A stretch of DNA of 64,000 nucleotides from Flavobacteriaceae bacterium (GTDB taxonomy: Bacteria > Bacteroidota > Bacteroidia > Flavobacteriales > Flavobacteriaceae): the NCBI GenBank assembly GCA_023264015.1, contig JALQTJ010000001.1, forward strand, positions 1 through 64,000, given 5' to 3'. A program made the translations under genes and the position numbers. The notes below the pieces were generated by a model that ran no database searches, was not told where the DNA came from, and saw only the letters and a program-made list of their open reading frames with translations. This document shows positions 1-64,000 of the stretch, one piece after another. The first letter of the stretch is position 1, and each line of letters opens with the position of its first letter.

Positions 1-56
1 AAATCGTCTTCATCTTGCTTTGGTTTGGTTAAGCGCGGTAAATATATCGCACAAAA

Positions 57-87
57 AATGCCGTGAAGCTAAACTTAACACGGCATT
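57..87 (-). terminator. Rho-independent terminator downstream of rplS
   Basis: 9-bp perfect stem aatgccgtg/cacggcatt; read on the minus strand it is followed by a U-tract (ttttttg). Confidence 0.8.
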
Positions 88-112
88 AAAAAGTTTTCAA
101 ATATAAAGGTGT

Positions 113-463
113 TTAATTTCTTTCTTCTTTGATTCTTGCCTTTTTACCTGTCAAGTTTCTAAAATAGAAAATACGTGATCTTCTTACTTTACCACGTTTG
201 TTGACTTCTATTTTCTGAAGCGCAGGCATATTAATTGGAAAAACGCGCTCGACGCCAACAGTTCCAGACATTTTGCGGATAGTAAAGGTTTCAGTAGCAC
301 CTGAACCTCTTCTCTGAATCACTACGCCTTTGAAGAACTGTGTTCTTGTTTTTTCACCCTCTTTAATTTCGTAATACACAGTGATGGTATCACCAGAACC
401 AAAGTCTGGGAAATCTTTTTTATCTATGAACGTGTTCTCGACGTATTGTACTAAGTTCTCCAT
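113..463 (-). CDS. rplS: 50S ribosomal protein L19
   Basis: 116 aa; FGSGDTITVYYEIKEGEKTRTQFFKGVVIQRRGSG and GVERVFPINMP typical of L19. Confidence 0.95.
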   Translation of the reverse strand: MENLVQYVENTFIDKKDFPDFGSGDTITVYYEIKEGEKTRTQFFKGVVIQRRGSGATETFTIRKMSGTVGVERVFPINMPALQKIEVNKRGKVRRSRIFYFRNLTGKKARIKEERN

Positions 464-489
464 GACGGAATTTTCTTTAAAACTGACCG

Positions 490-497
490 CAAAAATA
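490..497 (-). promoter_or_regulatory. Bacteroidota-type -7 element (TATTTTTG) upstream of rplS
   Basis: CAAAAATA on + strand = TATTTTTG on - strand, 26 nt from the rplS start; no -33 verified. Confidence 0.4.
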
Positions 498-536
498 ATA
501 CTTTATTTTGGTTTTTGCCACAGTCAAAAATTTTCT

Positions 537-1214
537 TCAATCACCTAATAAATCTGGCCTTCTTTCTTCGGTTCTGCGCAATGCTTCAGCTTCTCTCCAA
601 GCTTCTATTGCTTTGAAATTGCCACTGAGAAGAACATCGGGTACCTTAAGTCCCTTGAATTCTGAAGGTCTGGTGTAAACCGGTGGGGCCAGTAGTTTGT
701 CTTGAAATGAATCACTTAATGCAGATCCGGCGTCATTCAATACCCCGGGGATCAGACGAATAATGCTGTCTGAAACCACAGAGGCTGCCAACTCGCCACC
801 CGATAATACGTAGTCTCCAATAGAAACTTCATGTGTTACCCATAAGTCTCTAATTCGCTGATCGATTCCTTTGTAATGCCCGCAGATGAGAATGATACGT
901 TCTTTTAAAGAAAAGCCATTGGCCATAGATTGATTCCATGTTTCGCCATCAGGGGTCAGGTACACGATGGCATCGGCAGACTGCTCTGTAGTCAGACTCG
1001 TCAATAGCTGGTCTAAAGGTTCTGCCATGAGTACCATTCCTGCTCCGCCTCCAAATTGGTAATCGTCTACCTGGCGGTAATTTCCAAGGCCGAAGTTTCT
1101 TAAATCGTGAATTTTGACTGAAACTAAGCCCTTATCAATCGCTCGCATCAAGATGGAGTGATTGAAAGGGCTTTCGAGTAGTTCTGGAACGACAGAGATA
1201 ATGTCTATATGCAA
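537..1214 (-). CDS. trmD: tRNA (guanine-N1)-methyltransferase
   Basis: MHIDIISVVPELLESPFNHSIL, GGGAGMVLMAEPL, ICGHYKGIDQRIRD, SIGDYVLSGGELAA motifs. Confidence 0.95.
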   Translation of the reverse strand: MHIDIISVVPELLESPFNHSILMRAIDKGLVSVKIHDLRNFGLGNYRQVDDYQFGGGAGMVLMAEPLDQLLTSLTTEQSADAIVYLTPDGETWNQSMANGFSLKERIILICGHYKGIDQRIRDLWVTHEVSIGDYVLSGGELAASVVSDSIIRLIPGVLNDAGSALSDSFQDKLLAPPVYTRPSEFKGLKVPDVLLSGNFKAIEAWREAEALRRTEERRPDLLGD

Positions 1215-1237
1215 AACGGCGTAATTAGGCCCTAAAA

Positions 1238-2611
1238 CTAGTTAAATATTAGGGTTTCTTTCTCACCCGCACTGTTCAATATAGTGAGGGCTCTTCGTGA
1301 ACTTCTTTTTGCCTCAGCTAATCGTTCTGCATCTTCTATAGAGTTTACAGGGCTGCCGTCAATGGCAATGATGATTTTCTCTTCTAGATCGTAAGATTTG
1401 TAGTATTCGGCTACGGCGATAATTTTCACTCCCCCTTCTATGTTTAACCGCTTTTTATCCTCTTTGCTCAGGTTTTCAACCCGCATGCCAAGGTAGGGCA
1501 GGTCAATAATTTCGTTTTTACCCAGGCGAACTTCCTTTTCAAGGAGTTTTCCGTTTCTATCCACTGTAACGCGAACGATATCTCCAGGTCTTCTCGACGA
1601 GAGGTGCCCTGTCAGGCCGGTAAAGTTTTTGATGGTTACGCCGTCTACCGATCGAATAACGTCTCCTGGCTCTAATCCGGCTTTTTCGGCGCCTGAATTT
1701 ACAGAAACTCCAGCGATATATACTCCTTCAATATGATCTAAACCTTGTGCTATCGCCTCTTTAGAATTTGCTCTTAAAGTGGTGATGCCTAAAATACCTT
1801 TTTGCACGGCTCCAAACTCCAGCAAGTCTTCAACCACTTTTTTAGCAATATTACTTGGAACAGCGAACGAATACCCTACATAGGAACCAGTTCGTGATTT
1901 GATAGCCGTATTGATTCCTATGAGATCGCCTCGTGTGTTTACTAAAGCTCCTCCGCTATTGCCAGGATTTACGGCGGCATCTGTTTGAATAAAGGACATT
2001 GAATTCATAGGAGAAATTGAACGTGCTTTTGCGCTAATGATTCCTGCGGTTACTGTAGAGGTTAAATTGAAGGGGTTACCAACGGCCAATACCCATTCGC
2101 CTACAGCTGATCCGTCAGAATCGCCGAACGCGAGATAAGGCAGTTCTCTTTCGGCATCAATCTTTAAAAGCGCAATGTCTGATGAAGCGTCTGAGCCAAT
2201 GATTTGGGCTTCATACGATTGGTTGTTGTTGAGTGTTATTTCTAATGATTCAGCATCCTCGATAACGTGATGATTGGTTACAATATACCCGTCAGGAGAT
2301 ATGATCACCCCTGAACCGGTGCCAATTTGGGGTTGCTGAAATGACTCGTACCCATAAAAGAAATCAAAAAGAGATTGAGGTGAACGTTCTAAAGAGACGT
2401 TCTTCACATGAACCACAGCATTCACCGTCTTCTCGGCAGCTTCAACGAAATTACTATCTGAAGGTGATGCCCCGAATGACGTTCTAAATATGGGTTCCTC
2501 GAAAGTAGTGGCTACCGCAATAGGTTGCTCAGAAAATAAATAGTGGTGCGCTACAAGGGTGATCAATGCAGCACTAATTCCAACAAATGCATAACTGATG
2601 TATTTTTTCAT
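1238..2611 (-). CDS. HtrA/DegP-type periplasmic serine protease with PDZ domains
   Basis: Catalytic triad contexts VTNHHVI, SSDIALLKI, NPGNSGGAL; N-terminal signal/anchor; PDZ-like C-terminus. Confidence 0.9.
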   Translation of the reverse strand: MKKYISYAFVGISAALITLVAHHYLFSEQPIAVATTFEEPIFRTSFGASPSDSNFVEAAEKTVNAVVHVKNVSLERSPQSLFDFFYGYESFQQPQIGTGSGVIISPDGYIVTNHHVIEDAESLEITLNNNQSYEAQIIGSDASSDIALLKIDAERELPYLAFGDSDGSAVGEWVLAVGNPFNLTSTVTAGIISAKARSISPMNSMSFIQTDAAVNPGNSGGALVNTRGDLIGINTAIKSRTGSYVGYSFAVPSNIAKKVVEDLLEFGAVQKGILGITTLRANSKEAIAQGLDHIEGVYIAGVSVNSGAEKAGLEPGDVIRSVDGVTIKNFTGLTGHLSSRRPGDIVRVTVDRNGKLLEKEVRLGKNEIIDLPYLGMRVENLSKEDKKRLNIEGGVKIIAVAEYYKSYDLEEKIIIAIDGSPVNSIEDAERLAEAKRSSRRALTILNSAGEKETLIFN

Positions 2612-2660
2612 AACGCGTAAAATTTTTCACAAAGTTTACACTCTTTTGTAAGGTATGAAA

Positions 2661-2682
2661 CTGCTTTAACGCTGCTTTAACG
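2661..2682. repeat. Tandem 11-bp repeat (ctgctttaacg x2) in the htrA/dapF divergent intergenic region
   Basis: ctgctttaacg|ctgctttaacg, perfect, head-to-tail. Confidence 0.9.
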
Positions 2683-2721
2683 CAATATACAAGCTTTAAA
2701 ATCTGTTATCTTGCGATTGAT

Positions 2722-3519
2722 ATGACGCAATCACTTCATTTCTCTAAATATCACGGAGCGGGCAACGATTTTATCATTGTCGACGCCCAAGATCTAGGTT
2801 CCATAACCCTCTCTGAATCTCAAATTGCTTTATGGTGTCACCGCCGTTTTGGTATTGGTGCAGATGGCTTTATGGTATATGAGGGTCCAACCCATACTGA
2901 TAAAGCCTTTACGATGCGCTATTATAACGCAGATGGAAAGCAAGGGAGTATGTGTGGAAATGGTGGACGTTGTATAGTACGCTATGCTTATGAGCGAAAG
3001 GGAGCCCCGTCATCTATGCAATTTAGATTTGGTAAAGATGTTTACCGTGCTGAGGTGCATGCCGTAGATAACATCTCACTCAATATGTTGCCTGTTCGTA
3101 CCCTTAACGTTCAAGAAGATCAGAGTTGCTTTTGTGACACGGGTTCACCTCATCATGTAGAATGGGTTGATTCTGGACTTCATGAGCTAGATGTTTCTCA
3201 ATCGGGTAGATCGATGAGAGATCGTTATGGGGCAGAGGGTTGCAATATCAATTTTGTTGAAATTATAAATGATTCTGAGCTTGCCGTGCGCACCTATGAA
3301 AGAGGTGTCGAAGACGAGACGCTTGCTTGTGGTACGGGTGTAACAGCAGCCGTTTTGAGTGCACACCATATGGGTAAGATTCAGTCGACTTCTGTAAAGG
3401 TAAATGCGCTAGGAGGACTTTTAGAGGTGGACTTTAAATCAGGTGAAATGGGTTATGAAGATATAGTGTTGACAGGACCTGCTGAATACGTCTTCGACGG
3501 AAACATATCGATACAATGA
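2722..3519 (+). CDS. dapF: Diaminopimelate epimerase
   Basis: FSKYHGAGNDFII, MCGNGGRC, ACGTGVTAA motifs with both catalytic cysteines. Confidence 0.95.
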   Translation: MTQSLHFSKYHGAGNDFIIVDAQDLGSITLSESQIALWCHRRFGIGADGFMVYEGPTHTDKAFTMRYYNADGKQGSMCGNGGRCIVRYAYERKGAPSSMQFRFGKDVYRAEVHAVDNISLNMLPVRTLNVQEDQSCFCDTGSPHHVEWVDSGLHELDVSQSGRSMRDRYGAEGCNINFVEIINDSELAVRTYERGVEDETLACGTGVTAAVLSAHHMGKIQSTSVKVNALGGLLEVDFKSGEMGYEDIVLTGPAEYVFDGNISIQ

Positions 3520-4034
3520 GTCAACTCCTAAAAGATAAAGATTTGATCCTAAGGGCGTTGGAGCCAAGTGATTTGGAGTGGTTGTATCAGATCGAAAATG
3601 ACACCTCACTTTGGACTGTTTCGGACACCTACAAGCCTTATTCAAAAGAGGTGCTCGCTCGCTATCTCGAAAATGCACACCAAGATATTTATACTGCCAA
3701 ACAGCTGCGTCTGGTAATTGAATGGTCAGCTCAAGCTATTGGTTTGGTCGATCTTTTTGACTTTGATCCTAAGCACAAAAGAGCATACCTAGGCATCGTT
3801 ATTCTAGGGCCCTACAGATCAAAGGGGTTAGCAAAACGTGCGCTATCTCTTATGATGGTCTACGCAAAGGGAACTCTTGATTGTCACCAGTTAGTGGCTA
3901 CAATGACTGAAGACAATACAGAGAGTATAGGCCTATTTGAATCCGCCGGCTTTAAGCGAACAGGTGTTCGTAAAGATTGGGTGTTTGAGAAAGGCGTTTA
4001 TAAAAGCGAATACTTTTATCAACGTATATTGTAA
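3516..4034 (+). CDS. GNAT-family N-acetyltransferase (RimJ/RimL-like)
   Basis: LRALEPSDLEWLYQIEND; AYLGIVILGPYRSKGLAKRAL; NTESIGLFESAGFKRTGVRKDW; 4-bp overlap with dapF. Confidence 0.8.
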   Translation: MSQLLKDKDLILRALEPSDLEWLYQIENDTSLWTVSDTYKPYSKEVLARYLENAHQDIYTAKQLRLVIEWSAQAIGLVDLFDFDPKHKRAYLGIVILGPYRSKGLAKRALSLMMVYAKGTLDCHQLVATMTEDNTESIGLFESAGFKRTGVRKDWVFEKGVYKSEYFYQRIL

Positions 4035-4035
4035 T

Positions 4036-5076
4036 ATGCAAAAGAAAATTGTTTCAGCTATTGCTGTGATTGCTCTTATGGTCTTAAGCGTAGGGGCCTA
4101 TCTAAGTTACCGAGTCGTAATGGCTGATAATACCAACTTTGATCAAGAGGAGCGAGTGATCTTTATACAATCAGATGCCACTATTGATGAAGTCATAAAT
4201 AATGTGTCACCGCTCCTCAAGAATCCTGCTGACTTTGTTAGGCTCGCGAAGCAAAAAGGCTATTATGATTTTTTTAAGCCCGGAAGGTTTGTTTTGGTCA
4301 AGGGGATGAGTAATAATGATATCATCAATGTATTGCGCTCCGAGAATAAGCCGATTCGAGTAATCGTTCCGTCTATGGAGCGTTTAGAGGATGTACTGGG
4401 GTACGTGAGTCAATTTATTGAAGCGGACAGCCTAGATCTTTTGCGTTCATTCAATGAACGTGACTTTTTGTTTCAGACCAAGTTAAATAGCTATAATGTG
4501 TTGTCTTTGGTCATTCCAAATACCTATGAATTTTATTGGAATACGTCTGCGACTCAGTTTAGATCTCGGATGCTCAAGGAGCACGGGGCTTTTTGGAACG
4601 ATAAGCGTTTGGCTAGTGCTCATGACAAAAAACTTTCTCCTGCAGAGGTTTATACTTTGGCTTCCATTGTAGCAAAAGAATCTGTAAAGCCAGAAGAATC
4701 AAGAACGATTGCGGGAGTTTACCTCAATCGATTAAAACGAAAAATGAAACTCCAGGCAGATCCTACTGTGATCTACGCCTTAAAAGAGCGCTACCAAAGT
4801 TTTGACACGATCATTCGTCGTGTGCTATACAAAGATTTACTCATAGAATCGCCATATAACACCTATCAAATCAGTGGATTACCTGTAGGACCAATTACTA
4901 TGCCTGAGATTCGTTACATTGATGCTGTACTAGAGGCTGAAAAGCACGATTACCTCTTTTTTGTCGCTGATAGTACGCGAATTGGTTATCACGACTTTTC
5001 TAAGAATTTATCTGAACACAAAGCCAAAGCCAAAGCCTATTCTGCATGGCTTAATAGTCGACAAATAAGAAGGTAA
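4036..5076 (+). CDS. mltG: Endolytic murein transglycosylase MltG (YceG-like)
   Basis: Single N-terminal TM; YTLASIVAKES...AGVYLNRLKRKMKLQADPTVIYAL; SPYNTYQISGLPVGPI. ATG reassigned from ORF-track start 3937. Confidence 0.92.
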   Translation: MQKKIVSAIAVIALMVLSVGAYLSYRVVMADNTNFDQEERVIFIQSDATIDEVINNVSPLLKNPADFVRLAKQKGYYDFFKPGRFVLVKGMSNNDIINVLRSENKPIRVIVPSMERLEDVLGYVSQFIEADSLDLLRSFNERDFLFQTKLNSYNVLSLVIPNTYEFYWNTSATQFRSRMLKEHGAFWNDKRLASAHDKKLSPAEVYTLASIVAKESVKPEESRTIAGVYLNRLKRKMKLQADPTVIYALKERYQSFDTIIRRVLYKDLLIESPYNTYQISGLPVGPITMPEIRYIDAVLEAEKHDYLFFVADSTRIGYHDFSKNLSEHKAKAKAYSAWLNSRQIRR

Positions 5077-5790
5077 TTATCCTTGTAGTATTCCAAAGAT
5101 ACAGGGCCTTTTATGCAATTTAGGGGTGGGCGAGGCCAGCCAATCTGCAACAGTCTTTGTCTTGATTTCTTCAGTGTCTAAGCTCACTTCGATTCCCAGT
5201 GTAAGTAAGGTGTCTAAGCTGAGCTGATCTAATAGTTCCTGAAAGAGCTTCTCATTTCTGTAAGGAGTTTCCATGAAGAGCTGTGTTTGTTTCTTTTGAT
5301 GAGATTCACGCTCCAACGTTTTTAGTGTCTTTTTACGGTCAGATTTTTCATGAGGTAAGTAACCGTTAAATGCAAAATTTTGCCCTCCTAATCCACTTGC
5401 CATGAGTGTAAGAAGGATAGAAGATGGGCCAATAAGCGGTCGTACTTTGATGTCGTTTTCATGACATAAGCGAACCAATTGAGAACCCGGATCAGCTACT
5501 GCTGGACATCCGGCCTCTGAAAGTAATCCTATATCATTACCTTTCAAGCAAGGCTCAATAAAAGAGTAGATAAGCGCCTCTGGTGTATGCTGGTTTAGAG
5601 TCTCTATTTTAAGTGAGGGCTGATCTATCTCGGGATAGATATAACGCAAATGCTTTCTTGCTGTTTTCTCATTTTCGACAACAAAAAATTTTAGCGATTG
5701 AACGATTTTTGAAATATCTGCTGGTAAGGTATAGGGGAGAGGGGAGTCTCCAAGAGGAACAGGAATGAGGTAGAGTGTTCCTTTTTTCAT
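5077..5790 (-). CDS. SAM-dependent methyltransferase of the tetrapyrrole-methylase fold, RsmI-like
   Basis: GTLYLIPVPLGDSPLPYTLP; LLSEAGCPAVADPGSQLVRLCHE; GPSSILLTLMASGLGGQNFAFNGYLP. Start reassigned to ATG at 5790. Confidence 0.85.
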   Translation of the reverse strand: MKKGTLYLIPVPLGDSPLPYTLPADISKIVQSLKFFVVENEKTARKHLRYIYPEIDQPSLKIETLNQHTPEALIYSFIEPCLKGNDIGLLSEAGCPAVADPGSQLVRLCHENDIKVRPLIGPSSILLTLMASGLGGQNFAFNGYLPHEKSDRKKTLKTLERESHQKKQTQLFMETPYRNEKLFQELLDQLSLDTLLTLGIEVSLDTEEIKTKTVADWLASPTPKLHKRPCIFGILQG

Positions 5791-5809
5791 GAAAGTAGAG
5801 GGTGTTGTA

Positions 5810-7231
5810 TTAAGAAAACTTCTTTGAGAGGTCTTCGATATACTTCTTGAACTGCTTATCTGTGTCAGCAAGATTTTCTACGGTTCTACAGGCGTGAAGA
5901 ACTGTGGCGTGATCGCGTTTTCCTATTTGAGATCCAATACTCGCCAATGAAGCCTTAGTGAAGCGCTTCGCAAAATACATAGCCAATTGACGCGCTTGAA
6001 CGATATGACGTTTTCGTGTTTTAGACTGTAAGGTGTCTAAGTCCATTTCGAAGTAATCCGCCACCATCTTTTGAATGTACTCGATAGATACTTCTTTCTT
6101 GGTATTCTTAACAAATTTATCGACTACCTGTTGAGCTAGTTCTAAGTTGATCTCCTTTTTGTTAAACGAGGCTTGTGCGATGAGCGAAATAATTGCCCCT
6201 TCTAACTCTCTGATATTACTCTTGATGTTTTGGGCAATGTAGTCAATGATCTCTTCAGGCATTGTCATACCATCGAGATACAATTTGTTCTTTAGGATAG
6301 CTACTCGAGTATGATAATCAGGTGGGCTGAGTTCAGCAGAAAGTCCCCATTTAAATCGAGAGAGCAACCGTTGCTCGATATCTTGCATATCTACTGGAGC
6401 TTTGTCTGATGTTAAGACAACCTGTTTGCCATTTTGGTGCAAGTGATTGAAAATGTGAAAGAACACGTCTTGTGTCCCACTTTTTCCAGCTAAAAATTGG
6501 ACGTCATCGATAAGCAGTACATCGATAAGCTGATAAAAATGAATGAAATCATTCCTTGTATTGTTCTTTACAGATTCGATGTATTGTTGGGTAAACTTTT
6601 CTGCGGAGATATATAGAATGGTCTTATCTGCGTGCTTCTCTTTAATATCTACTCCAATGGCATGCAACAGGTGTGTTTTACCTAATCCAACATTACCGAA
6701 AATCAAAAGAGGATTAAATGAAGTCCCTCCTGGTTTATTCGCTACCGCTTGTCCAGCTGAGCGTGCTAATCGATTTGATTCCCCCTCTAAGAAGTTTTCG
6801 AAACTGTAAGAGGCGTTCAGCTGAGCGTCAATCTTAATGTTTCGGATACCCGGAATGATGAATGGATTCTTTAGACTAGGATCTTTACTTACGACAGGAA
6901 TATCAATTTCTTGTGGAGCAAATAAGCTTTTTTGTTTGCTTGGAATCTGTTCAGTAAACGAACTCGATTTGTCAGCATTCTCCATCTTGATGACATAAAC
7001 GAGTTTTGCGTTCTCGCCTAATTCTTTTCTCAGTGCTACTCGAAGTAATTTCACATAGTGCTCTTCAAGCCACTCGTAAAAAAATTTACTGGGCACTTGA
7101 ATGCTAAGAGCATTGTCTTGAAGTTTTACGGGTTGGATGGGTTCAAACCAAGTCTTGAATGCTTGAGGTTGAATGTTGTCCTCAATAAAGGACAGACATT
7201 GACTCCAAACATGTTCAGCGGTCATCTTCAA
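5810..7231 (-). CDS. dnaA: Chromosomal replication initiator protein DnaA
   Basis: NPLLIFGNVGLGKTHLLHAIG Walker A; LLIDDVQFLAGK; C-terminal KRDHATVLHACRTV DNA-binding signature. Start could be 7225. Confidence 0.97.
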   Translation of the reverse strand: MKMTAEHVWSQCLSFIEDNIQPQAFKTWFEPIQPVKLQDNALSIQVPSKFFYEWLEEHYVKLLRVALRKELGENAKLVYVIKMENADKSSSFTEQIPSKQKSLFAPQEIDIPVVSKDPSLKNPFIIPGIRNIKIDAQLNASYSFENFLEGESNRLARSAGQAVANKPGGTSFNPLLIFGNVGLGKTHLLHAIGVDIKEKHADKTILYISAEKFTQQYIESVKNNTRNDFIHFYQLIDVLLIDDVQFLAGKSGTQDVFFHIFNHLHQNGKQVVLTSDKAPVDMQDIEQRLLSRFKWGLSAELSPPDYHTRVAILKNKLYLDGMTMPEEIIDYIAQNIKSNIRELEGAIISLIAQASFNKKEINLELAQQVVDKFVKNTKKEVSIEYIQKMVADYFEMDLDTLQSKTRKRHIVQARQLAMYFAKRFTKASLASIGSQIGKRDHATVLHACRTVENLADTDKQFKKYIEDLSKKFS

Positions 7232-7395
7232 AAGACTGGTTTTAGGTGTTTTCTATTACTACAAATGAATGTACTCAAATTCTCAGATTAGGTACCTGAG
7301 TAGGAAGACAAATATGTTCACTTCTTTTGGTTAAAAAAAATAAAAAAGGGGTTGTAATTATACTTTTTTTATCATAACTCTAGAGCCAGTGGTTT

Positions 7396-7403
7396 TACAT
7401 TTG
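7396..7403 (+). promoter_or_regulatory. -7 element TACATTTG for the thioesterase gene
   Basis: Exact TAnnTTTG match, 20 nt before ATG at 7424. Confidence 0.5.
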
Positions 7404-7423
7404 CATTATCTAAACTTTACATC

Positions 7424-7834
7424 ATGAAAAAGGGAGTCGTTGAGGTGCGAGTGCGGTATGCAGAGACAGACCAAATGGGTGTTGTGTATCACTCTAACTA
7501 CTTGAATTACTTAGAGTTAGGAAGAGTAGAATGGCTAAGGTCATTGGGCTATTCTTATGCCGAACTTGAGAAGAAAGGAGTGTTGTTGCCTGTAGTACAT
7601 GCAGAACTAAATTACCGATTTCCAGCACGTTATGATGAGTTGATTCGGGTAGAGACTGAGGTGAGTTCTATAGGCAAATCTTCGATAGAATTTAGCAGCC
7701 AACTTTTTAATGAAATGGATGCCCTGGTTCTTGAAGGAAAAGTCAGATTGGTTTGTTTAAACGCAGATGCTTTTAAACCTATTTCTATACCTGAAGATTT
7801 GAGAATTATTATCAGTGATGTGATGAACGTCTAA
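7424..7834 (+). CDS. YbgC/FadM-family acyl-CoA thioesterase (hot-dog fold)
   Basis: VRVRYAETDQMGVVYHSNYLNYLELGRVEWLR signature. Confidence 0.9.
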   Translation: MKKGVVEVRVRYAETDQMGVVYHSNYLNYLELGRVEWLRSLGYSYAELEKKGVLLPVVHAELNYRFPARYDELIRVETEVSSIGKSSIEFSSQLFNEMDALVLEGKVRLVCLNADAFKPISIPEDLRIIISDVMNV

Positions 7835-8858
7835 GTCCAAAAACTTCATCCTTGCCACTTTGAAATAGCCATTCAAGTTGCGGTGTTTTAGGAGCCTTAA
7901 CTCCCTCCTTAAGTAGGCGTGGCGTTTTGATACAAATCATTTCATCCCAAAGCCCCTCTTCAATAAAAGACTGAATGACCTGAGATCCACCTTCGACCAA
8001 CACCGAGGAAATGCCCTTCGAATAGAGTATCTCCATTGCCTTTTTTAATGTCGATGCTTGAATGGGGTTAGGGAACTTGGTGATTGTTTCAATAGGGGTT
8101 CTCATTTCATCGTCTATTTCAATACTCTGAATAGCGTCGTCTATATGCTGAATAGCGTTATGATTGCGAGTAAGGACAAAGGGCTTAGGGGATGGACCTG
8201 AAACATGTCTGGTAGTCAGTATTGGGCGATCCTTTTTCAGGGTTTCAGCACCAATCAATATAGCGGTGTGTTCTGCTCTCAAGAGATGTGCGTATTGCTT
8301 GGACCAACTATTCGATATCCAAAAAATTTCTTCTTTTCCTCTTCGTGTCGGGTGCGGAGCGATAAATCCATCAGCCGACTCGGCCCATTTCAGCGTTATG
8401 TAGGGTTGTTGAGTTTGAATGCCTTTTAAAAATATACGATGATGATGAAGGCATTGGTCTTTTAAAACCCCCAACTGTACTTCAATGCCTGCTTCTTTAA
8501 GAATGTCAATTCCTTTACCAGACACTTTTGGGTTAGGATCTTTACATCCAATGATTACGGCAGCTGGTTGCTCCTTTGCAATACGATTGGCGCAGGGTGG
8601 AGTTTTTCCAAAATGCGAGCAGGGTTCTAGGGTTACGTAAAGCGTTGAAGCGGATATGAGCGTTTTGTCAGCTGGTTTTACGCTGTTGAGCGCATTGATT
8701 TCAGCATGATTTTTTCCATATGAACTCGTAAAGCCTTCTCCTATGATGCGATTGTCGTGCACGATTACGCACCCAACAGAAGGGTTTGGACTAGCCATAA
8801 TTGTTCCTCTTCGACCTAAGTCTAGGGCCCGTTTCATATAGATTTCATGTATCTTCAC
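7812..8858 (-). CDS. ribD: Bifunctional diaminohydroxyphosphoribosylaminopyrimidine deaminase / reductase
   Basis: MKRALDLGRRG...NPSVGCVIV; HAEINAL; TLYVTLEPCSHFGKTPPC zinc deaminase motif; LVEGGSQVIQSFIEEGLWDE reductase motif. Confidence 0.93.
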   Translation of the reverse strand: MKIHEIYMKRALDLGRRGTIMASPNPSVGCVIVHDNRIIGEGFTSSYGKNHAEINALNSVKPADKTLISASTLYVTLEPCSHFGKTPPCANRIAKEQPAAVIIGCKDPNPKVSGKGIDILKEAGIEVQLGVLKDQCLHHHRIFLKGIQTQQPYITLKWAESADGFIAPHPTRRGKEEIFWISNSWSKQYAHLLRAEHTAILIGAETLKKDRPILTTRHVSGPSPKPFVLTRNHNAIQHIDDAIQSIEIDDEMRTPIETITKFPNPIQASTLKKAMEILYSKGISSVLVEGGSQVIQSFIEEGLWDEMICIKTPRLLKEGVKAPKTPQLEWLFQSGKDEVFGLRRSSHH

Positions 8859-8899
8859 GGGGTAAAATTAACGATTTGAATTCGTTGAATCTCCTAGGC

Positions 8900-9381
8900 A
8901 TGAATCCTATTGAAATTCGTGAGATACGTCCTGAAGACGATGTTGAGTTGGGTACCTTAATCCGTAAGGTTTTAGAAGAAATGGATGCACCTAAAACCGG
9001 AACAGCATACGCTGATCCTTATCTATTTCAATTATCCGATTACTATACAGCACCTAGAAGGTCCTATTATATTCTCACTGATGGGCTTAAAATTTATGGA
9101 GGGGGTGGATATGGAGATTTACCAGGGGCAGAAGAAACTACTTGTGAAATTCAAAAGATGTACTTCGATAGTGCAATAAGAGGAAAAGGCTGGGGCAGAC
9201 GTTTGATCGAACATGTTATGGAGCAGGCCAGGGCGGAAGGCTATAAAAAGGCCTACATAGAGACCTTAGAGTCGATGATTTCAGCACAAAAACTATACGA
9301 GAAGATTGGATTTAAACCTTTACCAGGACCGCTAGGAAGTACAGGGCATTGCTCTTGCCCCATACATTTGATAAAAGATTT

Positions 9382-9385
<4 letters not shown>
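8900..9385 (+). CDS. GNAT-family N-acetyltransferase
   Basis: IREIRPEDDVELGTLIRKVLEEMDAP; CEIQKMYFDSAIRGKGWGRRLIEHVMEQAR. ATG reassigned to 8900. Confidence 0.8.
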
Positions 9386-12247
<2,862 letters not shown>

Positions 12248-12329
12248 CGTTTTGATAAAAACCTGTGAATAACCCCCTAAATCGCTCAATTATTTAAGTG
12301 AGATCTCAGGCCAACGGTTAAATAGCGAA

Positions 12330-12337
12330 TAAATTTG
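12330..12337 (+). promoter_or_regulatory. -7 element TAAATTTG for dapA
   Basis: Exact TAnnTTTG match, 21 nt before ATG at 12359. Confidence 0.45.
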
Positions 12338-12358
12338 TTGTGTTCAAAACAACACGTT

Positions 12359-13243
12359 ATGAATCTGAATGGATTGGGTGTGGCATTGATTACGCCATTC
12401 ACACCGCAAGATGAAATTGACGAGCTAGCCCTGAGTCAGCTCACCGATCGTTTAATTAACGAAGGAGTAGACTATATTGTAGCCCTTGGCACTACGGCAG
12501 AAACCCCTACGCTTACTGCTGAAGAAAAGCAGCGCGTACTTTCTATAGTTGCTGAAGCCAATGGAAATCGAGTGCCTCTTGTTTTAGGGATGGGATCTAA
12601 TGCTACGAAAAGTTTATGCGCTGAGCTACAGCAATTAGATGCACGTCGATTTGACGCCATTCTATCAGTCACTCCTTTTTACAATAAGCCTTCTCAACAA
12701 GGTTTAATCGCTCATTATGCTGAGGTTGCTTCGGCCTCTCCACTTCCTGTAATTCTTTATAACGTTCCTTCTAGAACCGGAGTGAATATGACTCCTGAAA
12801 CCGTTTTAGAGTTAGCGCATTCGTCCTCTCAAATCATCGGAATTAAAGAGGCCTGTGGGGATTATGCACAACTCGATGCCATAACGCAGCATGCTCCAGA
12901 TGGTTTTAGTGTCTTGTCTGGAGACGATGCCACAGCTATACCTTCTATTTTAAATGGGGCTAAGGGTGTTATTTCTGTTATCGGTCAAGGTATGACAGAT
13001 TACACGGTGACGGCAGTTAAACTTGCCTTACAAAAAGATGAGGCCGCTTTAGAGCTCCATCATGCTCTTTTACCTATGATTGATTTAATTTTTGAACAAG
13101 GTAATCCCGCGGGCATTAAGGCGCTTTTAGCCAAGCAAAGCGACATACTTCAGAACGTTCGATTACCCCTTATGCCAGCAACTCCAGATTTAGCAGTGCG
13201 TATAGGAGACGAATTACAAAAACTGCGATCTATTACGGTTTAA
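12359..13243 (+). CDS. dapA: 4-hydroxy-tetrahydrodipicolinate synthase
   Basis: GVALITPF; LGTTAETPTLT; VILYNVPSRTGVNM; GIKEACGD with Schiff-base Lys. Start reassigned to 12359. Confidence 0.95.
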   Translation: MNLNGLGVALITPFTPQDEIDELALSQLTDRLINEGVDYIVALGTTAETPTLTAEEKQRVLSIVAEANGNRVPLVLGMGSNATKSLCAELQQLDARRFDAILSVTPFYNKPSQQGLIAHYAEVASASPLPVILYNVPSRTGVNMTPETVLELAHSSSQIIGIKEACGDYAQLDAITQHAPDGFSVLSGDDATAIPSILNGAKGVISVIGQGMTDYTVTAVKLALQKDEAALELHHALLPMIDLIFEQGNPAGIKALLAKQSDILQNVRLPLMPATPDLAVRIGDELQKLRSITV

Positions 13244-13248
13244 AAGTT

Positions 13249-13256
13249 TAATTTTG
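13249..13256 (+). promoter_or_regulatory. -7 element TAATTTTG directly before bamD
   Basis: Exact TAnnTTTG match ending 5 nt before the bamD ATG. Confidence 0.45.
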
Positions 13257-13261
13257 ACCCC

Positions 13262-14086
13262 ATGAATTTGAGGTCTTTACTGTTTACGGCTGCAATAGGA
13301 TTAATGCTTTTAACCTCGTGTAGTGAATACCAACAGGTACTTAAGAATAACGATTTGACAGAAATGTACGAGCTGGCAAATCGCTATTATCAAGAAGAGG
13401 ACTACTTCAAGGCGAAGCGTCTTTACGAATTGATTGCTCCAAAATACGCAGGTCGCCCCCAAGGAGAGCGATTGAGTTTTTTCTTCGCTGATGCTCAATT
13501 CAAAACCAGAGCCTACTATCTTTCGAGTTATCAGTTTGAGCGTTTTATCAAAGCGTATCCTAATAGCGATAAACGAGAAGAAGCGAGCTTTCTTGAGGCA
13601 GAGAGTTATTATCATATGAGCCCTCGCTTTAGTTTAGATCAAACGGATACAGATAAGGCCTTAGAAAAGCTCCAGAACTTTATCAACAACTATCCGAACT
13701 CAGAATATTTCAATAGAGCGAACGAGCGTGTTCAAGAATTGAAGATTAAAAAAGAGCGAAAGGCTTTTGAGATTGCCAAGCAATACGACAATCTAGGAGA
13801 GTTCAACCTTCCGGTATTATTCTCGGCGATTAAATCGTTGAATAACTTTATAATTGAATATCCAGGATCAATCTTTCGAGAAGAAGCACTTTTTATACGT
13901 ATTAAATCCGCTACTGTTTTAGCAGAGAATTCTACAGCAAATAGAATGATGGAGCGCTATGAAGAGGCTTTGGACTATTACAAAGACTTTAGAAGATATT
14001 ACGAGCGCTCAAAATTTGATGAGGAAGTGGAATATTACCACTCCAAGATACAATCCGGATTAGAATTTGTAAATTCGCTGAATTAA
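13262..14086 (+). CDS. bamD: Outer membrane assembly lipoprotein BamD
   Basis: Lipobox LLTSC; TPR-like YYQEEDYFKAKRLYE, FIKAYPNSDKREEASFLEAESYY. Confidence 0.9.
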   Translation: MNLRSLLFTAAIGLMLLTSCSEYQQVLKNNDLTEMYELANRYYQEEDYFKAKRLYELIAPKYAGRPQGERLSFFFADAQFKTRAYYLSSYQFERFIKAYPNSDKREEASFLEAESYYHMSPRFSLDQTDTDKALEKLQNFINNYPNSEYFNRANERVQELKIKKERKAFEIAKQYDNLGEFNLPVLFSAIKSLNNFIIEYPGSIFREEALFIRIKSATVLAENSTANRMMERYEEALDYYKDFRRYYERSKFDEEVEYYHSKIQSGLEFVNSLN

Positions 14087-14097
14087 TTAAGGCTATC

Positions 14098-14415
14098 GTG
14101 AAAGAAACAAAAGCTGCACTTACCACTAAGACCTTCGACAAGAATGTTTTAGACCAAAAAACCTCTAACATTTACGAGGCATTATCGATTGTTGCAAAAC
14201 GCTCAGTTCAGATCAATGCTGAGATCAAAAAAGAGCTTGTAGATAAGCTTGAAGAGTTTGCTACCTATACGGATAGTTTAGAGGAGGTATTCGAGAACAA
14301 AGAGCAGATCGAAGTGTCTAAGTTCTACGAAAAAATGCCTAAACCACATGCCATGGCCATTGAAGAATGGCTTAACGACCGTATCTACTACAGAAACACC
14401 CTTACAGAGGAGTAA
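14098..14415 (+). CDS. Bacteroidota-type RNA polymerase omega subunit (RpoZ-like)
   Basis: SNIYEALSIVAKRSVQINAEIKKEL...FENKEQIEVSKFYEKMPKPHAMAIEEWLNDRIYYRNT; sits between bamD and coaBC. Confidence 0.8.
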   Translation: MKETKAALTTKTFDKNVLDQKTSNIYEALSIVAKRSVQINAEIKKELVDKLEEFATYTDSLEEVFENKEQIEVSKFYEKMPKPHAMAIEEWLNDRIYYRNTLTEE

Positions 14416-14425
14416 AAAGCTTCTT

Positions 14426-15628
14426 ATGCTTGCGGGAAAACATATTCTGCTCGGCGTCACTGGCGGAATAGCCGCTTATAAAACTACTTTTCTAGTCCGC
14501 CTTCTCATTCGTCAAGGAGCGCAGGTTAAGGTGGTTATGACATCCTCTGCTAAGGATTTTGTTAGCCCCTTAACCCTAAGCACTCTAAGTCAACATCCAG
14601 TCTATCTAGATTTTGTTGACGAGGCGGATGGCACGCTGCAGTGGAACAACCACGTAGAATTGGCTAAATGGGCCGACCTCTTCTTAATAGCCCCGCTAAC
14701 GTCAAATACCTTAGCGAAAATGGTTTCGGGCGCCTGTGATAATCTACTGCTTGCTGCCTACATGTCATCGAGTTGTAAGGTGGTTGTAGCCCCAGCTATG
14801 GATCTTGATATGTATGCGCATCCGGCTACTCATGAGAATCTTTCGGTATTGGGCTCTAGAGGTGTCGACATAATTCCTGCGACATCAGGATTCTTAGCTT
14901 CTGGCCTTGAAGGAGAAGGTCGTATGGCTGAACCAGAATCGATTGTAGAGCAGCTTATTGATCGTCTGCAGGCAGATGCTCCTCTGCATCAGAAAAAAGT
15001 ATTGATCAATGCTGGTCCTACCCGTGAACCGTTAGACCCGGTGCGCTTTATGTCGAATCATTCAACCGGAACAATGGGGTATGAACTGGCGTTAAGGGCC
15101 TACGAGATGGGTGCTGAGGTGACATTGATTAGTGGCCCTGTTCGTCCAATAGCGTTGCCAGAAGGTATAAACTGCATTTATATTAATACCGCTGCTGAAA
15201 TGTACGATCAGGTGATGGCACATTTTTCTGCTGTAGATATTTTTATTGCCTCCGCTGCTGTTGCTGATTATACCTTTAAAGAGACCCATCCGCATAAACT
15301 TAAAAAAGGAGAAGAGGCACTGTCCTTAAATCTCGTTCGCACAAAAGATATTCTTGCTGGTCTTAACACTATAAAGAAAGGGCAGTTGATAGTAGGTTTT
15401 GCCCTAGAAAGTGATAACGATCCTTCAAAAGCACTATCGAAAATGAAGGCTAAAGGACTTGATGCTATTGTATACAATACATTGAGTGACTCCGGAGCTG
15501 GTTTTGGCCCAGACACAAACAAGGTGACACTTTTCAAAAAAGATGGGTCGCACGCTGATTTTCCTCTTCAGTCTAAACATCAACTTGCGAAGGCGCTTTG
15601 GAGTGATTTTATCGCGCAATGGTTTTAA
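14426..15628 (+). CDS. coaBC: Bifunctional phosphopantothenoylcysteine decarboxylase / phosphopantothenate-cysteine ligase
   Basis: ILLGVTGGIAAYKTTFLVRLL; INAGPTREPLDPVRFMSNHSTGTMGYELA. Start reassigned to 14426. Confidence 0.95.
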   Translation: MLAGKHILLGVTGGIAAYKTTFLVRLLIRQGAQVKVVMTSSAKDFVSPLTLSTLSQHPVYLDFVDEADGTLQWNNHVELAKWADLFLIAPLTSNTLAKMVSGACDNLLLAAYMSSSCKVVVAPAMDLDMYAHPATHENLSVLGSRGVDIIPATSGFLASGLEGEGRMAEPESIVEQLIDRLQADAPLHQKKVLINAGPTREPLDPVRFMSNHSTGTMGYELALRAYEMGAEVTLISGPVRPIALPEGINCIYINTAAEMYDQVMAHFSAVDIFIASAAVADYTFKETHPHKLKKGEEALSLNLVRTKDILAGLNTIKKGQLIVGFALESDNDPSKALSKMKAKGLDAIVYNTLSDSGAGFGPDTNKVTLFKKDGSHADFPLQSKHQLAKALWSDFIAQWF

Positions 15629-16407
15629 AAAAGACGTTCATCGGCTTTCTTGTACTAGTCTATGGAGCCTTGTCGGCTCAGCAAACCCGTATTCAGGTTA
15701 AGCTTGAGAATCGAACTCAGAATACTAGCTATCAGTTTCAATACCGGCAAATTGAAAGGGACCTAGCTAGAATGCTCTATTCAACTATAAATGGTTCAAC
15801 GATTGGTGTAGCGGAAGATGCCTCCTTAGAAATCAGCTATGCGTTTTCGGTTCTTGAGCATCGTAATACGACTATACGGGCAGCCTTGAGCGTAGGGGTT
15901 TATAAAATACACTCCACTGGTCACCGTACGTTATTGATCCGCTGGTATGAACCTTCTCTATCCTTCACCTATATCCCAGGAACGCCTCTTTTTTTCAACC
16001 TAAATAATATCAACTCAAACTTGGTTGCTAATGCGGTGTTCTTCGCCTACGTGGGTTTAGGATTTCACGCTGATTCAAAGGCGATTAATGGCGGAACCGC
16101 CTATTTTCGAAAGGCTGACGAGCTGTTGACTAGGATGCAATCGACTTCTTTTGTCGGATGGGAAATGAGAAGAGGAGGAACTTCAAAGTACCGCTTGATT
16201 TATGAGCTACTAAATCCGGCTTACATTTCTGTAAGGCTTTTCTATTATCAGCTCAATAGTGGATGTATACTGAAGCAATACCAAAAAACCGCTTACGATG
16301 AGTCGTGCGTTAAGGAGAGTCTTTTGGTGCTAGATAATGAAGATGTGCTTGTGGCAAATTCACTTTTATTACAGCGGATCAAAGATGCTCATCCAAGGCT
16401 CTTCTAA
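15619..16407 (+). CDS. DUF4835-family protein (PorD-like, type IX secretion associated)
   Basis: Signal peptide; FNLNNINSNLVANAVFFAYVGLGFHADSKAINGGTAYFRKADELLTRMQSTSFVGWE; between coaBC and recN. Confidence 0.75.
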   Translation: MVLKKTFIGFLVLVYGALSAQQTRIQVKLENRTQNTSYQFQYRQIERDLARMLYSTINGSTIGVAEDASLEISYAFSVLEHRNTTIRAALSVGVYKIHSTGHRTLLIRWYEPSLSFTYIPGTPLFFNLNNINSNLVANAVFFAYVGLGFHADSKAINGGTAYFRKADELLTRMQSTSFVGWEMRRGGTSKYRLIYELLNPAYISVRLFYYQLNSGCILKQYQKTAYDESCVKESLLVLDNEDVLVANSLLLQRIKDAHPRLF

Positions 16408-16485
16408 AGCCTGTTTGAGGTTTGCCTAACGGCGCAAGTAATTTGCACTCGACTCTACTTATATTTACAGTATTATAGTAAAGAA

Positions 16486-18141
16486 ATGCTCGTTTCGCTC
16501 TACATAAAGAATTTTGCACTCATCGACGAACTGCGTATCGAATTTGGCCCTGGCTTTAACGTGGTTACAGGAGAAACGGGTTCAGGAAAATCGGTAGTTC
16601 TTCAGGCGCTTCAGTTGGCACTTGGTGCCCGAGCAGACGGAGTTTCGTTTTATAACCCGGATGCCAAGTGCGTACTCGAGCTAGAAATAGCCATTAGTTC
16701 GCAATACAAGCAGTGGTTTGACCAGAACGAGCTAGATTACGATAAACAAACTATTATTCGAAGAGAGATGGGTAAGACTCAGAAGTCTCGAATTTTCATC
16801 AACGACACCCCAGTAAAGCAGGCGGTGTTGAACCAATTGACGGATAAATTGTTCTCTTTTCATTCTCAAAACGAATCGTATTCTTTTTTAAAGAACGCTG
16901 AACAGCTTGATTTTCTAGATGAGCAGGCCCGACAGCAAGTTTTGGTGGACGATTACCGCAAAAAATATAGGAGTTATAAGGCCTTAAATGATGAGTATGA
17001 GGTGTTGAGAGATCGATCTGAAGAAATGGAACGAGAATGGGCCTATCAACAACATTTAAAAAGTGAACTTGACACCTTGCATCTTGAACAGATCGACCAA
17101 GAAGATCTAGAAAGGCGCTATGAGATTTTAAGTCAGTCAGAGAAGATACAATCCATCATCGATGAACTCAACGGTTTATTTGAATCTGAGCCGTATGGTC
17201 TCAACGAACAGTTGCGGCAAGCGCAGCGTTTGAGTTCTTCTTTAGTAAAGGCCTCAGAATCTTTTTCAGAGATCAACAACCGTATGCAATCGTTGGTCAT
17301 TGAGGCTCAGGATCTTTACATTGAAATCAATCAGTCACTAGAATCTATAAATTTGGAGCCTAATGCTTTAGAAGAGGTGTCTGCACTCTTGTCAGAATTG
17401 CATCGCCTTCAGCAAAAGCACGGGGTAAGCACCGTAGAAGAACTAAAGGTAAAGCGGAATGCTTTTGCTTCTAGTTTAGGTGAAGATGGTAGCTATGCGG
17501 ATCGTATTAAAGCGCTTGAAGAGGCCTTGTTAAAAGCACGTAAAGAACTAATACCTATTGCGCGTAACATTAGTGATGCGCGCAAAAATGCTGCCACAGC
17601 TTTAAGCAGCTCGATTGAAACGGTTTTATCTTCTTTAGAAATGCCTGGATCCCGTATCGCTATAGAGGTTTGTGAAAACGAGGAGCTAGGTGCTAGCGGA
17701 ATTAACGAGGTCAACTTTAAATTTCAAGCCAACAAGGGATCTGATCTTCTTGATTTAAAGAAAGTGGTTTCAGGAGGAGAACTTTCTCGCTTGGCACTTG
17801 CCATTCAATATATTAAGGGAGAGACTAACACAATCCCTACTCAAGTCTTTGATGAAATAGATACTGGGGTTTCTGGTCAAGTGGCGGAGCGTGTTGCTCA
17901 ATTATTTGAAGCGATGGGCGCGCGCAATCAACTTTTGGTTATAACTCACTTACCACAAGTAGCCGCAAAAGGAGCGGTACATCTTAAAGTATATAAAGAA
18001 GAGTCTAAAGGCCGAGTCAATACCCGTGTGATCCAATTAACAGAGAATACACGTCAAGAAGAAATTGCGTCGATGATAGAAGGAAACAATCCTTCGAAGA
18101 CGGCGCTAAGCCATGCAAGAACACTTCTAACAAGACATTAG
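16486..18141 (+). CDS. recN: DNA repair protein RecN
   Basis: MLVSLYIKNFALIDELRIEFGPGFNVVTGETGSGKSVV; VVSGGELSRLALAIQ; FDEIDTGVSG. Confidence 0.95.
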   Translation: MLVSLYIKNFALIDELRIEFGPGFNVVTGETGSGKSVVLQALQLALGARADGVSFYNPDAKCVLELEIAISSQYKQWFDQNELDYDKQTIIRREMGKTQKSRIFINDTPVKQAVLNQLTDKLFSFHSQNESYSFLKNAEQLDFLDEQARQQVLVDDYRKKYRSYKALNDEYEVLRDRSEEMEREWAYQQHLKSELDTLHLEQIDQEDLERRYEILSQSEKIQSIIDELNGLFESEPYGLNEQLRQAQRLSSSLVKASESFSEINNRMQSLVIEAQDLYIEINQSLESINLEPNALEEVSALLSELHRLQQKHGVSTVEELKVKRNAFASSLGEDGSYADRIKALEEALLKARKELIPIARNISDARKNAATALSSSIETVLSSLEMPGSRIAIEVCENEELGASGINEVNFKFQANKGSDLLDLKKVVSGGELSRLALAIQYIKGETNTIPTQVFDEIDTGVSGQVAERVAQLFEAMGARNQLLVITHLPQVAAKGAVHLKVYKEESKGRVNTRVIQLTENTRQEEIASMIEGNNPSKTALSHARTLLTRH

Positions 18142-18157
18142 TGGTGTTGAATCTTGC

Positions 18158-18165
18158 TATATTTG
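18158..18165 (+). promoter_or_regulatory. -7 element TATATTTG for fabI
   Basis: Exact TAnnTTTG match, 22 nt before ATG at 18188. Confidence 0.5.
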
Positions 18166-18187
18166 AGCATTCATTAAATAAACAATC

Positions 18188-19003
18188 ATGAATTATAATC
18201 TTTTAAAGGGTAAACGCGGGATTATTTTTGGAGCACTAGATGAGAATTCAATCGCTTGGAAAACCGCAGAACGCGTTCACGAAGAGGGGGGTGCATTTGT
18301 TTTGACTAATGCTCCTATTGCTTTGAGAATGGGAGAGTTGAATGCGCTTGCTGAGAAAACGGGCGCCACGATAATTGGAGCTGATGCGACCTCTACTGAA
18401 GATTTAGAAAAATTGATTGCTGAGTCGATACAGATTTTGGGCGGTAAGCTGGATTTTGTATTGCACTCTATAGGGATGTCAGTTAATGTAAGAAAAGGTC
18501 GACATTATACAGACGAGAACTATGATTTTACTGCTAAAGGATGGGATGTTTCAGCCCTTTCTTTTCACAAACTCCTTCAGCAGTTATACAAAGCTGATGC
18601 GATGAATGAATGGGGTAGTATTTTGGCACTCACCTATATGGCTGCGCAAAGAACCTTTCCTGATTACAACGACATGGCCGACAACAAGGCCTACTTAGAA
18701 TCGGTAGCTAGAAGCTTTGGCTACTTCTTTGGAAAAGAAAAGAAGGTTCGTGTTAACACTATTTCTCAATCTCCGACAGTAACCACAGCGGGTAAAGGGG
18801 TTAAAGGTTTTGACGCTTTCCTTAACTATGCTGAGAAAATGTCCCCACTGGGTAATGCTTCGGCTGAAGATTGTGCAGACTATGCTGTGACCTTGTTCTC
18901 AGATCTTACACGTAAAGTCACCATGCAAAATCTCTTTCACGATGGAGGTTTTTCAACGACTGGTGTGAGCCAAGAAATCGTTGATTTCTTTTCTGAGAAG
19001 TAA
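18188..19003 (+). CDS. fabI: Enoyl-[acyl-carrier-protein] reductase
   Basis: GKRGIIFGALDENSIAWKTAE; LHSIGMS; PDYNDMADNKAYLESVARSFGYFFG; SPTVTTAGKGVKGF. Confidence 0.93.
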   Translation: MNYNLLKGKRGIIFGALDENSIAWKTAERVHEEGGAFVLTNAPIALRMGELNALAEKTGATIIGADATSTEDLEKLIAESIQILGGKLDFVLHSIGMSVNVRKGRHYTDENYDFTAKGWDVSALSFHKLLQQLYKADAMNEWGSILALTYMAAQRTFPDYNDMADNKAYLESVARSFGYFFGKEKKVRVNTISQSPTVTTAGKGVKGFDAFLNYAEKMSPLGNASAEDCADYAVTLFSDLTRKVTMQNLFHDGGFSTTGVSQEIVDFFSEK

Positions 19004-19027
19004 AAGTGGGCAATCTCAAGGGTTAGC

Positions 19028-20080
19028 ATGAGTCAATCACCCTTATATTATTCGATTATAGTTCCGGTTTATAATCGGCCCGAAGAATTAGATCAATTGT
19101 TGCAATCTATTGCTCTTCAGGATTTTGAAGGGGAATTTGAAGTTGTAGTGGTTGAGGACGGTTCTCAACGACCTGCATTAGAAGTTGTTGAACGAAGCCC
19201 GTTAAGCGCAAGAATATCCTATTACCAAAAGAATAATACAGGTCCTGGAGACAGTAGAAATTACGGGATGTTGCGCGCTAAGGGTTCTTATTTTTTGCTT
19301 TTTGACTCAGATTGCATCCTACCTAAAGAGTATTTATCTACTCTTGATCGTGAGCTCTCTTCAGGCTATATTGATTTTTTTGGTGGGCCCGATGATGCCT
19401 TACCTTCTTTTTCACGGTTGCAACGGGCTATTAACTTTGTGATGACTTCAAAAGTTTCAACAGGTGGTATTAGAGGAGGTTCGTCCAATAGATTCGAACC
19501 TAGGAGCTTCAATATGGGATTGTCAAAAGAAGTGTTTGAATCAACGGGTGGTTTTGGTCGTATTCATCCTGGAGAGGATCCTGAACTGAGTATGCGGGCC
19601 TGGAAAAGTGGCTTTAAGTCACGACTTATACCAACCGTTAAAGTATATCATCAAAGAAGAATTTCGTTCCGTTCCTTTGCAAAGCAGGTTTTTAAGTTTG
19701 GAGGTGTTCGGCCTATCTTAGAACAAAAGCACCCAGAATTCAAGAGAGCTGTTTATGCATTACCCTCTTTATTCACACTCTACCTTTTAGTCCTTGTTTT
19801 GGGTGGGATGTTAACGCTCTCAAGTATACTCAGTACACCATTCATGCTTCTGCTGAGTATTCCTCTCGTTTTATATGTAGGGGCCTTGAAGATTGATGTT
19901 TTGCTAAGGTCTAGATCTATCTATCTAACGGCCCTCACTGTGGCCGCCCTGTTTATTCAAATGGGAGCCTATGGCTTAGGTTATTTTATAACGTCTCTTA
20001 AGTTGTGGTCCTCATCACACAAGAAGGCTGAAGAGCTTTTTCCGCAGTATTTCTTTACGGTTGAATCTAAAGTGTCTTAG
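19028..20080 (+). CDS. Family 2 glycosyltransferase with C-terminal TM helices
   Basis: YSIIVPVYNRPEELDQLLQSI; EVVVVEDGS; FDSDCILP; hydrophobic C-terminal segments. Confidence 0.88.
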   Translation: MSQSPLYYSIIVPVYNRPEELDQLLQSIALQDFEGEFEVVVVEDGSQRPALEVVERSPLSARISYYQKNNTGPGDSRNYGMLRAKGSYFLLFDSDCILPKEYLSTLDRELSSGYIDFFGGPDDALPSFSRLQRAINFVMTSKVSTGGIRGGSSNRFEPRSFNMGLSKEVFESTGGFGRIHPGEDPELSMRAWKSGFKSRLIPTVKVYHQRRISFRSFAKQVFKFGGVRPILEQKHPEFKRAVYALPSLFTLYLLVLVLGGMLTLSSILSTPFMLLLSIPLVLYVGALKIDVLLRSRSIYLTALTVAALFIQMGAYGLGYFITSLKLWSSSHKKAEELFPQYFFTVESKVS

Positions 20081-20082
20081 CC

Positions 20083-21009
20083 ATGAGAAAAATAGGACTT
20101 AAGCAATTTGTGTACTTCTTTTTTATTGCAGCCCTGATATGGTTCTTTAATCAATTGAGTAAACCAGTAACGCTCAGTTCAACAGTGAAGATTAGATTTT
20201 CTGAGGTCCCAGACACGCTCTTATTAGAGTCAAATGAGACTTACGAAATTCCCATTCGGATAAGCGGCACAGGGTTTAGAGTGCTTTTTGACTTCTCGTC
20301 AAATAAAGAATTACACATACCGCTTACCCCTCTACAGTATGTAAATGGGACATACCTTATGTCTGCAGAGGCTGTTGAGGATGCTATATTCTCTCAAACC
20401 CCAGAAACGATTTCGATTGATTACATCTCGGCAACGGATATCACGGTCCACGCCTCACTTTTAAAAAGTAAGCGAATTAAAGTAGTCCCAAGGGTCTTTG
20501 CCTCGTATGTCCCGAACTATGTCGCCATCGATTCGGCAAGAATCGATCCTCCTTTTGTAGAAGTGAGAGGTACGGAACAAAGCTTAATGAGTATAGATAA
20601 AATCTTTACAGAGCCTGTGCGTTTAGAAAACATAAAAGCTTCAATTAATATAAAGGTACCCTTAGATCTTAATGGGTTAAAAGACCTTCGAACTTCAGAT
20701 GCTGAGATCCTTTTTTTTCAAAAGGTAGCGCGATTTTCAGAGCGTATTTTTGAAGTTCCTGTTCTTTTACCAACCCTAGAGGATGGGAGCAGAATACAGC
20801 TATTTCCCAATACAATTTCTGTGCTGTGCAAAGCGCCTACTGCACTACTGAATAATTGGTCTGAACAAGACTTTGAAGTTAGCGTTGAGATGGACTCAAC
20901 CTTTAGGGTAGAAGATAAACAGTTGCCCCTAAAATTAACTAAAGAACCAGTAGGGGTTTTGTATACAGAATTATTGACTTCTACCGTAGACTTTTTAATT
21001 GAGAGATAA
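20083..21009 (+). CDS. YbbR-like domain protein
   Basis: N-terminal TM then beta-rich repeats (VRGTEQSLMSIDKIFTEPV); directly upstream of coaE, the usual Bacteroidota placement. Confidence 0.75.
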   Translation: MRKIGLKQFVYFFFIAALIWFFNQLSKPVTLSSTVKIRFSEVPDTLLLESNETYEIPIRISGTGFRVLFDFSSNKELHIPLTPLQYVNGTYLMSAEAVEDAIFSQTPETISIDYISATDITVHASLLKSKRIKVVPRVFASYVPNYVAIDSARIDPPFVEVRGTEQSLMSIDKIFTEPVRLENIKASINIKVPLDLNGLKDLRTSDAEILFFQKVARFSERIFEVPVLLPTLEDGSRIQLFPNTISVLCKAPTALLNNWSEQDFEVSVEMDSTFRVEDKQLPLKLTKEPVGVLYTELLTSTVDFLIER

Positions 21010-21608
21010 TGAAGAAAGTCGCAATTACAGGGGGAATAGGTTCAGGTAAGACAAAGGTGTGTGAGCTGCTTCAAGAAAAGGGTTATCCAGTTTATCCTTC
21101 AGACGATAAGGCTAAGTATCTCATGGTCCACGACCAAGGATTAAGAACTAAATTGTTAGCCTTGTTAGGCACTGAGGCCTATGTGGTGGGTAATGACGGT
21201 CAAGTTCTGGATCTGAATAAGGGCATCATTAGTTCAGCTATTTTTGAGGATTCTTCGTTGAAAACGCGACTAGAATCATTGGTTCATCCGGTAGTGAGAG
21301 AAGATTTTGAAAAGTGGTCAAATGAACAAACTTCTTCGTTGGTGTTTCACGAATCGGCATTGGTTTTACTGACTCGATATTATCTCCACTTCGACGCAGT
21401 CGTTCTTGTGAGTGCTCCTGAATCTATTCGTGTAGAGCGCGTTATGAAAAGAGATGGTGTGAGTAGAGAGGCCGTACTCAAGAGAATCCAGAGCCAGCCC
21501 TTCTATGATGAATTAGAAGAGCGGGCTACCCATCTCATCGATAACTCTGGAGTTATTCGCCTAGAAGATCAAGTCATGGCTTTACTCGAGGATCTTATCG
21601 AGGCTTAA
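21009..21608 (+). CDS. coaE: Dephospho-CoA kinase
   Basis: KVAITGGIGSGKTKVCELLQEKGYPVYPSDDKAKYLM. Confidence 0.93.
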   Translation: MKKVAITGGIGSGKTKVCELLQEKGYPVYPSDDKAKYLMVHDQGLRTKLLALLGTEAYVVGNDGQVLDLNKGIISSAIFEDSSLKTRLESLVHPVVREDFEKWSNEQTSSLVFHESALVLLTRYYLHFDAVVLVSAPESIRVERVMKRDGVSREAVLKRIQSQPFYDELEERATHLIDNSGVIRLEDQVMALLEDLIEA

Positions 21609-21656
21609 GGTTTCTAACATTAGCCCTAACTTTAAGGTAGATTAACCTGTTGATAG

Positions 21657-23261
21657 ATGAATAAAAGAGGTCTGTATGCGACTATAGCACTGATGTCTAT
21701 AGCCTTATTGGGTTCTATACTTGTACAGGGCTACTGGATTCAATTGTCTTTACAAAGTCGCTCTGAAGAGTTTACCACAGCGATGATTGATGTTATGGAG
21801 CACGCGGCTGACCTGGTCGAACAGCGCGAGCGAAATGATTACTATTCAAAGCTAGCGGTATTAATTGATAGCGTAGGAGCCCCTAAGTCTACCCAAATTC
21901 GAAATTTCTTTTTCGTTGATAGAGGGCTATCTAACGATGAGATTATCTATTATTCACATGGAATCTTAGAACAAGGCTACGATGTTGCTACTAGCGCTTT
22001 GCCTGGATTTCGGGCATTGAATTCGAGCGATACGACTCGAATTTATAACTACACCTCAAGGCGAAGTAAAAAGACATTTCGTACCGAACCTTCTTTAGAC
22101 GGGTCGACAATTTCTTTAGAGCCTATCGATGTTATTGATAAAATCGGAGGTCTCAGCAGCATAGAAAAGGCGCAATACGAGGATGTTTTTTTAGAGGCAG
22201 CAAAACTTACCCCAATTCATCAGCGTGTTTCTGCATCAGAGATACGATTCGTACTAGAACAAGAGATGGCAAAGCGCGGAATTAAAAGCGATTTTGAGTT
22301 TGGGATTGAGCGGTTAGGATATCCAACGGCTATTAAATCGGAAGCCTTTGACTTCGCAGTAGAGCCCGGATTTTCGGTTACCTTTTTTAAGGATAGTGAG
22401 GGGGTAAGTGAGTATACCTTAAATATCAGTATTCCGAATCGTGAGGCTTTGATATGGCGTGACGTGATAGGTCTAGTAGCAATATCTATCGTATTTACGC
22501 TGATCATTTTAGTCGCCTTTAGTGTAGCGCTGCATCAGCTTTTTACCCAAAAGAAAATTGCAGAAATAAAATCAGACTTTATCAATAATATGACCCATGA
22601 GTTTAAGACCCCCATTGCCACCATAAACTTGGCGGTCGAGGCCCTTAAAACTTCTTCATCATTAGTACCCTCAAGTATGCCAGAAAACTTTGATCGTTAC
22701 ATTAAGATGATTAAAGATGAAAACAAAAGGATGAATGCTCAGGTCGAAAATGTTTTGCAAATTTCTCAGCTCGAGAAAGGCCAGCTTACTATTGAGAAAG
22801 AACAGATTAGCCTATATGAAGTTCTTGATGAGGCGATGGATAGAGTGAAATTGTTTGTCGCCGAAAAAAATGGCACAATAATTGTTAAGAAAGAGGCAGA
22901 TGACGAAATCATTTGGGGAAATGCTATGCATCTCATCAATGTTTTTGTAAATATTTTAGATAATGCTCTAAAATATGCTGATACAGATCGACCTCTTGAA
23001 ATAGAAGTGAAGACGTTTAATGTAAACAGAACAGTGGTTACCACAATTAAAGACAATGGCAAAGGAATGAGCCGTTCATCTCTTAAACACGTTTTTGAGA
23101 AGTTCTACCGTGAAAATACGGGCAACCTGCACAATGTGAAAGGGCATGGACTTGGTCTCGCTTATGTCAAGCAAATTGTCGAAGCACATTCTGGTGAGGT
23201 AAGTGTTGAAAGCGAAAAGGGCATTGGAACCGAATTTTCAATTAAACTCAATTTACATTAA
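21657..23261 (+). CDS. Membrane sensor histidine kinase
   Basis: Two TM segments; MTHEFKTPIATINLAVEAL H-box; VFVNILDNALKYAD; DNGKGMS; GHGLGLAYVKQIVEAHSG. Confidence 0.93.
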   Translation: MNKRGLYATIALMSIALLGSILVQGYWIQLSLQSRSEEFTTAMIDVMEHAADLVEQRERNDYYSKLAVLIDSVGAPKSTQIRNFFFVDRGLSNDEIIYYSHGILEQGYDVATSALPGFRALNSSDTTRIYNYTSRRSKKTFRTEPSLDGSTISLEPIDVIDKIGGLSSIEKAQYEDVFLEAAKLTPIHQRVSASEIRFVLEQEMAKRGIKSDFEFGIERLGYPTAIKSEAFDFAVEPGFSVTFFKDSEGVSEYTLNISIPNREALIWRDVIGLVAISIVFTLIILVAFSVALHQLFTQKKIAEIKSDFINNMTHEFKTPIATINLAVEALKTSSSLVPSSMPENFDRYIKMIKDENKRMNAQVENVLQISQLEKGQLTIEKEQISLYEVLDEAMDRVKLFVAEKNGTIIVKKEADDEIIWGNAMHLINVFVNILDNALKYADTDRPLEIEVKTFNVNRTVVTTIKDNGKGMSRSSLKHVFEKFYRENTGNLHNVKGHGLGLAYVKQIVEAHSGEVSVESEKGIGTEFSIKLNLH

Positions 23262-23267
23262 GAGCTC

Positions 23268-23969
23268 ATGAGCGATGCAAAGAGAATTTTACTCGTTGAA
23301 GACGATCCTAATTTCGGTATTGTATTAAAGGATTACCTCGGATTAAATGGATTTGACGTGACCCTTGCAAAAAACGGTATGGAAGGCTTTGATCGGTATA
23401 AAAAAGGGTCATTTGATGCTTGTATTCTTGACGTCATGATGCCTTTCAAAGACGGATTTACTCTTGCCAAGGAAATCAGAGAAGACAACGCCTTTATACC
23501 TATCATCTTTTTAACAGCCAAAAGCCTTAAAGAAGATGTGCTTAAGGGCTACAAATCAGGAGCAGACGATTACTTGAATAAGCCCTTTGATTCAGAGGTA
23601 TTATTGGTAAAGCTTAAAACCCTTTTAAAACGCAAGGCAGTAGGTGTTGTTGCTAACAATCAACAAGTAGACTTTGAGATAGGGGACTTTAACCTTAATG
23701 CAAAACTTCGTTTTTTAACGTACAAGGACGAAGAGCCCATCAAACTCTCTCCTAAGGAGAATGAGCTTTTAAAGATGCTGGCCCTTCACTTGAATGATCT
23801 TATGCCTAGAGAGCGGGCACTTACACAGATATGGAGAGATGATAATTACTTTACTTCTAGAAGTATGGATGTGTATATTGCCAAGTTACGCAAGTATTTG
23901 AAGAAGGATGAAAAGGTGGAAATTCTCAATATCCATGGAGAAGGTTTCCGGCTTGTAGTTAACTCTTAA
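23268..23969 (+). CDS. OmpR-family response regulator, partner of the upstream kinase
   Basis: LLVEDDPNFG; CILDVMMPFKDGF; FLTAKS; KSGADDYLNKPF; winged-helix C-terminus. Confidence 0.93.
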   Translation: MSDAKRILLVEDDPNFGIVLKDYLGLNGFDVTLAKNGMEGFDRYKKGSFDACILDVMMPFKDGFTLAKEIREDNAFIPIIFLTAKSLKEDVLKGYKSGADDYLNKPFDSEVLLVKLKTLLKRKAVGVVANNQQVDFEIGDFNLNAKLRFLTYKDEEPIKLSPKENELLKMLALHLNDLMPRERALTQIWRDDNYFTSRSMDVYIAKLRKYLKKDEKVEILNIHGEGFRLVVNS

Positions 23970-24849
23970 TTCGATCTAACAGCTGCGAAAGCGGATCTTT
24001 ATTGGAAAGCACCTCCATTTGATGCGCTTTTCTGTACCAGGTGAGTTGGCGTTTTGCGAAATTTCTACTGTGTTGTTTTACAGCAGCAATGGCCTCATCT
24101 TTAGAACACCTCTTTTCGAAAAAGTTAAACCATTCGTAGTAGCCTACAGTTGCTTTTACTAATTCATTATCTTTTTTCCATAGGGCATGCGCCTCTTGCT
24201 CTAACCCTTGATCTACCATAAGGTCGACCCTTTTGTTGATACGACTGTACAGTGTCTCTCTTTCCCAGTTTATGCTAAACCGTTTTATCTCGAAATCTGG
24301 TTTTTTTCTGGGTTTATTGATGTAGTAACTAAAAGGTTTGCCGGTCTGCTCAAAGACCTGAACTGCCCGCTCAAGCCTTCTTCGATTCATATGATCTGTA
24401 GTGTCGTAGTAGTGCGGATCACATTCCTTTAATTTCTGCTGAAGTTCTTCAAGCGTTAGCTCTCGAGTTGATTCGACAATTGACTTGTCGATTTGAGGAA
24501 GCTCATCCAAACCATAGAGCAGAGCCTCGGCATAAAGAGGGCTGCCTCCAACCAAAACTACCATTTCATTGTACGTAAAGAGCTCTTTGATGTGTTTTCT
24601 AGCTTCAATTGAAAAGGTGCCTGCGTTAAGAGGTTGGTCTATGCTATGACTGTGAATCATGTGATGCTTTACCGCGGCTCTTTCTTCTAGGCTTGGTACA
24701 GCAGTTCCTATCTCCATTTCTTTATAGCACTGCCTAGAGTCGGTTGAAACGATTTCAGTGCCGAGTCTTTGTGCGAGATCAATACTTAAAGCGGTTTTGC
24801 CACTTGCGGTGGGCCCTTCAATTGATATGATGGTTTTTGAGCTACTCAA
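23959..24849 (-). CDS. miaA: tRNA dimethylallyltransferase
   Basis: ISIEGPTASGKTALSIDLAQRLGTEIVSTDSRQCYKEMEIGTA; HHMIHSHSID; MNRRRLERAVQVFEQTGKPFS. Confidence 0.93.
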   Translation of the reverse strand: MSSSKTIISIEGPTASGKTALSIDLAQRLGTEIVSTDSRQCYKEMEIGTAVPSLEERAAVKHHMIHSHSIDQPLNAGTFSIEARKHIKELFTYNEMVVLVGGSPLYAEALLYGLDELPQIDKSIVESTRELTLEELQQKLKECDPHYYDTTDHMNRRRLERAVQVFEQTGKPFSYYINKPRKKPDFEIKRFSINWERETLYSRINKRVDLMVDQGLEQEAHALWKKDNELVKATVGYYEWFNFFEKRCSKDEAIAAVKQHSRNFAKRQLTWYRKAHQMEVLSNKDPLSQLLDRIKS

Positions 24850-25954
24850 TGATCTTGTATGAATGTTGCTTCAGTTGATAAGAAATGATACGCATAAAGA
24901 ACGGATCATTTGGAACCTTGGTAAGTCTATGTTCTAAAACTGTTGCTTTGGTAGACTGAAAGTTTAAGTCGGTATATCCATAAGCTATTAGCACCCCATC
25001 AGACACCTTAAGTAAGGCAGATTCACCATTCATTCTGCCTTTGTCAACAATTATTCCGCTTAGGCTGTGACAGGAGCTATCTTCTTCTCTTTCTTTGATG
25101 TGAAAGCGTACAAGTGGTTTATTGGTTTTTTGGTAATGATACGTTTTAATAAGACCTAAGAGTTTACTTGGACACTCTTCATAGGTAAGTCTTTTCACAG
25201 ATCTAAACAGCGGTTTTTTAGAATAATTGGCTGCAGAAAGTAATGTTTCAACCGTGTTTTTGATGGAGGGTGTATACCCGCAATAAACGAGTTTATCCTT
25301 TTTACCATAAAGTTGAAACACTCCAGGTACATCAGCGGCGGTTCGCACTATTTCAAGATGTGAAGGAAGCGTATCAGATTCCCTAATGGTTCTGGTTAAC
25401 ATTCTTTCAGCCTCATTTAAGGGGTCTTTTTCCCGCAGTATTTTTAATAGGGATAGCGTCGCTTCGGCATCTCCTAATGCGCGATGTCGATTGCTTATAG
25501 GGATTCCCAAAGCCTTTGCCAATTTGTCTAACTTAAAGCTTTCGTGGTCTTTAAGTAGGTGTTGCGCTAATTCAACGGTGCACAAGGTAGCCGATTTGAA
25601 ATCGAAGCCTAGACGGTGAAATTCTTCTTTTAGAATGCGGTAATCGAACTGAGTGTTGTGGGCTACTAGAACGGCATCCTTGGTGATCTCAACGATTCGT
25701 TTTGCTAACTCGTAAAATTTGGGAGCCGTTTGAACCATCTTAGGAGTAATTCCAGTCAAAGAGGTCACAAACGGTTGAATTTCTCTTTCGGGGTTGACTA
25801 GGCTGTGAAATTGATCGACAACACGATGGCCATCAAATCGAAGAATGGCAATATCAATGATGGCTTCTTCTTCAATCTTGCCTCCAGTACTTTCAACATC
25901 AATTATAGCGTAAGTCACTTGGGTAGTCCGTTTAGCGATGTCCAAAAATAGCAC
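24842..25954 (-). CDS. DnaQ-like exonuclease fused to a degenerate UvrC-type GIY-YIG domain
   Basis: IIDVESTGG...IDIAI, HNTQFDYRIL, HRALGDAEATLSLL exonuclease motifs; then PGVFQLYGKKDKLVYCGYTPSIKNTVETLL resembling PGVYxxxxxxGxxIYIGKSxNIKKRVxxH. Confidence 0.8.
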   Translation of the reverse strand: MLFLDIAKRTTQVTYAIIDVESTGGKIEEEAIIDIAILRFDGHRVVDQFHSLVNPEREIQPFVTSLTGITPKMVQTAPKFYELAKRIVEITKDAVLVAHNTQFDYRILKEEFHRLGFDFKSATLCTVELAQHLLKDHESFKLDKLAKALGIPISNRHRALGDAEATLSLLKILREKDPLNEAERMLTRTIRESDTLPSHLEIVRTAADVPGVFQLYGKKDKLVYCGYTPSIKNTVETLLSAANYSKKPLFRSVKRLTYEECPSKLLGLIKTYHYQKTNKPLVRFHIKEREEDSSCHSLSGIIVDKGRMNGESALLKVSDGVLIAYGYTDLNFQSTKATVLEHRLTKVPNDPFFMRIISYQLKQHSYKIIE

Positions 25955-26576
25955 TTCCTATGCGTACCATATTACTTCCGCAGTCTATGGCAATTTGATA
26001 ATCTGAACTCATCCCAATAGATAGAATCGGATCCACTTCCCATGAACCTAGATGTTTATCGTACAAGGTCTTTATAAAGCTAAATTCAGCGCGAATTGCT
26101 TCCGTGTCTTCGGTAAATGTTGCCATCCCCATCAAACCTTTAAAGGCGATATGGGTGTATTGTTTCTTTAGTTTCAATACCTCTTCTAACTCCTCTTGGT
26201 CTAGTCCGAACTTAGAAGCTTCTTTTGCGATATGTACTTGCAGTAAAATAGCTACCTGCTTATTGATCTTTTGAGCTTGTTTTTGAATCTCGTCTAACAG
26301 GCGCTTCGAATCTACGGAGTGAATGAGGTGTACAAACGGGACAATATATTTCACCTTATTTCGCTGCAAGTGGCCAATCATATGCCATTTAATATCCTTT
26401 GGGAGTTGCTCAAATTTGTTGGTAAGTTCTTGGACCTTGTTTTCCCCGAAGTCTCGATGCCCTGTCTCATAGGCTTCCAAAATAAGCGAATTCGGTTTGG
26501 TTTTAGAGACCGCAATAAGTGTTACAGATTCAGGAAGGGAATTTTTTAGAGTTTGGAGTTGTTGTGCTACGCTCAT
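25932..26576 (-). CDS. YggS-family PLP-binding protein
   Basis: TLIAVSKTKP PLP lysine motif; FGENKVQEL; WHMIGHLQRNKVKYI; SIGMSSDYQIAIDCGSNMVRIGSAIFG. Confidence 0.92.
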   Translation of the reverse strand: MSVAQQLQTLKNSLPESVTLIAVSKTKPNSLILEAYETGHRDFGENKVQELTNKFEQLPKDIKWHMIGHLQRNKVKYIVPFVHLIHSVDSKRLLDEIQKQAQKINKQVAILLQVHIAKEASKFGLDQEELEEVLKLKKQYTHIAFKGLMGMATFTEDTEAIRAEFSFIKTLYDKHLGSWEVDPILSIGMSSDYQIAIDCGSNMVRIGSAIFGHR

Positions 26577-27679
26577 GAGATCGGGTAAAGAATCAGTCCT
26601 GTTAATAGTTTTGGTTCAATATAGGTCGACTTGGGGGTAAGAGGCTGATTTAAATCTGCGGCCCTTTTAAGCTCTTCAACGGTGTATTTCTTTGGCCTTA
26701 AAGTGAGCTTAGTTGCGCTTTCGCAAGAGTGCTTAATGTTCATCTTGGCTTTCAGTTCTGCCTTAAGATCGGGTAGGCTCGACGCGGATTTGAACCTGAA
26801 ATTATAAGGCATTTCGGATACAAAGATTTGGTCAATACTCTCGTCAATCGCCTTGGCTTTTGAGAGCGCTACATGATGCTTTAAAATCTCGATGCATTGT
26901 TCAGTTGAGAGATTTAAGGTGTAGGTATCAACGGGTGCCTTAATAATAAGTTCAACTTCAGGTATCAGAAAACTCAAAAAATAGGCAGGATGCGCATTCT
27001 TAGTAGTGCCCTGCCTCTGTGCGTAGTGCGAAACGGATTCTATTCGGTGGTGTCCGTCGATTAAATACAGTGTGCGATTCGAATTGATAAGCCTTGCTAT
27101 TTGAGCTACCATTGAAGTGTCAGAAAGTTGCCATAATTCATGAAGTTCATGGTGAATACGTACCGCAATAGTAGGGTGGGTATTCGATGTAAACTGCTTT
27201 ACTACAGACTGAAACTCTTGTTGGCCCTCTTCAAACGATAAAACTACGGGGTCAGCATGAATGCCTACTTCTTCGAGGTACAATGAGAGGTTGTTTCTTC
27301 TTGATTTCTGAGTTTCTTCGTGTCGCTTTATACGATGCTCTTTATAAGCCTCAATGGGGGTCACACCAACGACCCCGGTTGCTGTGCTACTATTGTTTGT
27401 TATGCGATAAATCCACAACGAATGGGTGTTAAATCTTTGATACGTCGCGGTAGATAATTGTTCTAGTAAACGTTCTCTTACCAATGCAAAACGTTCTTGA
27501 AGATCAATTTGATCGCATCCAAATAAACTTGGTTCTAGAACTTTAAAGAAAGAGTGTTCATTTGAAGTCAAGACAGACTCGATGTCTTCTTTTGAGTACG
27601 TATCAATATGTTTTATGGGCACCTTTTCTGAAGACTCAGCCGTCGAAATCCAACCTTTAAAAGCGTTTAGCAAAGTCAT
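26573..27679 (-). CDS. DUF1015-family protein
   Basis: LWIYRITNNSSTATGVVG; LYLIDGHHRIESVSHYAQ characteristic of DUF1015. Confidence 0.75.
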   Translation of the reverse strand: MTLLNAFKGWISTAESSEKVPIKHIDTYSKEDIESVLTSNEHSFFKVLEPSLFGCDQIDLQERFALVRERLLEQLSTATYQRFNTHSLWIYRITNNSSTATGVVGVTPIEAYKEHRIKRHEETQKSRRNNLSLYLEEVGIHADPVVLSFEEGQQEFQSVVKQFTSNTHPTIAVRIHHELHELWQLSDTSMVAQIARLINSNRTLYLIDGHHRIESVSHYAQRQGTTKNAHPAYFLSFLIPEVELIIKAPVDTYTLNLSTEQCIEILKHHVALSKAKAIDESIDQIFVSEMPYNFRFKSASSLPDLKAELKAKMNIKHSCESATKLTLRPKKYTVEELKRAADLNQPLTPKSTYIEPKLLTGLILYPIS

Positions 27680-28650
27680 AGCGCTTTCGCTTCTAACTGC
27701 TCTATGATTTCTTGGGCAACCTCTAATGCTCGAAGCCCATCCTTAAAGGTTACACGCGGATGTTGATTTGTTCGAATTGCTTCTGCAAAGTTATTGTGCT
27801 CTTCTTCAATGGCATTTGTTGGGGTGACAGGAGGATTTTCAAAATAGATCTGTTTTTGAACGCCTTCAGCTGTTGAAAGAATCATGTCAAACGGCTCTGG
27901 GTTTGAGGGAGCCTCTTTCATGCGAACCAACTCGGTTTTCTTTTCGAGCAAATCAATGGTGATGTATGCATCTCTTTGAAAGCATCTGAGTTTCCTCATG
28001 TTTTTAAGAGATATTCTGCTTGCGGTTAGGTTCGCCACACAGCCGTCTTCGAATTCGATACGCGCCGTAGCAATATCTACCGAATTACTGATGACTGCGG
28101 CTCCGTTGGCGTTAATCTTGCTGATTGCTGCCTTTGAACATTGTAGTACAAGATCAATATCGTGAATCATTAGATCTAGAATCACAGAAACATCTGTCCC
28201 GCGTGGATTAAATTCAGCGAGACGGTGTACTTCGATAAACTTAGGGTGATCTAAATGCGGAAGAGCCGCTAAAAAGGCAGGGTTAAAGCGCTCTACATGG
28301 CCCACTTGACCGATGCATTGGTTTTCTTGAGCCATTCGAACCATTTCTTGTGCGTCTCCAATAGTTTCGCAAATGGGTTTTTCAACGAATACATGCTTGT
28401 TTTTAAGCAGTGCTTCTTTCGTTAAATCAAAATGAAAGGGGGTGGGGGTGATAACAAAGGCAGCATCGATAAGATCTAATAACTCGCTTGACTCTGAAAA
28501 AGAAGGGTATCCGAATTCAATCTGAAGTTCCTTTGCATAATCTTGATGGGGATCAAAAAATCCAATAAGTTCAAAATGGGGCGAAGCCTGTAGCAGTTTA
28601 AGGTGAATTTTTCCAAGATGGCCTGCTCCAAAAACTCCAGCGCGAATCAT
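27676..28650 (-). CDS. Gfo/Idh/MocA-family oxidoreductase
   Basis: AGVFGAGHLGKIHLKLL; FVEKPICETIGDAQEMVRMAQEN; GHVERFNPAF. Confidence 0.88.
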   Translation of the reverse strand: MIRAGVFGAGHLGKIHLKLLQASPHFELIGFFDPHQDYAKELQIEFGYPSFSESSELLDLIDAAFVITPTPFHFDLTKEALLKNKHVFVEKPICETIGDAQEMVRMAQENQCIGQVGHVERFNPAFLAALPHLDHPKFIEVHRLAEFNPRGTDVSVILDLMIHDIDLVLQCSKAAISKINANGAAVISNSVDIATARIEFEDGCVANLTASRISLKNMRKLRCFQRDAYITIDLLEKKTELVRMKEAPSNPEPFDMILSTAEGVQKQIYFENPPVTPTNAIEEEHNNFAEAIRTNQHPRVTFKDGLRALEVAQEIIEQLEAKAL

Positions 28651-28666
28651 AGTTCAGTATTTTGCT

Positions 28667-28674
28667 CAAATTTA
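28667..28674 (-). promoter_or_regulatory. -7 element TAAATTTG for the Gfo/Idh operon
   Basis: CAAATTTA on + strand, 16 nt from the start codon at 28650. Confidence 0.4.
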
Positions 28675-28708
28675 CGCAGAAGCGCTTTATTTTAGGCGTG
28701 AAAATAGA

Positions 28709-29368
28709 GTGGTGCGAAAAGATAGTTTAAAGCATAGTGGGCTAAGAAACCAATTGGCGAACCAATTGGAGGCCAGGGGAATTCACAACGAAGGTGTTCT
28801 AAAGGCTATACGCGCCGTTCCTAGACATCTTTTTTTAGATAAAACGCTTGAGGCATATGCCTATGAAGACCGTGCCTTTCCGATAGGTGCTGAGCAGACT
28901 ATTTCCCATCCTTATACGGTAGCCTTTCAGACAGAACTCCTAGAGCTACAACCAAAGATGAAGGTGCTTGAAATTGGAACGGGTAGCGGATATCAATCGG
29001 CTATCTTGAGTTACTTAAAGGCAGAGGTGTATTCTGTTGAGCGCCAATTGGAACTTTTCAGAAAGGCCGAAGTGTTCTTTAGCACCTTTAGATGGAAGCC
29101 TAAGCTCATCCGTTATGCGGATGGATACAAAGGTTTACCTGAGTTTGCCCCATTTGATAGAATAGTAGTTACTGCTGGCGCAAAGGAGGTGCCTAAAGCA
29201 CTCTTGGCTCAATTGAAAATAGGAGGAATCCTTGTAATACCTGTTGGAGAAGAGCAGCAAAAAATGACTGTTATTGAACGAAAAGGAAGCAAGGAGTTTC
29301 ACAAAACGGTTTACGGAGATTTTCAGTTTGTTCCGCTGCTCAACAGTACCGAAGGGGTTAAGCGTTAG
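28709..29368 (+). CDS. pcm: Protein-L-isoaspartate O-methyltransferase
   Basis: VPRHLFLD; EDRAFPIGAEQTISHPYTVAFQTELL; VLEIGTGSGYQSAIL; FDRIVVTAGAKEVPKALLAQLKIGGILVIPVG. Confidence 0.92.
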   Translation: MVRKDSLKHSGLRNQLANQLEARGIHNEGVLKAIRAVPRHLFLDKTLEAYAYEDRAFPIGAEQTISHPYTVAFQTELLELQPKMKVLEIGTGSGYQSAILSYLKAEVYSVERQLELFRKAEVFFSTFRWKPKLIRYADGYKGLPEFAPFDRIVVTAGAKEVPKALLAQLKIGGILVIPVGEEQQKMTVIERKGSKEFHKTVYGDFQFVPLLNSTEGVKR

Positions 29369-29833
29369 TTATTTTGTATTGTGCTGCTTTTTAATTCGGT
29401 CTAAATCGCGTTTATTTTCTCGTTCTTTAAGTGTTTCGCGCTTGTCGTAATTTTTCTTTCCTTTTGCCAGGGCAATTTCCATTTTTGCGCGTCCACTTTG
29501 ATTGATGAATAGGCTGAGCGGAACGATCGCCATTCCTTTCTGCACGACCTCTTTTTCGAGCTTACGCAGTTCTCTTTTTTGCAGAAGTAATTTTCGAGAG
29601 GCCTTTGGTAAATGGTTCACATATCCGCCATTGGCGTACGGATCAATGTGCATATTAATAACAAAGAGTTCACCGTTGTCGTTGAATTCGCAGAAGCTAT
29701 CTGTAATTCTTGCCTTACTTGCTCTGATAGATTTAATTTCAGTTCCGGCCAAGACGATACCCGCCGTAAAGGTCTCGATCAATTCGTAATCAAACCGCGC
29801 CCTTTTATTCTTTATTGAAACTGCTGTTTTCAT
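29369..29833 (-). CDS. smpB: SsrA-binding protein
   Basis: [75 protein letters not shown]. Confidence 0.95.
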
Positions 29834-29842
29834 GACAAAACT

Positions 29843-30451
29843 TTAGTTTTTTGTGGCGCTTTCAAAGAGGTACTCTAAGTACGAGGCCGTATTCTTTAAA
29901 TACTTAAAGTCATTCGTTATAAGAGACTGACTTACACCGCCTTGCATTAAAGCAAATAATTGCTTTGCGAATACTGATTCGGGGATACCTAAATAGAACT
30001 CATTGGCGTTTATACCCGCCTTTAACACTTCTGTAAGGTAGGTCTCGATTCTATGAACGGCTTCGTTTACCTTTTCTAAAAGTTGAGGAGAATTATAGGT
30101 GCTGTGAATTCCAAAACTTACTAACGGACAGGAGCCCCATTTTTCAATGACTTTAGGGTAAAAACGATAAAATTCAAAAAAGGCACGCATCTTTCCTCTT
30201 TGATTGCCCTTGCTTTCTAGCGCACTTTTAATATCTTCTTCAATGGCGCTAAAACTGTACTCAAAACAGGCGAGTCCGAGATCAGCCTTATCGATAAAAT
30301 TGCCATAGATGGCTCCTTTTGTTAGTCCCGTAGCCTTGGTTATCATGCTCAAGGAGGTTGCCTCAAAGCCGTGCTTTACAAAAAGCACGGCTGAGGTTTC
30401 TATGATAAAAAGTCTAGTATTTTTAAGCCTTTTCATTTGTTCAGTGTTCAA
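29843..30451 (-). CDS. TetR-family transcriptional regulator
   Basis: FVKHGFEATSLSMITKATGLTKGAIYGNFIDKADL HTH motif. Confidence 0.88.
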   Translation of the reverse strand: MNTEQMKRLKNTRLFIIETSAVLFVKHGFEATSLSMITKATGLTKGAIYGNFIDKADLGLACFEYSFSAIEEDIKSALESKGNQRGKMRAFFEFYRFYPKVIEKWGSCPLVSFGIHSTYNSPQLLEKVNEAVHRIETYLTEVLKAGINANEFYLGIPESVFAKQLFALMQGGVSQSLITNDFKYLKNTASYLEYLFESATKN

Positions 30452-30468
30452 GGCTAAATTACATAATA

Positions 30469-33042
30469 CTAGTCGGTATCTAACTCGCGCACCACTAAAT
30501 TGTCATCAAAGGCATCTAGCAACAGCACAGAACCTTCTTTGATCTTTTGGGCGATAAGGTCTTTAGAGATAACATTCATGACCTCTTTTTGGATCAAACG
30601 TTTGATGGGTCTTGCCCCAAAATCTGGGTCATATCCTTTTTGTGCCAAATAGTCTAATGCTTCTGGGGTAGCATCTAGGGTGATATTCATGTCTGCGAGT
30701 TTGTCTTTGACTTCTTCGAGCTGTAGACTCACAATACCGCTAATGGCGTTTTTACCAAGAGGATTAAAACTTACAATTTCATCGATTCGATTTAAAAACT
30801 CTGGACGAAGTCGTTGTTTCAACAACTGCATTACTTGAGATTCTAGATTAGATAGTTCATCGTCTAGATGATCGCTGTTTTGATCCATTGATGCCCAAAG
30901 CTCACTGCCTAGATTACTGGTCATTATAATCAAGGTGTTCTTGAAATCGACGATTCTACCTTGAGAATCGGTGAGGCGCCCATCGTCTAATACTTGCAGT
31001 AAGACGTTAAAGATCTCAGGATGTGCTTTTTCTATTTCATCTAGAAGTACCACAGAATAGGGCTTACGTCTCACGGATTCTGTGAGTTGTCCGCCCTCCT
31101 CGTATCCGACATATCCCGGAGGAGCTCCTATCAATCTACTCACGCTGTGGCGTTCACTGTATTCACTCATGTCAATGCGTGTCATAGCATTTTCGTCATC
31201 AAATAGCGTTTGCGTTATAGCCTTCGCTAAAGCGGTTTTTCCTACACCGGTGCTCCCCAAGAATAGAAAGCTACCAATAGGTCTATTTGCATCTTGAAGA
31301 CCTGAACGGCTTCGTCTGATGGCGTCAGCCAGTAAGGTGATTGCCCGATCTTGTCCAACAATCTTTTTCTTAAGGTCAGATTCAAGCGTCAAAAGTTTTT
31401 GGCGTTCTGAACCTAATAGTTTTTGAACAGGAATACCTGTCCATTTGGCTACTACTTCTGCGATATCATCACTTGAGACCTCTTCTTTAATCAAAGTGTT
31501 TTTCGCTTTTTGAGCCTCTTGTTCGAGCCGATTTAATTGGTCTTCAAGTGCTTTGCTGCTGCCGTATCTTATCTCGGCCACCTTTGCATAATCGCCATTG
31601 CGCTCGGCGCGTTCTGCTTCTATTGAGAGCGCTTCGATCTCATTCTTTACTCTTTGAATTTCGTCAATAACACTTCTTTCTTGTTGCCATTTTCCGAATA
31701 AGCTGTTTCGCTCTTCTTTGAGCTCTGTGAGTTCGAGGTTGAGTGCTTTTAGTTTGTCGGTATCGTCCTCTTTTTTCAAAGCCTCAATCTCAATTTCTAA
31801 TTGCATGATTTTACGATCCATGACATCTAATTCTTCAGGCTTTGAATTGATTTCCATTCGGATTTTTGAGGCTGCTTCATCCATTAAATCAATGGCTTTA
31901 TCGGGTAAGAATCGAGAGGTGATATAGCGCTCAGAGAGTACAACGGCACTGATCACTGCCTCGTCTTTAATGCGAACCTTGTGATGGGCTTCGTATTTGT
32001 CTTTTAAACCCCTTAAAATTGAAATCGCGTTTTCGGTGTTTGGTTCATTGACGGTAACCTTCTGAAATCGCCTTTCAAGCGCTTTGTCCTTTTCAAAATG
32101 TTTTTGAAATTCATCTAGCGTCGTGGCTCCAATCGTTCTGAGCGCACCTCTTGACAAGGCAGGCTTTAATATGTTCGCGGCGTCCATTGCTCCAGATCCA
32201 CCACCTGCGCCGACTAAGGTGTGAATTTCATCTATAAAGAGTACGATTTCACCAGCCGCCTCTGTAACCTCCTTGACGACCGCTTTAAGGCGCTCTTCAA
32301 ATTCTCCTTTATACTTTGCTCCCGCAAGTAAAAGTCCCATGTCAAGACTGTAGATTTCTTTCTCCTTTAAATTCTCAGGTACATCTTGACTTACTATACG
32401 CTGAGCAATTCCTTCAACAATGGCGGTTTTACCTACTCCAGGGTCACCCACGAGTATAGGGTTGTTTTTTGATCGTCTCGATAAGATTTGCAGAACCCTT
32501 CTGATCTCTTCGTCTCTACCAATGACAGGATCTAGATCGTTGTTGTCAGCAAGTTCGTTAAGGTTTTTAGCGTATTTATTAAGGTTTTCTCGGCCTTTAG
32601 CAGTGGTAGATGCGGGTTGTTGTGTTTTCTGATTATCGATACTACTCGCGTTTATACCAGCATCTTTTAAAATGCGAGAGGCCACTGACTCCTTTATGGA
32701 AAGGGCCTTTAAGAAATGCCTAAAATTTGCTAATGATTCTTCGTCCTTGCGTGCCTCAGCAATGGCTTTTGTAAGAATTGAAACTGCTTCTTGACTGAGT
32801 CCTTTTTGGGTGCCGTTACTCTTACCCATACTGTTGAGTTGAGCTTGTACAGCAGTAGAAAGTTTGTGTAGACGGTCTGTGGACGACTCTAATACGAGAC
32901 CAATCTCTTCCTTGGCCTTATTCAGGGCAGCTTGAAGTAAATGAATACCGTCTATTACAGGATGTTCGTGGCTTTCGGCAACAATATGTGCCTCGCCAAT
33001 GATGTCTTGGACTTTTGAACTGAATGCGTTTATATCTAACAT
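30469..33042 (-). CDS. clpB: ATP-dependent chaperone ClpB
   Basis: Two AAA modules: NPILVGDPGVGKTAIVEG and GSFLFLGSTGVGKTALAKAI; coiled-coil middle domain; GAPPGYVGYEEGGQLTE. Confidence 0.96.
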   Translation of the reverse strand: MLDINAFSSKVQDIIGEAHIVAESHEHPVIDGIHLLQAALNKAKEEIGLVLESSTDRLHKLSTAVQAQLNSMGKSNGTQKGLSQEAVSILTKAIAEARKDEESLANFRHFLKALSIKESVASRILKDAGINASSIDNQKTQQPASTTAKGRENLNKYAKNLNELADNNDLDPVIGRDEEIRRVLQILSRRSKNNPILVGDPGVGKTAIVEGIAQRIVSQDVPENLKEKEIYSLDMGLLLAGAKYKGEFEERLKAVVKEVTEAAGEIVLFIDEIHTLVGAGGGSGAMDAANILKPALSRGALRTIGATTLDEFQKHFEKDKALERRFQKVTVNEPNTENAISILRGLKDKYEAHHKVRIKDEAVISAVVLSERYITSRFLPDKAIDLMDEAASKIRMEINSKPEELDVMDRKIMQLEIEIEALKKEDDTDKLKALNLELTELKEERNSLFGKWQQERSVIDEIQRVKNEIEALSIEAERAERNGDYAKVAEIRYGSSKALEDQLNRLEQEAQKAKNTLIKEEVSSDDIAEVVAKWTGIPVQKLLGSERQKLLTLESDLKKKIVGQDRAITLLADAIRRSRSGLQDANRPIGSFLFLGSTGVGKTALAKAITQTLFDDENAMTRIDMSEYSERHSVSRLIGAPPGYVGYEEGGQLTESVRRKPYSVVLLDEIEKAHPEIFNVLLQVLDDGRLTDSQGRIVDFKNTLIIMTSNLGSELWASMDQNSDHLDDELSNLESQVMQLLKQRLRPEFLNRIDEIVSFNPLGKNAISGIVSLQLEEVKDKLADMNITLDATPEALDYLAQKGYDPDFGARPIKRLIQKEVMNVISKDLIAQKIKEGSVLLLDAFDDNLVVRELDTD

Positions 33043-33254
33043 GATGATTGTTTTTTATTAGAAGGATGTCAAAAAACGAGCCTATGTAGGTGGAGTGCTT
33101 TTGAAGTACAGTATTCATGCCGTAATGACATGATTTACATGGTTTTAGCTGACTTTTTGACAGCTATTTCGTGAATGATTATGTTTATAAGTGTCCTTAA
33201 TAGCTATTCTATTCTTGGGGCTAGTTTGTATTTTTACGCTTCAATTTCTATGGT

Positions 33255-34529
33255 ATGAAACGAGATCAACAACTATTTGATTTAATTGAATTAGAACATC
33301 AACGTCAGCTTCGCGGAATAGAGCTCATTGCGTCTGAAAATTTTACCTCAGAGGCTGTTATGGAGGCCGCTGGTTCGGTATTAACGAATAAGTATGCTGA
33401 AGGCTATCCTTCAAAACGCTATTACGGAGGCTGCGAAGTAGTTGATCAAGTTGAAACCTTGGCGATAGATAGGGCCAAAGCGCTTTTCGGTGCGGAGTAT
33501 GTGAATGTGCAACCCCATTCAGGTTCACAGGCTAATGCGTCTGTTTTTCATGCCTTGCTCTCACCAGGGGATACCATTTTAGGATTCGATTTATCGCATG
33601 GCGGACACTTGACTCACGGTTCTCCGGTCAATTTTTCAGGAAGGTTGTATCGCGCAACCTTTTATGGAGTCGATAGAGAAACCGGACTCTTGGATTACGA
33701 CGAAATTGAAAAAATTGCAGTTAAGGAATCTCCTAAGCTTATTATTGCTGGTGCTTCTGCATATTCAAGAGACATTGACTTTAAAAGATTTAGAGCGATA
33801 GCCGATAAGGTAGGGGCGATGCTCATGGCCGATATTTCGCATCCATCTGGTCTCATCGCAAAAGGTGTTCTTTCTGACCCTGTTCCTCACTGTCATGTAG
33901 TTACCACCACTACACACAAAACGCTTAGAGGCCCTAGAGGAGGAATGATTATGATGGGTAAGGATTTCGAAAACCCTTTTGGAGTTAAGCTTAAGGATGG
34001 ATCATTGCGTATGATGTCTGCACTCATGGATCTCGCGGTGTTCCCAGGAAATCAAGGTGGACCTTTAGAGCATATCATTGCTGCAAAGGCCGTTGCCTAT
34101 GGAGAAGCCTTAACTGATGAATTTTTGCATTACATCATTCAGGTGAAAAAGAACGCTTCTACTTTGAGTGACACCTTGACTTCAATGGGTTATCATATTA
34201 TCTCAGGAGGAACCGATAACCACATGATTCTTATTGATTTAAGAAATAAGAACATCACCGGAAAAGCTGCTGAGAAAGCCTTGGAACTCGCTGACATCAC
34301 TGCAAATAAGAACATGGTTCCATTTGATGATAAGTCACCGTTTGTTACCTCTGGTATTCGTTTCGGTACGCCGGCGATTACCACTAGAGGATTGAAAGAA
34401 GCAGAAATTGTTCAAGTAGCTCAGCTCATCGATCGAGTGCTAATGGCACCAGAAGATGCAGGTTCACTAAAGCAGATTAAGTCAGAGGTGAATGAGCTGA
34501 TGAGCGGAAGACCCTTGTTCGCGGGCTAA
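33255..34529 (+). CDS. glyA: Serine hydroxymethyltransferase
   Basis: [62 protein letters not shown] lysine motif. Confidence 0.96.
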
Positions 34530-34533
34530 GCGA

Positions 34534-35571
34534 TTATTCTTCGCTAAAGCGCATCTCAAATAAGAGATTCCAATTTTTACCGGTCACGAAGAAGGTGTCT
34601 CTTTCTTTATGATAAGCAATACCATTAAGTACTGAATTCAGTGGATCAAAATCTGAGGTCTTTTGTATTTGATCTACTAAAAAACCTAGATCCAATACTC
34701 CGACTAATGCACCCGAGTCTTTTTCAATCACCATAATGCTATTTTTTTGATAGACATTGGCAAATAGAAAATCGTTGACAATTTCAAGCTCGTTTGCATT
34801 TTTGAAGTACGCCTTATCTGAACTGATGGTTCTAGTGGCTTTCTCTTCTAATGTGTTAGGGTCTAACAAGAAGATTGTCGCGCTACCGTCACTTTTATAT
34901 ACATACTGTTCATCATGACTTAGCCCCCAACCTTCTTGAGAAGCTCCGTAAGAAAATTCTCCAATACGTTCTAGGGAATCGAGCCGGTAAATGAATCCTT
35001 TTTTGGCCTGCCAAGTGAGTTGTATGATACGATTGTTTATTATGGTAATCCCTTCACCGAAAAAGGTGTCTTCTAGAGGGATAGTCTTAAAGGTTTCACC
35101 AACGAATGGATCGTAACTAGTGATCAAAGAATTACCTCGTTGACCCGTACTTTCAAATAAGATATTGCCCACGAATTCAAGCCCTTGGGTATAGAATGAG
35201 GTGTCGTGCTTATAGGTGTTTACAAGCGTTGCCTTCCATTTTTTTGGAGGGTTTTGGGCATAAAGGTTCAATGGTTTTTTTTGAAGTTTAGGGGTGTCAC
35301 CCTTAAAGTAACGAACGCTGAGTTCGCCCTTTCCTAAAGGCAAGCCTTCGAGGGCTATCATGCCAGCGGAGTAAGGTAATTCTTGTCCTTGGTAAATGAA
35401 GTTTAAGTTCGAGATACTCGAATCGAGTACCTTAAACCTAAGCGTGTCAGAAGGGTTAAGAAATTCATTGTGCCCGTGAAATTCAATTGCATTTTTTGGG
35501 GCCTCAACTTTTGATTCACAAGCCGATAAAATTGCAAGCATCCCTGAGAGGCTTATAAGGATCCATTTCAT
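34534..35571 (-). CDS. Glutaminyl-peptide cyclotransferase, lipoprotein
   Basis: Lipobox AILSAC; YKHDTSFYTQGLEF; ESTGQRGNSLI; GWGLSHDEQYVYKSDGSATIFLLD; NANELEIV. Confidence 0.85.
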   Translation of the reverse strand: MKWILISLSGMLAILSACESKVEAPKNAIEFHGHNEFLNPSDTLRFKVLDSSISNLNFIYQGQELPYSAGMIALEGLPLGKGELSVRYFKGDTPKLQKKPLNLYAQNPPKKWKATLVNTYKHDTSFYTQGLEFVGNILFESTGQRGNSLITSYDPFVGETFKTIPLEDTFFGEGITIINNRIIQLTWQAKKGFIYRLDSLERIGEFSYGASQEGWGLSHDEQYVYKSDGSATIFLLDPNTLEEKATRTISSDKAYFKNANELEIVNDFLFANVYQKNSIMVIEKDSGALVGVLDLGFLVDQIQKTSDFDPLNSVLNGIAYHKERDTFFVTGKNWNLLFEMRFSEE

Positions 35572-35618
35572 ACTGAAAATTACAGTTTAGTTGAACGGCT
35601 AACAAATTTAAAAGACCT

Positions 35619-35626
35619 TATCTTTG
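35619..35626 (+). promoter_or_regulatory. -7 element TATCTTTG for the SRP RNA gene
   Basis: Exact TAnnTTTG ending 3 nt before the inferred RNA 5' end at about 35630. Confidence 0.65.
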
Positions 35627-35629
35627 CAC

Positions 35630-35725
35630 GGGCAAGGCCTACACGACCAGCTCCTACAGAACTCCCCCAGGGCGGGAACGCAGCAAGGGTATGTGGTTGT
35701 AGCGGTGCGATGTAGGATTCTTGCC
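35630..35725 (+). ncRNA. ffs: Bacterial small signal recognition particle RNA (4.5S-type)
   Basis: Conserved apical core ccAGGgcgGGAAcgcAGCAaggg; terminal helix ggcaag/cttgcc; followed by T7 tract. Confidence 0.9.
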
Positions 35726-35734
35726 TTTTTTTGT

Positions 35735-36556
35735 ATGAAAACTTCAAAAGTTATACTAGTTACGGGTGCTTCTTCTGGTATTGGAAAGTCTATTGCCACC
35801 TACCTTGCCTCAAAAGGCCATAAGGTCTATGGCACCTCGAGAAATCCTGAACATATAGTCGACACTCTAAATTATACCTTGTTAGCGTTTGATGCGACCA
35901 AAGAAAAGAGTGCAAAATCGCTTGTAGAGGCAGTTTTAAAAGAAGAAGGCAACATAGATGTGCTGATTAATAATGCGGGTAAAGGAATGACAGGTGCTGT
36001 TGAAGAGACGCCTTTATCTGAGGCTCGAGATCTGTTTGAACTCAATTATTTTGGAGCTATTGGTTTAATTCAAGAAGTGTTACCCAGTATGCGCAAGCAA
36101 AACAGAGGTTTAATTGTCAATATCACTTCTATCGCAGGATATATGGGATTGCCTTACCGTGCGCATTATTCCGCTGTAAAATCGGCTCTGAGTATGTTGA
36201 CAGAAGGACTTCGATTAGAGGTTAAATCTTTTGGTATAGATGTCGTAAATGTAGCACCCGGAGATTTCGCAACGAACATAGCGGCTGGTAGGTACCATGC
36301 CCCTTTAAGAGAAGAATCGCCGTATTATTTTGTTTACAAGAATCAATTAGAGCAGTTTGATGGGCATGTGACCAAGGCGGCGTCTCCGATTGCTGTTGCG
36401 GTAGCCATTGAAGGAATCCTAGAAAAACGAAACACAAAAGCCCACTATTTTGTAGCTTCGACTTTGCAAAAATTGTCTGCTCAATTACTCAAAAAAATCC
36501 TGCCTCAAAGGTGGTATGAAAAGATGTTAGCTAACCATTATAATCTTCCTCTATGA
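35735..36556 (+). CDS. SDR-family oxidoreductase
   Basis: [52 protein letters not shown]. Start reassigned to 35735; the ORF-track start (35624) runs through the SRP RNA. Confidence 0.88.
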
Positions 36557-37209
36557 AATTTTTTATCGACACTGCCAATCTAGATCAAATTAAAGAAGCC
36601 CAAGATTTAGGCATCATTGACGGGGTGACTACAAATCCTTCACTCATGGCCAAAGAAGGAATTGCAGGTGAACAAAATATTCTAGATCACTACAAGGCTA
36701 TTTGTGAAATTGTAGACGGAGATGTTTCGGCTGAGGTTATTGGTACTGATTTCGAAACGATGATAAAAGAGGGAGAGATGCTTGCTGAATTGCATCCTCA
36801 GATTGTAGTTAAAGTTCCAATTATTCGCGAAGGGCTAAAGGCTATTTCTTACTTTTCAAAAAAGGGTATTCGTACCAATTGCACCCTGATTTTCTCTTCA
36901 GGGCAGGCTTTACTGGCTGCCAAAGCAGGTGCTAGCTATGTTTCGCCATTTATCGGTAGGCTGGACGATATTTCTTCTGATGGTTTACAGCTGATTGAAG
37001 ACATCCGTTCGATTTATGACAACTACGATTTTGACACAGAGATCTTGGCAGCTTCTGTGCGTAACGCTATGCATATTATCGAATGTGCCCATATCGGAGC
37101 AGATGTGATGACGGGGCCTTTATCAGCGATGGTATCGCTATTGAATCATCCGCTTACAGATAAGGGGCTTGCAACCTTTTTGGCGGATCACAAAAAATTA
37201 AACGGATAG
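36553..37209 (+). CDS. fsa: Transaldolase / fructose-6-phosphate aldolase family
   Basis: [51 protein letters not shown] with Schiff-base Lys. Confidence 0.9.
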
Positions 37210-37215
37210 GTCTAA

Positions 37216-38835
<1,620 letters not shown>

Positions 38836-38850
38836 TCTTTTGAGTGAGAA

Positions 38851-39567
38851 TTAAGCATTAAAGTACTTTGAATTCCAGATAAAGGGATTGAAGTTTTTAC
38901 CCATAGCGAATCCGTAAAATATTGCTAATCCTACTACTCCTTTAAAGAAAAAGAAGAAGAGAATCCAGAATTCGGCGGTTGAATTTTCTTTAGAGAACAT
39001 TCCATCAGGAATCATTAGCGTTAAAACAAAACTGATAGCCGCCAAAAGTGTTAGTAAGTGAGCGGGTCCTCTAAAAGGCCACACGAGCCATTTTCTTAAT
39101 GGGTGTAAGTCGTTTCCCCATTGCGCAACAAGGTAATAATACCCATTGCCCATTGGTGCAAACAATAAAGGATCGTCCTTGTCTTCTAATTTAAAAAGCT
39201 TTGACGGGGCCATAATTTGAAGGCCTTCTAGTTCTATGCTGTGTTGGTCTTCGAGTTCTAGAAGAGCATCCTTAGCTAAATCTGGAAGTTCTGGCTTAAA
39301 ATACTTTAATGGCAAAAATCTTAAGCGATAAGTTGTAGCCACCTGCTTGATCGCGCTTATATGGAAAATCCGTGAAGTGTCTAAGCGGTCAAAATCAAAG
39401 GAGTTACTCGCTTCTCTATGATTTTTTAAACGTTCATCAAGATTTTCATCGGCAAAAGAGATAGAACTCTTGAAAAGAGATTCTAAGGCAGATTTATCAA
39501 GTGTAGAAACGTGCTCTTCTTGAGCAACATGAAGTTTCTCTCTTAGATTTAGACCTTTTAAATTCAT
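38851..39567 (-). CDS. Uncharacterised protein: soluble N-domain, two C-terminal TM helices, NPFIWNSKYFNA tail
   Basis: Intact 238-aa ORF, hydrophobic segments HLLTLLAAISFVLTLMI and FWILFFFFFKGVVGLAIFYGFAMG; no recognised family. Confidence 0.75.
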   Translation of the reverse strand: MNLKGLNLREKLHVAQEEHVSTLDKSALESLFKSSISFADENLDERLKNHREASNSFDFDRLDTSRIFHISAIKQVATTYRLRFLPLKYFKPELPDLAKDALLELEDQHSIELEGLQIMAPSKLFKLEDKDDPLLFAPMGNGYYYLVAQWGNDLHPLRKWLVWPFRGPAHLLTLLAAISFVLTLMIPDGMFSKENSTAEFWILFFFFFKGVVGLAIFYGFAMGKNFNPFIWNSKYFNA

Positions 39568-39576
39568 TAGATTTTC

Positions 39577-39594
39577 TTTTATAGCGCTATAAAA
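39577..39594. repeat. 18-bp perfect palindrome TTTTATAGCGCTATAAAA
   Basis: Directly read; 9 nt upstream of the start codon of the 38851-39567 gene, in the gap to pheT. Confidence 0.95.
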
Positions 39595-39624
39595 TTAACG
39601 AATGAATCACTAAAGTGAAAGAGA

Positions 39625-42030
39625 TTAGCTTCTTAAAACTGCACCAAACTCACCTTCTAATTTCTTAAAGATCTTTGAAACGGACTTGTCAATTTCTTTA
39701 TCCGTAAGCGTTTTTCTAGGATCGTTGAATTGAAGTTGTATGGCATACGATTTCTTACCACTAGGAATACCTTTACCGGTGTAGACATCGAACAAACGCA
39801 CACCTTTTAATAGCTTAGCTTCGGCTGTTTGGCATGCCTCTAGTAGCTGACCGAATTCGATATTTTCATCAATAATTAATGCTAAATCTCTGTAGACCTG
39901 CGGATGCTTTGAAATTTCTTTGAGCTTAAATTCGTTGTTGTGTGCCTTTTGAACCACATTATCCCAATGAATAAGGATAGAAACGACCTCTTGTGTTAGA
40001 CCAAAAGACTTGGAATGTTCCTTTGACACCAACCCAATCTCCGCAAGCAAATGTTTATCGCTGCTGAAAGAGATTCCTTCTGCGAAGAAAACATGCGATT
40101 CCATCTTACGTTCTGAATAAGTAGTGATTTCAAGTCGATTGAAAAGGGTAGTGCATATGCTCTTTAAATCGTAGAATGAGATACTTTCGTCTCCGCTAAG
40201 CCAATGTTGAATGTGCTTACGCCCCGTTGCCATAATCAGTAATTGCTGATATTCACGACGATCTTTGCCTTCTTGGTGGTACACTTTACCAAACTCGAAA
40301 ATCTTCAAGTCTTTTTGCTGACGGTTTGCATTAAAGGCTAAAGTCTTTAACCCGCTACTAAACATTTCAGTGCGTAAAGACTCAAGATCAGAACTCAATG
40401 CATTCTTTAGTAAAATGCTTCTAGGGTCATCGCTTGCTACCGTCAGACTATTAGACAAGGTCTCAGCATAACCCAAGGCTACCAATTGATCCGAAACCTC
40501 ATTTTGAAACTTTAAGTTCTGATTTTCGGCAACTGAAGCATGAGTGTAGTTAAACTTCTCAGGAACAGGAATAGTATTGTAGCCATAAACGCGCAATACC
40601 TCTTCAATAACGTCGATCTCACGAGTTACATCATTTCGGTAGGTGGGAACTACAATGCCTAAACCCGCCTCAGTCTCATTTAATACCTTGAATTCAAGAT
40701 GTACCAATATATTTTTTACATGATCTTTAGGTAGCGCTGCACCTGCAATACGGTTAAGTGTGGCGTAGTTCAAGAAAAGACTGATCGGCTCAGCTTCCTT
40801 AGGATAGCTCTCAATAAGATCGCTGCTCACAGTTCCACCCGCTATTTCTTTAAGGATAATTGCGGCGCGTTTCAAGGCTATTTCACAAGTATTGATGTCG
40901 ACTCCGCGTTCAAACCTAAATGATGCATCTGTATGCAATGCGTGTCTTTTAGAAGTCTTTCGAATACTTACAGGATCAAAATAGGCACTTTCAATCAATA
41001 CCGATGTTGTGTTTTCACTGACACCAGAATGTAAGCCTCCAAAAACACCGGCGATGCACATCGGTTTTTTAGTATCACAAATTATAAGGTCTTCTGTATG
41101 AAGTTCACGCTCAACACCATCTAGGGTGAGTAGTTTTTCTCCTTTTTCTGCTGTTCGAACAATCACTTTCTTTCCTTCAATTTTATCGTAATCGAAGGCG
41201 TGTAGTGGTTGTCCCAATCCATGAAGGATGTAATTGGTGCAGTCTACAACATTGTTGATCGGATTCAGGCCAATGGCCTTTAATCTGTTCTGAAGCCAGG
41301 TAGGAGAGGGTGCTACACGAATGTCGCTTACTACAATGCCGAGATAACGCGGCGCTTTTTCTTGAGACTGTACAGTAATTTCTATGGGGGTACTGTAGTT
41401 CTCAATAGAAAAGCTTGAGGTGCTTACCGTATTTAAGGGTGCTAATTGATCGTTTTTTGCAATTCCTGCTCTTAGATCTCGCGCAACACCATAGTGCCCC
41501 ATGGCATCTGCTCGATTCGGAGTTAAACCTATTTCGTATACCGTATCAGAGTAATTTTCAAATACAGCGGATAGGGGTTGACCTATTTTTAAATCAGCAT
41601 CCAAAACCATGATACCATCGTGACTTTGACCTAACCCTAACTCGTCCTCTGCACAGAGCATTCCTTCACTAGATTCGCCTCTGATCTTTGTCTTTTTTAA
41701 CGTTATTGGTTCTCCATTTGAGGGATAAATAGTAGTGCCGACCAGTGCTACAGCTACCTTTTGACCTTTGTCGACATTTGGTGCGCCACAAATAATTTGA
41801 AGGGTTTCTTTTCCAGTAGAAACGCGTGTGATCTTTAATCGGTCGGCATTTGGATGCTGTTCGCATTCAAGTACCTCGCCAACAACAACCCCTTCGAGAC
41901 CTCCTTTAATTGACTCGTAGGTGGTAATGCCTTCTACCTCTAATCCTAAATCGGTTAGAATTGCGGCATTTTCACTTGGTTCTAATTGGCTGTCGAAGTA
42001 ATCTTTCAGCCATTGATCAGAGATAAGCAT
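39625..42030 (-). CDS. pheT: Phenylalanine-tRNA ligase beta subunit
   Basis: GVVVGEVLECEQHPNADRLKITRV; ICGAPNV; TPNRADAMGHYGVARDL; NPINNVVDCTNYILHGLGQPLHAFD; C-terminal FDX-ACB domain. Confidence 0.96.
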   Translation of the reverse strand: MLISDQWLKDYFDSQLEPSENAAILTDLGLEVEGITTYESIKGGLEGVVVGEVLECEQHPNADRLKITRVSTGKETLQIICGAPNVDKGQKVAVALVGTTIYPSNGEPITLKKTKIRGESSEGMLCAEDELGLGQSHDGIMVLDADLKIGQPLSAVFENYSDTVYEIGLTPNRADAMGHYGVARDLRAGIAKNDQLAPLNTVSTSSFSIENYSTPIEITVQSQEKAPRYLGIVVSDIRVAPSPTWLQNRLKAIGLNPINNVVDCTNYILHGLGQPLHAFDYDKIEGKKVIVRTAEKGEKLLTLDGVERELHTEDLIICDTKKPMCIAGVFGGLHSGVSENTTSVLIESAYFDPVSIRKTSKRHALHTDASFRFERGVDINTCEIALKRAAIILKEIAGGTVSSDLIESYPKEAEPISLFLNYATLNRIAGAALPKDHVKNILVHLEFKVLNETEAGLGIVVPTYRNDVTREIDVIEEVLRVYGYNTIPVPEKFNYTHASVAENQNLKFQNEVSDQLVALGYAETLSNSLTVASDDPRSILLKNALSSDLESLRTEMFSSGLKTLAFNANRQQKDLKIFEFGKVYHQEGKDRREYQQLLIMATGRKHIQHWLSGDESISFYDLKSICTTLFNRLEITTYSERKMESHVFFAEGISFSSDKHLLAEIGLVSKEHSKSFGLTQEVVSILIHWDNVVQKAHNNEFKLKEISKHPQVYRDLALIIDENIEFGQLLEACQTAEAKLLKGVRLFDVYTGKGIPSGKKSYAIQLQFNDPRKTLTDKEIDKSVSKIFKKLEGEFGAVLRS

Positions 42031-42059
42031 AGTTTCTGGCGTTTTGGGGCGTAAATATA

Positions 42060-42749
42060 CTACGAATCGAACGGTTCATCTACTTTGATTGACAGTAGAG
42101 GAGATTTTAAGGTAAGTACTACTCTGATGTCTTGAACCGGATGTTGAAATTCAAGATGTTGGGCGACAAGGTCAATGCTCCCGTTTGGGTTACCTCTTTT
42201 AGCACCGTATTTTAAATCTCCCTTGATGGGGTGACCTATAGCCGAAAGTTGTGCCCTAATCTGATGGTGTCTTCCGGTATGCAGTTCGACTTGTACCAAA
42301 CTATAACGCTCAAGGCGGTGAATACTTCTATAGCTTAAATGAGCGCGTTTCGCATTCGGAACCGGTTTATGATGTGCAAATGATTTGTTTTTTTCGGGCT
42401 TACGCACTAGATAGTGTTCAAGGTCTCCTTCGATCGGATCAGGATGACCTTCTATTAAGGCCCAATACGTTTTATGAATTTCTCTATCGGCGAAACGTTT
42501 ATTCATTCTAGCAAGAGCCTTAGAGGTCTTTGCAAATAATACAATTCCTGAGGTGGGTCGATCGATGCGGTGGATAACCCCTAAAAAGGCTGCTCCAGGC
42601 TTGTTGTATTTTTGAACGATGTAAGATTTGACGATGTCCACTAGAGGTTGATCGCCGGTTTTGTCCCCTTGAACTAAGACTCCAGAGGGTTTATAAACCG
42701 CAATGAGATGATTGTCCTCAAAGAGTACCTCTAAATCAGTACTGTTCAT
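42060..42749 (-). CDS. RluA-family pseudouridine synthase
   Basis: [58 protein letters not shown]. Start reassigned to 42749. Confidence 0.9.
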
Positions 42750-43554
42750 CCTGGTTGGGAAACTCAACCGATTTTACATCGGAAACATATTGGCTTAAGG
42801 CTCCTCCGATTTGTTCATCTAAATTGAGGTAACGTCTTAAAAAGCGCGGACTAAATTCTGTGGTCATTCCAAGCATATCGTGAAGTACCAATACTTGTCC
42901 GTCTACACCAGATCCTGCTCCGATTCCAATTACTGGAATATGAAGTGATTCGGCCACAGTTTGAGCTAAAGCAGCAGGAACTTTTTCTAATACAATACCA
43001 AAGCAACCCTGCTCTTGAAGAAAGAGGGCGTCAGATTTCAATTTTTCTGCTTCAGCTTCTTGTTTGGCACGAACGGTATACGAACCAAACTGATAGATGG
43101 ATTGAGGAGTAAGTCCTAGATGACCCATAACCGGTATTCCTGCGCCTAGTATCCTTTTGAGGGCATCACCATTCTCAGTCCCGCCTTCTAGCTTTACAGT
43201 GTGGGCTCCACTTTCTTTCATGATTCTAATGGCAGAACGCAGTGCCTCTTTTGAATCACTCTGATAGCTTCCAAAAGGAAGGTCAACTACAACTAATGCA
43301 CGTTTAGTGCCGCGAACCACAGCACTGGCATGATATATCATTTGATCAAGAGTGATCGGTAGGGTGGTTTCGTGACCTGCAATCACATTACTTGCTGAAT
43401 CTCCAACCAAAATGACATCAACCCCTGCTGTATCTACCATTTGCGCCATGGTGAAGTCGTAAGCGGTGAGCATGGCAATCTTTTCATTTGCTGCCTTCAT
43501 CTCACTTAACGTTTTTACCGTGATGCGCTTGTATTCTTTCTTTGCTGTTGACAT
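42736..43554 (-). CDS. panB: 3-methyl-2-oxobutanoate hydroxymethyltransferase
   Basis: [67 protein letters not shown]. Confidence 0.95.
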
Positions 43555-43579
43555 AATATGTAATGCTAAAGCCTGTCTT

Positions 43580-43587
43580 CAAAGGTA
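43580..43587 (-). promoter_or_regulatory. -7 element TACCTTTG for panB
   Basis: CAAAGGTA on + strand, 25 nt from the start codon. Confidence 0.4.
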
Positions 43588-43606
43588 CTCTGAAAAAAAG
43601 AAATCT

Positions 43607-45028
43607 TTAACAGTCCGAAACGTTGACCTGAATAGCTAGGCCACCAGTAGAGGTTTCCTTGTACTTTGAATTCATGTCCTTTGCCGTTTCCCACATCGTT
43701 GCAATAATTTGATCTAAGGAGACACGAATATCCTCGCTTTGCGTCGAAAGGGCGAGTTCAGAAGCATTTATTGCCTTTATAGCACCCATTGAATTTCGCT
43801 CTATACAAGGGATTTGTACAAGGCCTGCGATGGGGTCACAGGTTAGGCCAAGATGGTGTTCCATTGCAATTTCGGCAGCCGCTAAAACTTGGTAAGGGCT
43901 TCCGCCCATAAGCTCAGTAAGTCCTGCAGCAGCCATTGCTGATGAAACTCCAATTTCTGCCTGACATCCACCCATTGCGGCTGAAATTGTGGCATTTTTT
44001 TTAAACAACGAACCTATCTCTGCGGCCACCGCTAAGTAGCGTTTTATTTCTTCAAATCCAGCACGGTGATTCTCAATCGTTAGGTAATATAGAAGTACTG
44101 CTGGCACAACACCGGCACTTCCGTTTGTTGGGGCCGTAACGACTTTACCCATTGCAGCATTTTCTTCATTCACTGCTAGTGCAAAGCAACTTACCCATTT
44201 TAAGATTTCTCTAAAATATATTTTTGTTTTTCGGATGGCTGTAATCCATTCCTCAGCATTGGTGTACTTAGAATCCTTTATTAAAGATTTATGAATATCG
44301 AATGCTCTTCGCTTTACCTTTAAAATTCCTGGTAAATGTCCGCTACTATGACATCCTGTAAACGCGCAATCGCGCATAACCTCATAGATCTTTAATAAAC
44401 GCTCATCTACAAAGTCTTTTCCATACCGTTTAGACTCATTAAAGAGAACCAATTCGGAGAGCTTTAAATGCTCAAGCTCGCAATGTTGTAGAATATCCTT
44501 TGCGCTGTTAATAGGAAAGTGATAGGCATAATCTGGTTCAATCCGCTGAGAGAGGTCCTCGTGAGTACTGATGAATCCGCCACCTAAGGAATAATAGATC
44601 TGCTCGAAAAAGTTATTGTCCTCTAAGCCAATAGTAAATTTAAGGGCATTTGGATGATGTTCAAGAAATTCTGACTTAAAGATTAAACCCTTTTCGATGT
44701 CAAAATCAATCCAATTTTCTTGAAATAGATAAAGCCTTTTTGTCGCTTTTATACTTTCTATAACCTCTTTGATTTGATCTGGTTGGGCCTCTTCATAGGT
44801 ATAACCGGAAAGTCCCATGAGTAGGGCCTTATCTGTGTAATGACCTTTTCCGGTTAATGACAAAGAACCATACAGTTCAACGGTAAGAGTGTTGATGGTG
44901 GCACTATCTATTTTATTCGCGCGAAGACGATTTTTGAAGTCAATTGCAGCTCTCCATGGTCCTAGGGTGTGCGAACTAGATGGACCAATTCCGACGCTGA
45001 ACATTTCAAAGATGCTAATCGCGCTCAT
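43607..45028 (-). CDS. sdaA: L-serine ammonia-lyase (iron-sulfur type)
   Basis: [80 protein letters not shown]. Confidence 0.94.
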
Positions 45029-45042
45029 TTCTCTTTTTTACT

Positions 45043-45050
45043 CAAAGATA
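45043..45050 (-). promoter_or_regulatory. -7 element TATCTTTG for sdaA
   Basis: CAAAGATA on + strand, 14 nt from the sdaA start. Confidence 0.45.
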
Positions 45051-45062
45051 TTTCAATTACTC

Positions 45063-45075
45063 TGACAGCTTGTCA
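45063..45075. promoter_or_regulatory. Inverted repeat TGACA-gct-TGTCA in the sdaA/dnaK divergent region
   Basis: Perfect 5-bp arms, 3-nt spacer; 13 bp before a GG-N10-GT motif on the dnaK side. Confidence 0.5.
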
Positions 45076-45133
45076 TGAATTTTGGTCTGGCATAATGATT
45101 GTCTAAAGAGTAGAAAAAAGTAATCATTCAGTT

Positions 45134-47041
45134 ATGAGCAAAATTATAGGTATCGACTTAGGAACCACAAACTCTTGTGTTTCGGTGATGGAAGGTAACG
45201 ACCCTGTTGTTATTCCAAATGCTGAAGGAAAGAGAACCACTCCGTCAATGATCGCATTTGTTGAAGGAGGAGAAATCAAGGTGGGTGATCCGGCAAAAAG
45301 ACAGGCGGTAACCAATCCACATAAGACCATTTATTCGGTTAAGCGTTTCATGGGTAACAAGTTCTCAGAATCTTCTAAAGAAGTAGGACGCGTTCCTTAT
45401 GAAGTAGTAAAAGGAGATAATGATACACCGAGAGTAAAAATTGACGATCGCCTTTACACACCTCAAGAATTATCGGCAATGATTCTTCAAAAAATGAAGA
45501 AGACTGCTGAAGACTACCTCGGTCAATCGGTAACACGAGCGGTAATTACCGTGCCGGCTTATTTTAACGATGCACAGCGTCAAGCCACTAAAGAAGCGGG
45601 AGAAATTGCTGGACTAACCGTAGAGCGTATTATTAATGAGCCTACCGCAGCTTCATTAGCCTATGGATTAGATAAGAAAAATAGCGATCAGAAAATTGTC
45701 GTATTCGACTTTGGAGGAGGTACACACGACGTTTCAATTCTTGAATTAGGAGACGGTGTTTTTGAAGTGCTTGCTACAGACGGTGACACGCATTTAGGAG
45801 GAGACGACGTTGATCAAAAGATAATCGACTGGTTGGCAGAAGAATTTAAGGCTGATGAGTCTATTGATCTTCGCGAAGATTCAATGGCATTGCAACGTTT
45901 GCGCGAAGCGGCTGAAAAGGCTAAAATTGAGCTTTCGTCTTCAAATCAAACCGAGATCAACCTTCCGTACGTGACAGCAACAGCTTCAGGGCCTAAGCAC
46001 CTCGTTCGCACGCTGTCTAAGGCGAAGTTTGAACAACTTATTGCAGACTTGGTAGAGCGCACCATTAAACCATGCGAATCTGCACTAAAGGCTGCTGGTC
46101 TCTCTAAAAGCGATATTGACGAAATTATTTTAGTAGGAGGATCAACCCGTATTCCTGCCGTTCAAGCAGCAGTAGAAAAATTCTTCGGAAAAGCTCCATC
46201 AAAAGGAGTGAATCCTGATGAAGTTGTAGCTGTTGGTGCTGCCATCCAAGGAGGTGTATTGACAGGTGATGTTAAGGATGTTCTTCTCTTAGATGTAACC
46301 CCTTTATCGCTAGGTATTGAAACCATGGGAGGAGTAGCAACTAAATTGATTGAATCAAATACAACCATTCCGACCAAGAAATCACAGGTATTCTCAACCG
46401 CTGCAGACAATCAGCCTTCAGTAGAAATTCATGTGATCCAGGGTGAGCGACCAATGGCCGCTGATAATAAGACGATTGGACGTTTCCATCTCGACGGAAT
46501 TCCGCCTGCACCAAGAGGAACACCTCAAATTGAAGTGACCTTTGACATTGATGCCAACGGTATCATTAAGGTTTCTGCTACAGACAAGGCTACAGGGAAG
46601 TCTCAAGACATTAGAATCGAAGCTTCTTCAGGTTTGACTCAAGAAGAAATCGAGAAGATGAAGGCAGAGGCAGAGGCCAATGCAGAGGCAGATAAACTCG
46701 CTAAAGAAAATGCTGAAACTTTAAACCAGGCGGATCAAATGATCTTCCAAACTGAAAAGCAATTGTCTGAATTTGGGGACAAATTGTCTGAAGACAAGAA
46801 GAAACCAATTGCAGAAGGACTTGAAGGACTTAAGAAGGCCTTTGAATCTAAAGACGTTGCCGCTATTAAACCTGCCTTAGATGCGATCAACGAAGCTTGG
46901 AAAAATGCCTCTGAGGAAATGTATAAGGCTCAAGCTGATGCCGCTGGATCTACAGAAAACGCAGGTGGTTCGGCAGATGCAGGAGCTTCACAAGATACGT
47001 CTGACAATGTAGAAGACGTAGATTTTGAAGAGGTGAAATAG
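45134..47041 (+). CDS. dnaK: Molecular chaperone DnaK
   Basis: [67 protein letters not shown]. Confidence 0.97.
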
Positions 47042-47063
47042 TCGAACTTTTTCATTTGAACAT

Positions 47064-47094
47064 AAATGCCGCGCTTTTTTGTGCGGCATTTTTT
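47064..47094 (+). terminator. Rho-independent terminator of dnaK
   Basis: aaatgccgc-gcttttttgt-gcggcatttttt. Confidence 0.8.
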
Positions 47095-47114
47095 ATTTTA
47101 TGATTAAATCGATT

Positions 47115-47122
47115 TATATTTG
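47115..47122 (+). promoter_or_regulatory. -7 element TATATTTG for tRNA-Ser
   Basis: Exact TAnnTTTG, 10 nt before mature tRNA 5' end. Confidence 0.6.
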
Positions 47123-47132
47123 CCCCCCAATA

Positions 47133-47217
47133 GGAGAGATGGCAGAGTGGTCGAATGCGGCGGTCTTGAAAACCGTTGAGGGTCACACCTCCGGGGGTTC
47201 GAATCCCTCTCTCTCCG
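47133..47217 (+). tRNA. tRNA-Ser (anticodon UGA)
   Basis: Acceptor ggagaga/tctctcc; anticodon loop cttgaaa within gcggt/accgt; long variable arm; T loop ggttcgaatcc; discriminator G; CCA not encoded. Confidence 0.95.
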
Positions 47218-47222
47218 CTCCC

Positions 47223-47258
47223 AAAAAGCCCTTGCACCAAACGGTGTGAGGGCTTTTT
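47223..47258 (+). terminator. Terminator hairpin downstream of tRNA-Ser
   Basis: aaaaagccct...agggcttttt with inner cacc/ggtg. Confidence 0.75.
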
Positions 47259-47445
47259 CTTTTCGGCCTCTTGAGCTTGCTCGAGAGAGGCAAGAAAAGA
47301 AGAAGCACACCGCTGCACGAAGTGCTGCGGGAGGGCTTTTTGGGAGTAGGATCTCCCTTTGCGGATCAAGCGCTTTAGCGCTTAATCTCATATCGAGAAA
47401 ATCGATTTCTATCTCGCCAAAAAGCAACTTTAGTGGTATTAAAAG

Positions 47446-47472
47446 AAAAAGCGCCTCAAGGGCGCTTTTTTA
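47446..47472. terminator. Bidirectional terminator aaaaagcgcc-tcaa-gggcgcttttttt
   Basis: Stem aagcgcc/ggcgctt with A-tract and T-tract; lies at the 3' end of the convergent 47492-48370 gene. Confidence 0.75.
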
Positions 47473-47491
47473 TTTCAATGCGAGTTCATAC

Positions 47492-48370
47492 TTAGTCTTC
47501 TGAACCAAAGCTCTCAGCAATAGTCTCTAATCCCTCGTGCGATATCACAATAGCTTCCATTGGACTGATTTCACCAGTGTAATCTTGTTCCGCTACAAAA
47601 AATTCTAATCCGGCTTTGTCGCGAAGTGTGAAAATATCCACAAAGTCAATCTTACCTTGACCCACTGGAGCCATACTGCCATCTTCGTTCATGTCCTTCA
47701 CATGAAATGCCTTAATACGGCCTTGGTACTTATTAATAAAGCCTTTGATGTCGGCGCCAGCAACAGTTGCCCAATATAAATCAAGCTGAAAATTGACATA
47801 GCGAGGATCTGTATTTTCTAGAATGTATTCTGCCAGTACGAGCCCTTCATCGTTGGGTTTAAACTCAAAATCGTGATTGTGGTATAAAAGAGACAATCCA
47901 GCATTAGCCGCTTTTTCTCCTACGGTATTTAAAAAGGCTACAAGCTCTTCTGGACTCCCTTTCATTCCCATAGTGCGCGTTTCAAAGTTGTACGTAAACA
48001 TACCCATTGGGGGCACAGGAATAACGACAAATTTAAATCCAGCGGCAACCGCGTCTGCGATCTCTTGATCTGCGTTCTCGTAGGTCATAGAGCCTTGGTG
48101 CGAACTCATGGGATCTAGGTCAATAGATTCCATGTAGCTTTTAAAATCGGTGGGAGTCATGCCGTAATAAAGACCGTTCTCATATCCGGCCGATTCAATA
48201 TACTCGTAGCCGATCTCGGCAACACGATTTAATCTCTCCTTTGGATTTTCTTTCATTTCTTCTCTAATCGTATAAAGCATAAGGCCTAGGTCATCATCTA
48301 AATCAGCTGTAGTTGAAGAACCACAAGCACTTAATAGAAGTAAAAGAATAAAGAGGTTTGATAATTTCAT
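47492..48370 (-). CDS. Sugar phosphate isomerase/epimerase family lipoprotein
   Basis: Lipobox LLLLLSACGSS; GLMLYTIREEMKENPKERLNRVAEIGYEYIE; LLYHNHDFEF; FQLDLYWATVAG TIM-barrel motifs. Confidence 0.85.
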   Translation of the reverse strand: MKLSNLFILLLLLSACGSSTTADLDDDLGLMLYTIREEMKENPKERLNRVAEIGYEYIESAGYENGLYYGMTPTDFKSYMESIDLDPMSSHQGSMTYENADQEIADAVAAGFKFVVIPVPPMGMFTYNFETRTMGMKGSPEELVAFLNTVGEKAANAGLSLLYHNHDFEFKPNDEGLVLAEYILENTDPRYVNFQLDLYWATVAGADIKGFINKYQGRIKAFHVKDMNEDGSMAPVGQGKIDFVDIFTLRDKAGLEFFVAEQDYTGEISPMEAIVISHEGLETIAESFGSED

Positions 48371-48406
48371 GATTAGATATTTAAATTAAATATACTCAAA
48401 TGCGGG

Positions 48407-48414
48407 TATCTTTG
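48407..48414 (+). promoter_or_regulatory. -7 element TATCTTTG directly before the TauE/SafE gene
   Basis: Exact TAnnTTTG ending 4 nt before the ATG. Confidence 0.45.
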
Positions 48415-48418
48415 GTCC

Positions 48419-49171
48419 ATGACCGAAGAACTTCAATGGCTGCTTATTACCGTGGTTGGGTTTATCGCGGGCTTTGTAAACACACTTGCAGGAGGAGGAT
48501 CGATTATCACCCTACCGGCAATGATTCTCGTAGGACTTGATCCAACAGTCGCAAACGCTACGAATCGTCTTGGAATTATGCTATCTGCCCTTTCTGCAGC
48601 TGCAGGGTTTAAGAGCAAGAAAGTAAGTGTGATGCCTTTCAGCCTTTACCTAGGATTGGCAGCCACCATCGGGGCTGTTTTCGGTGCTATGATTGCCGTT
48701 GAGTTTGACAAGAGATTGTTTAACAAAGTTTTGGCGATCATCATGATTATCATTGTGGTGCTGATGATTTTGCAGCCTAGAATTAAACGTGCAATCAGCG
48801 TAGAACGTCTAAGCGGAAAGCCGCTTTGGTTTACGTTAATGGTCTTTTTATTGTTAGGGGTATATGGTGGTTTTATCAATGCCGGTATGGGATTGCTAAT
48901 GATCCTATGGTTAAACCTCTTCAACGGGCTCGACCTTATAAGGACAAACGCTACTAAAGTTTTAGTGACTGCAATCTATACGAGTGCTGCGCTTGCCGTT
49001 TTTATTTGGAACGATTTGATCGACTGGCTCATTGGACTTTTACTCGCATTTGGTAATATGGTCGGAGGTTGGATTGCAGCGAGACTATCGGTCAAGAAAG
49101 GCGAAGGTTTTATTCGTGCCGCTCTCCTTGTAATGGTTGTTTTGATGGCCGTGAAACTCTGGTTCTTTTAA
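48419..49171 (+). CDS. TauE/SafE-family sulfite exporter-like permease
   Basis: GFVNTLAGGGSIITLPAMILVGLDPTVANATNRLG; multiple TM helices; GGFINAGMGLLMILWL. Confidence 0.9.
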   Translation: MTEELQWLLITVVGFIAGFVNTLAGGGSIITLPAMILVGLDPTVANATNRLGIMLSALSAAAGFKSKKVSVMPFSLYLGLAATIGAVFGAMIAVEFDKRLFNKVLAIIMIIIVVLMILQPRIKRAISVERLSGKPLWFTLMVFLLLGVYGGFINAGMGLLMILWLNLFNGLDLIRTNATKVLVTAIYTSAALAVFIWNDLIDWLIGLLLAFGNMVGGWIAARLSVKKGEGFIRAALLVMVVLMAVKLWFF

Positions 49172-50280
49172 TAAGGTTGAACCCCATCAATCTGAAGCCC
49201 ATAACCGCTTAGTCCAACACGGTGTATAGGTGAGGAGTTTGACATTAATTGCAGTGACACCAAATTGAGGTCGTGCAAGATTTGCGCTCCAATACCAAAG
49301 TCTTTGTCGTCCATATTTCTGACCTCTTCTTCTTTGTTCGATCCAATGAGCTCTTGAATATGGTATTGAAAATCTGAGGCGTTGGACTGTTTATTGATAA
49401 AGAGCAATGCCACCTTATCTGCTTCAGCGGCGAGCTTAAAGATCCGCTCTAGACTCTTGTTTTGGTCTCCTTTTAAGAACGAAACAAAAGACATGGCGCT
49501 GTCGTAGGGCTGGATTCGGGTAAGGACAGTTTCTCCTCTTTTCCAAATCCCTCTTGTCAGTGCGACGTGAATAGCGTTGTTGGTGGTTTGTCTATAGGTG
49601 GTCAATGTATATCTACCGTAAATCGTATCGATATCCTTGGTAAAAACACGTTCGATGAGACTGTCGTTCATCATGCGGTACGCCACAAGATCTTCAATAC
49701 TGATCATCTTTAGATTGAATTGATCTCGCACTTTCAGTAGGTCGTCAAATCGAGCCATACTTCCATCCTCATTCATGATTTCAACGATTACACCAGCAGG
49801 AGAAAGTCCTGCTAGCTTTGCCATGTCAATAGCTGCCTCAGTATGACCAGTTCTTCGTAGCACGCCTCCTTCTTTTGCAATCAAAGGAAAAATATGACCC
49901 GGCCGTGTAAGATCCTCTGGTTTTGTTTCATTTTGAGTGAGTGCCATGATCGTCTTTGATCGGTCACTAGCTGATATACCAGTGGTTACACCATTTCCTT
50001 TGAGGTCTACGGAAACTGTGAATGCGGTTTTCATTGGGTCAGTGTTGTCATTGACCATTTTAGAAAGACCGAGTTGTTCACACCTCTTTCCGGTAAGAGG
50101 TGCACAGATAAGGCCTCGTCCGTATTTGGACATAAAATTAATAGCCTCAGGGGTGACCTTTTCTGCAGCCATTACAAAGTCACCTTCGTTCTCACGATTC
50201 TCATCGTCAACAACGATTATGATTTCACCATTTTTAATGGCATCTATGGCTGAACGTATGCTATCTAAGCTAGAATTCAT
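49168..50280 (-). CDS. ribB: 3,4-dihydroxy-2-butanone-4-phosphate synthase with degenerate GTP cyclohydrolase II-like C-domain
   Basis: VVDDENRENEGDFVMAAEKV; RPGHIFPLIAKEGGVLRRTGHTEAAIDMAKLAGL intact; C-domain lacks the CLTGDVFGSLRCDC zinc motif. Confidence 0.9.
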   Translation of the reverse strand: MNSSLDSIRSAIDAIKNGEIIIVVDDENRENEGDFVMAAEKVTPEAINFMSKYGRGLICAPLTGKRCEQLGLSKMVNDNTDPMKTAFTVSVDLKGNGVTTGISASDRSKTIMALTQNETKPEDLTRPGHIFPLIAKEGGVLRRTGHTEAAIDMAKLAGLSPAGVIVEIMNEDGSMARFDDLLKVRDQFNLKMISIEDLVAYRMMNDSLIERVFTKDIDTIYGRYTLTTYRQTTNNAIHVALTRGIWKRGETVLTRIQPYDSAMSFVSFLKGDQNKSLERIFKLAAEADKVALLFINKQSNASDFQYHIQELIGSNKEEEVRNMDDKDFGIGAQILHDLNLVSLQLMSNSSPIHRVGLSGYGLQIDGVQPY

Positions 50281-50283
50281 TAG

Positions 50284-51780
50284 TTATCGTCTTTTTCTAA
50301 GCAATTCCCAGAGGTATTTAAAACTTAAAGAACCTCCTTTGATTCCTCTGTCGAGTACTGCCATCCGTGTGACATAAATACTAACAGGAAGCATGACAAA
50401 GGTAGAAAACCAGGCTCCGATAATAGGATGGATATTTCCTCTTTTTGCATAATTCTCTGCAAAGACGCCTAAGAAGTAATAACCCAAGAATAACACAATG
50501 GCAATCACCATAGGTAGGCCGAGACCTCCTTTTCGAATGAGCGCTCCAATAGGGGCCCCCACAAAAAACAGAAGGATGCATGAAAGGGCTAGAGCAAACT
50601 TTTTATGAAGAGATATGATATGGCGGTTATAGAATTCAAAGCGCTTTCCCATTTCTGTGGATTTGGTCGAGGCTATGATTCTAAGGTTATCTAATTGATT
50701 GGTTGCTGATCTAATAGCACTTGAGCGTTGATAGGTAGGTAGTACAGAGAGGAGTTCTGCCTGCTCATATTTTTTAAAAAATAAAGAATCACGATCAGCT
50801 ACAGGGAGGTATTGTGAGATCCATTCTTCGTGGTAAGCGACCTTGTCATCTTCTTCTGTACGCTCTTTTAGTCTAAATGTGGCCGCCATGCGCCTCATGG
50901 TAGATTCAGAATACTGGACGAGCTGTTCTTTCGTATCTGTTTCTAAAGAGTCGATGTCCTTTAACAATTGCCGGGTGGGCTTCATTTTGTCAGTTGTAAT
51001 AGAAGATTGCTCTTCAAGATCAATTTCATTTAGGCTTGAGAGATCAATGAACTTGATATAGGTGTCAAACGACGCTCTTGCAAAGGGTTGTTTTTTGATG
51101 TCTTCGGGTTTCTTTAACAGTATATCTTCATAGTAGTATCCGTTGTACAATACGAGCTTTAAAAGTTCAGACTCTTTACTACTTATGAATTCACCCTCTT
51201 TGGCACTAATCACTACTGTGTTTTGTTGATTCGCCGCCTTCTGATGAATAAGAACGTCTCTAAGATAACGATCGTTTTCACCGTATTTCTCGCGTACCTT
51301 CATGTTCATATTCGTTCCTTCAATGTCGGTGAAAATTCCCTCGACTAAAGCCGCTGAGGGCTTTACTTTAGCAATATTTCGTCTGAGATTAAAAATTTTC
51401 TGCTCGGCAGCAGGGATCAAATTATTTGAGACAAAAAACGCAGCTATTCCCAGTAAAATCGAAAACACGAGGGTGCTTCGCATTGCTCTTAAAAAAGAGA
51501 TTCCGGATGCTTTAATGGCAGCAAACTCGTAATGTTCAGCAAATGAACCATAGGTTAGAATAGAGGTAACTAAAACCGCCAATGGTAGCACATCGTCAAT
51601 GATGGTTGGCATGTAATACAGTAGAAATTTCCCTATGATTTCTAGGTCTAGATCCTTTCCTGCGAGTTCGTCTATAAAAAGCCAGATCGCTTGAAATATG
51701 AAAATAAAGAGTACGATGAGAAAAACACTAAAGAAGGTGCGAACGAATTGGGTGAGTAGGTATCGGTCTAAAATCCGCAT
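50284..51780 (-). CDS. LptF/LptG-family permease
   Basis: ILDRYLLTQFVRTFFSVFLIVLFIFIFQAIW; C-terminal TM cluster ending in IGAWFSTFVMLPVSIYVTRMA. Confidence 0.88.
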   Translation of the reverse strand: MRILDRYLLTQFVRTFFSVFLIVLFIFIFQAIWLFIDELAGKDLDLEIIGKFLLYYMPTIIDDVLPLAVLVTSILTYGSFAEHYEFAAIKASGISFLRAMRSTLVFSILLGIAAFFVSNNLIPAAEQKIFNLRRNIAKVKPSAALVEGIFTDIEGTNMNMKVREKYGENDRYLRDVLIHQKAANQQNTVVISAKEGEFISSKESELLKLVLYNGYYYEDILLKKPEDIKKQPFARASFDTYIKFIDLSSLNEIDLEEQSSITTDKMKPTRQLLKDIDSLETDTKEQLVQYSESTMRRMAATFRLKERTEEDDKVAYHEEWISQYLPVADRDSLFFKKYEQAELLSVLPTYQRSSAIRSATNQLDNLRIIASTKSTEMGKRFEFYNRHIISLHKKFALALSCILLFFVGAPIGALIRKGGLGLPMVIAIVLFLGYYFLGVFAENYAKRGNIHPIIGAWFSTFVMLPVSIYVTRMAVLDRGIKGGSLSFKYLWELLRKRR

Positions 51781-51786
51781 CTTTTC

Positions 51787-52440
51787 TTATTCGATAATGT
51801 AATATCCTTGGCTTTCGTATGCTGACTTGTCGAAAACAAATAGATTCTGGTCTACGGATGAGTTGGTGTCGTATTCAGTTACCGTGATGGTAGTCTGGGT
51901 TTGGTTAAAGCCTATTTGTACTAATGTATTTATGCGGTAATTGAGGGTGTCAATTTTAGCGATCACTTTTTCAATCTCCGCTTCTGAATCAATAGGGTAT
52001 AAGATCACCTCAGCTTCATTTTCAGACCATTCAACACCTTCTTCAATGCGGTACCCCTCCTTGTAGAACGAAAAGAGTTCAGACGGATTGATTTGACCCG
52101 TTTCATCTGTTTGCGAAGCTTGAGTGATGACAACTTCTTGATTTTCAGGAATGATGCTATAGGTTGTGGCTCCGTCAAAGAGTTGAGTGCTACCAAAGAG
52201 CTCTAATCTGTATTTTGAACCTGAGATGTACACCTTTCCGGGGGTACTTTGTTGTATGTCAGCCTCTTTATTTTCTAATACATATTCGAATTCTAGCGTG
52301 ACATGGTCGAAACGAGACATGCTGCTGTATACGCTATCAAGTAATGCTTCGGCCTTAAGGCTCGAACTTTGTGCACTTACATTTGAAAGGGTCAAAGTCA
52401 ATAGTGCTCCTAGTACACTAGTAAATGAAGTCAGTTTCAT
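51787..52440 (-). CDS. lolA: LolA-like outer membrane lipoprotein carrier
   Basis: Signal peptide; FDHVTLEFEYVLENKE; GKVYISGSKYRLELFGSTQLFDGATTYSIIPENQEV; between ftsK and lptF/G-like gene. Start reassigned to 52440. Confidence 0.82.
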   Translation of the reverse strand: MKLTSFTSVLGALLTLTLSNVSAQSSSLKAEALLDSVYSSMSRFDHVTLEFEYVLENKEADIQQSTPGKVYISGSKYRLELFGSTQLFDGATTYSIIPENQEVVITQASQTDETGQINPSELFSFYKEGYRIEEGVEWSENEAEVILYPIDSEAEIEKVIAKIDTLNYRINTLVQIGFNQTQTTITVTEYDTNSSVDQNLFVFDKSAYESQGYYIIE

Positions 52441-52441
52441 A

Positions 52442-54778
52442 TTAAGATTCTGTGTCAAAAAAAGATTGTAGACTGGTGAGATCTTTAAATAATACCTGCC
52501 TAGCGCGTGAACCCTCAAAGGGTCCTACAATTCCGGCAGCTTCAAGTTGATCAATGATTCTGCCTGCTCGATTATAGCCGATCTTCATTTTGCGCTGAAT
52601 CAATGAGGTAGATCCCTGCTGAGCTCCAACAACGATTTCTGCAGCTTCTTTAAATAAAGGATCGCGTTCATCCACAGAATCACTCAGCATTGAAGAGGAT
52701 TCATCTGCCTCGTATTCAGGAAGTAAGTAAGCGTCCGCATAGGCGCGTTGTGAACCAATGTAGTCGGTAATTTTCTCTACCTCTGGAGTGTCGACGAACG
52801 CACACTGCAATCGGATCATTTCATTTCCTTGGGTGTAAAGCATATCACCTCTACCAATAAGTTGATCTGCTCCCGACGCGTCTAGAATGGTTCTTGAGTC
52901 GATCTTTGAAGTTACTCTGAAGGCTAGGCGTGCGGGGAAATTGGCTTTAATAATTCCGGTAATCACGTTTACAGAAGGTCTTTGCGTCGCGATGATTAGG
53001 TGAATCCCAATAGCTCTAGCGAGTTGTGCTAATCGCGCGATTGGAGTTTCAACTTCTTTGCCCGCTGTCATGATCAAATCTGCGAACTCGTCTATCACCA
53101 AAACTAAATACGGTAAAAAGCGATGACCGTCGTTAGGGTTGAGTTTTCGTTTCACAAACTTGGCGTTGTACTCCTTAATATTACGGACCATCGCTGCTTT
53201 AAGTAAATCGTAGCGATCATCCATCTCTAAACAAAGAGAATTCAGCGTGTTAATTACCTTTTTGGTGTCCGTAATAATAGCATCCTCTGAATTGGGGAGT
53301 TTTGCGAGAAAATGACGTTCTATCTTATTGTAAAGCGTCAACTCTACTTTTTTAGGATCGACAAGTACAAATTTAATTTCTGCAGGGTGTTTCTTGTAGA
53401 GCAATGAAGTAAGTACGGCATTAAGCCCCACACTTTTTCCCTGACCAGTAGCCCCAGCCATCAAAAGGTGTGGCATCTTGGCGAGATCAACTACGAAGGT
53501 CTCATTCGAAATTGTTTTACCGAAAGCGATAGGGAGATCGAAGGGGGCTGTGCTGAACTTTTTTGAAGCAATAACCGATCGCATGCTCACAATAGCTGCA
53601 TGTTTATTGGGAACTTCAATACCGATGGTCCCTTTACCAGGTATAGGAGCTATAATACGAATACCAAGGGCCGATAGCGATAGTGCTATATCGTCCTCTA
53701 GATTCTTAATTTTTGAAATGCGAATCCCTGCTTCGGGTACAATCTCATAAAGGGTTACCGTTGGTCCTACCGTAGCAGATATGCGCTCAATAGCGATATT
53801 GTAGTTATTTAGGGTGTCTACAATTCTATTCTTATTGGCCTCAAGCTCTTCTTTGTCAATCTCTATTTGCGATTGGTCTCCTCCATGCTTGTCTAATAAG
53901 TCAATATGAGGCGCTTGGTATTTACTCAGTTCAAGAGTAGGATCAAATTCTCCAAAGTCTTCAACGAGTTGCTTTGATTTCTTTTCAAATTCGTCCTCTT
54001 CTGACGCATTAATTTCCAAGGCTACTTCTTCAATTGAAGGTTTATCAGATGTGTCAGGTTTTGGGGTGACCTCGGTTGCAATGGGCTCAAGGATATACTC
54101 TTCTTGGAGAGAAGCTTCTTCATTATCAATCGGCTCAATGGGTTCTTCCCATTCTGAGTCCTCTTCTGTAGAAGTCTCTTTAGGCTTGTTTTGTCTTTTC
54201 AAGGCAGGTAGATTGACTTTTGGCACTGAATATTGAATCCTCGGAAAACTCAGTTGAGGGGTCCACGACCAGGCGACTACGGCGTATACGATGGCCGAAA
54301 ACAATAAAGTAAAAAGTAAGCCTAATCTGCCTATATAGCTGGTAATCAGTTCTCCAACTTCAAAACCAACAACGCCAGAATAAATAGACCCTGCTTCTAA
54401 TATGAGGTAGAGCAAAAAGGTAATCCACAGCATCCAAAATAATGCCGTTGTCCACCAATTCAAAAAACGCTTAAAAGTGAGGGTGTCAAAAAATAGTGTA
54501 AAACCACTAAGCAATAGGGTCAAGGGAATAAGCAAAGCTGAAATACCAAACCCTCTGTAAACCAAAATATAACCGATCTGTACCCCTAGGAGATTTAGTG
54601 TATTTTGAACGGTTTGCGCAGTGTTTGTTGCGGCCTCTATGACACTGAGATCGGTTTTCCAATGCAGCAGAAACGAAACACTTGCGATAAGACTCGCTAA
54701 CCCTATAAAAAAGAGTAAGGCCCCAGAAACGATGCGAAACTTGGCTTTTTTTGCGGTTGATTTTGCTGCTCGACTCAT
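52442..54778 (-). CDS. ftsK: DNA translocase FtsK
   Basis: N-terminal TM helices; acidic linker; HLLMAGATGQGKSVGLNAVL; IDEFADLIMTAGKEVE; ATQRPSVNVITGIIKANFPARLAFRV; gamma domain. Confidence 0.95.
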   Translation of the reverse strand: MSRAAKSTAKKAKFRIVSGALLFFIGLASLIASVSFLLHWKTDLSVIEAATNTAQTVQNTLNLLGVQIGYILVYRGFGISALLIPLTLLLSGFTLFFDTLTFKRFLNWWTTALFWMLWITFLLYLILEAGSIYSGVVGFEVGELITSYIGRLGLLFTLLFSAIVYAVVAWSWTPQLSFPRIQYSVPKVNLPALKRQNKPKETSTEEDSEWEEPIEPIDNEEASLQEEYILEPIATEVTPKPDTSDKPSIEEVALEINASEEDEFEKKSKQLVEDFGEFDPTLELSKYQAPHIDLLDKHGGDQSQIEIDKEELEANKNRIVDTLNNYNIAIERISATVGPTVTLYEIVPEAGIRISKIKNLEDDIALSLSALGIRIIAPIPGKGTIGIEVPNKHAAIVSMRSVIASKKFSTAPFDLPIAFGKTISNETFVVDLAKMPHLLMAGATGQGKSVGLNAVLTSLLYKKHPAEIKFVLVDPKKVELTLYNKIERHFLAKLPNSEDAIITDTKKVINTLNSLCLEMDDRYDLLKAAMVRNIKEYNAKFVKRKLNPNDGHRFLPYLVLVIDEFADLIMTAGKEVETPIARLAQLARAIGIHLIIATQRPSVNVITGIIKANFPARLAFRVTSKIDSRTILDASGADQLIGRGDMLYTQGNEMIRLQCAFVDTPEVEKITDYIGSQRAYADAYLLPEYEADESSSMLSDSVDERDPLFKEAAEIVVGAQQGSTSLIQRKMKIGYNRAGRIIDQLEAAGIVGPFEGSRARQVLFKDLTSLQSFFDTES

Positions 54779-54829
54779 GAAGGTCTAAATTACGACAATT
54801 CCTTACTGCGTGTAGGGATAAGTGCAGAC

Positions 54830-56269
54830 TTAGGTGGTGGGAATTAATTTTCGAATTTTAAGCGATAAGGCAGCAAATAATAAGGTCATAAACGGGCTTA
54901 CGTAATTGAAGACCGCATAAGCGAAATATTCGAAGACTGAAACGCCTAAAACACTGCTGTGGTATGCTCCGCAGGTATTCCAAGGAACAAGTACTGAAGT
55001 AACCGTCCCTGAATCTTCAATAGTTCGGCTAAGATTCTCGGGGGCAAGCCCTTTTTGCTCGTAGGCCTTTGCGAACATTTTGCCAGGAACGACGATCGCT
55101 AGGTACTGATCTGAGGCTGTTACATTTAAGGCCAAACAACTTCCTACCGTATTGGCCACGAGTCCAAAAGTTGATTTTGAAAGTTTAAGTAAGGCCGCCG
55201 TGATTTTTGAAAGTGCTCCTATAGATTCCATGACACCTCCAAAAACCATTGCACAGATGATCAGCCATATCGTTCCTAACATTCCTGCCATTCCTCCTGA
55301 AGTGAACAGATCATTGAGTACAGTGTTCGAGCTCTCTACGGCAAGATCAACGGTGATAGCGTTTAACAAAGTGATGTAAACCGATTCGAAATTTAGTTCG
55401 GTACTTCCGCTTAAGGAGCGAATGAGATCAGGTTGAAAAAATAAGGCGGCAAGTGCTCCTCCTAATGTTCCAATAAGTAGAGCAGCCAATGGGGGAGTTT
55501 TACGAACAATTAAAGCGATTACAAGGACAGGAACGCTGAAGAGCCATGGGCTTATTGAAAAGGATTCGGTAATAGCGTTGAGAAGGCTTGCTGTTTCAAC
55601 TGCAGCAGCAGGTTCTACAGTAGCACTTAAAATACCAAAAACAATAAGCGTTATCACCAGGGTAGGAACGGTGGTGTAAAGCATATAGCGTATATGGGTG
55701 AATAAATCGGTCCCAGCCATCGCTGCTGCCAGGTTGGTGGTATCACTCAAAGGAGACATTTTATCTCCAAAATAGGCTCCTGAGAGAATAGCACCTGCGG
55801 TCATCCCCATAGGTATGCCCATCGCGTTTCCCACACCAACCAAGGCAATCCCTACGGTAGCCGAGGTGGTCCATGAGCTTCCTGTAGCTACCGAAATCAG
55901 TGCACAAACCAAAACACTAACTAAAAGAAAAATACTCGGGTTTAAAAGCTGAATACCATAGTAAATCATAGTAGGTATAATACCGCTTAACAACCAGGTT
56001 CCAGAAAGAGCTCCCACCATAAGAAGAATAAGTAAGGCAGAAGAGGTTGATTTCAAGTTGTCTGCCACAGCATTCATCATTTCCTCGTATGAAACCCCTT
56101 TGACGAATCCGACGATAGCGGCGACCGCTCCACCTAATAAGAGTACAAATTGATTGGATCCGTCGAGACTGGCATCCTTGAAATAAAAGACGTTGATCGC
56201 AAGCATCACGATTAACGCAATCAACGGAAAAAGGGCCTCACTTAGACGGATAGATCGAGAAGAACTCAT
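54830..56269 (-). CDS. nhaC: NhaC-family Na+/H+ antiporter
   Basis: GALSGTWLLSGIIPTMIYYG; SGAYFGDKMSPLSDTTNLAAAMAGTDLFTHIRYMLYTTVP. Confidence 0.88.
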   Translation of the reverse strand: MSSSRSIRLSEALFPLIALIVMLAINVFYFKDASLDGSNQFVLLLGGAVAAIVGFVKGVSYEEMMNAVADNLKSTSSALLILLMVGALSGTWLLSGIIPTMIYYGIQLLNPSIFLLVSVLVCALISVATGSSWTTSATVGIALVGVGNAMGIPMGMTAGAILSGAYFGDKMSPLSDTTNLAAAMAGTDLFTHIRYMLYTTVPTLVITLIVFGILSATVEPAAAVETASLLNAITESFSISPWLFSVPVLVIALIVRKTPPLAALLIGTLGGALAALFFQPDLIRSLSGSTELNFESVYITLLNAITVDLAVESSNTVLNDLFTSGGMAGMLGTIWLIICAMVFGGVMESIGALSKITAALLKLSKSTFGLVANTVGSCLALNVTASDQYLAIVVPGKMFAKAYEQKGLAPENLSRTIEDSGTVTSVLVPWNTCGAYHSSVLGVSVFEYFAYAVFNYVSPFMTLLFAALSLKIRKLIPTT

Positions 56270-56373
56270 AGGCAGATGATTATCTTGCGATATTACAACA
56301 AATCGCCTGTTTCTGCCAATTTATACTGCATGGCATTAACAAAGATCTACTAGCGTTTACCGTTAAAACGTCT

Positions 56374-56381
56374 TAATTTTG
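56374..56381 (+). promoter_or_regulatory. -7 element TAATTTTG for lpdA
   Basis: Exact TAnnTTTG, 21 nt before ATG at 56403. Confidence 0.5.
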
Positions 56382-56402
56382 CAGGACAATTATTGATCCA
56401 CT

Positions 56403-57806
56403 ATGCAAAAGTTTGACGTTATCGTTATCGGTGCCGGACCTGGAGGGTATGTTGCTGCAATTCGTTGCGCACAACTAGGAATGAATACTGCCATTGTTGA
56501 AAAAGAAAGCACTTTAGGAGGTACCTGTTTGAACGTAGGGTGTATTCCTTCAAAGGCTTTGCTCGATTCTTCGCATCACTACGAGGCAATCTTGCACGAC
56601 AGTAAGGCCCACGGTATTGACATCGAAGGTAAGATCTCAGTAGACTTTGAAGCTATGATTGCTCGCAAGCAGTCTGTTGTGGATCAGACCGTTAAGGGAA
56701 TAGATTTCTTAATGGATAAAAACAAGATCACCGTCTTAAAGGGGCTAGGAAGCTTTATAGATGCCCATACACTAAAGATTAGTGGGGCAGAGGGAACTCA
56801 AGAGGTGACTGCAGACAAGTTCATTATCGCTACGGGATCTAAGCCCGGTAGTCTCCAATTCATAGACTTAGATAAAGAACGCATTATTACCTCAACTGAG
56901 GCATTGTCACTCAAAGAGATACCTAGGCATCTTGTGGTAATAGGAGGAGGGGTAATAGGCCTTGAGCTTGGTCAGGTATACCGTAGATTGGGTGCAGAAG
57001 TGAGCGTAGTCGAATACGCTGATCGCATTACACCTTCTATGGATAGCGCACTTTCAAAAGAGCTTATGAAGGTCTTAAAGAAGCAAGGCATTAAATTCTA
57101 CCTTTCTCATGCCGTTCAGAAGGTGGATAGAAAAGGAGAAAGTGTAGTTGTAGAGGCCTTGTCGAAGAAAGAAGAAAAGGTAGTGCTTGAAGGGGACTAC
57201 GCTTTGGTTTCGGTCGGGAGAGTCCCAAATACCGAAGGCTTAGGCCTTGAAAACACCTCTTTGACACTTGATGAACGAGGACGAATCGCAGTAAATGAAC
57301 ATTTGCAAACTGCTGAAAAACACATTTATGCCATTGGTGATGTGATACAAGGAGCCATGCTCGCACACAAGGCTGAAGAAGAGGGTGTGTTTGTAGCCGA
57401 AACACTAGCGGGACAAAAACCTCATATTAACTATAACCTTATACCGTCGGTGGTGTATACTTGGCCAGAAGTGGCTTCGGTAGGTCAGACTGAAGAACAA
57501 CTGAAAGCATCAGGTGTGGCTTACAAATCAGGTTCATTTCCAATGCGTGCATTGGGAAGATCTAGGGCTAGCGGTGATATAGATGGATTCATTAAGATTC
57601 TAGCAGACCAGCAGACCGATGAAGTATTAGGTATACACATGATTGGTGCACGTTGCGCTGATTTAATCGCAGAAGCTGTGACTGCTATGGAATTTAGAGC
57701 TTCAGCTGAAGATATTGCACGCATGTCACACGCGCATCCAACCTATGCAGAAGCCGTTAAAGAAGCTGCCCTTGCGGCTACAGAAAACAGGGCCCTTCAT
57801 GTTTAG
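56403..57806 (+). CDS. lpdA: Dihydrolipoyl dehydrogenase
   Basis: VIVIGAGPGGYVAAIRCAQLG; GGTCLNVGCIPSKALL redox disulfide; HAHPTYAEAVKEAAL. Confidence 0.96.
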   Translation: MQKFDVIVIGAGPGGYVAAIRCAQLGMNTAIVEKESTLGGTCLNVGCIPSKALLDSSHHYEAILHDSKAHGIDIEGKISVDFEAMIARKQSVVDQTVKGIDFLMDKNKITVLKGLGSFIDAHTLKISGAEGTQEVTADKFIIATGSKPGSLQFIDLDKERIITSTEALSLKEIPRHLVVIGGGVIGLELGQVYRRLGAEVSVVEYADRITPSMDSALSKELMKVLKKQGIKFYLSHAVQKVDRKGESVVVEALSKKEEKVVLEGDYALVSVGRVPNTEGLGLENTSLTLDERGRIAVNEHLQTAEKHIYAIGDVIQGAMLAHKAEEEGVFVAETLAGQKPHINYNLIPSVVYTWPEVASVGQTEEQLKASGVAYKSGSFPMRALGRSRASGDIDGFIKILADQQTDEVLGIHMIGARCADLIAEAVTAMEFRASAEDIARMSHAHPTYAEAVKEAALAATENRALHV

Positions 57807-59068
57807 TGTCTGAAAAAATCCATATTGAAGAGGCTTTCAACCAGAGCCTAGAATCGTTCCGCTCTAATCACTTTCTTTTAGCTTGCAGTGGCGGAGTTGA
57901 CAGTGTAGTTCTAGCACATCTTTTGCATCGAAATAGCTATTCTTTTGGAATAGCTCATGCAAACTTTCAATTGCGTGATGAAGAGAGTGAATTAGACGCC
58001 ATATTTGTTCAAGACCTGGCAAATGATTTCAACGTTCCGTGTTACAGTAAGGTGTTTGAACTCGATCAGTCAAAGAGCATTCAAGAAGAGGCAAGAAATC
58101 TTCGGTATAACTGGTTTTATTCATTGCTAAAATCGAAGGGATACGACTACGTACTAACAGCGCATCACGAAGATGACAGTATTGAAGGAATGCTCATGAG
58201 TGTTTTTAGTGGTGCTTCTTTGCATCGCTTGAGCGGCATTGATCATAATCAATTCGTGTTGAGACCTCTTAAAGAAGCTACTAAGCGTCAAATCATTGAC
58301 TATGCTCAACGCATCGGTATTAACTATAGATCCGATTCTAGTAATCAAAAAAATGATTATCTCAGAAATTTTGTACGCAATAAAATCCTCAACGATTTAA
58401 ATACAAAACTCTCACATTCAGATGAAAAGCTGCGCTACAGCCTATCTTACTTTAAGCGAACACTAAGGCTTCAGGAGTCGTACAGAAGACTTCTCTTAGA
58501 TGAACTCTGGTCTCAAGGTGAAGATTGGGAGGCTTTTACTATTGATGCGCTCAAAGCAAATGAGAATAGTTCAGATGTACTCCAGCTGCTTTTTGAACCT
58601 TATGGGTTTAAGGATTTTCGAGCACTTAGTCACTTGCTGGATGCTGAAAATGGTAAAGAGGTGAGTTCTTTGTCGCATAGGATTTATAGATTTGACCATC
58701 ACTTGTTACTGACTCCTCTTACTTCTTTGAAGATTCGCTACCAGTTTTCTTTTGATGATCCTCGTAAAAGAGATAAGACGCTCAAAGCTTCAGTTGCCGA
58801 GATCAATGTTCATCCAGAAGCCAAGCTGTCGGAAATTGAAGTGAGAAAGTGGAATACTTCAGATAAAGTGCTATTGAAGCATCAAAAATCCCCTAAAAAG
58901 CTTTCCAAGGTTTTAAGAGATATGAAGCTCAATCCTATTGTAAAAGAAAGACTTCAGGTGGTATGCCACAAAAACCAAATTCTTCGTTGCCTGACCTTCT
59001 CGACTATTGACATTCAATTAGAGGTTAATTTTTCATCCCATAAAATCGTGTACGTATGGCGAGAATAG
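57806..59068 (+). CDS. tilS: tRNA(Ile)-lysidine synthetase
   Basis: FLLACSGGVDSVVLAHLL PP-loop; LTAHHEDDSIEGMLMSVFSGA; DSSNQKNDYLRNFVRNKI. Probable GTG start overlapping the lpdA stop. Confidence 0.92.
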   Translation: MSEKIHIEEAFNQSLESFRSNHFLLACSGGVDSVVLAHLLHRNSYSFGIAHANFQLRDEESELDAIFVQDLANDFNVPCYSKVFELDQSKSIQEEARNLRYNWFYSLLKSKGYDYVLTAHHEDDSIEGMLMSVFSGASLHRLSGIDHNQFVLRPLKEATKRQIIDYAQRIGINYRSDSSNQKNDYLRNFVRNKILNDLNTKLSHSDEKLRYSLSYFKRTLRLQESYRRLLLDELWSQGEDWEAFTIDALKANENSSDVLQLLFEPYGFKDFRALSHLLDAENGKEVSSLSHRIYRFDHHLLLTPLTSLKIRYQFSFDDPRKRDKTLKASVAEINVHPEAKLSEIEVRKWNTSDKVLLKHQKSPKKLSKVLRDMKLNPIVKERLQVVCHKNQILRCLTFSTIDIQLEVNFSSHKIVYVWRE

Positions 59069-60987
59069 TAGTGCTCCTTCTGGCTTCATGCTTATGGGTG
59101 TCGGGTTACACTCAATTTAGTGCGACTCAGGTTTCTTGGGATACAGAATGGGAAGAATTAGGTGACGCTCAATACAAACTCATTTTCAATGCCTCTATTG
59201 AAGAGGGGTGGCATATCTTCTCTCAATATTCTCCAGAGGGCGGAAGTCAACCGGCGTTTTTTGAATTCATTGAAACCGAGGCATACCAAAGGATAGGCCC
59301 AGTAATTGAGCCTACTCCTGAAGCCTATTACAATGATGTATTTGAAATTACCGAGCAGATCTTTACAGAGAAGGTACGATTTGAGCAAGTGGTTGAGGTA
59401 TATGATCTGACTAAACCCATTGAAATCACATTGTATTATCAGGTCTGTAAAGAGCTGTGTATCTCTGCGAGTGAAGACTTTATATTTCAAATTGGACAGT
59501 CTTCTAATACTACTACTGAAGATAATGTTGTTGAGCCTAGAGACGCTCTTAAGTCGGCGCTAGATTTAAAGCTTGATCTTAAGAATGAACGGTATCTAGA
59601 AAGTATTGGAGCAAAAGAAGGATCATTGAATATATGGAGCCTTGCCCTTTTGGGATTTTTAGGTGGACTTATAGCGCTATTAACTCCTTGTGTGCTGCCG
59701 ATTATTCCACTTACGGTTTCGTATTTCAATCAAAAAAAGAATGCTACACCTTGGGCCGTGCTCTATGGCCTTTCTATCATTGTGTTGTATATAAGCGCAG
59801 GCCTTCCGTTTCTATTTGGATCCAAGGCAGATCCGCAGTTATTCAACGAAATCGCCAGTCACCCGGCGGTCAATTTCTTACTGTTTATCGTACTGTTGCT
59901 TTTTGCGCTTTCGTTTATTTTTTGCTTCGAATTAAATCTACCCTCGAGCTGGATTCGTATCACAGATCAAAAAAGTGAACGAACGAAAGGATTTGTTTCA
60001 GTCCTTTTTATGGCCTTGACTTTAGTTTTAGCCTCGTTTTCTTGTACAGGTCCCATCTTAGGTGGAGTCTTGGGTGCCCTTGCGACCCAAACAGAGGCAG
60101 GCACTTTTGGGGTTTCATTACTTGTGATATTAGGTGCTTTTGGAGTAGCACTAGCCCTTCCGTTTACGCTTCTTGCCATTTTCCCTAATGCCTTATCAAG
60201 ATTGCCAAAAAGTGGGGAATGGATGAATTCAGTGAAGTTTGTTTTGGGGGTTCTTGAACTCGTCTTAGCGTTCAAATTCTTATCGAATACAGATTTGGTC
60301 GCGGGTTGGTCATTCTTTAAGTACGAGATAATCGTTGGCATTTGGTTTATTATTGGTGTAAGTGCTACCCTATATCTACTTGTTAAACTTTGGAATGACA
60401 CCACAAATCGAATAGTTGGCGTACTAATTCTGATGCCTGTACTTTGGCTTGCAGTTGTTAGCGGGCTTGCGTTGAAGGATCCTTTAAAAGGCGGTGTTAT
60501 TAACACCTTTGCACCTCCTTTATATTATACTTTGAATGCCGAAGAAACGCCTTGTCCTCTGGGTCTTGAATGTTCTTTAAATTTTGAAGAAGGCCTGCAA
60601 CGAGCTCAAGCTGAAAACAAGCCTATTTTCATTGACTTTACTGGGTATTCTTGCGTCAATTGCCGGAGAATGGAGGCTGAGGTTTGGAGCGACCCGCGGA
60701 TCTATTCCTACCTAAAAGAAGACGTTATTCTCGTTAGTTTGTACGTTGACGATAGAACTGAATTAGCTTCTTCTTTAAGAGGTAAATACCAATTGCCCGA
60801 TGGCCGCATTAAATCGATACGTACCATTGGTCAGTATTGGTCTTTGTTTCAAGCGGTAAACTTTAAGTCTATTTCACAGCCTTTTTATGTGCTATTGAAT
60901 CATGACCTAACGCTAATCCAAGAACCTATTCAATTCAGTTCACGAAGCGCCTTTTTGGCTTGGATGGAGCGCGCTTTGCAAGAATAG
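59056..60987 (+). CDS. dsbD: DsbD-like thiol:disulfide interchange protein
   Basis: Signal peptide; LLTPCVLPIIPLTVSYF; SFSCTGPILGGVLG; C-terminal thioredoxin fold DFTGYSCVNCRRMEAEVW. Confidence 0.92.
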   Translation: MARIVVLLLASCLWVSGYTQFSATQVSWDTEWEELGDAQYKLIFNASIEEGWHIFSQYSPEGGSQPAFFEFIETEAYQRIGPVIEPTPEAYYNDVFEITEQIFTEKVRFEQVVEVYDLTKPIEITLYYQVCKELCISASEDFIFQIGQSSNTTTEDNVVEPRDALKSALDLKLDLKNERYLESIGAKEGSLNIWSLALLGFLGGLIALLTPCVLPIIPLTVSYFNQKKNATPWAVLYGLSIIVLYISAGLPFLFGSKADPQLFNEIASHPAVNFLLFIVLLLFALSFIFCFELNLPSSWIRITDQKSERTKGFVSVLFMALTLVLASFSCTGPILGGVLGALATQTEAGTFGVSLLVILGAFGVALALPFTLLAIFPNALSRLPKSGEWMNSVKFVLGVLELVLAFKFLSNTDLVAGWSFFKYEIIVGIWFIIGVSATLYLLVKLWNDTTNRIVGVLILMPVLWLAVVSGLALKDPLKGGVINTFAPPLYYTLNAEETPCPLGLECSLNFEEGLQRAQAENKPIFIDFTGYSCVNCRRMEAEVWSDPRIYSYLKEDVILVSLYVDDRTELASSLRGKYQLPDGRIKSIRTIGQYWSLFQAVNFKSISQPFYVLLNHDLTLIQEPIQFSSRSAFLAWMERALQE

Positions 60988-61041
60988 CACAATTCCTTAT
61001 CACTGTTTGAGAGTTGCGGTAAACCCTCTGTTCTTTGAGGG

Positions 61042-62448
61042 ATGGTTTATGCGCAAAAGACATTCGTTCAAAAAGGAATCGATGTAGAAATAAGCACGAT
61101 CTCTCTTACCTTACAAAAAGGATATGGTGTGCGCAGTTCAGGTATTCCCTTGGCACTGGTTAAGGATCAGTGTGATCGCGCCAAAATAGTATTGGATCAA
61201 ATAGGCCTTCGCCTCAAGGGAGTTAGGTATATATTTCAAGCCTCAATTTCTGCAAATACCACTTCTTATGTTGCCTCTGAGATGGCTGTTGTTGCTCTTT
61301 TAGTTGACGGTTTAAAGGGACGATTACAAAACGATATTCGTGATGATATTTATGTTGGCAGCTTTGACCTTAATGGCAGGGCACTTGCGCTGGAGTATCC
61401 AGAGAAATATTATGTGGCTGCTTTGAAGAGGGGGGCTAAGCATCTTATTTTGCCAGAGACAAATATCAAACAACTCCCTAGATCCAATGAGGTCATCCTA
61501 GTTGGAATCCGCACACTTTTAGATCTATTGCAATTTTTGGAAACGCGAAGTGTTCGCCCTGTAGAGGATAAACCGGTTGAGCTTTCTTGCGATCAAGAAA
61601 TAACACCCTTCTTCTCTCAACCTACGGCGGCTAGAGCCTTAGATTTAGCGATTATCGGAAGACATCATTTACTCATATTTGGAAGACCAGGTATAGGTAA
61701 AACTTCAATCATACAGCACTACATGAAGGTTTTACCTGCCTTGAATAAAGTACAGAAGAAGAGTTTGTGGCCTATAGAGGTAAAGAGAAACAAACCGCTA
61801 TCGGAATGTATTCCGGTCGTGTATATTCATCCTAAAATGAGTGTAAACGAAATTTATGGGGGAGGACGACAGGCGTTCCCTGGAGCCATCTCTTTAGCGC
61901 ACCACGGTATCGTCGTAGCCGATGAATTGGATCATTTTTCTAAGCTTAAACTTGAGACGCTGAAAATGGGGCTTGAGGAGGGCGAAGCTGTATTAGACAA
62001 GAATCAAAATACGGCACGCTATCCTGCAGCATTTACTTTGATCGGGAGTTGTAATGAAGACCTCCGAGAATTAAGTGTAACGCAATTTTCATCCTCTTTC
62101 TTAGATCGCATTGACCTCATTGTTCAGCTCCATAAGCCTAATTTGGATGAGGAGCTATGCTTTTTTGATCCGAAAGAAGTTCGATACAGACTCGACCAAG
62201 CCATTGGCTATAGGGATGAGATGAAAGCGAAGTATTCATTTGAGTCACCTATAGCCACTTACCGCAACCTACCTATTTCAAAAGATGGTAAGTCGTTTAT
62301 TCAAAAGGTCATAGGTTCTGATAAAGGTTCTGTGCGAAGCCTTAATCGTTGGATTCAAACTTCTTTTTCAATGATGTTTCTAGATCAGAATACTCACCTT
62401 ACAGAAGAACAGTTGGCGGAAGCCTTGAGCTTCAAAAGACTTCACTAA
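61042..62448 (+). CDS. Strongly diverged ComM/YifB (Mg-chelatase-like) AAA+ ATPase
   Basis: N-domain DVEISTISLTLQKGYGVRSSGIPLALVKD; Walker A GRPGIGKTS; PGAISLAHHGIVVADELDHF; SSFLDRIDLIVQLHKP; CPCG/RPFRxPHH motifs absent. Confidence 0.8.
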   Translation: MVYAQKTFVQKGIDVEISTISLTLQKGYGVRSSGIPLALVKDQCDRAKIVLDQIGLRLKGVRYIFQASISANTTSYVASEMAVVALLVDGLKGRLQNDIRDDIYVGSFDLNGRALALEYPEKYYVAALKRGAKHLILPETNIKQLPRSNEVILVGIRTLLDLLQFLETRSVRPVEDKPVELSCDQEITPFFSQPTAARALDLAIIGRHHLLIFGRPGIGKTSIIQHYMKVLPALNKVQKKSLWPIEVKRNKPLSECIPVVYIHPKMSVNEIYGGGRQAFPGAISLAHHGIVVADELDHFSKLKLETLKMGLEEGEAVLDKNQNTARYPAAFTLIGSCNEDLRELSVTQFSSSFLDRIDLIVQLHKPNLDEELCFFDPKEVRYRLDQAIGYRDEMKAKYSFESPIATYRNLPISKDGKSFIQKVIGSDKGSVRSLNRWIQTSFSMMFLDQNTHLTEEQLAEALSFKRLH

Positions 62449-64000
62449 CTGATATAACTCCAGAGTAATTTTCCCCTTAAGAGCATTTGTAGGGTAGATC
62501 TGATGCAGTGATGTTCTTGAAGCTCTAAGCTTGCATCCTTTTCTAAAAGGCCTTGCACAAGGGCTCGAATAGTTCCCATCAAAGCGACATCATCGACGAG
62601 ATCAGCAAATTTTAACTGAAGTGTACCACTTTGCTGTGTTCCCATTAGATCTCCTGGACCTCTTAGTTTCAAATCAATTTCTGAAAGATCAAATCCACTG
62701 CTGTATTTTACCATGCTCTCAATGCGCGTTTTTGCATCTTCTGACAATTTATCTTTGGTCATAAGTATACAGTACGACTGATGTGCTCCTCTACCGACAC
62801 GCCCTCTAAGCTGATGCAGTTGAGCCAAACCAAAGCGCTCTGCACTCTCGATAATCATAACCGTAGCGTTAGGTACGTTTACTCCAACTTCAATAACTGT
62901 AGTGGCTACCATGATTTGAGTGGTTCCTTTCTCAAATTGATTCATCTCATACTGCTTTGCCTCTGCACTCATTTGACCGTGCAAGATAGATAAGGCATAT
63001 TCAGGGCTTGGAAATTCGCGGCAAAGACTCTCATATCCATCCATTAAGTCTTTATAATCTAAGGCAGCGGATTCTTGAATGAGCGGATATACTATGTATA
63101 TCTGCCGACCGAGCTTAATTTGTTCGCGAATGAATGCGAATACCTTTAACCTTGAACGATCTGTTCTGTGAGAAGTAATAATGGGGGATCTTCCGGGTGG
63201 TAATTCATCAATGATTGAAATATCAAGGTCTCCATAGGTGCTCATCGCCAACGTTCTGGGAATGGGGGTGGCCGTCATTACCAGAATATGAGGGGGCACT
63301 TCAGCTTTTTTCCACAACTTCGAGCGCTGGGCAACTCCAAAGCGATGTTGTTCATCAATAATTGCCAATCCTAAGTTTTTAAAGATCACCGTATCTTCAA
63401 AAACGGCGTGTGTACCGATCAAAATTTGCAGTTCTCCAGAACGGAGCTCTTCGTGCAAAATACTGCGCTCCTTTTTAGAGGTCGAACCGGTTAGGAGTTT
63501 AACAGCGATATTTAAGGAAGTTAGTTTTGAGGCTATATCGTGGTAGTGCTGTTGGGCTAAAATCTCTGTTGGAGCAACAATACAGGCCTGAGAACCATTG
63601 CCAATTGCAATGAGACAAGTCATAAGGGCAACCATGGTCTTTCCAGACCCTACATCTCCTTGAAGCAGACGATTCATCTGAAGTCCTGAACCCATATCGT
63701 TTCGAATTTCCCGTAAAACACGCTTTTGAGCTTCAGTTAATTCAAAGGGTAAATGAGATTCGTAATAAGCTAAGAATGGGGTACCTACGGCCTCAAATCG
63801 TTGACCTTTGATTGCCGTTTTCTGTTTAATTTTTTGGTAAAGCAAACCCATTTGCATGAAGAATAATTCCTCAAACTTTAAACGGTCTAAAGCCCTTTGT
63901 GTCTCTTTCATCTCGGTAGGTGCATGAAGATGTATCAAAGCCGAGGTTTTATCGATAAGCCTTTGCTCTCTTAGGATATAAGCCGGTAGGGTCTCGTAAA
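62445..64000 (-). CDS. recG: ATP-dependent DNA helicase RecG (N-terminal part beyond window edge)
   Basis: RLLQGDVGSGKTMVALMT; IDEQHRFGVAQR; VMTATPIPRTLAMSTYGDLD; GRVGRGAHQSYCILMT. Reading frame stays open from 63938 to 64000, so this is partial. Confidence 0.94.
   Translation of the reverse strand, partial: YETLPAYILREQRLIDKTSALIHLHAPTEMKETQRALDRLKFEELFFMQMGLLYQKIKQKTAIKGQRFEAVGTPFLAYYESHLPFELTEAQKRVLREIRNDMGSGLQMNRLLQGDVGSGKTMVALMTCLIAIGNGSQACIVAPTEILAQQHYHDIASKLTSLNIAVKLLTGSTSKKERSILHEELRSGELQILIGTHAVFEDTVIFKNLGLAIIDEQHRFGVAQRSKLWKKAEVPPHILVMTATPIPRTLAMSTYGDLDISIIDELPPGRSPIITSHRTDRSRLKVFAFIREQIKLGRQIYIVYPLIQESAALDYKDLMDGYESLCREFPSPEYALSILHGQMSAEAKQYEMNQFEKGTTQIMVATTVIEVGVNVPNATVMIIESAERFGLAQLHQLRGRVGRGAHQSYCILMTKDKLSEDAKTRIESMVKYSSGFDLSEIDLKLRGPGDLMGTQQSGTLQLKFADLVDDVALMGTIRALVQGLLEKDASLELQEHHCIRSTLQMLLRGKLLWSYIS

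Follow-up and report, generated by a model that had tools for sequence, protein, structure and literature searches.

ComM (YifB) is a ring-shaped DNA motor that acts as a branch-migration helicase in natural transformation, and RecG is also a branch-migration helicase. The AAA+ clade of ChlI/BchI, MCM and MoxR is marked by PS1-beta and helix-2 inserts. The best solved relative of the protein considered here is the ComM of Legionella (PDB 8rxd; PMC11612176), and in Riemerella anatipestifer, placed in the Flavobacteriaceae (PMC8459023, PMC8383284), efficient transformation depends on YifB/ComM (PMC8459023). Between canonical Flavobacteriaceae genera, ComM is conserved to an unusual degree, with a mean identity of 77%. 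In one genus of this family, ComM is alone at 20-30% identity yet constrained, which makes it a natural experiment.

The window, i.e. the whole stretch of 64,000 nucleotides that was analysed, comes from a genome of this genus (G000; 1.57 Mb, 97% complete) that belongs to what is termed group A below. The features are as follows; residue numbers of Legionella ComM are those of the 8rxd sequence, and residue functions are from PMC11612176, which numbers the catalytic glutamate E302.

57806..59068, plus strand: tilS, second upstream neighbour, ancestral order (synteny)
59056..60987, plus strand: dsbD-like gene, upstream neighbour in the genus and in canonical G020, G138, G140 and G043 (synteny)
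61042..62448, plus strand: hyperdiverged comM (yifB) ortholog, 468 aa (open reading frame list, Pfam, TIGR00368, 8rxd, hhalign, synteny, trees)
61042..61536, plus strand: N-terminal Lon-protease-like (ChlI) domain, residues 1-165, strongly diverged (hhalign coverage)
61681..61707, plus strand: Walker A, GRPGIGKTS; K220 corresponds to Legionella ComM K224, lysine invariant (alignment)
61816..61842, plus strand: VVYIHPKMS, in the place of canonical RPFRxPHHTIS (alignment, profile comparison)
61909..61932, plus strand: Walker B, IVVADELD; D294 and E295 invariant in the aligned genus sequences (alignment)
62044..62055, plus strand: sensor 1, GSCN; N338 corresponds to Legionella N346, invariant (alignment)
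62050-62115, plus strand: the segment CNEDLRELSVTQFSSSFLDRID (motif position check)
62056..62091, plus strand: remnant of the insert at the MNPxPxG/zinc-finger position (alignment; canonical segments)
62092..62115, plus strand: SSFLDRID; R356 corresponds to Legionella ComM R381, invariant (alignment)
62326..62349, plus strand: GSVRSLNR; R432 corresponds to R463, the arginine finger of Legionella ComM (PMC11612176), invariant (alignment)
62445..64000, minus strand: recG, convergent, running beyond the window end (its match spans 62448-64601 of the contig)

The open reading frame, the ATPase core motifs and the replacement of RPFRxPHH by VVYIHPKMS are as a sequence-only reading of the window had described them (open reading frame list, motif check). 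Its motif positions were mostly right and need small corrections: GRPGIGKTS ends at 61707, and CNEDLRELSVTQFSSSFLDRID starts at 62050, not 62044. The same diverged form is present in independent assemblies from the genus, and an assembly artefact is thereby excluded; a pseudogene or artefact in this genome was rejected on these assemblies and on the dN/dS values given below.

Is this a comM gene? Homology is far above chance, as Pfam Mg_chelatase matches the open reading frame with E 9.7e-33. The proposed comparison with YifB/ComM models was run: TIGR00368 (YifB) is matched over nearly its full length (E 4.9e-33) with 114.5 bits, short of the curated cut-off of 362.4 bits, which is also unreached in G000 and G065 when the whole genomes are searched. 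The best solved relative, Legionella ComM, is matched with E 2.3e-21, and a profile of seven group A proteins aligns with a ComM profile, residues 1-466 on 2-497, with E 4e-72 (hhalign); the architecture of ChlI, Mg_chelatase AAA+ and Mg_chelatase_C is present in this alignment. As the profile-profile match starts at residue 1, the weak N-terminal domain is homologous as well. That this domain resembles ComM only weakly had been noticed in the letters alone and is confirmed: Pfam ChlI goes unreported for the window protein, barely reaches its threshold in G065 and scores strongly in G154, and 8 of 29 family-invariant residues of the ChlI region are kept. In G154 and G065, Pfam recovers the full set of three domains; in the window protein, the AAA+ domain alone is clear. 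The magnesium chelatase I subunit model (TIGR02030) gives 22.9 bits against a cut-off of 466.95. ChlI/BchI, MCM and MoxR-type rings share the AAA+ clade with the window protein but match it more weakly in Pfam and PDB, have no Lon-like N-domain so arranged and lie in other gene contexts. An AlphaFold2 model built from a three-sequence alignment has a pLDDT of 34.5. The window gene is a diverged ComM/YifB with its ATPase core intact and under purifying selection. Like ComM/YifB (TIGR00368; Legionella 8rxd, PMC11612176), it has the three-domain order at full length, the ATPase catalytic residues and the comM locus of the family; unlike it, the protein stands at about 20-30% identity, has a 17-19-residue deletion after sensor 1, falls under the TIGR00368 cut-off and is without RPFRxPHH, MNPxPxG and most N-domain invariants.

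A second canonical comM elsewhere in the genome was sought, as the sequence-only reading had advised, and was rejected: no other YifB/ComM copy was detected in the 1.57-Mb, 97% complete genome, where the sole other Mg_chelatase match scores 23.5 bits. By way of comparison, one Flavobacteriaceae genome (G095; C39, C40) carries two full-length YifB-type genes, with 554 and 636 bits.

Within the genus, a homolog was found in 10 of 11 genomes, intact in nine and with a nonsense codon in one; none is canonical, and no close relative carries a CPCG-containing ComM at the locus. Group A comprises the window genome, G157 (87% identity), G159 (76%), G155 (44%) and G065, G153 and G156 (about 28%); group B comprises G154, G152 and G151 (21-23%). 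An intact open reading frame occurs at the same locus throughout the seven group A genomes; two genomes of group B have one as well. In G151 (L072, 1474-2931), an in-frame TAA lies in the AAA region, either a nonsense mutation or an assembly error. When 400 genomes from 237 genera of the family were searched with the group A profile, scores above 750 bits occurred in this genus only, and the next best, 224 bits, was a protein of canonical length. Among 247 genomes sampled from across the class, no such form was found outside the genus, and a tblastn search of a plasmid collection gave ordinary YifB only (23-25%) among the matches listed. No description of this form, nor of a reduced subfamily that would include it, was found in the open-licence literature searched.

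The gene order tilS-dsbD-comM is common to group A and canonical G020, G138, G140 and G043. In group A, comM sits between dsbD and recG; in group B, a penicillin-acylase gene precedes it and an Nramp-type gene follows (tilS-dsbD-acylase-comM-...-Nramp), an order of which parts are shared with canonical G136 and G008. Maximum likelihood trees of comM, dsbD and tilS are congruent, (G154,(G065,(G155,G000))), with 98-100% support. Because the locus order is common to canonical genomes and the trees agree, comM is vertically inherited, the ortholog of canonical comM at its ancestral locus. Could a distant YifB-like gene instead have displaced comM in the genus? The identity of about 20-30% to any canonical ComM would be expected of such a replacement, but the locus is the same, the comM tree follows those of tilS and dsbD, a graded series leads from group B to group A, and the 237 family genera and the 247-genome class-wide sample hold no closer source. 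A foreign origin is thus disfavoured, was rejected on locus and tree, and appears very improbable.

The tail-to-tail 4-bp overlap with recG (62445-62448) is as first reported. recG adjoins comM in group A only, and the overlap measures 4 bp in G000, G157, G159 and G155 and 8 bp in G065 and G156; a functional link by way of the overlap was rejected on both counts, and the overlap carries no functional inference.

How fast has this gene evolved? Between canonical genera, the mean maximum likelihood distance of comM is 0.41; from the genus to canonical ComM, it is 2.7-4.5, i.e. 7-11 times as large. For dsbD (0.97 versus 1.7-2.3) and tilS (1.85 versus 2.8-3.4), the ratio is about 2, and for comEC and lpxB it is about 1.4-1.5 in a smaller set. 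RecG of the G000 group is about 56% identical to that of canonical relatives. RadA is canonical and scores 575-580 bits in genomes that have it intact; in G000 a contig end truncates it, and in G154 it was read in pieces. These distance ratios, the RecG identity and the canonical RadA point to a wider, roughly two-fold acceleration that accompanies a much stronger one specific to ComM.

The sequence-only reading had attached most weight to a loss of the cysteine cluster in this gene, and in this it was mistaken. Among segments from the loci fetched in this analysis, the stretch from sensor 1 to LDRID is devoid of cysteine in 53 of 53 distinct canonical Flavobacteriaceae ComM sequences (MNPSPSGYF... 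being typical), whereas four cysteines each are present in four segments from other Bacteroidia families, Parabacteroides and Tsukamurella. Legionella ComM has four, and E. coli YifB has one of the four. The cysteine loss is accordingly an old trait of the whole family, the cluster is unusable as a mark of ComM in the Flavobacteriaceae, and cysteine or zinc loss was rejected as an event that distinguishes the genus. Canonical Flavobacteriaceae ComM (e.g. G020, G140), to which the window gene is orthologous by synteny and gene tree, already lacks the four cysteines; it differs from the window gene in having the full insert.

The segment is, however, truly shortened. The insert after sensor 1 is 17 residues shorter than in Legionella ComM, and 19 shorter in the G065 group; all genus forms lack 17-19 of its residues, and of the MNPxPxG/zinc-finger-position insert that is one criterion for ComM, a remnant is left. 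The term 'shortened' thus holds for the residues missing relative to Legionella, and fails for the cysteines, which canonical family ComM does not have to begin with. As first proposed, the deletion covers a putative DNA-contact element: the segment bearing R366 and R369 is gone, and K373 is replaced (alignment). These two arginines are proposed DNA contacts in Legionella ComM, from a map that its authors regard as too coarse to fix such contacts (PMC11612176), so that their loss is no more than suggestive. At sensor-3 R316, group A has Lys and group B has Gln, and at PS1-beta R328 the genus has Lys, Thr or Arg.

Canonical Flavobacteriaceae, Parabacteroides, Legionella and E. coli have 122 invariant columns in common; G000 keeps 50 of these, the members of group A all share 34, and group B retains 63. 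Walker A K224, D302-E303, sensor-1 N346, R381 of LDRxD and the arginine finger R463 are conserved throughout, and the ATPase residues are complete in the nine intact genus sequences that were aligned; in G152 (group B), ERFD replaces DRxD, with R381 retained. Identity between the subgroups of group A is only about 27%, yet none of the catalytic residues varies within that group.

The earlier inference that an ATPase was kept while a DNA element was lost, with a change of substrate or partner, is possible, and relaxed constraint explains the same data. Such a ring might have been retargeted to another DNA structure or to a protein substrate (cf. MoxR/chelatase), its insert and N-domain being remodelled. 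The kept ATPase core, the replaced N-domain, RPFRxPHH, PS1-beta and insert residues (34 of 122 invariants throughout group A) and the strength and ComM specificity of the divergence would fit this. But the locus is still that of comM and has yielded no new conserved partner gene, and co-occurrence with ComEC and DprA fits the old role. Furthermore, group B, with 63 of 122 invariants, falls in between, which makes the change look gradual, and the cysteine argument that lay behind the idea was wrong. A changed job ranks third and is rather unlikely.

Is the gene then in decay? The dN/dS values (pairwise, Nei-Gojobori) are restricted to the closest pairs, dS being saturated beyond them, and come from genomes that are mostly drafts; on this basis, genus comM has 0.12-0.17, recG 0.03-0.06, dsbD 0.07-0.14 and tilS 0.16-0.19. 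Canonical congeneric comM has 0.025-0.028 (two pairs with usable dS), so that the genus value is about 5-6 times higher. Constraint is uneven: it is strongest on the AAA domain in the G000 group (0.07-0.09) and weakest on the C-domain in the G065 group (0.25-0.28). The sequence is constrained, and comM is therefore probably functional, though held less tightly than elsewhere; the purifying selection on the ATPase gene presumed by the sequence-only reading is borne out. The main rival to this functional reading is slow decay, whereby transformation is of little use to streamlined bacteria and comM drifts towards loss. The points that speak against function, namely the raised dN/dS, the weakened proposed DNA contacts and the stop in G151, also fit decay, as do a ComEC without its C-terminal region and the joint absence of ComM and ComEC from many small-genome relatives. 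Values of 0.12-0.17 are nevertheless far below 1, group A open reading frames are intact at 468 aa across lineages of saturated dS with catalytic residues kept, and comEC and dprA persist in genomes of 1.6 Mb. Slow decay is an unlikely account on balance, though a serious one.

Of the 11 genus genomes, 10 have ComEC and 10 have a DprA that scores above cut-off; G157 (93% complete) has no full DprA match, its close relatives have one, and an assembly gap may be responsible. Canonical RadA, too, is kept by nearly every member of the genus. Group A ComEC stops shortly past the Competence domain, and that of group B is without most of the C-terminal region of G020. Inspection of individual loci (L154 in G000, L156 in G155, L157 in G065, L158 in G154) gave lengths of about 445-506 aa versus 670 aa in G020, with most of the C-terminal region absent and DUF4131 unrecognised. 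In the family at large, 19 of 25 ComM-less genomes are also without ComEC, most of them small, and of the six that do have ComEC, four are incomplete drafts; ComEC is found in nine of nine small genomes with ComM and in six of six with an interrupted comM, counts that come from members picked by ComM status only, include drafts and ignore kinship. ComM and ComEC thus tend to be retained or lost together in the Flavobacteriaceae, and their joint loss is apparently a repeated event. Because ComEC and DprA are kept in the genus and ComM co-occurs with ComEC in the family, transformation, or some ComEC-linked process, is the most likely setting of this ComM.

We favour, with reservation, a functional, hyperdiverged ComM, vertically inherited in one genus and probably still at work in transformation or recombination. 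The genus consists mostly of small-genome Flavobacteriaceae, and in it comM has run far ahead of other genes and lost 17-19 residues of an AAA+ insert. By analogy with the family, the protein would assemble on DNA as a hexameric ring in which the Lon-like N-domain serves as scaffold and ATP is hydrolysed at the interfaces of the subunits; conservation of the ATP site, the trans arginine finger among its residues, implies the ring. The motor may move along DNA and, as outside DNA is taken up, branch-migrate recombination intermediates. Its grip on DNA might be by fewer contacts, since the R366/R369 segment is gone, PS1-beta R328 is variable, and R316 is substituted in both groups. Not the loss of a zinc finger but a loosening of constraint on the motor, within a transformation pathway that is itself reduced (ComEC is shortened too), is the most probable driver. 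A bolder proposal is that the genus has re-engineered a minimal transformation system, with a ComM without the insert and with a rebuilt N-domain, a C-terminally short ComEC and a different DNA grip or substrate; this is speculative and on the doubtful side. Under the functional reading that we prefer, the zinc-finger-position insert, RPFRxPHH and most N-domain invariants are suggested to be dispensable, and the ATP site and trans arginines indispensable.

In several Flavobacteriaceae, insertions of about 12-33 kb interrupt comM at a single site (model position about 276, PHHTIS-DVALVGGG), as at L164 (G064), L165 (G091), L162-L163 (G039), L166 (G050) and L167 (G018). The islands of G091 and G064 hold a large open reading frame that, judged by eye, resembles a serine recombinase, and that of G091 borders directly on the break. 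A parallel is reportedly offered by the AbaR islands of Acinetobacter comM. RecG, too, can carry additional sequence: in G133 (L161, 502-3036), G006, G062 and G126, there is an in-frame insertion of about 143 aa within one open frame, and that of G133 matches DUF559 with E 3e-30.
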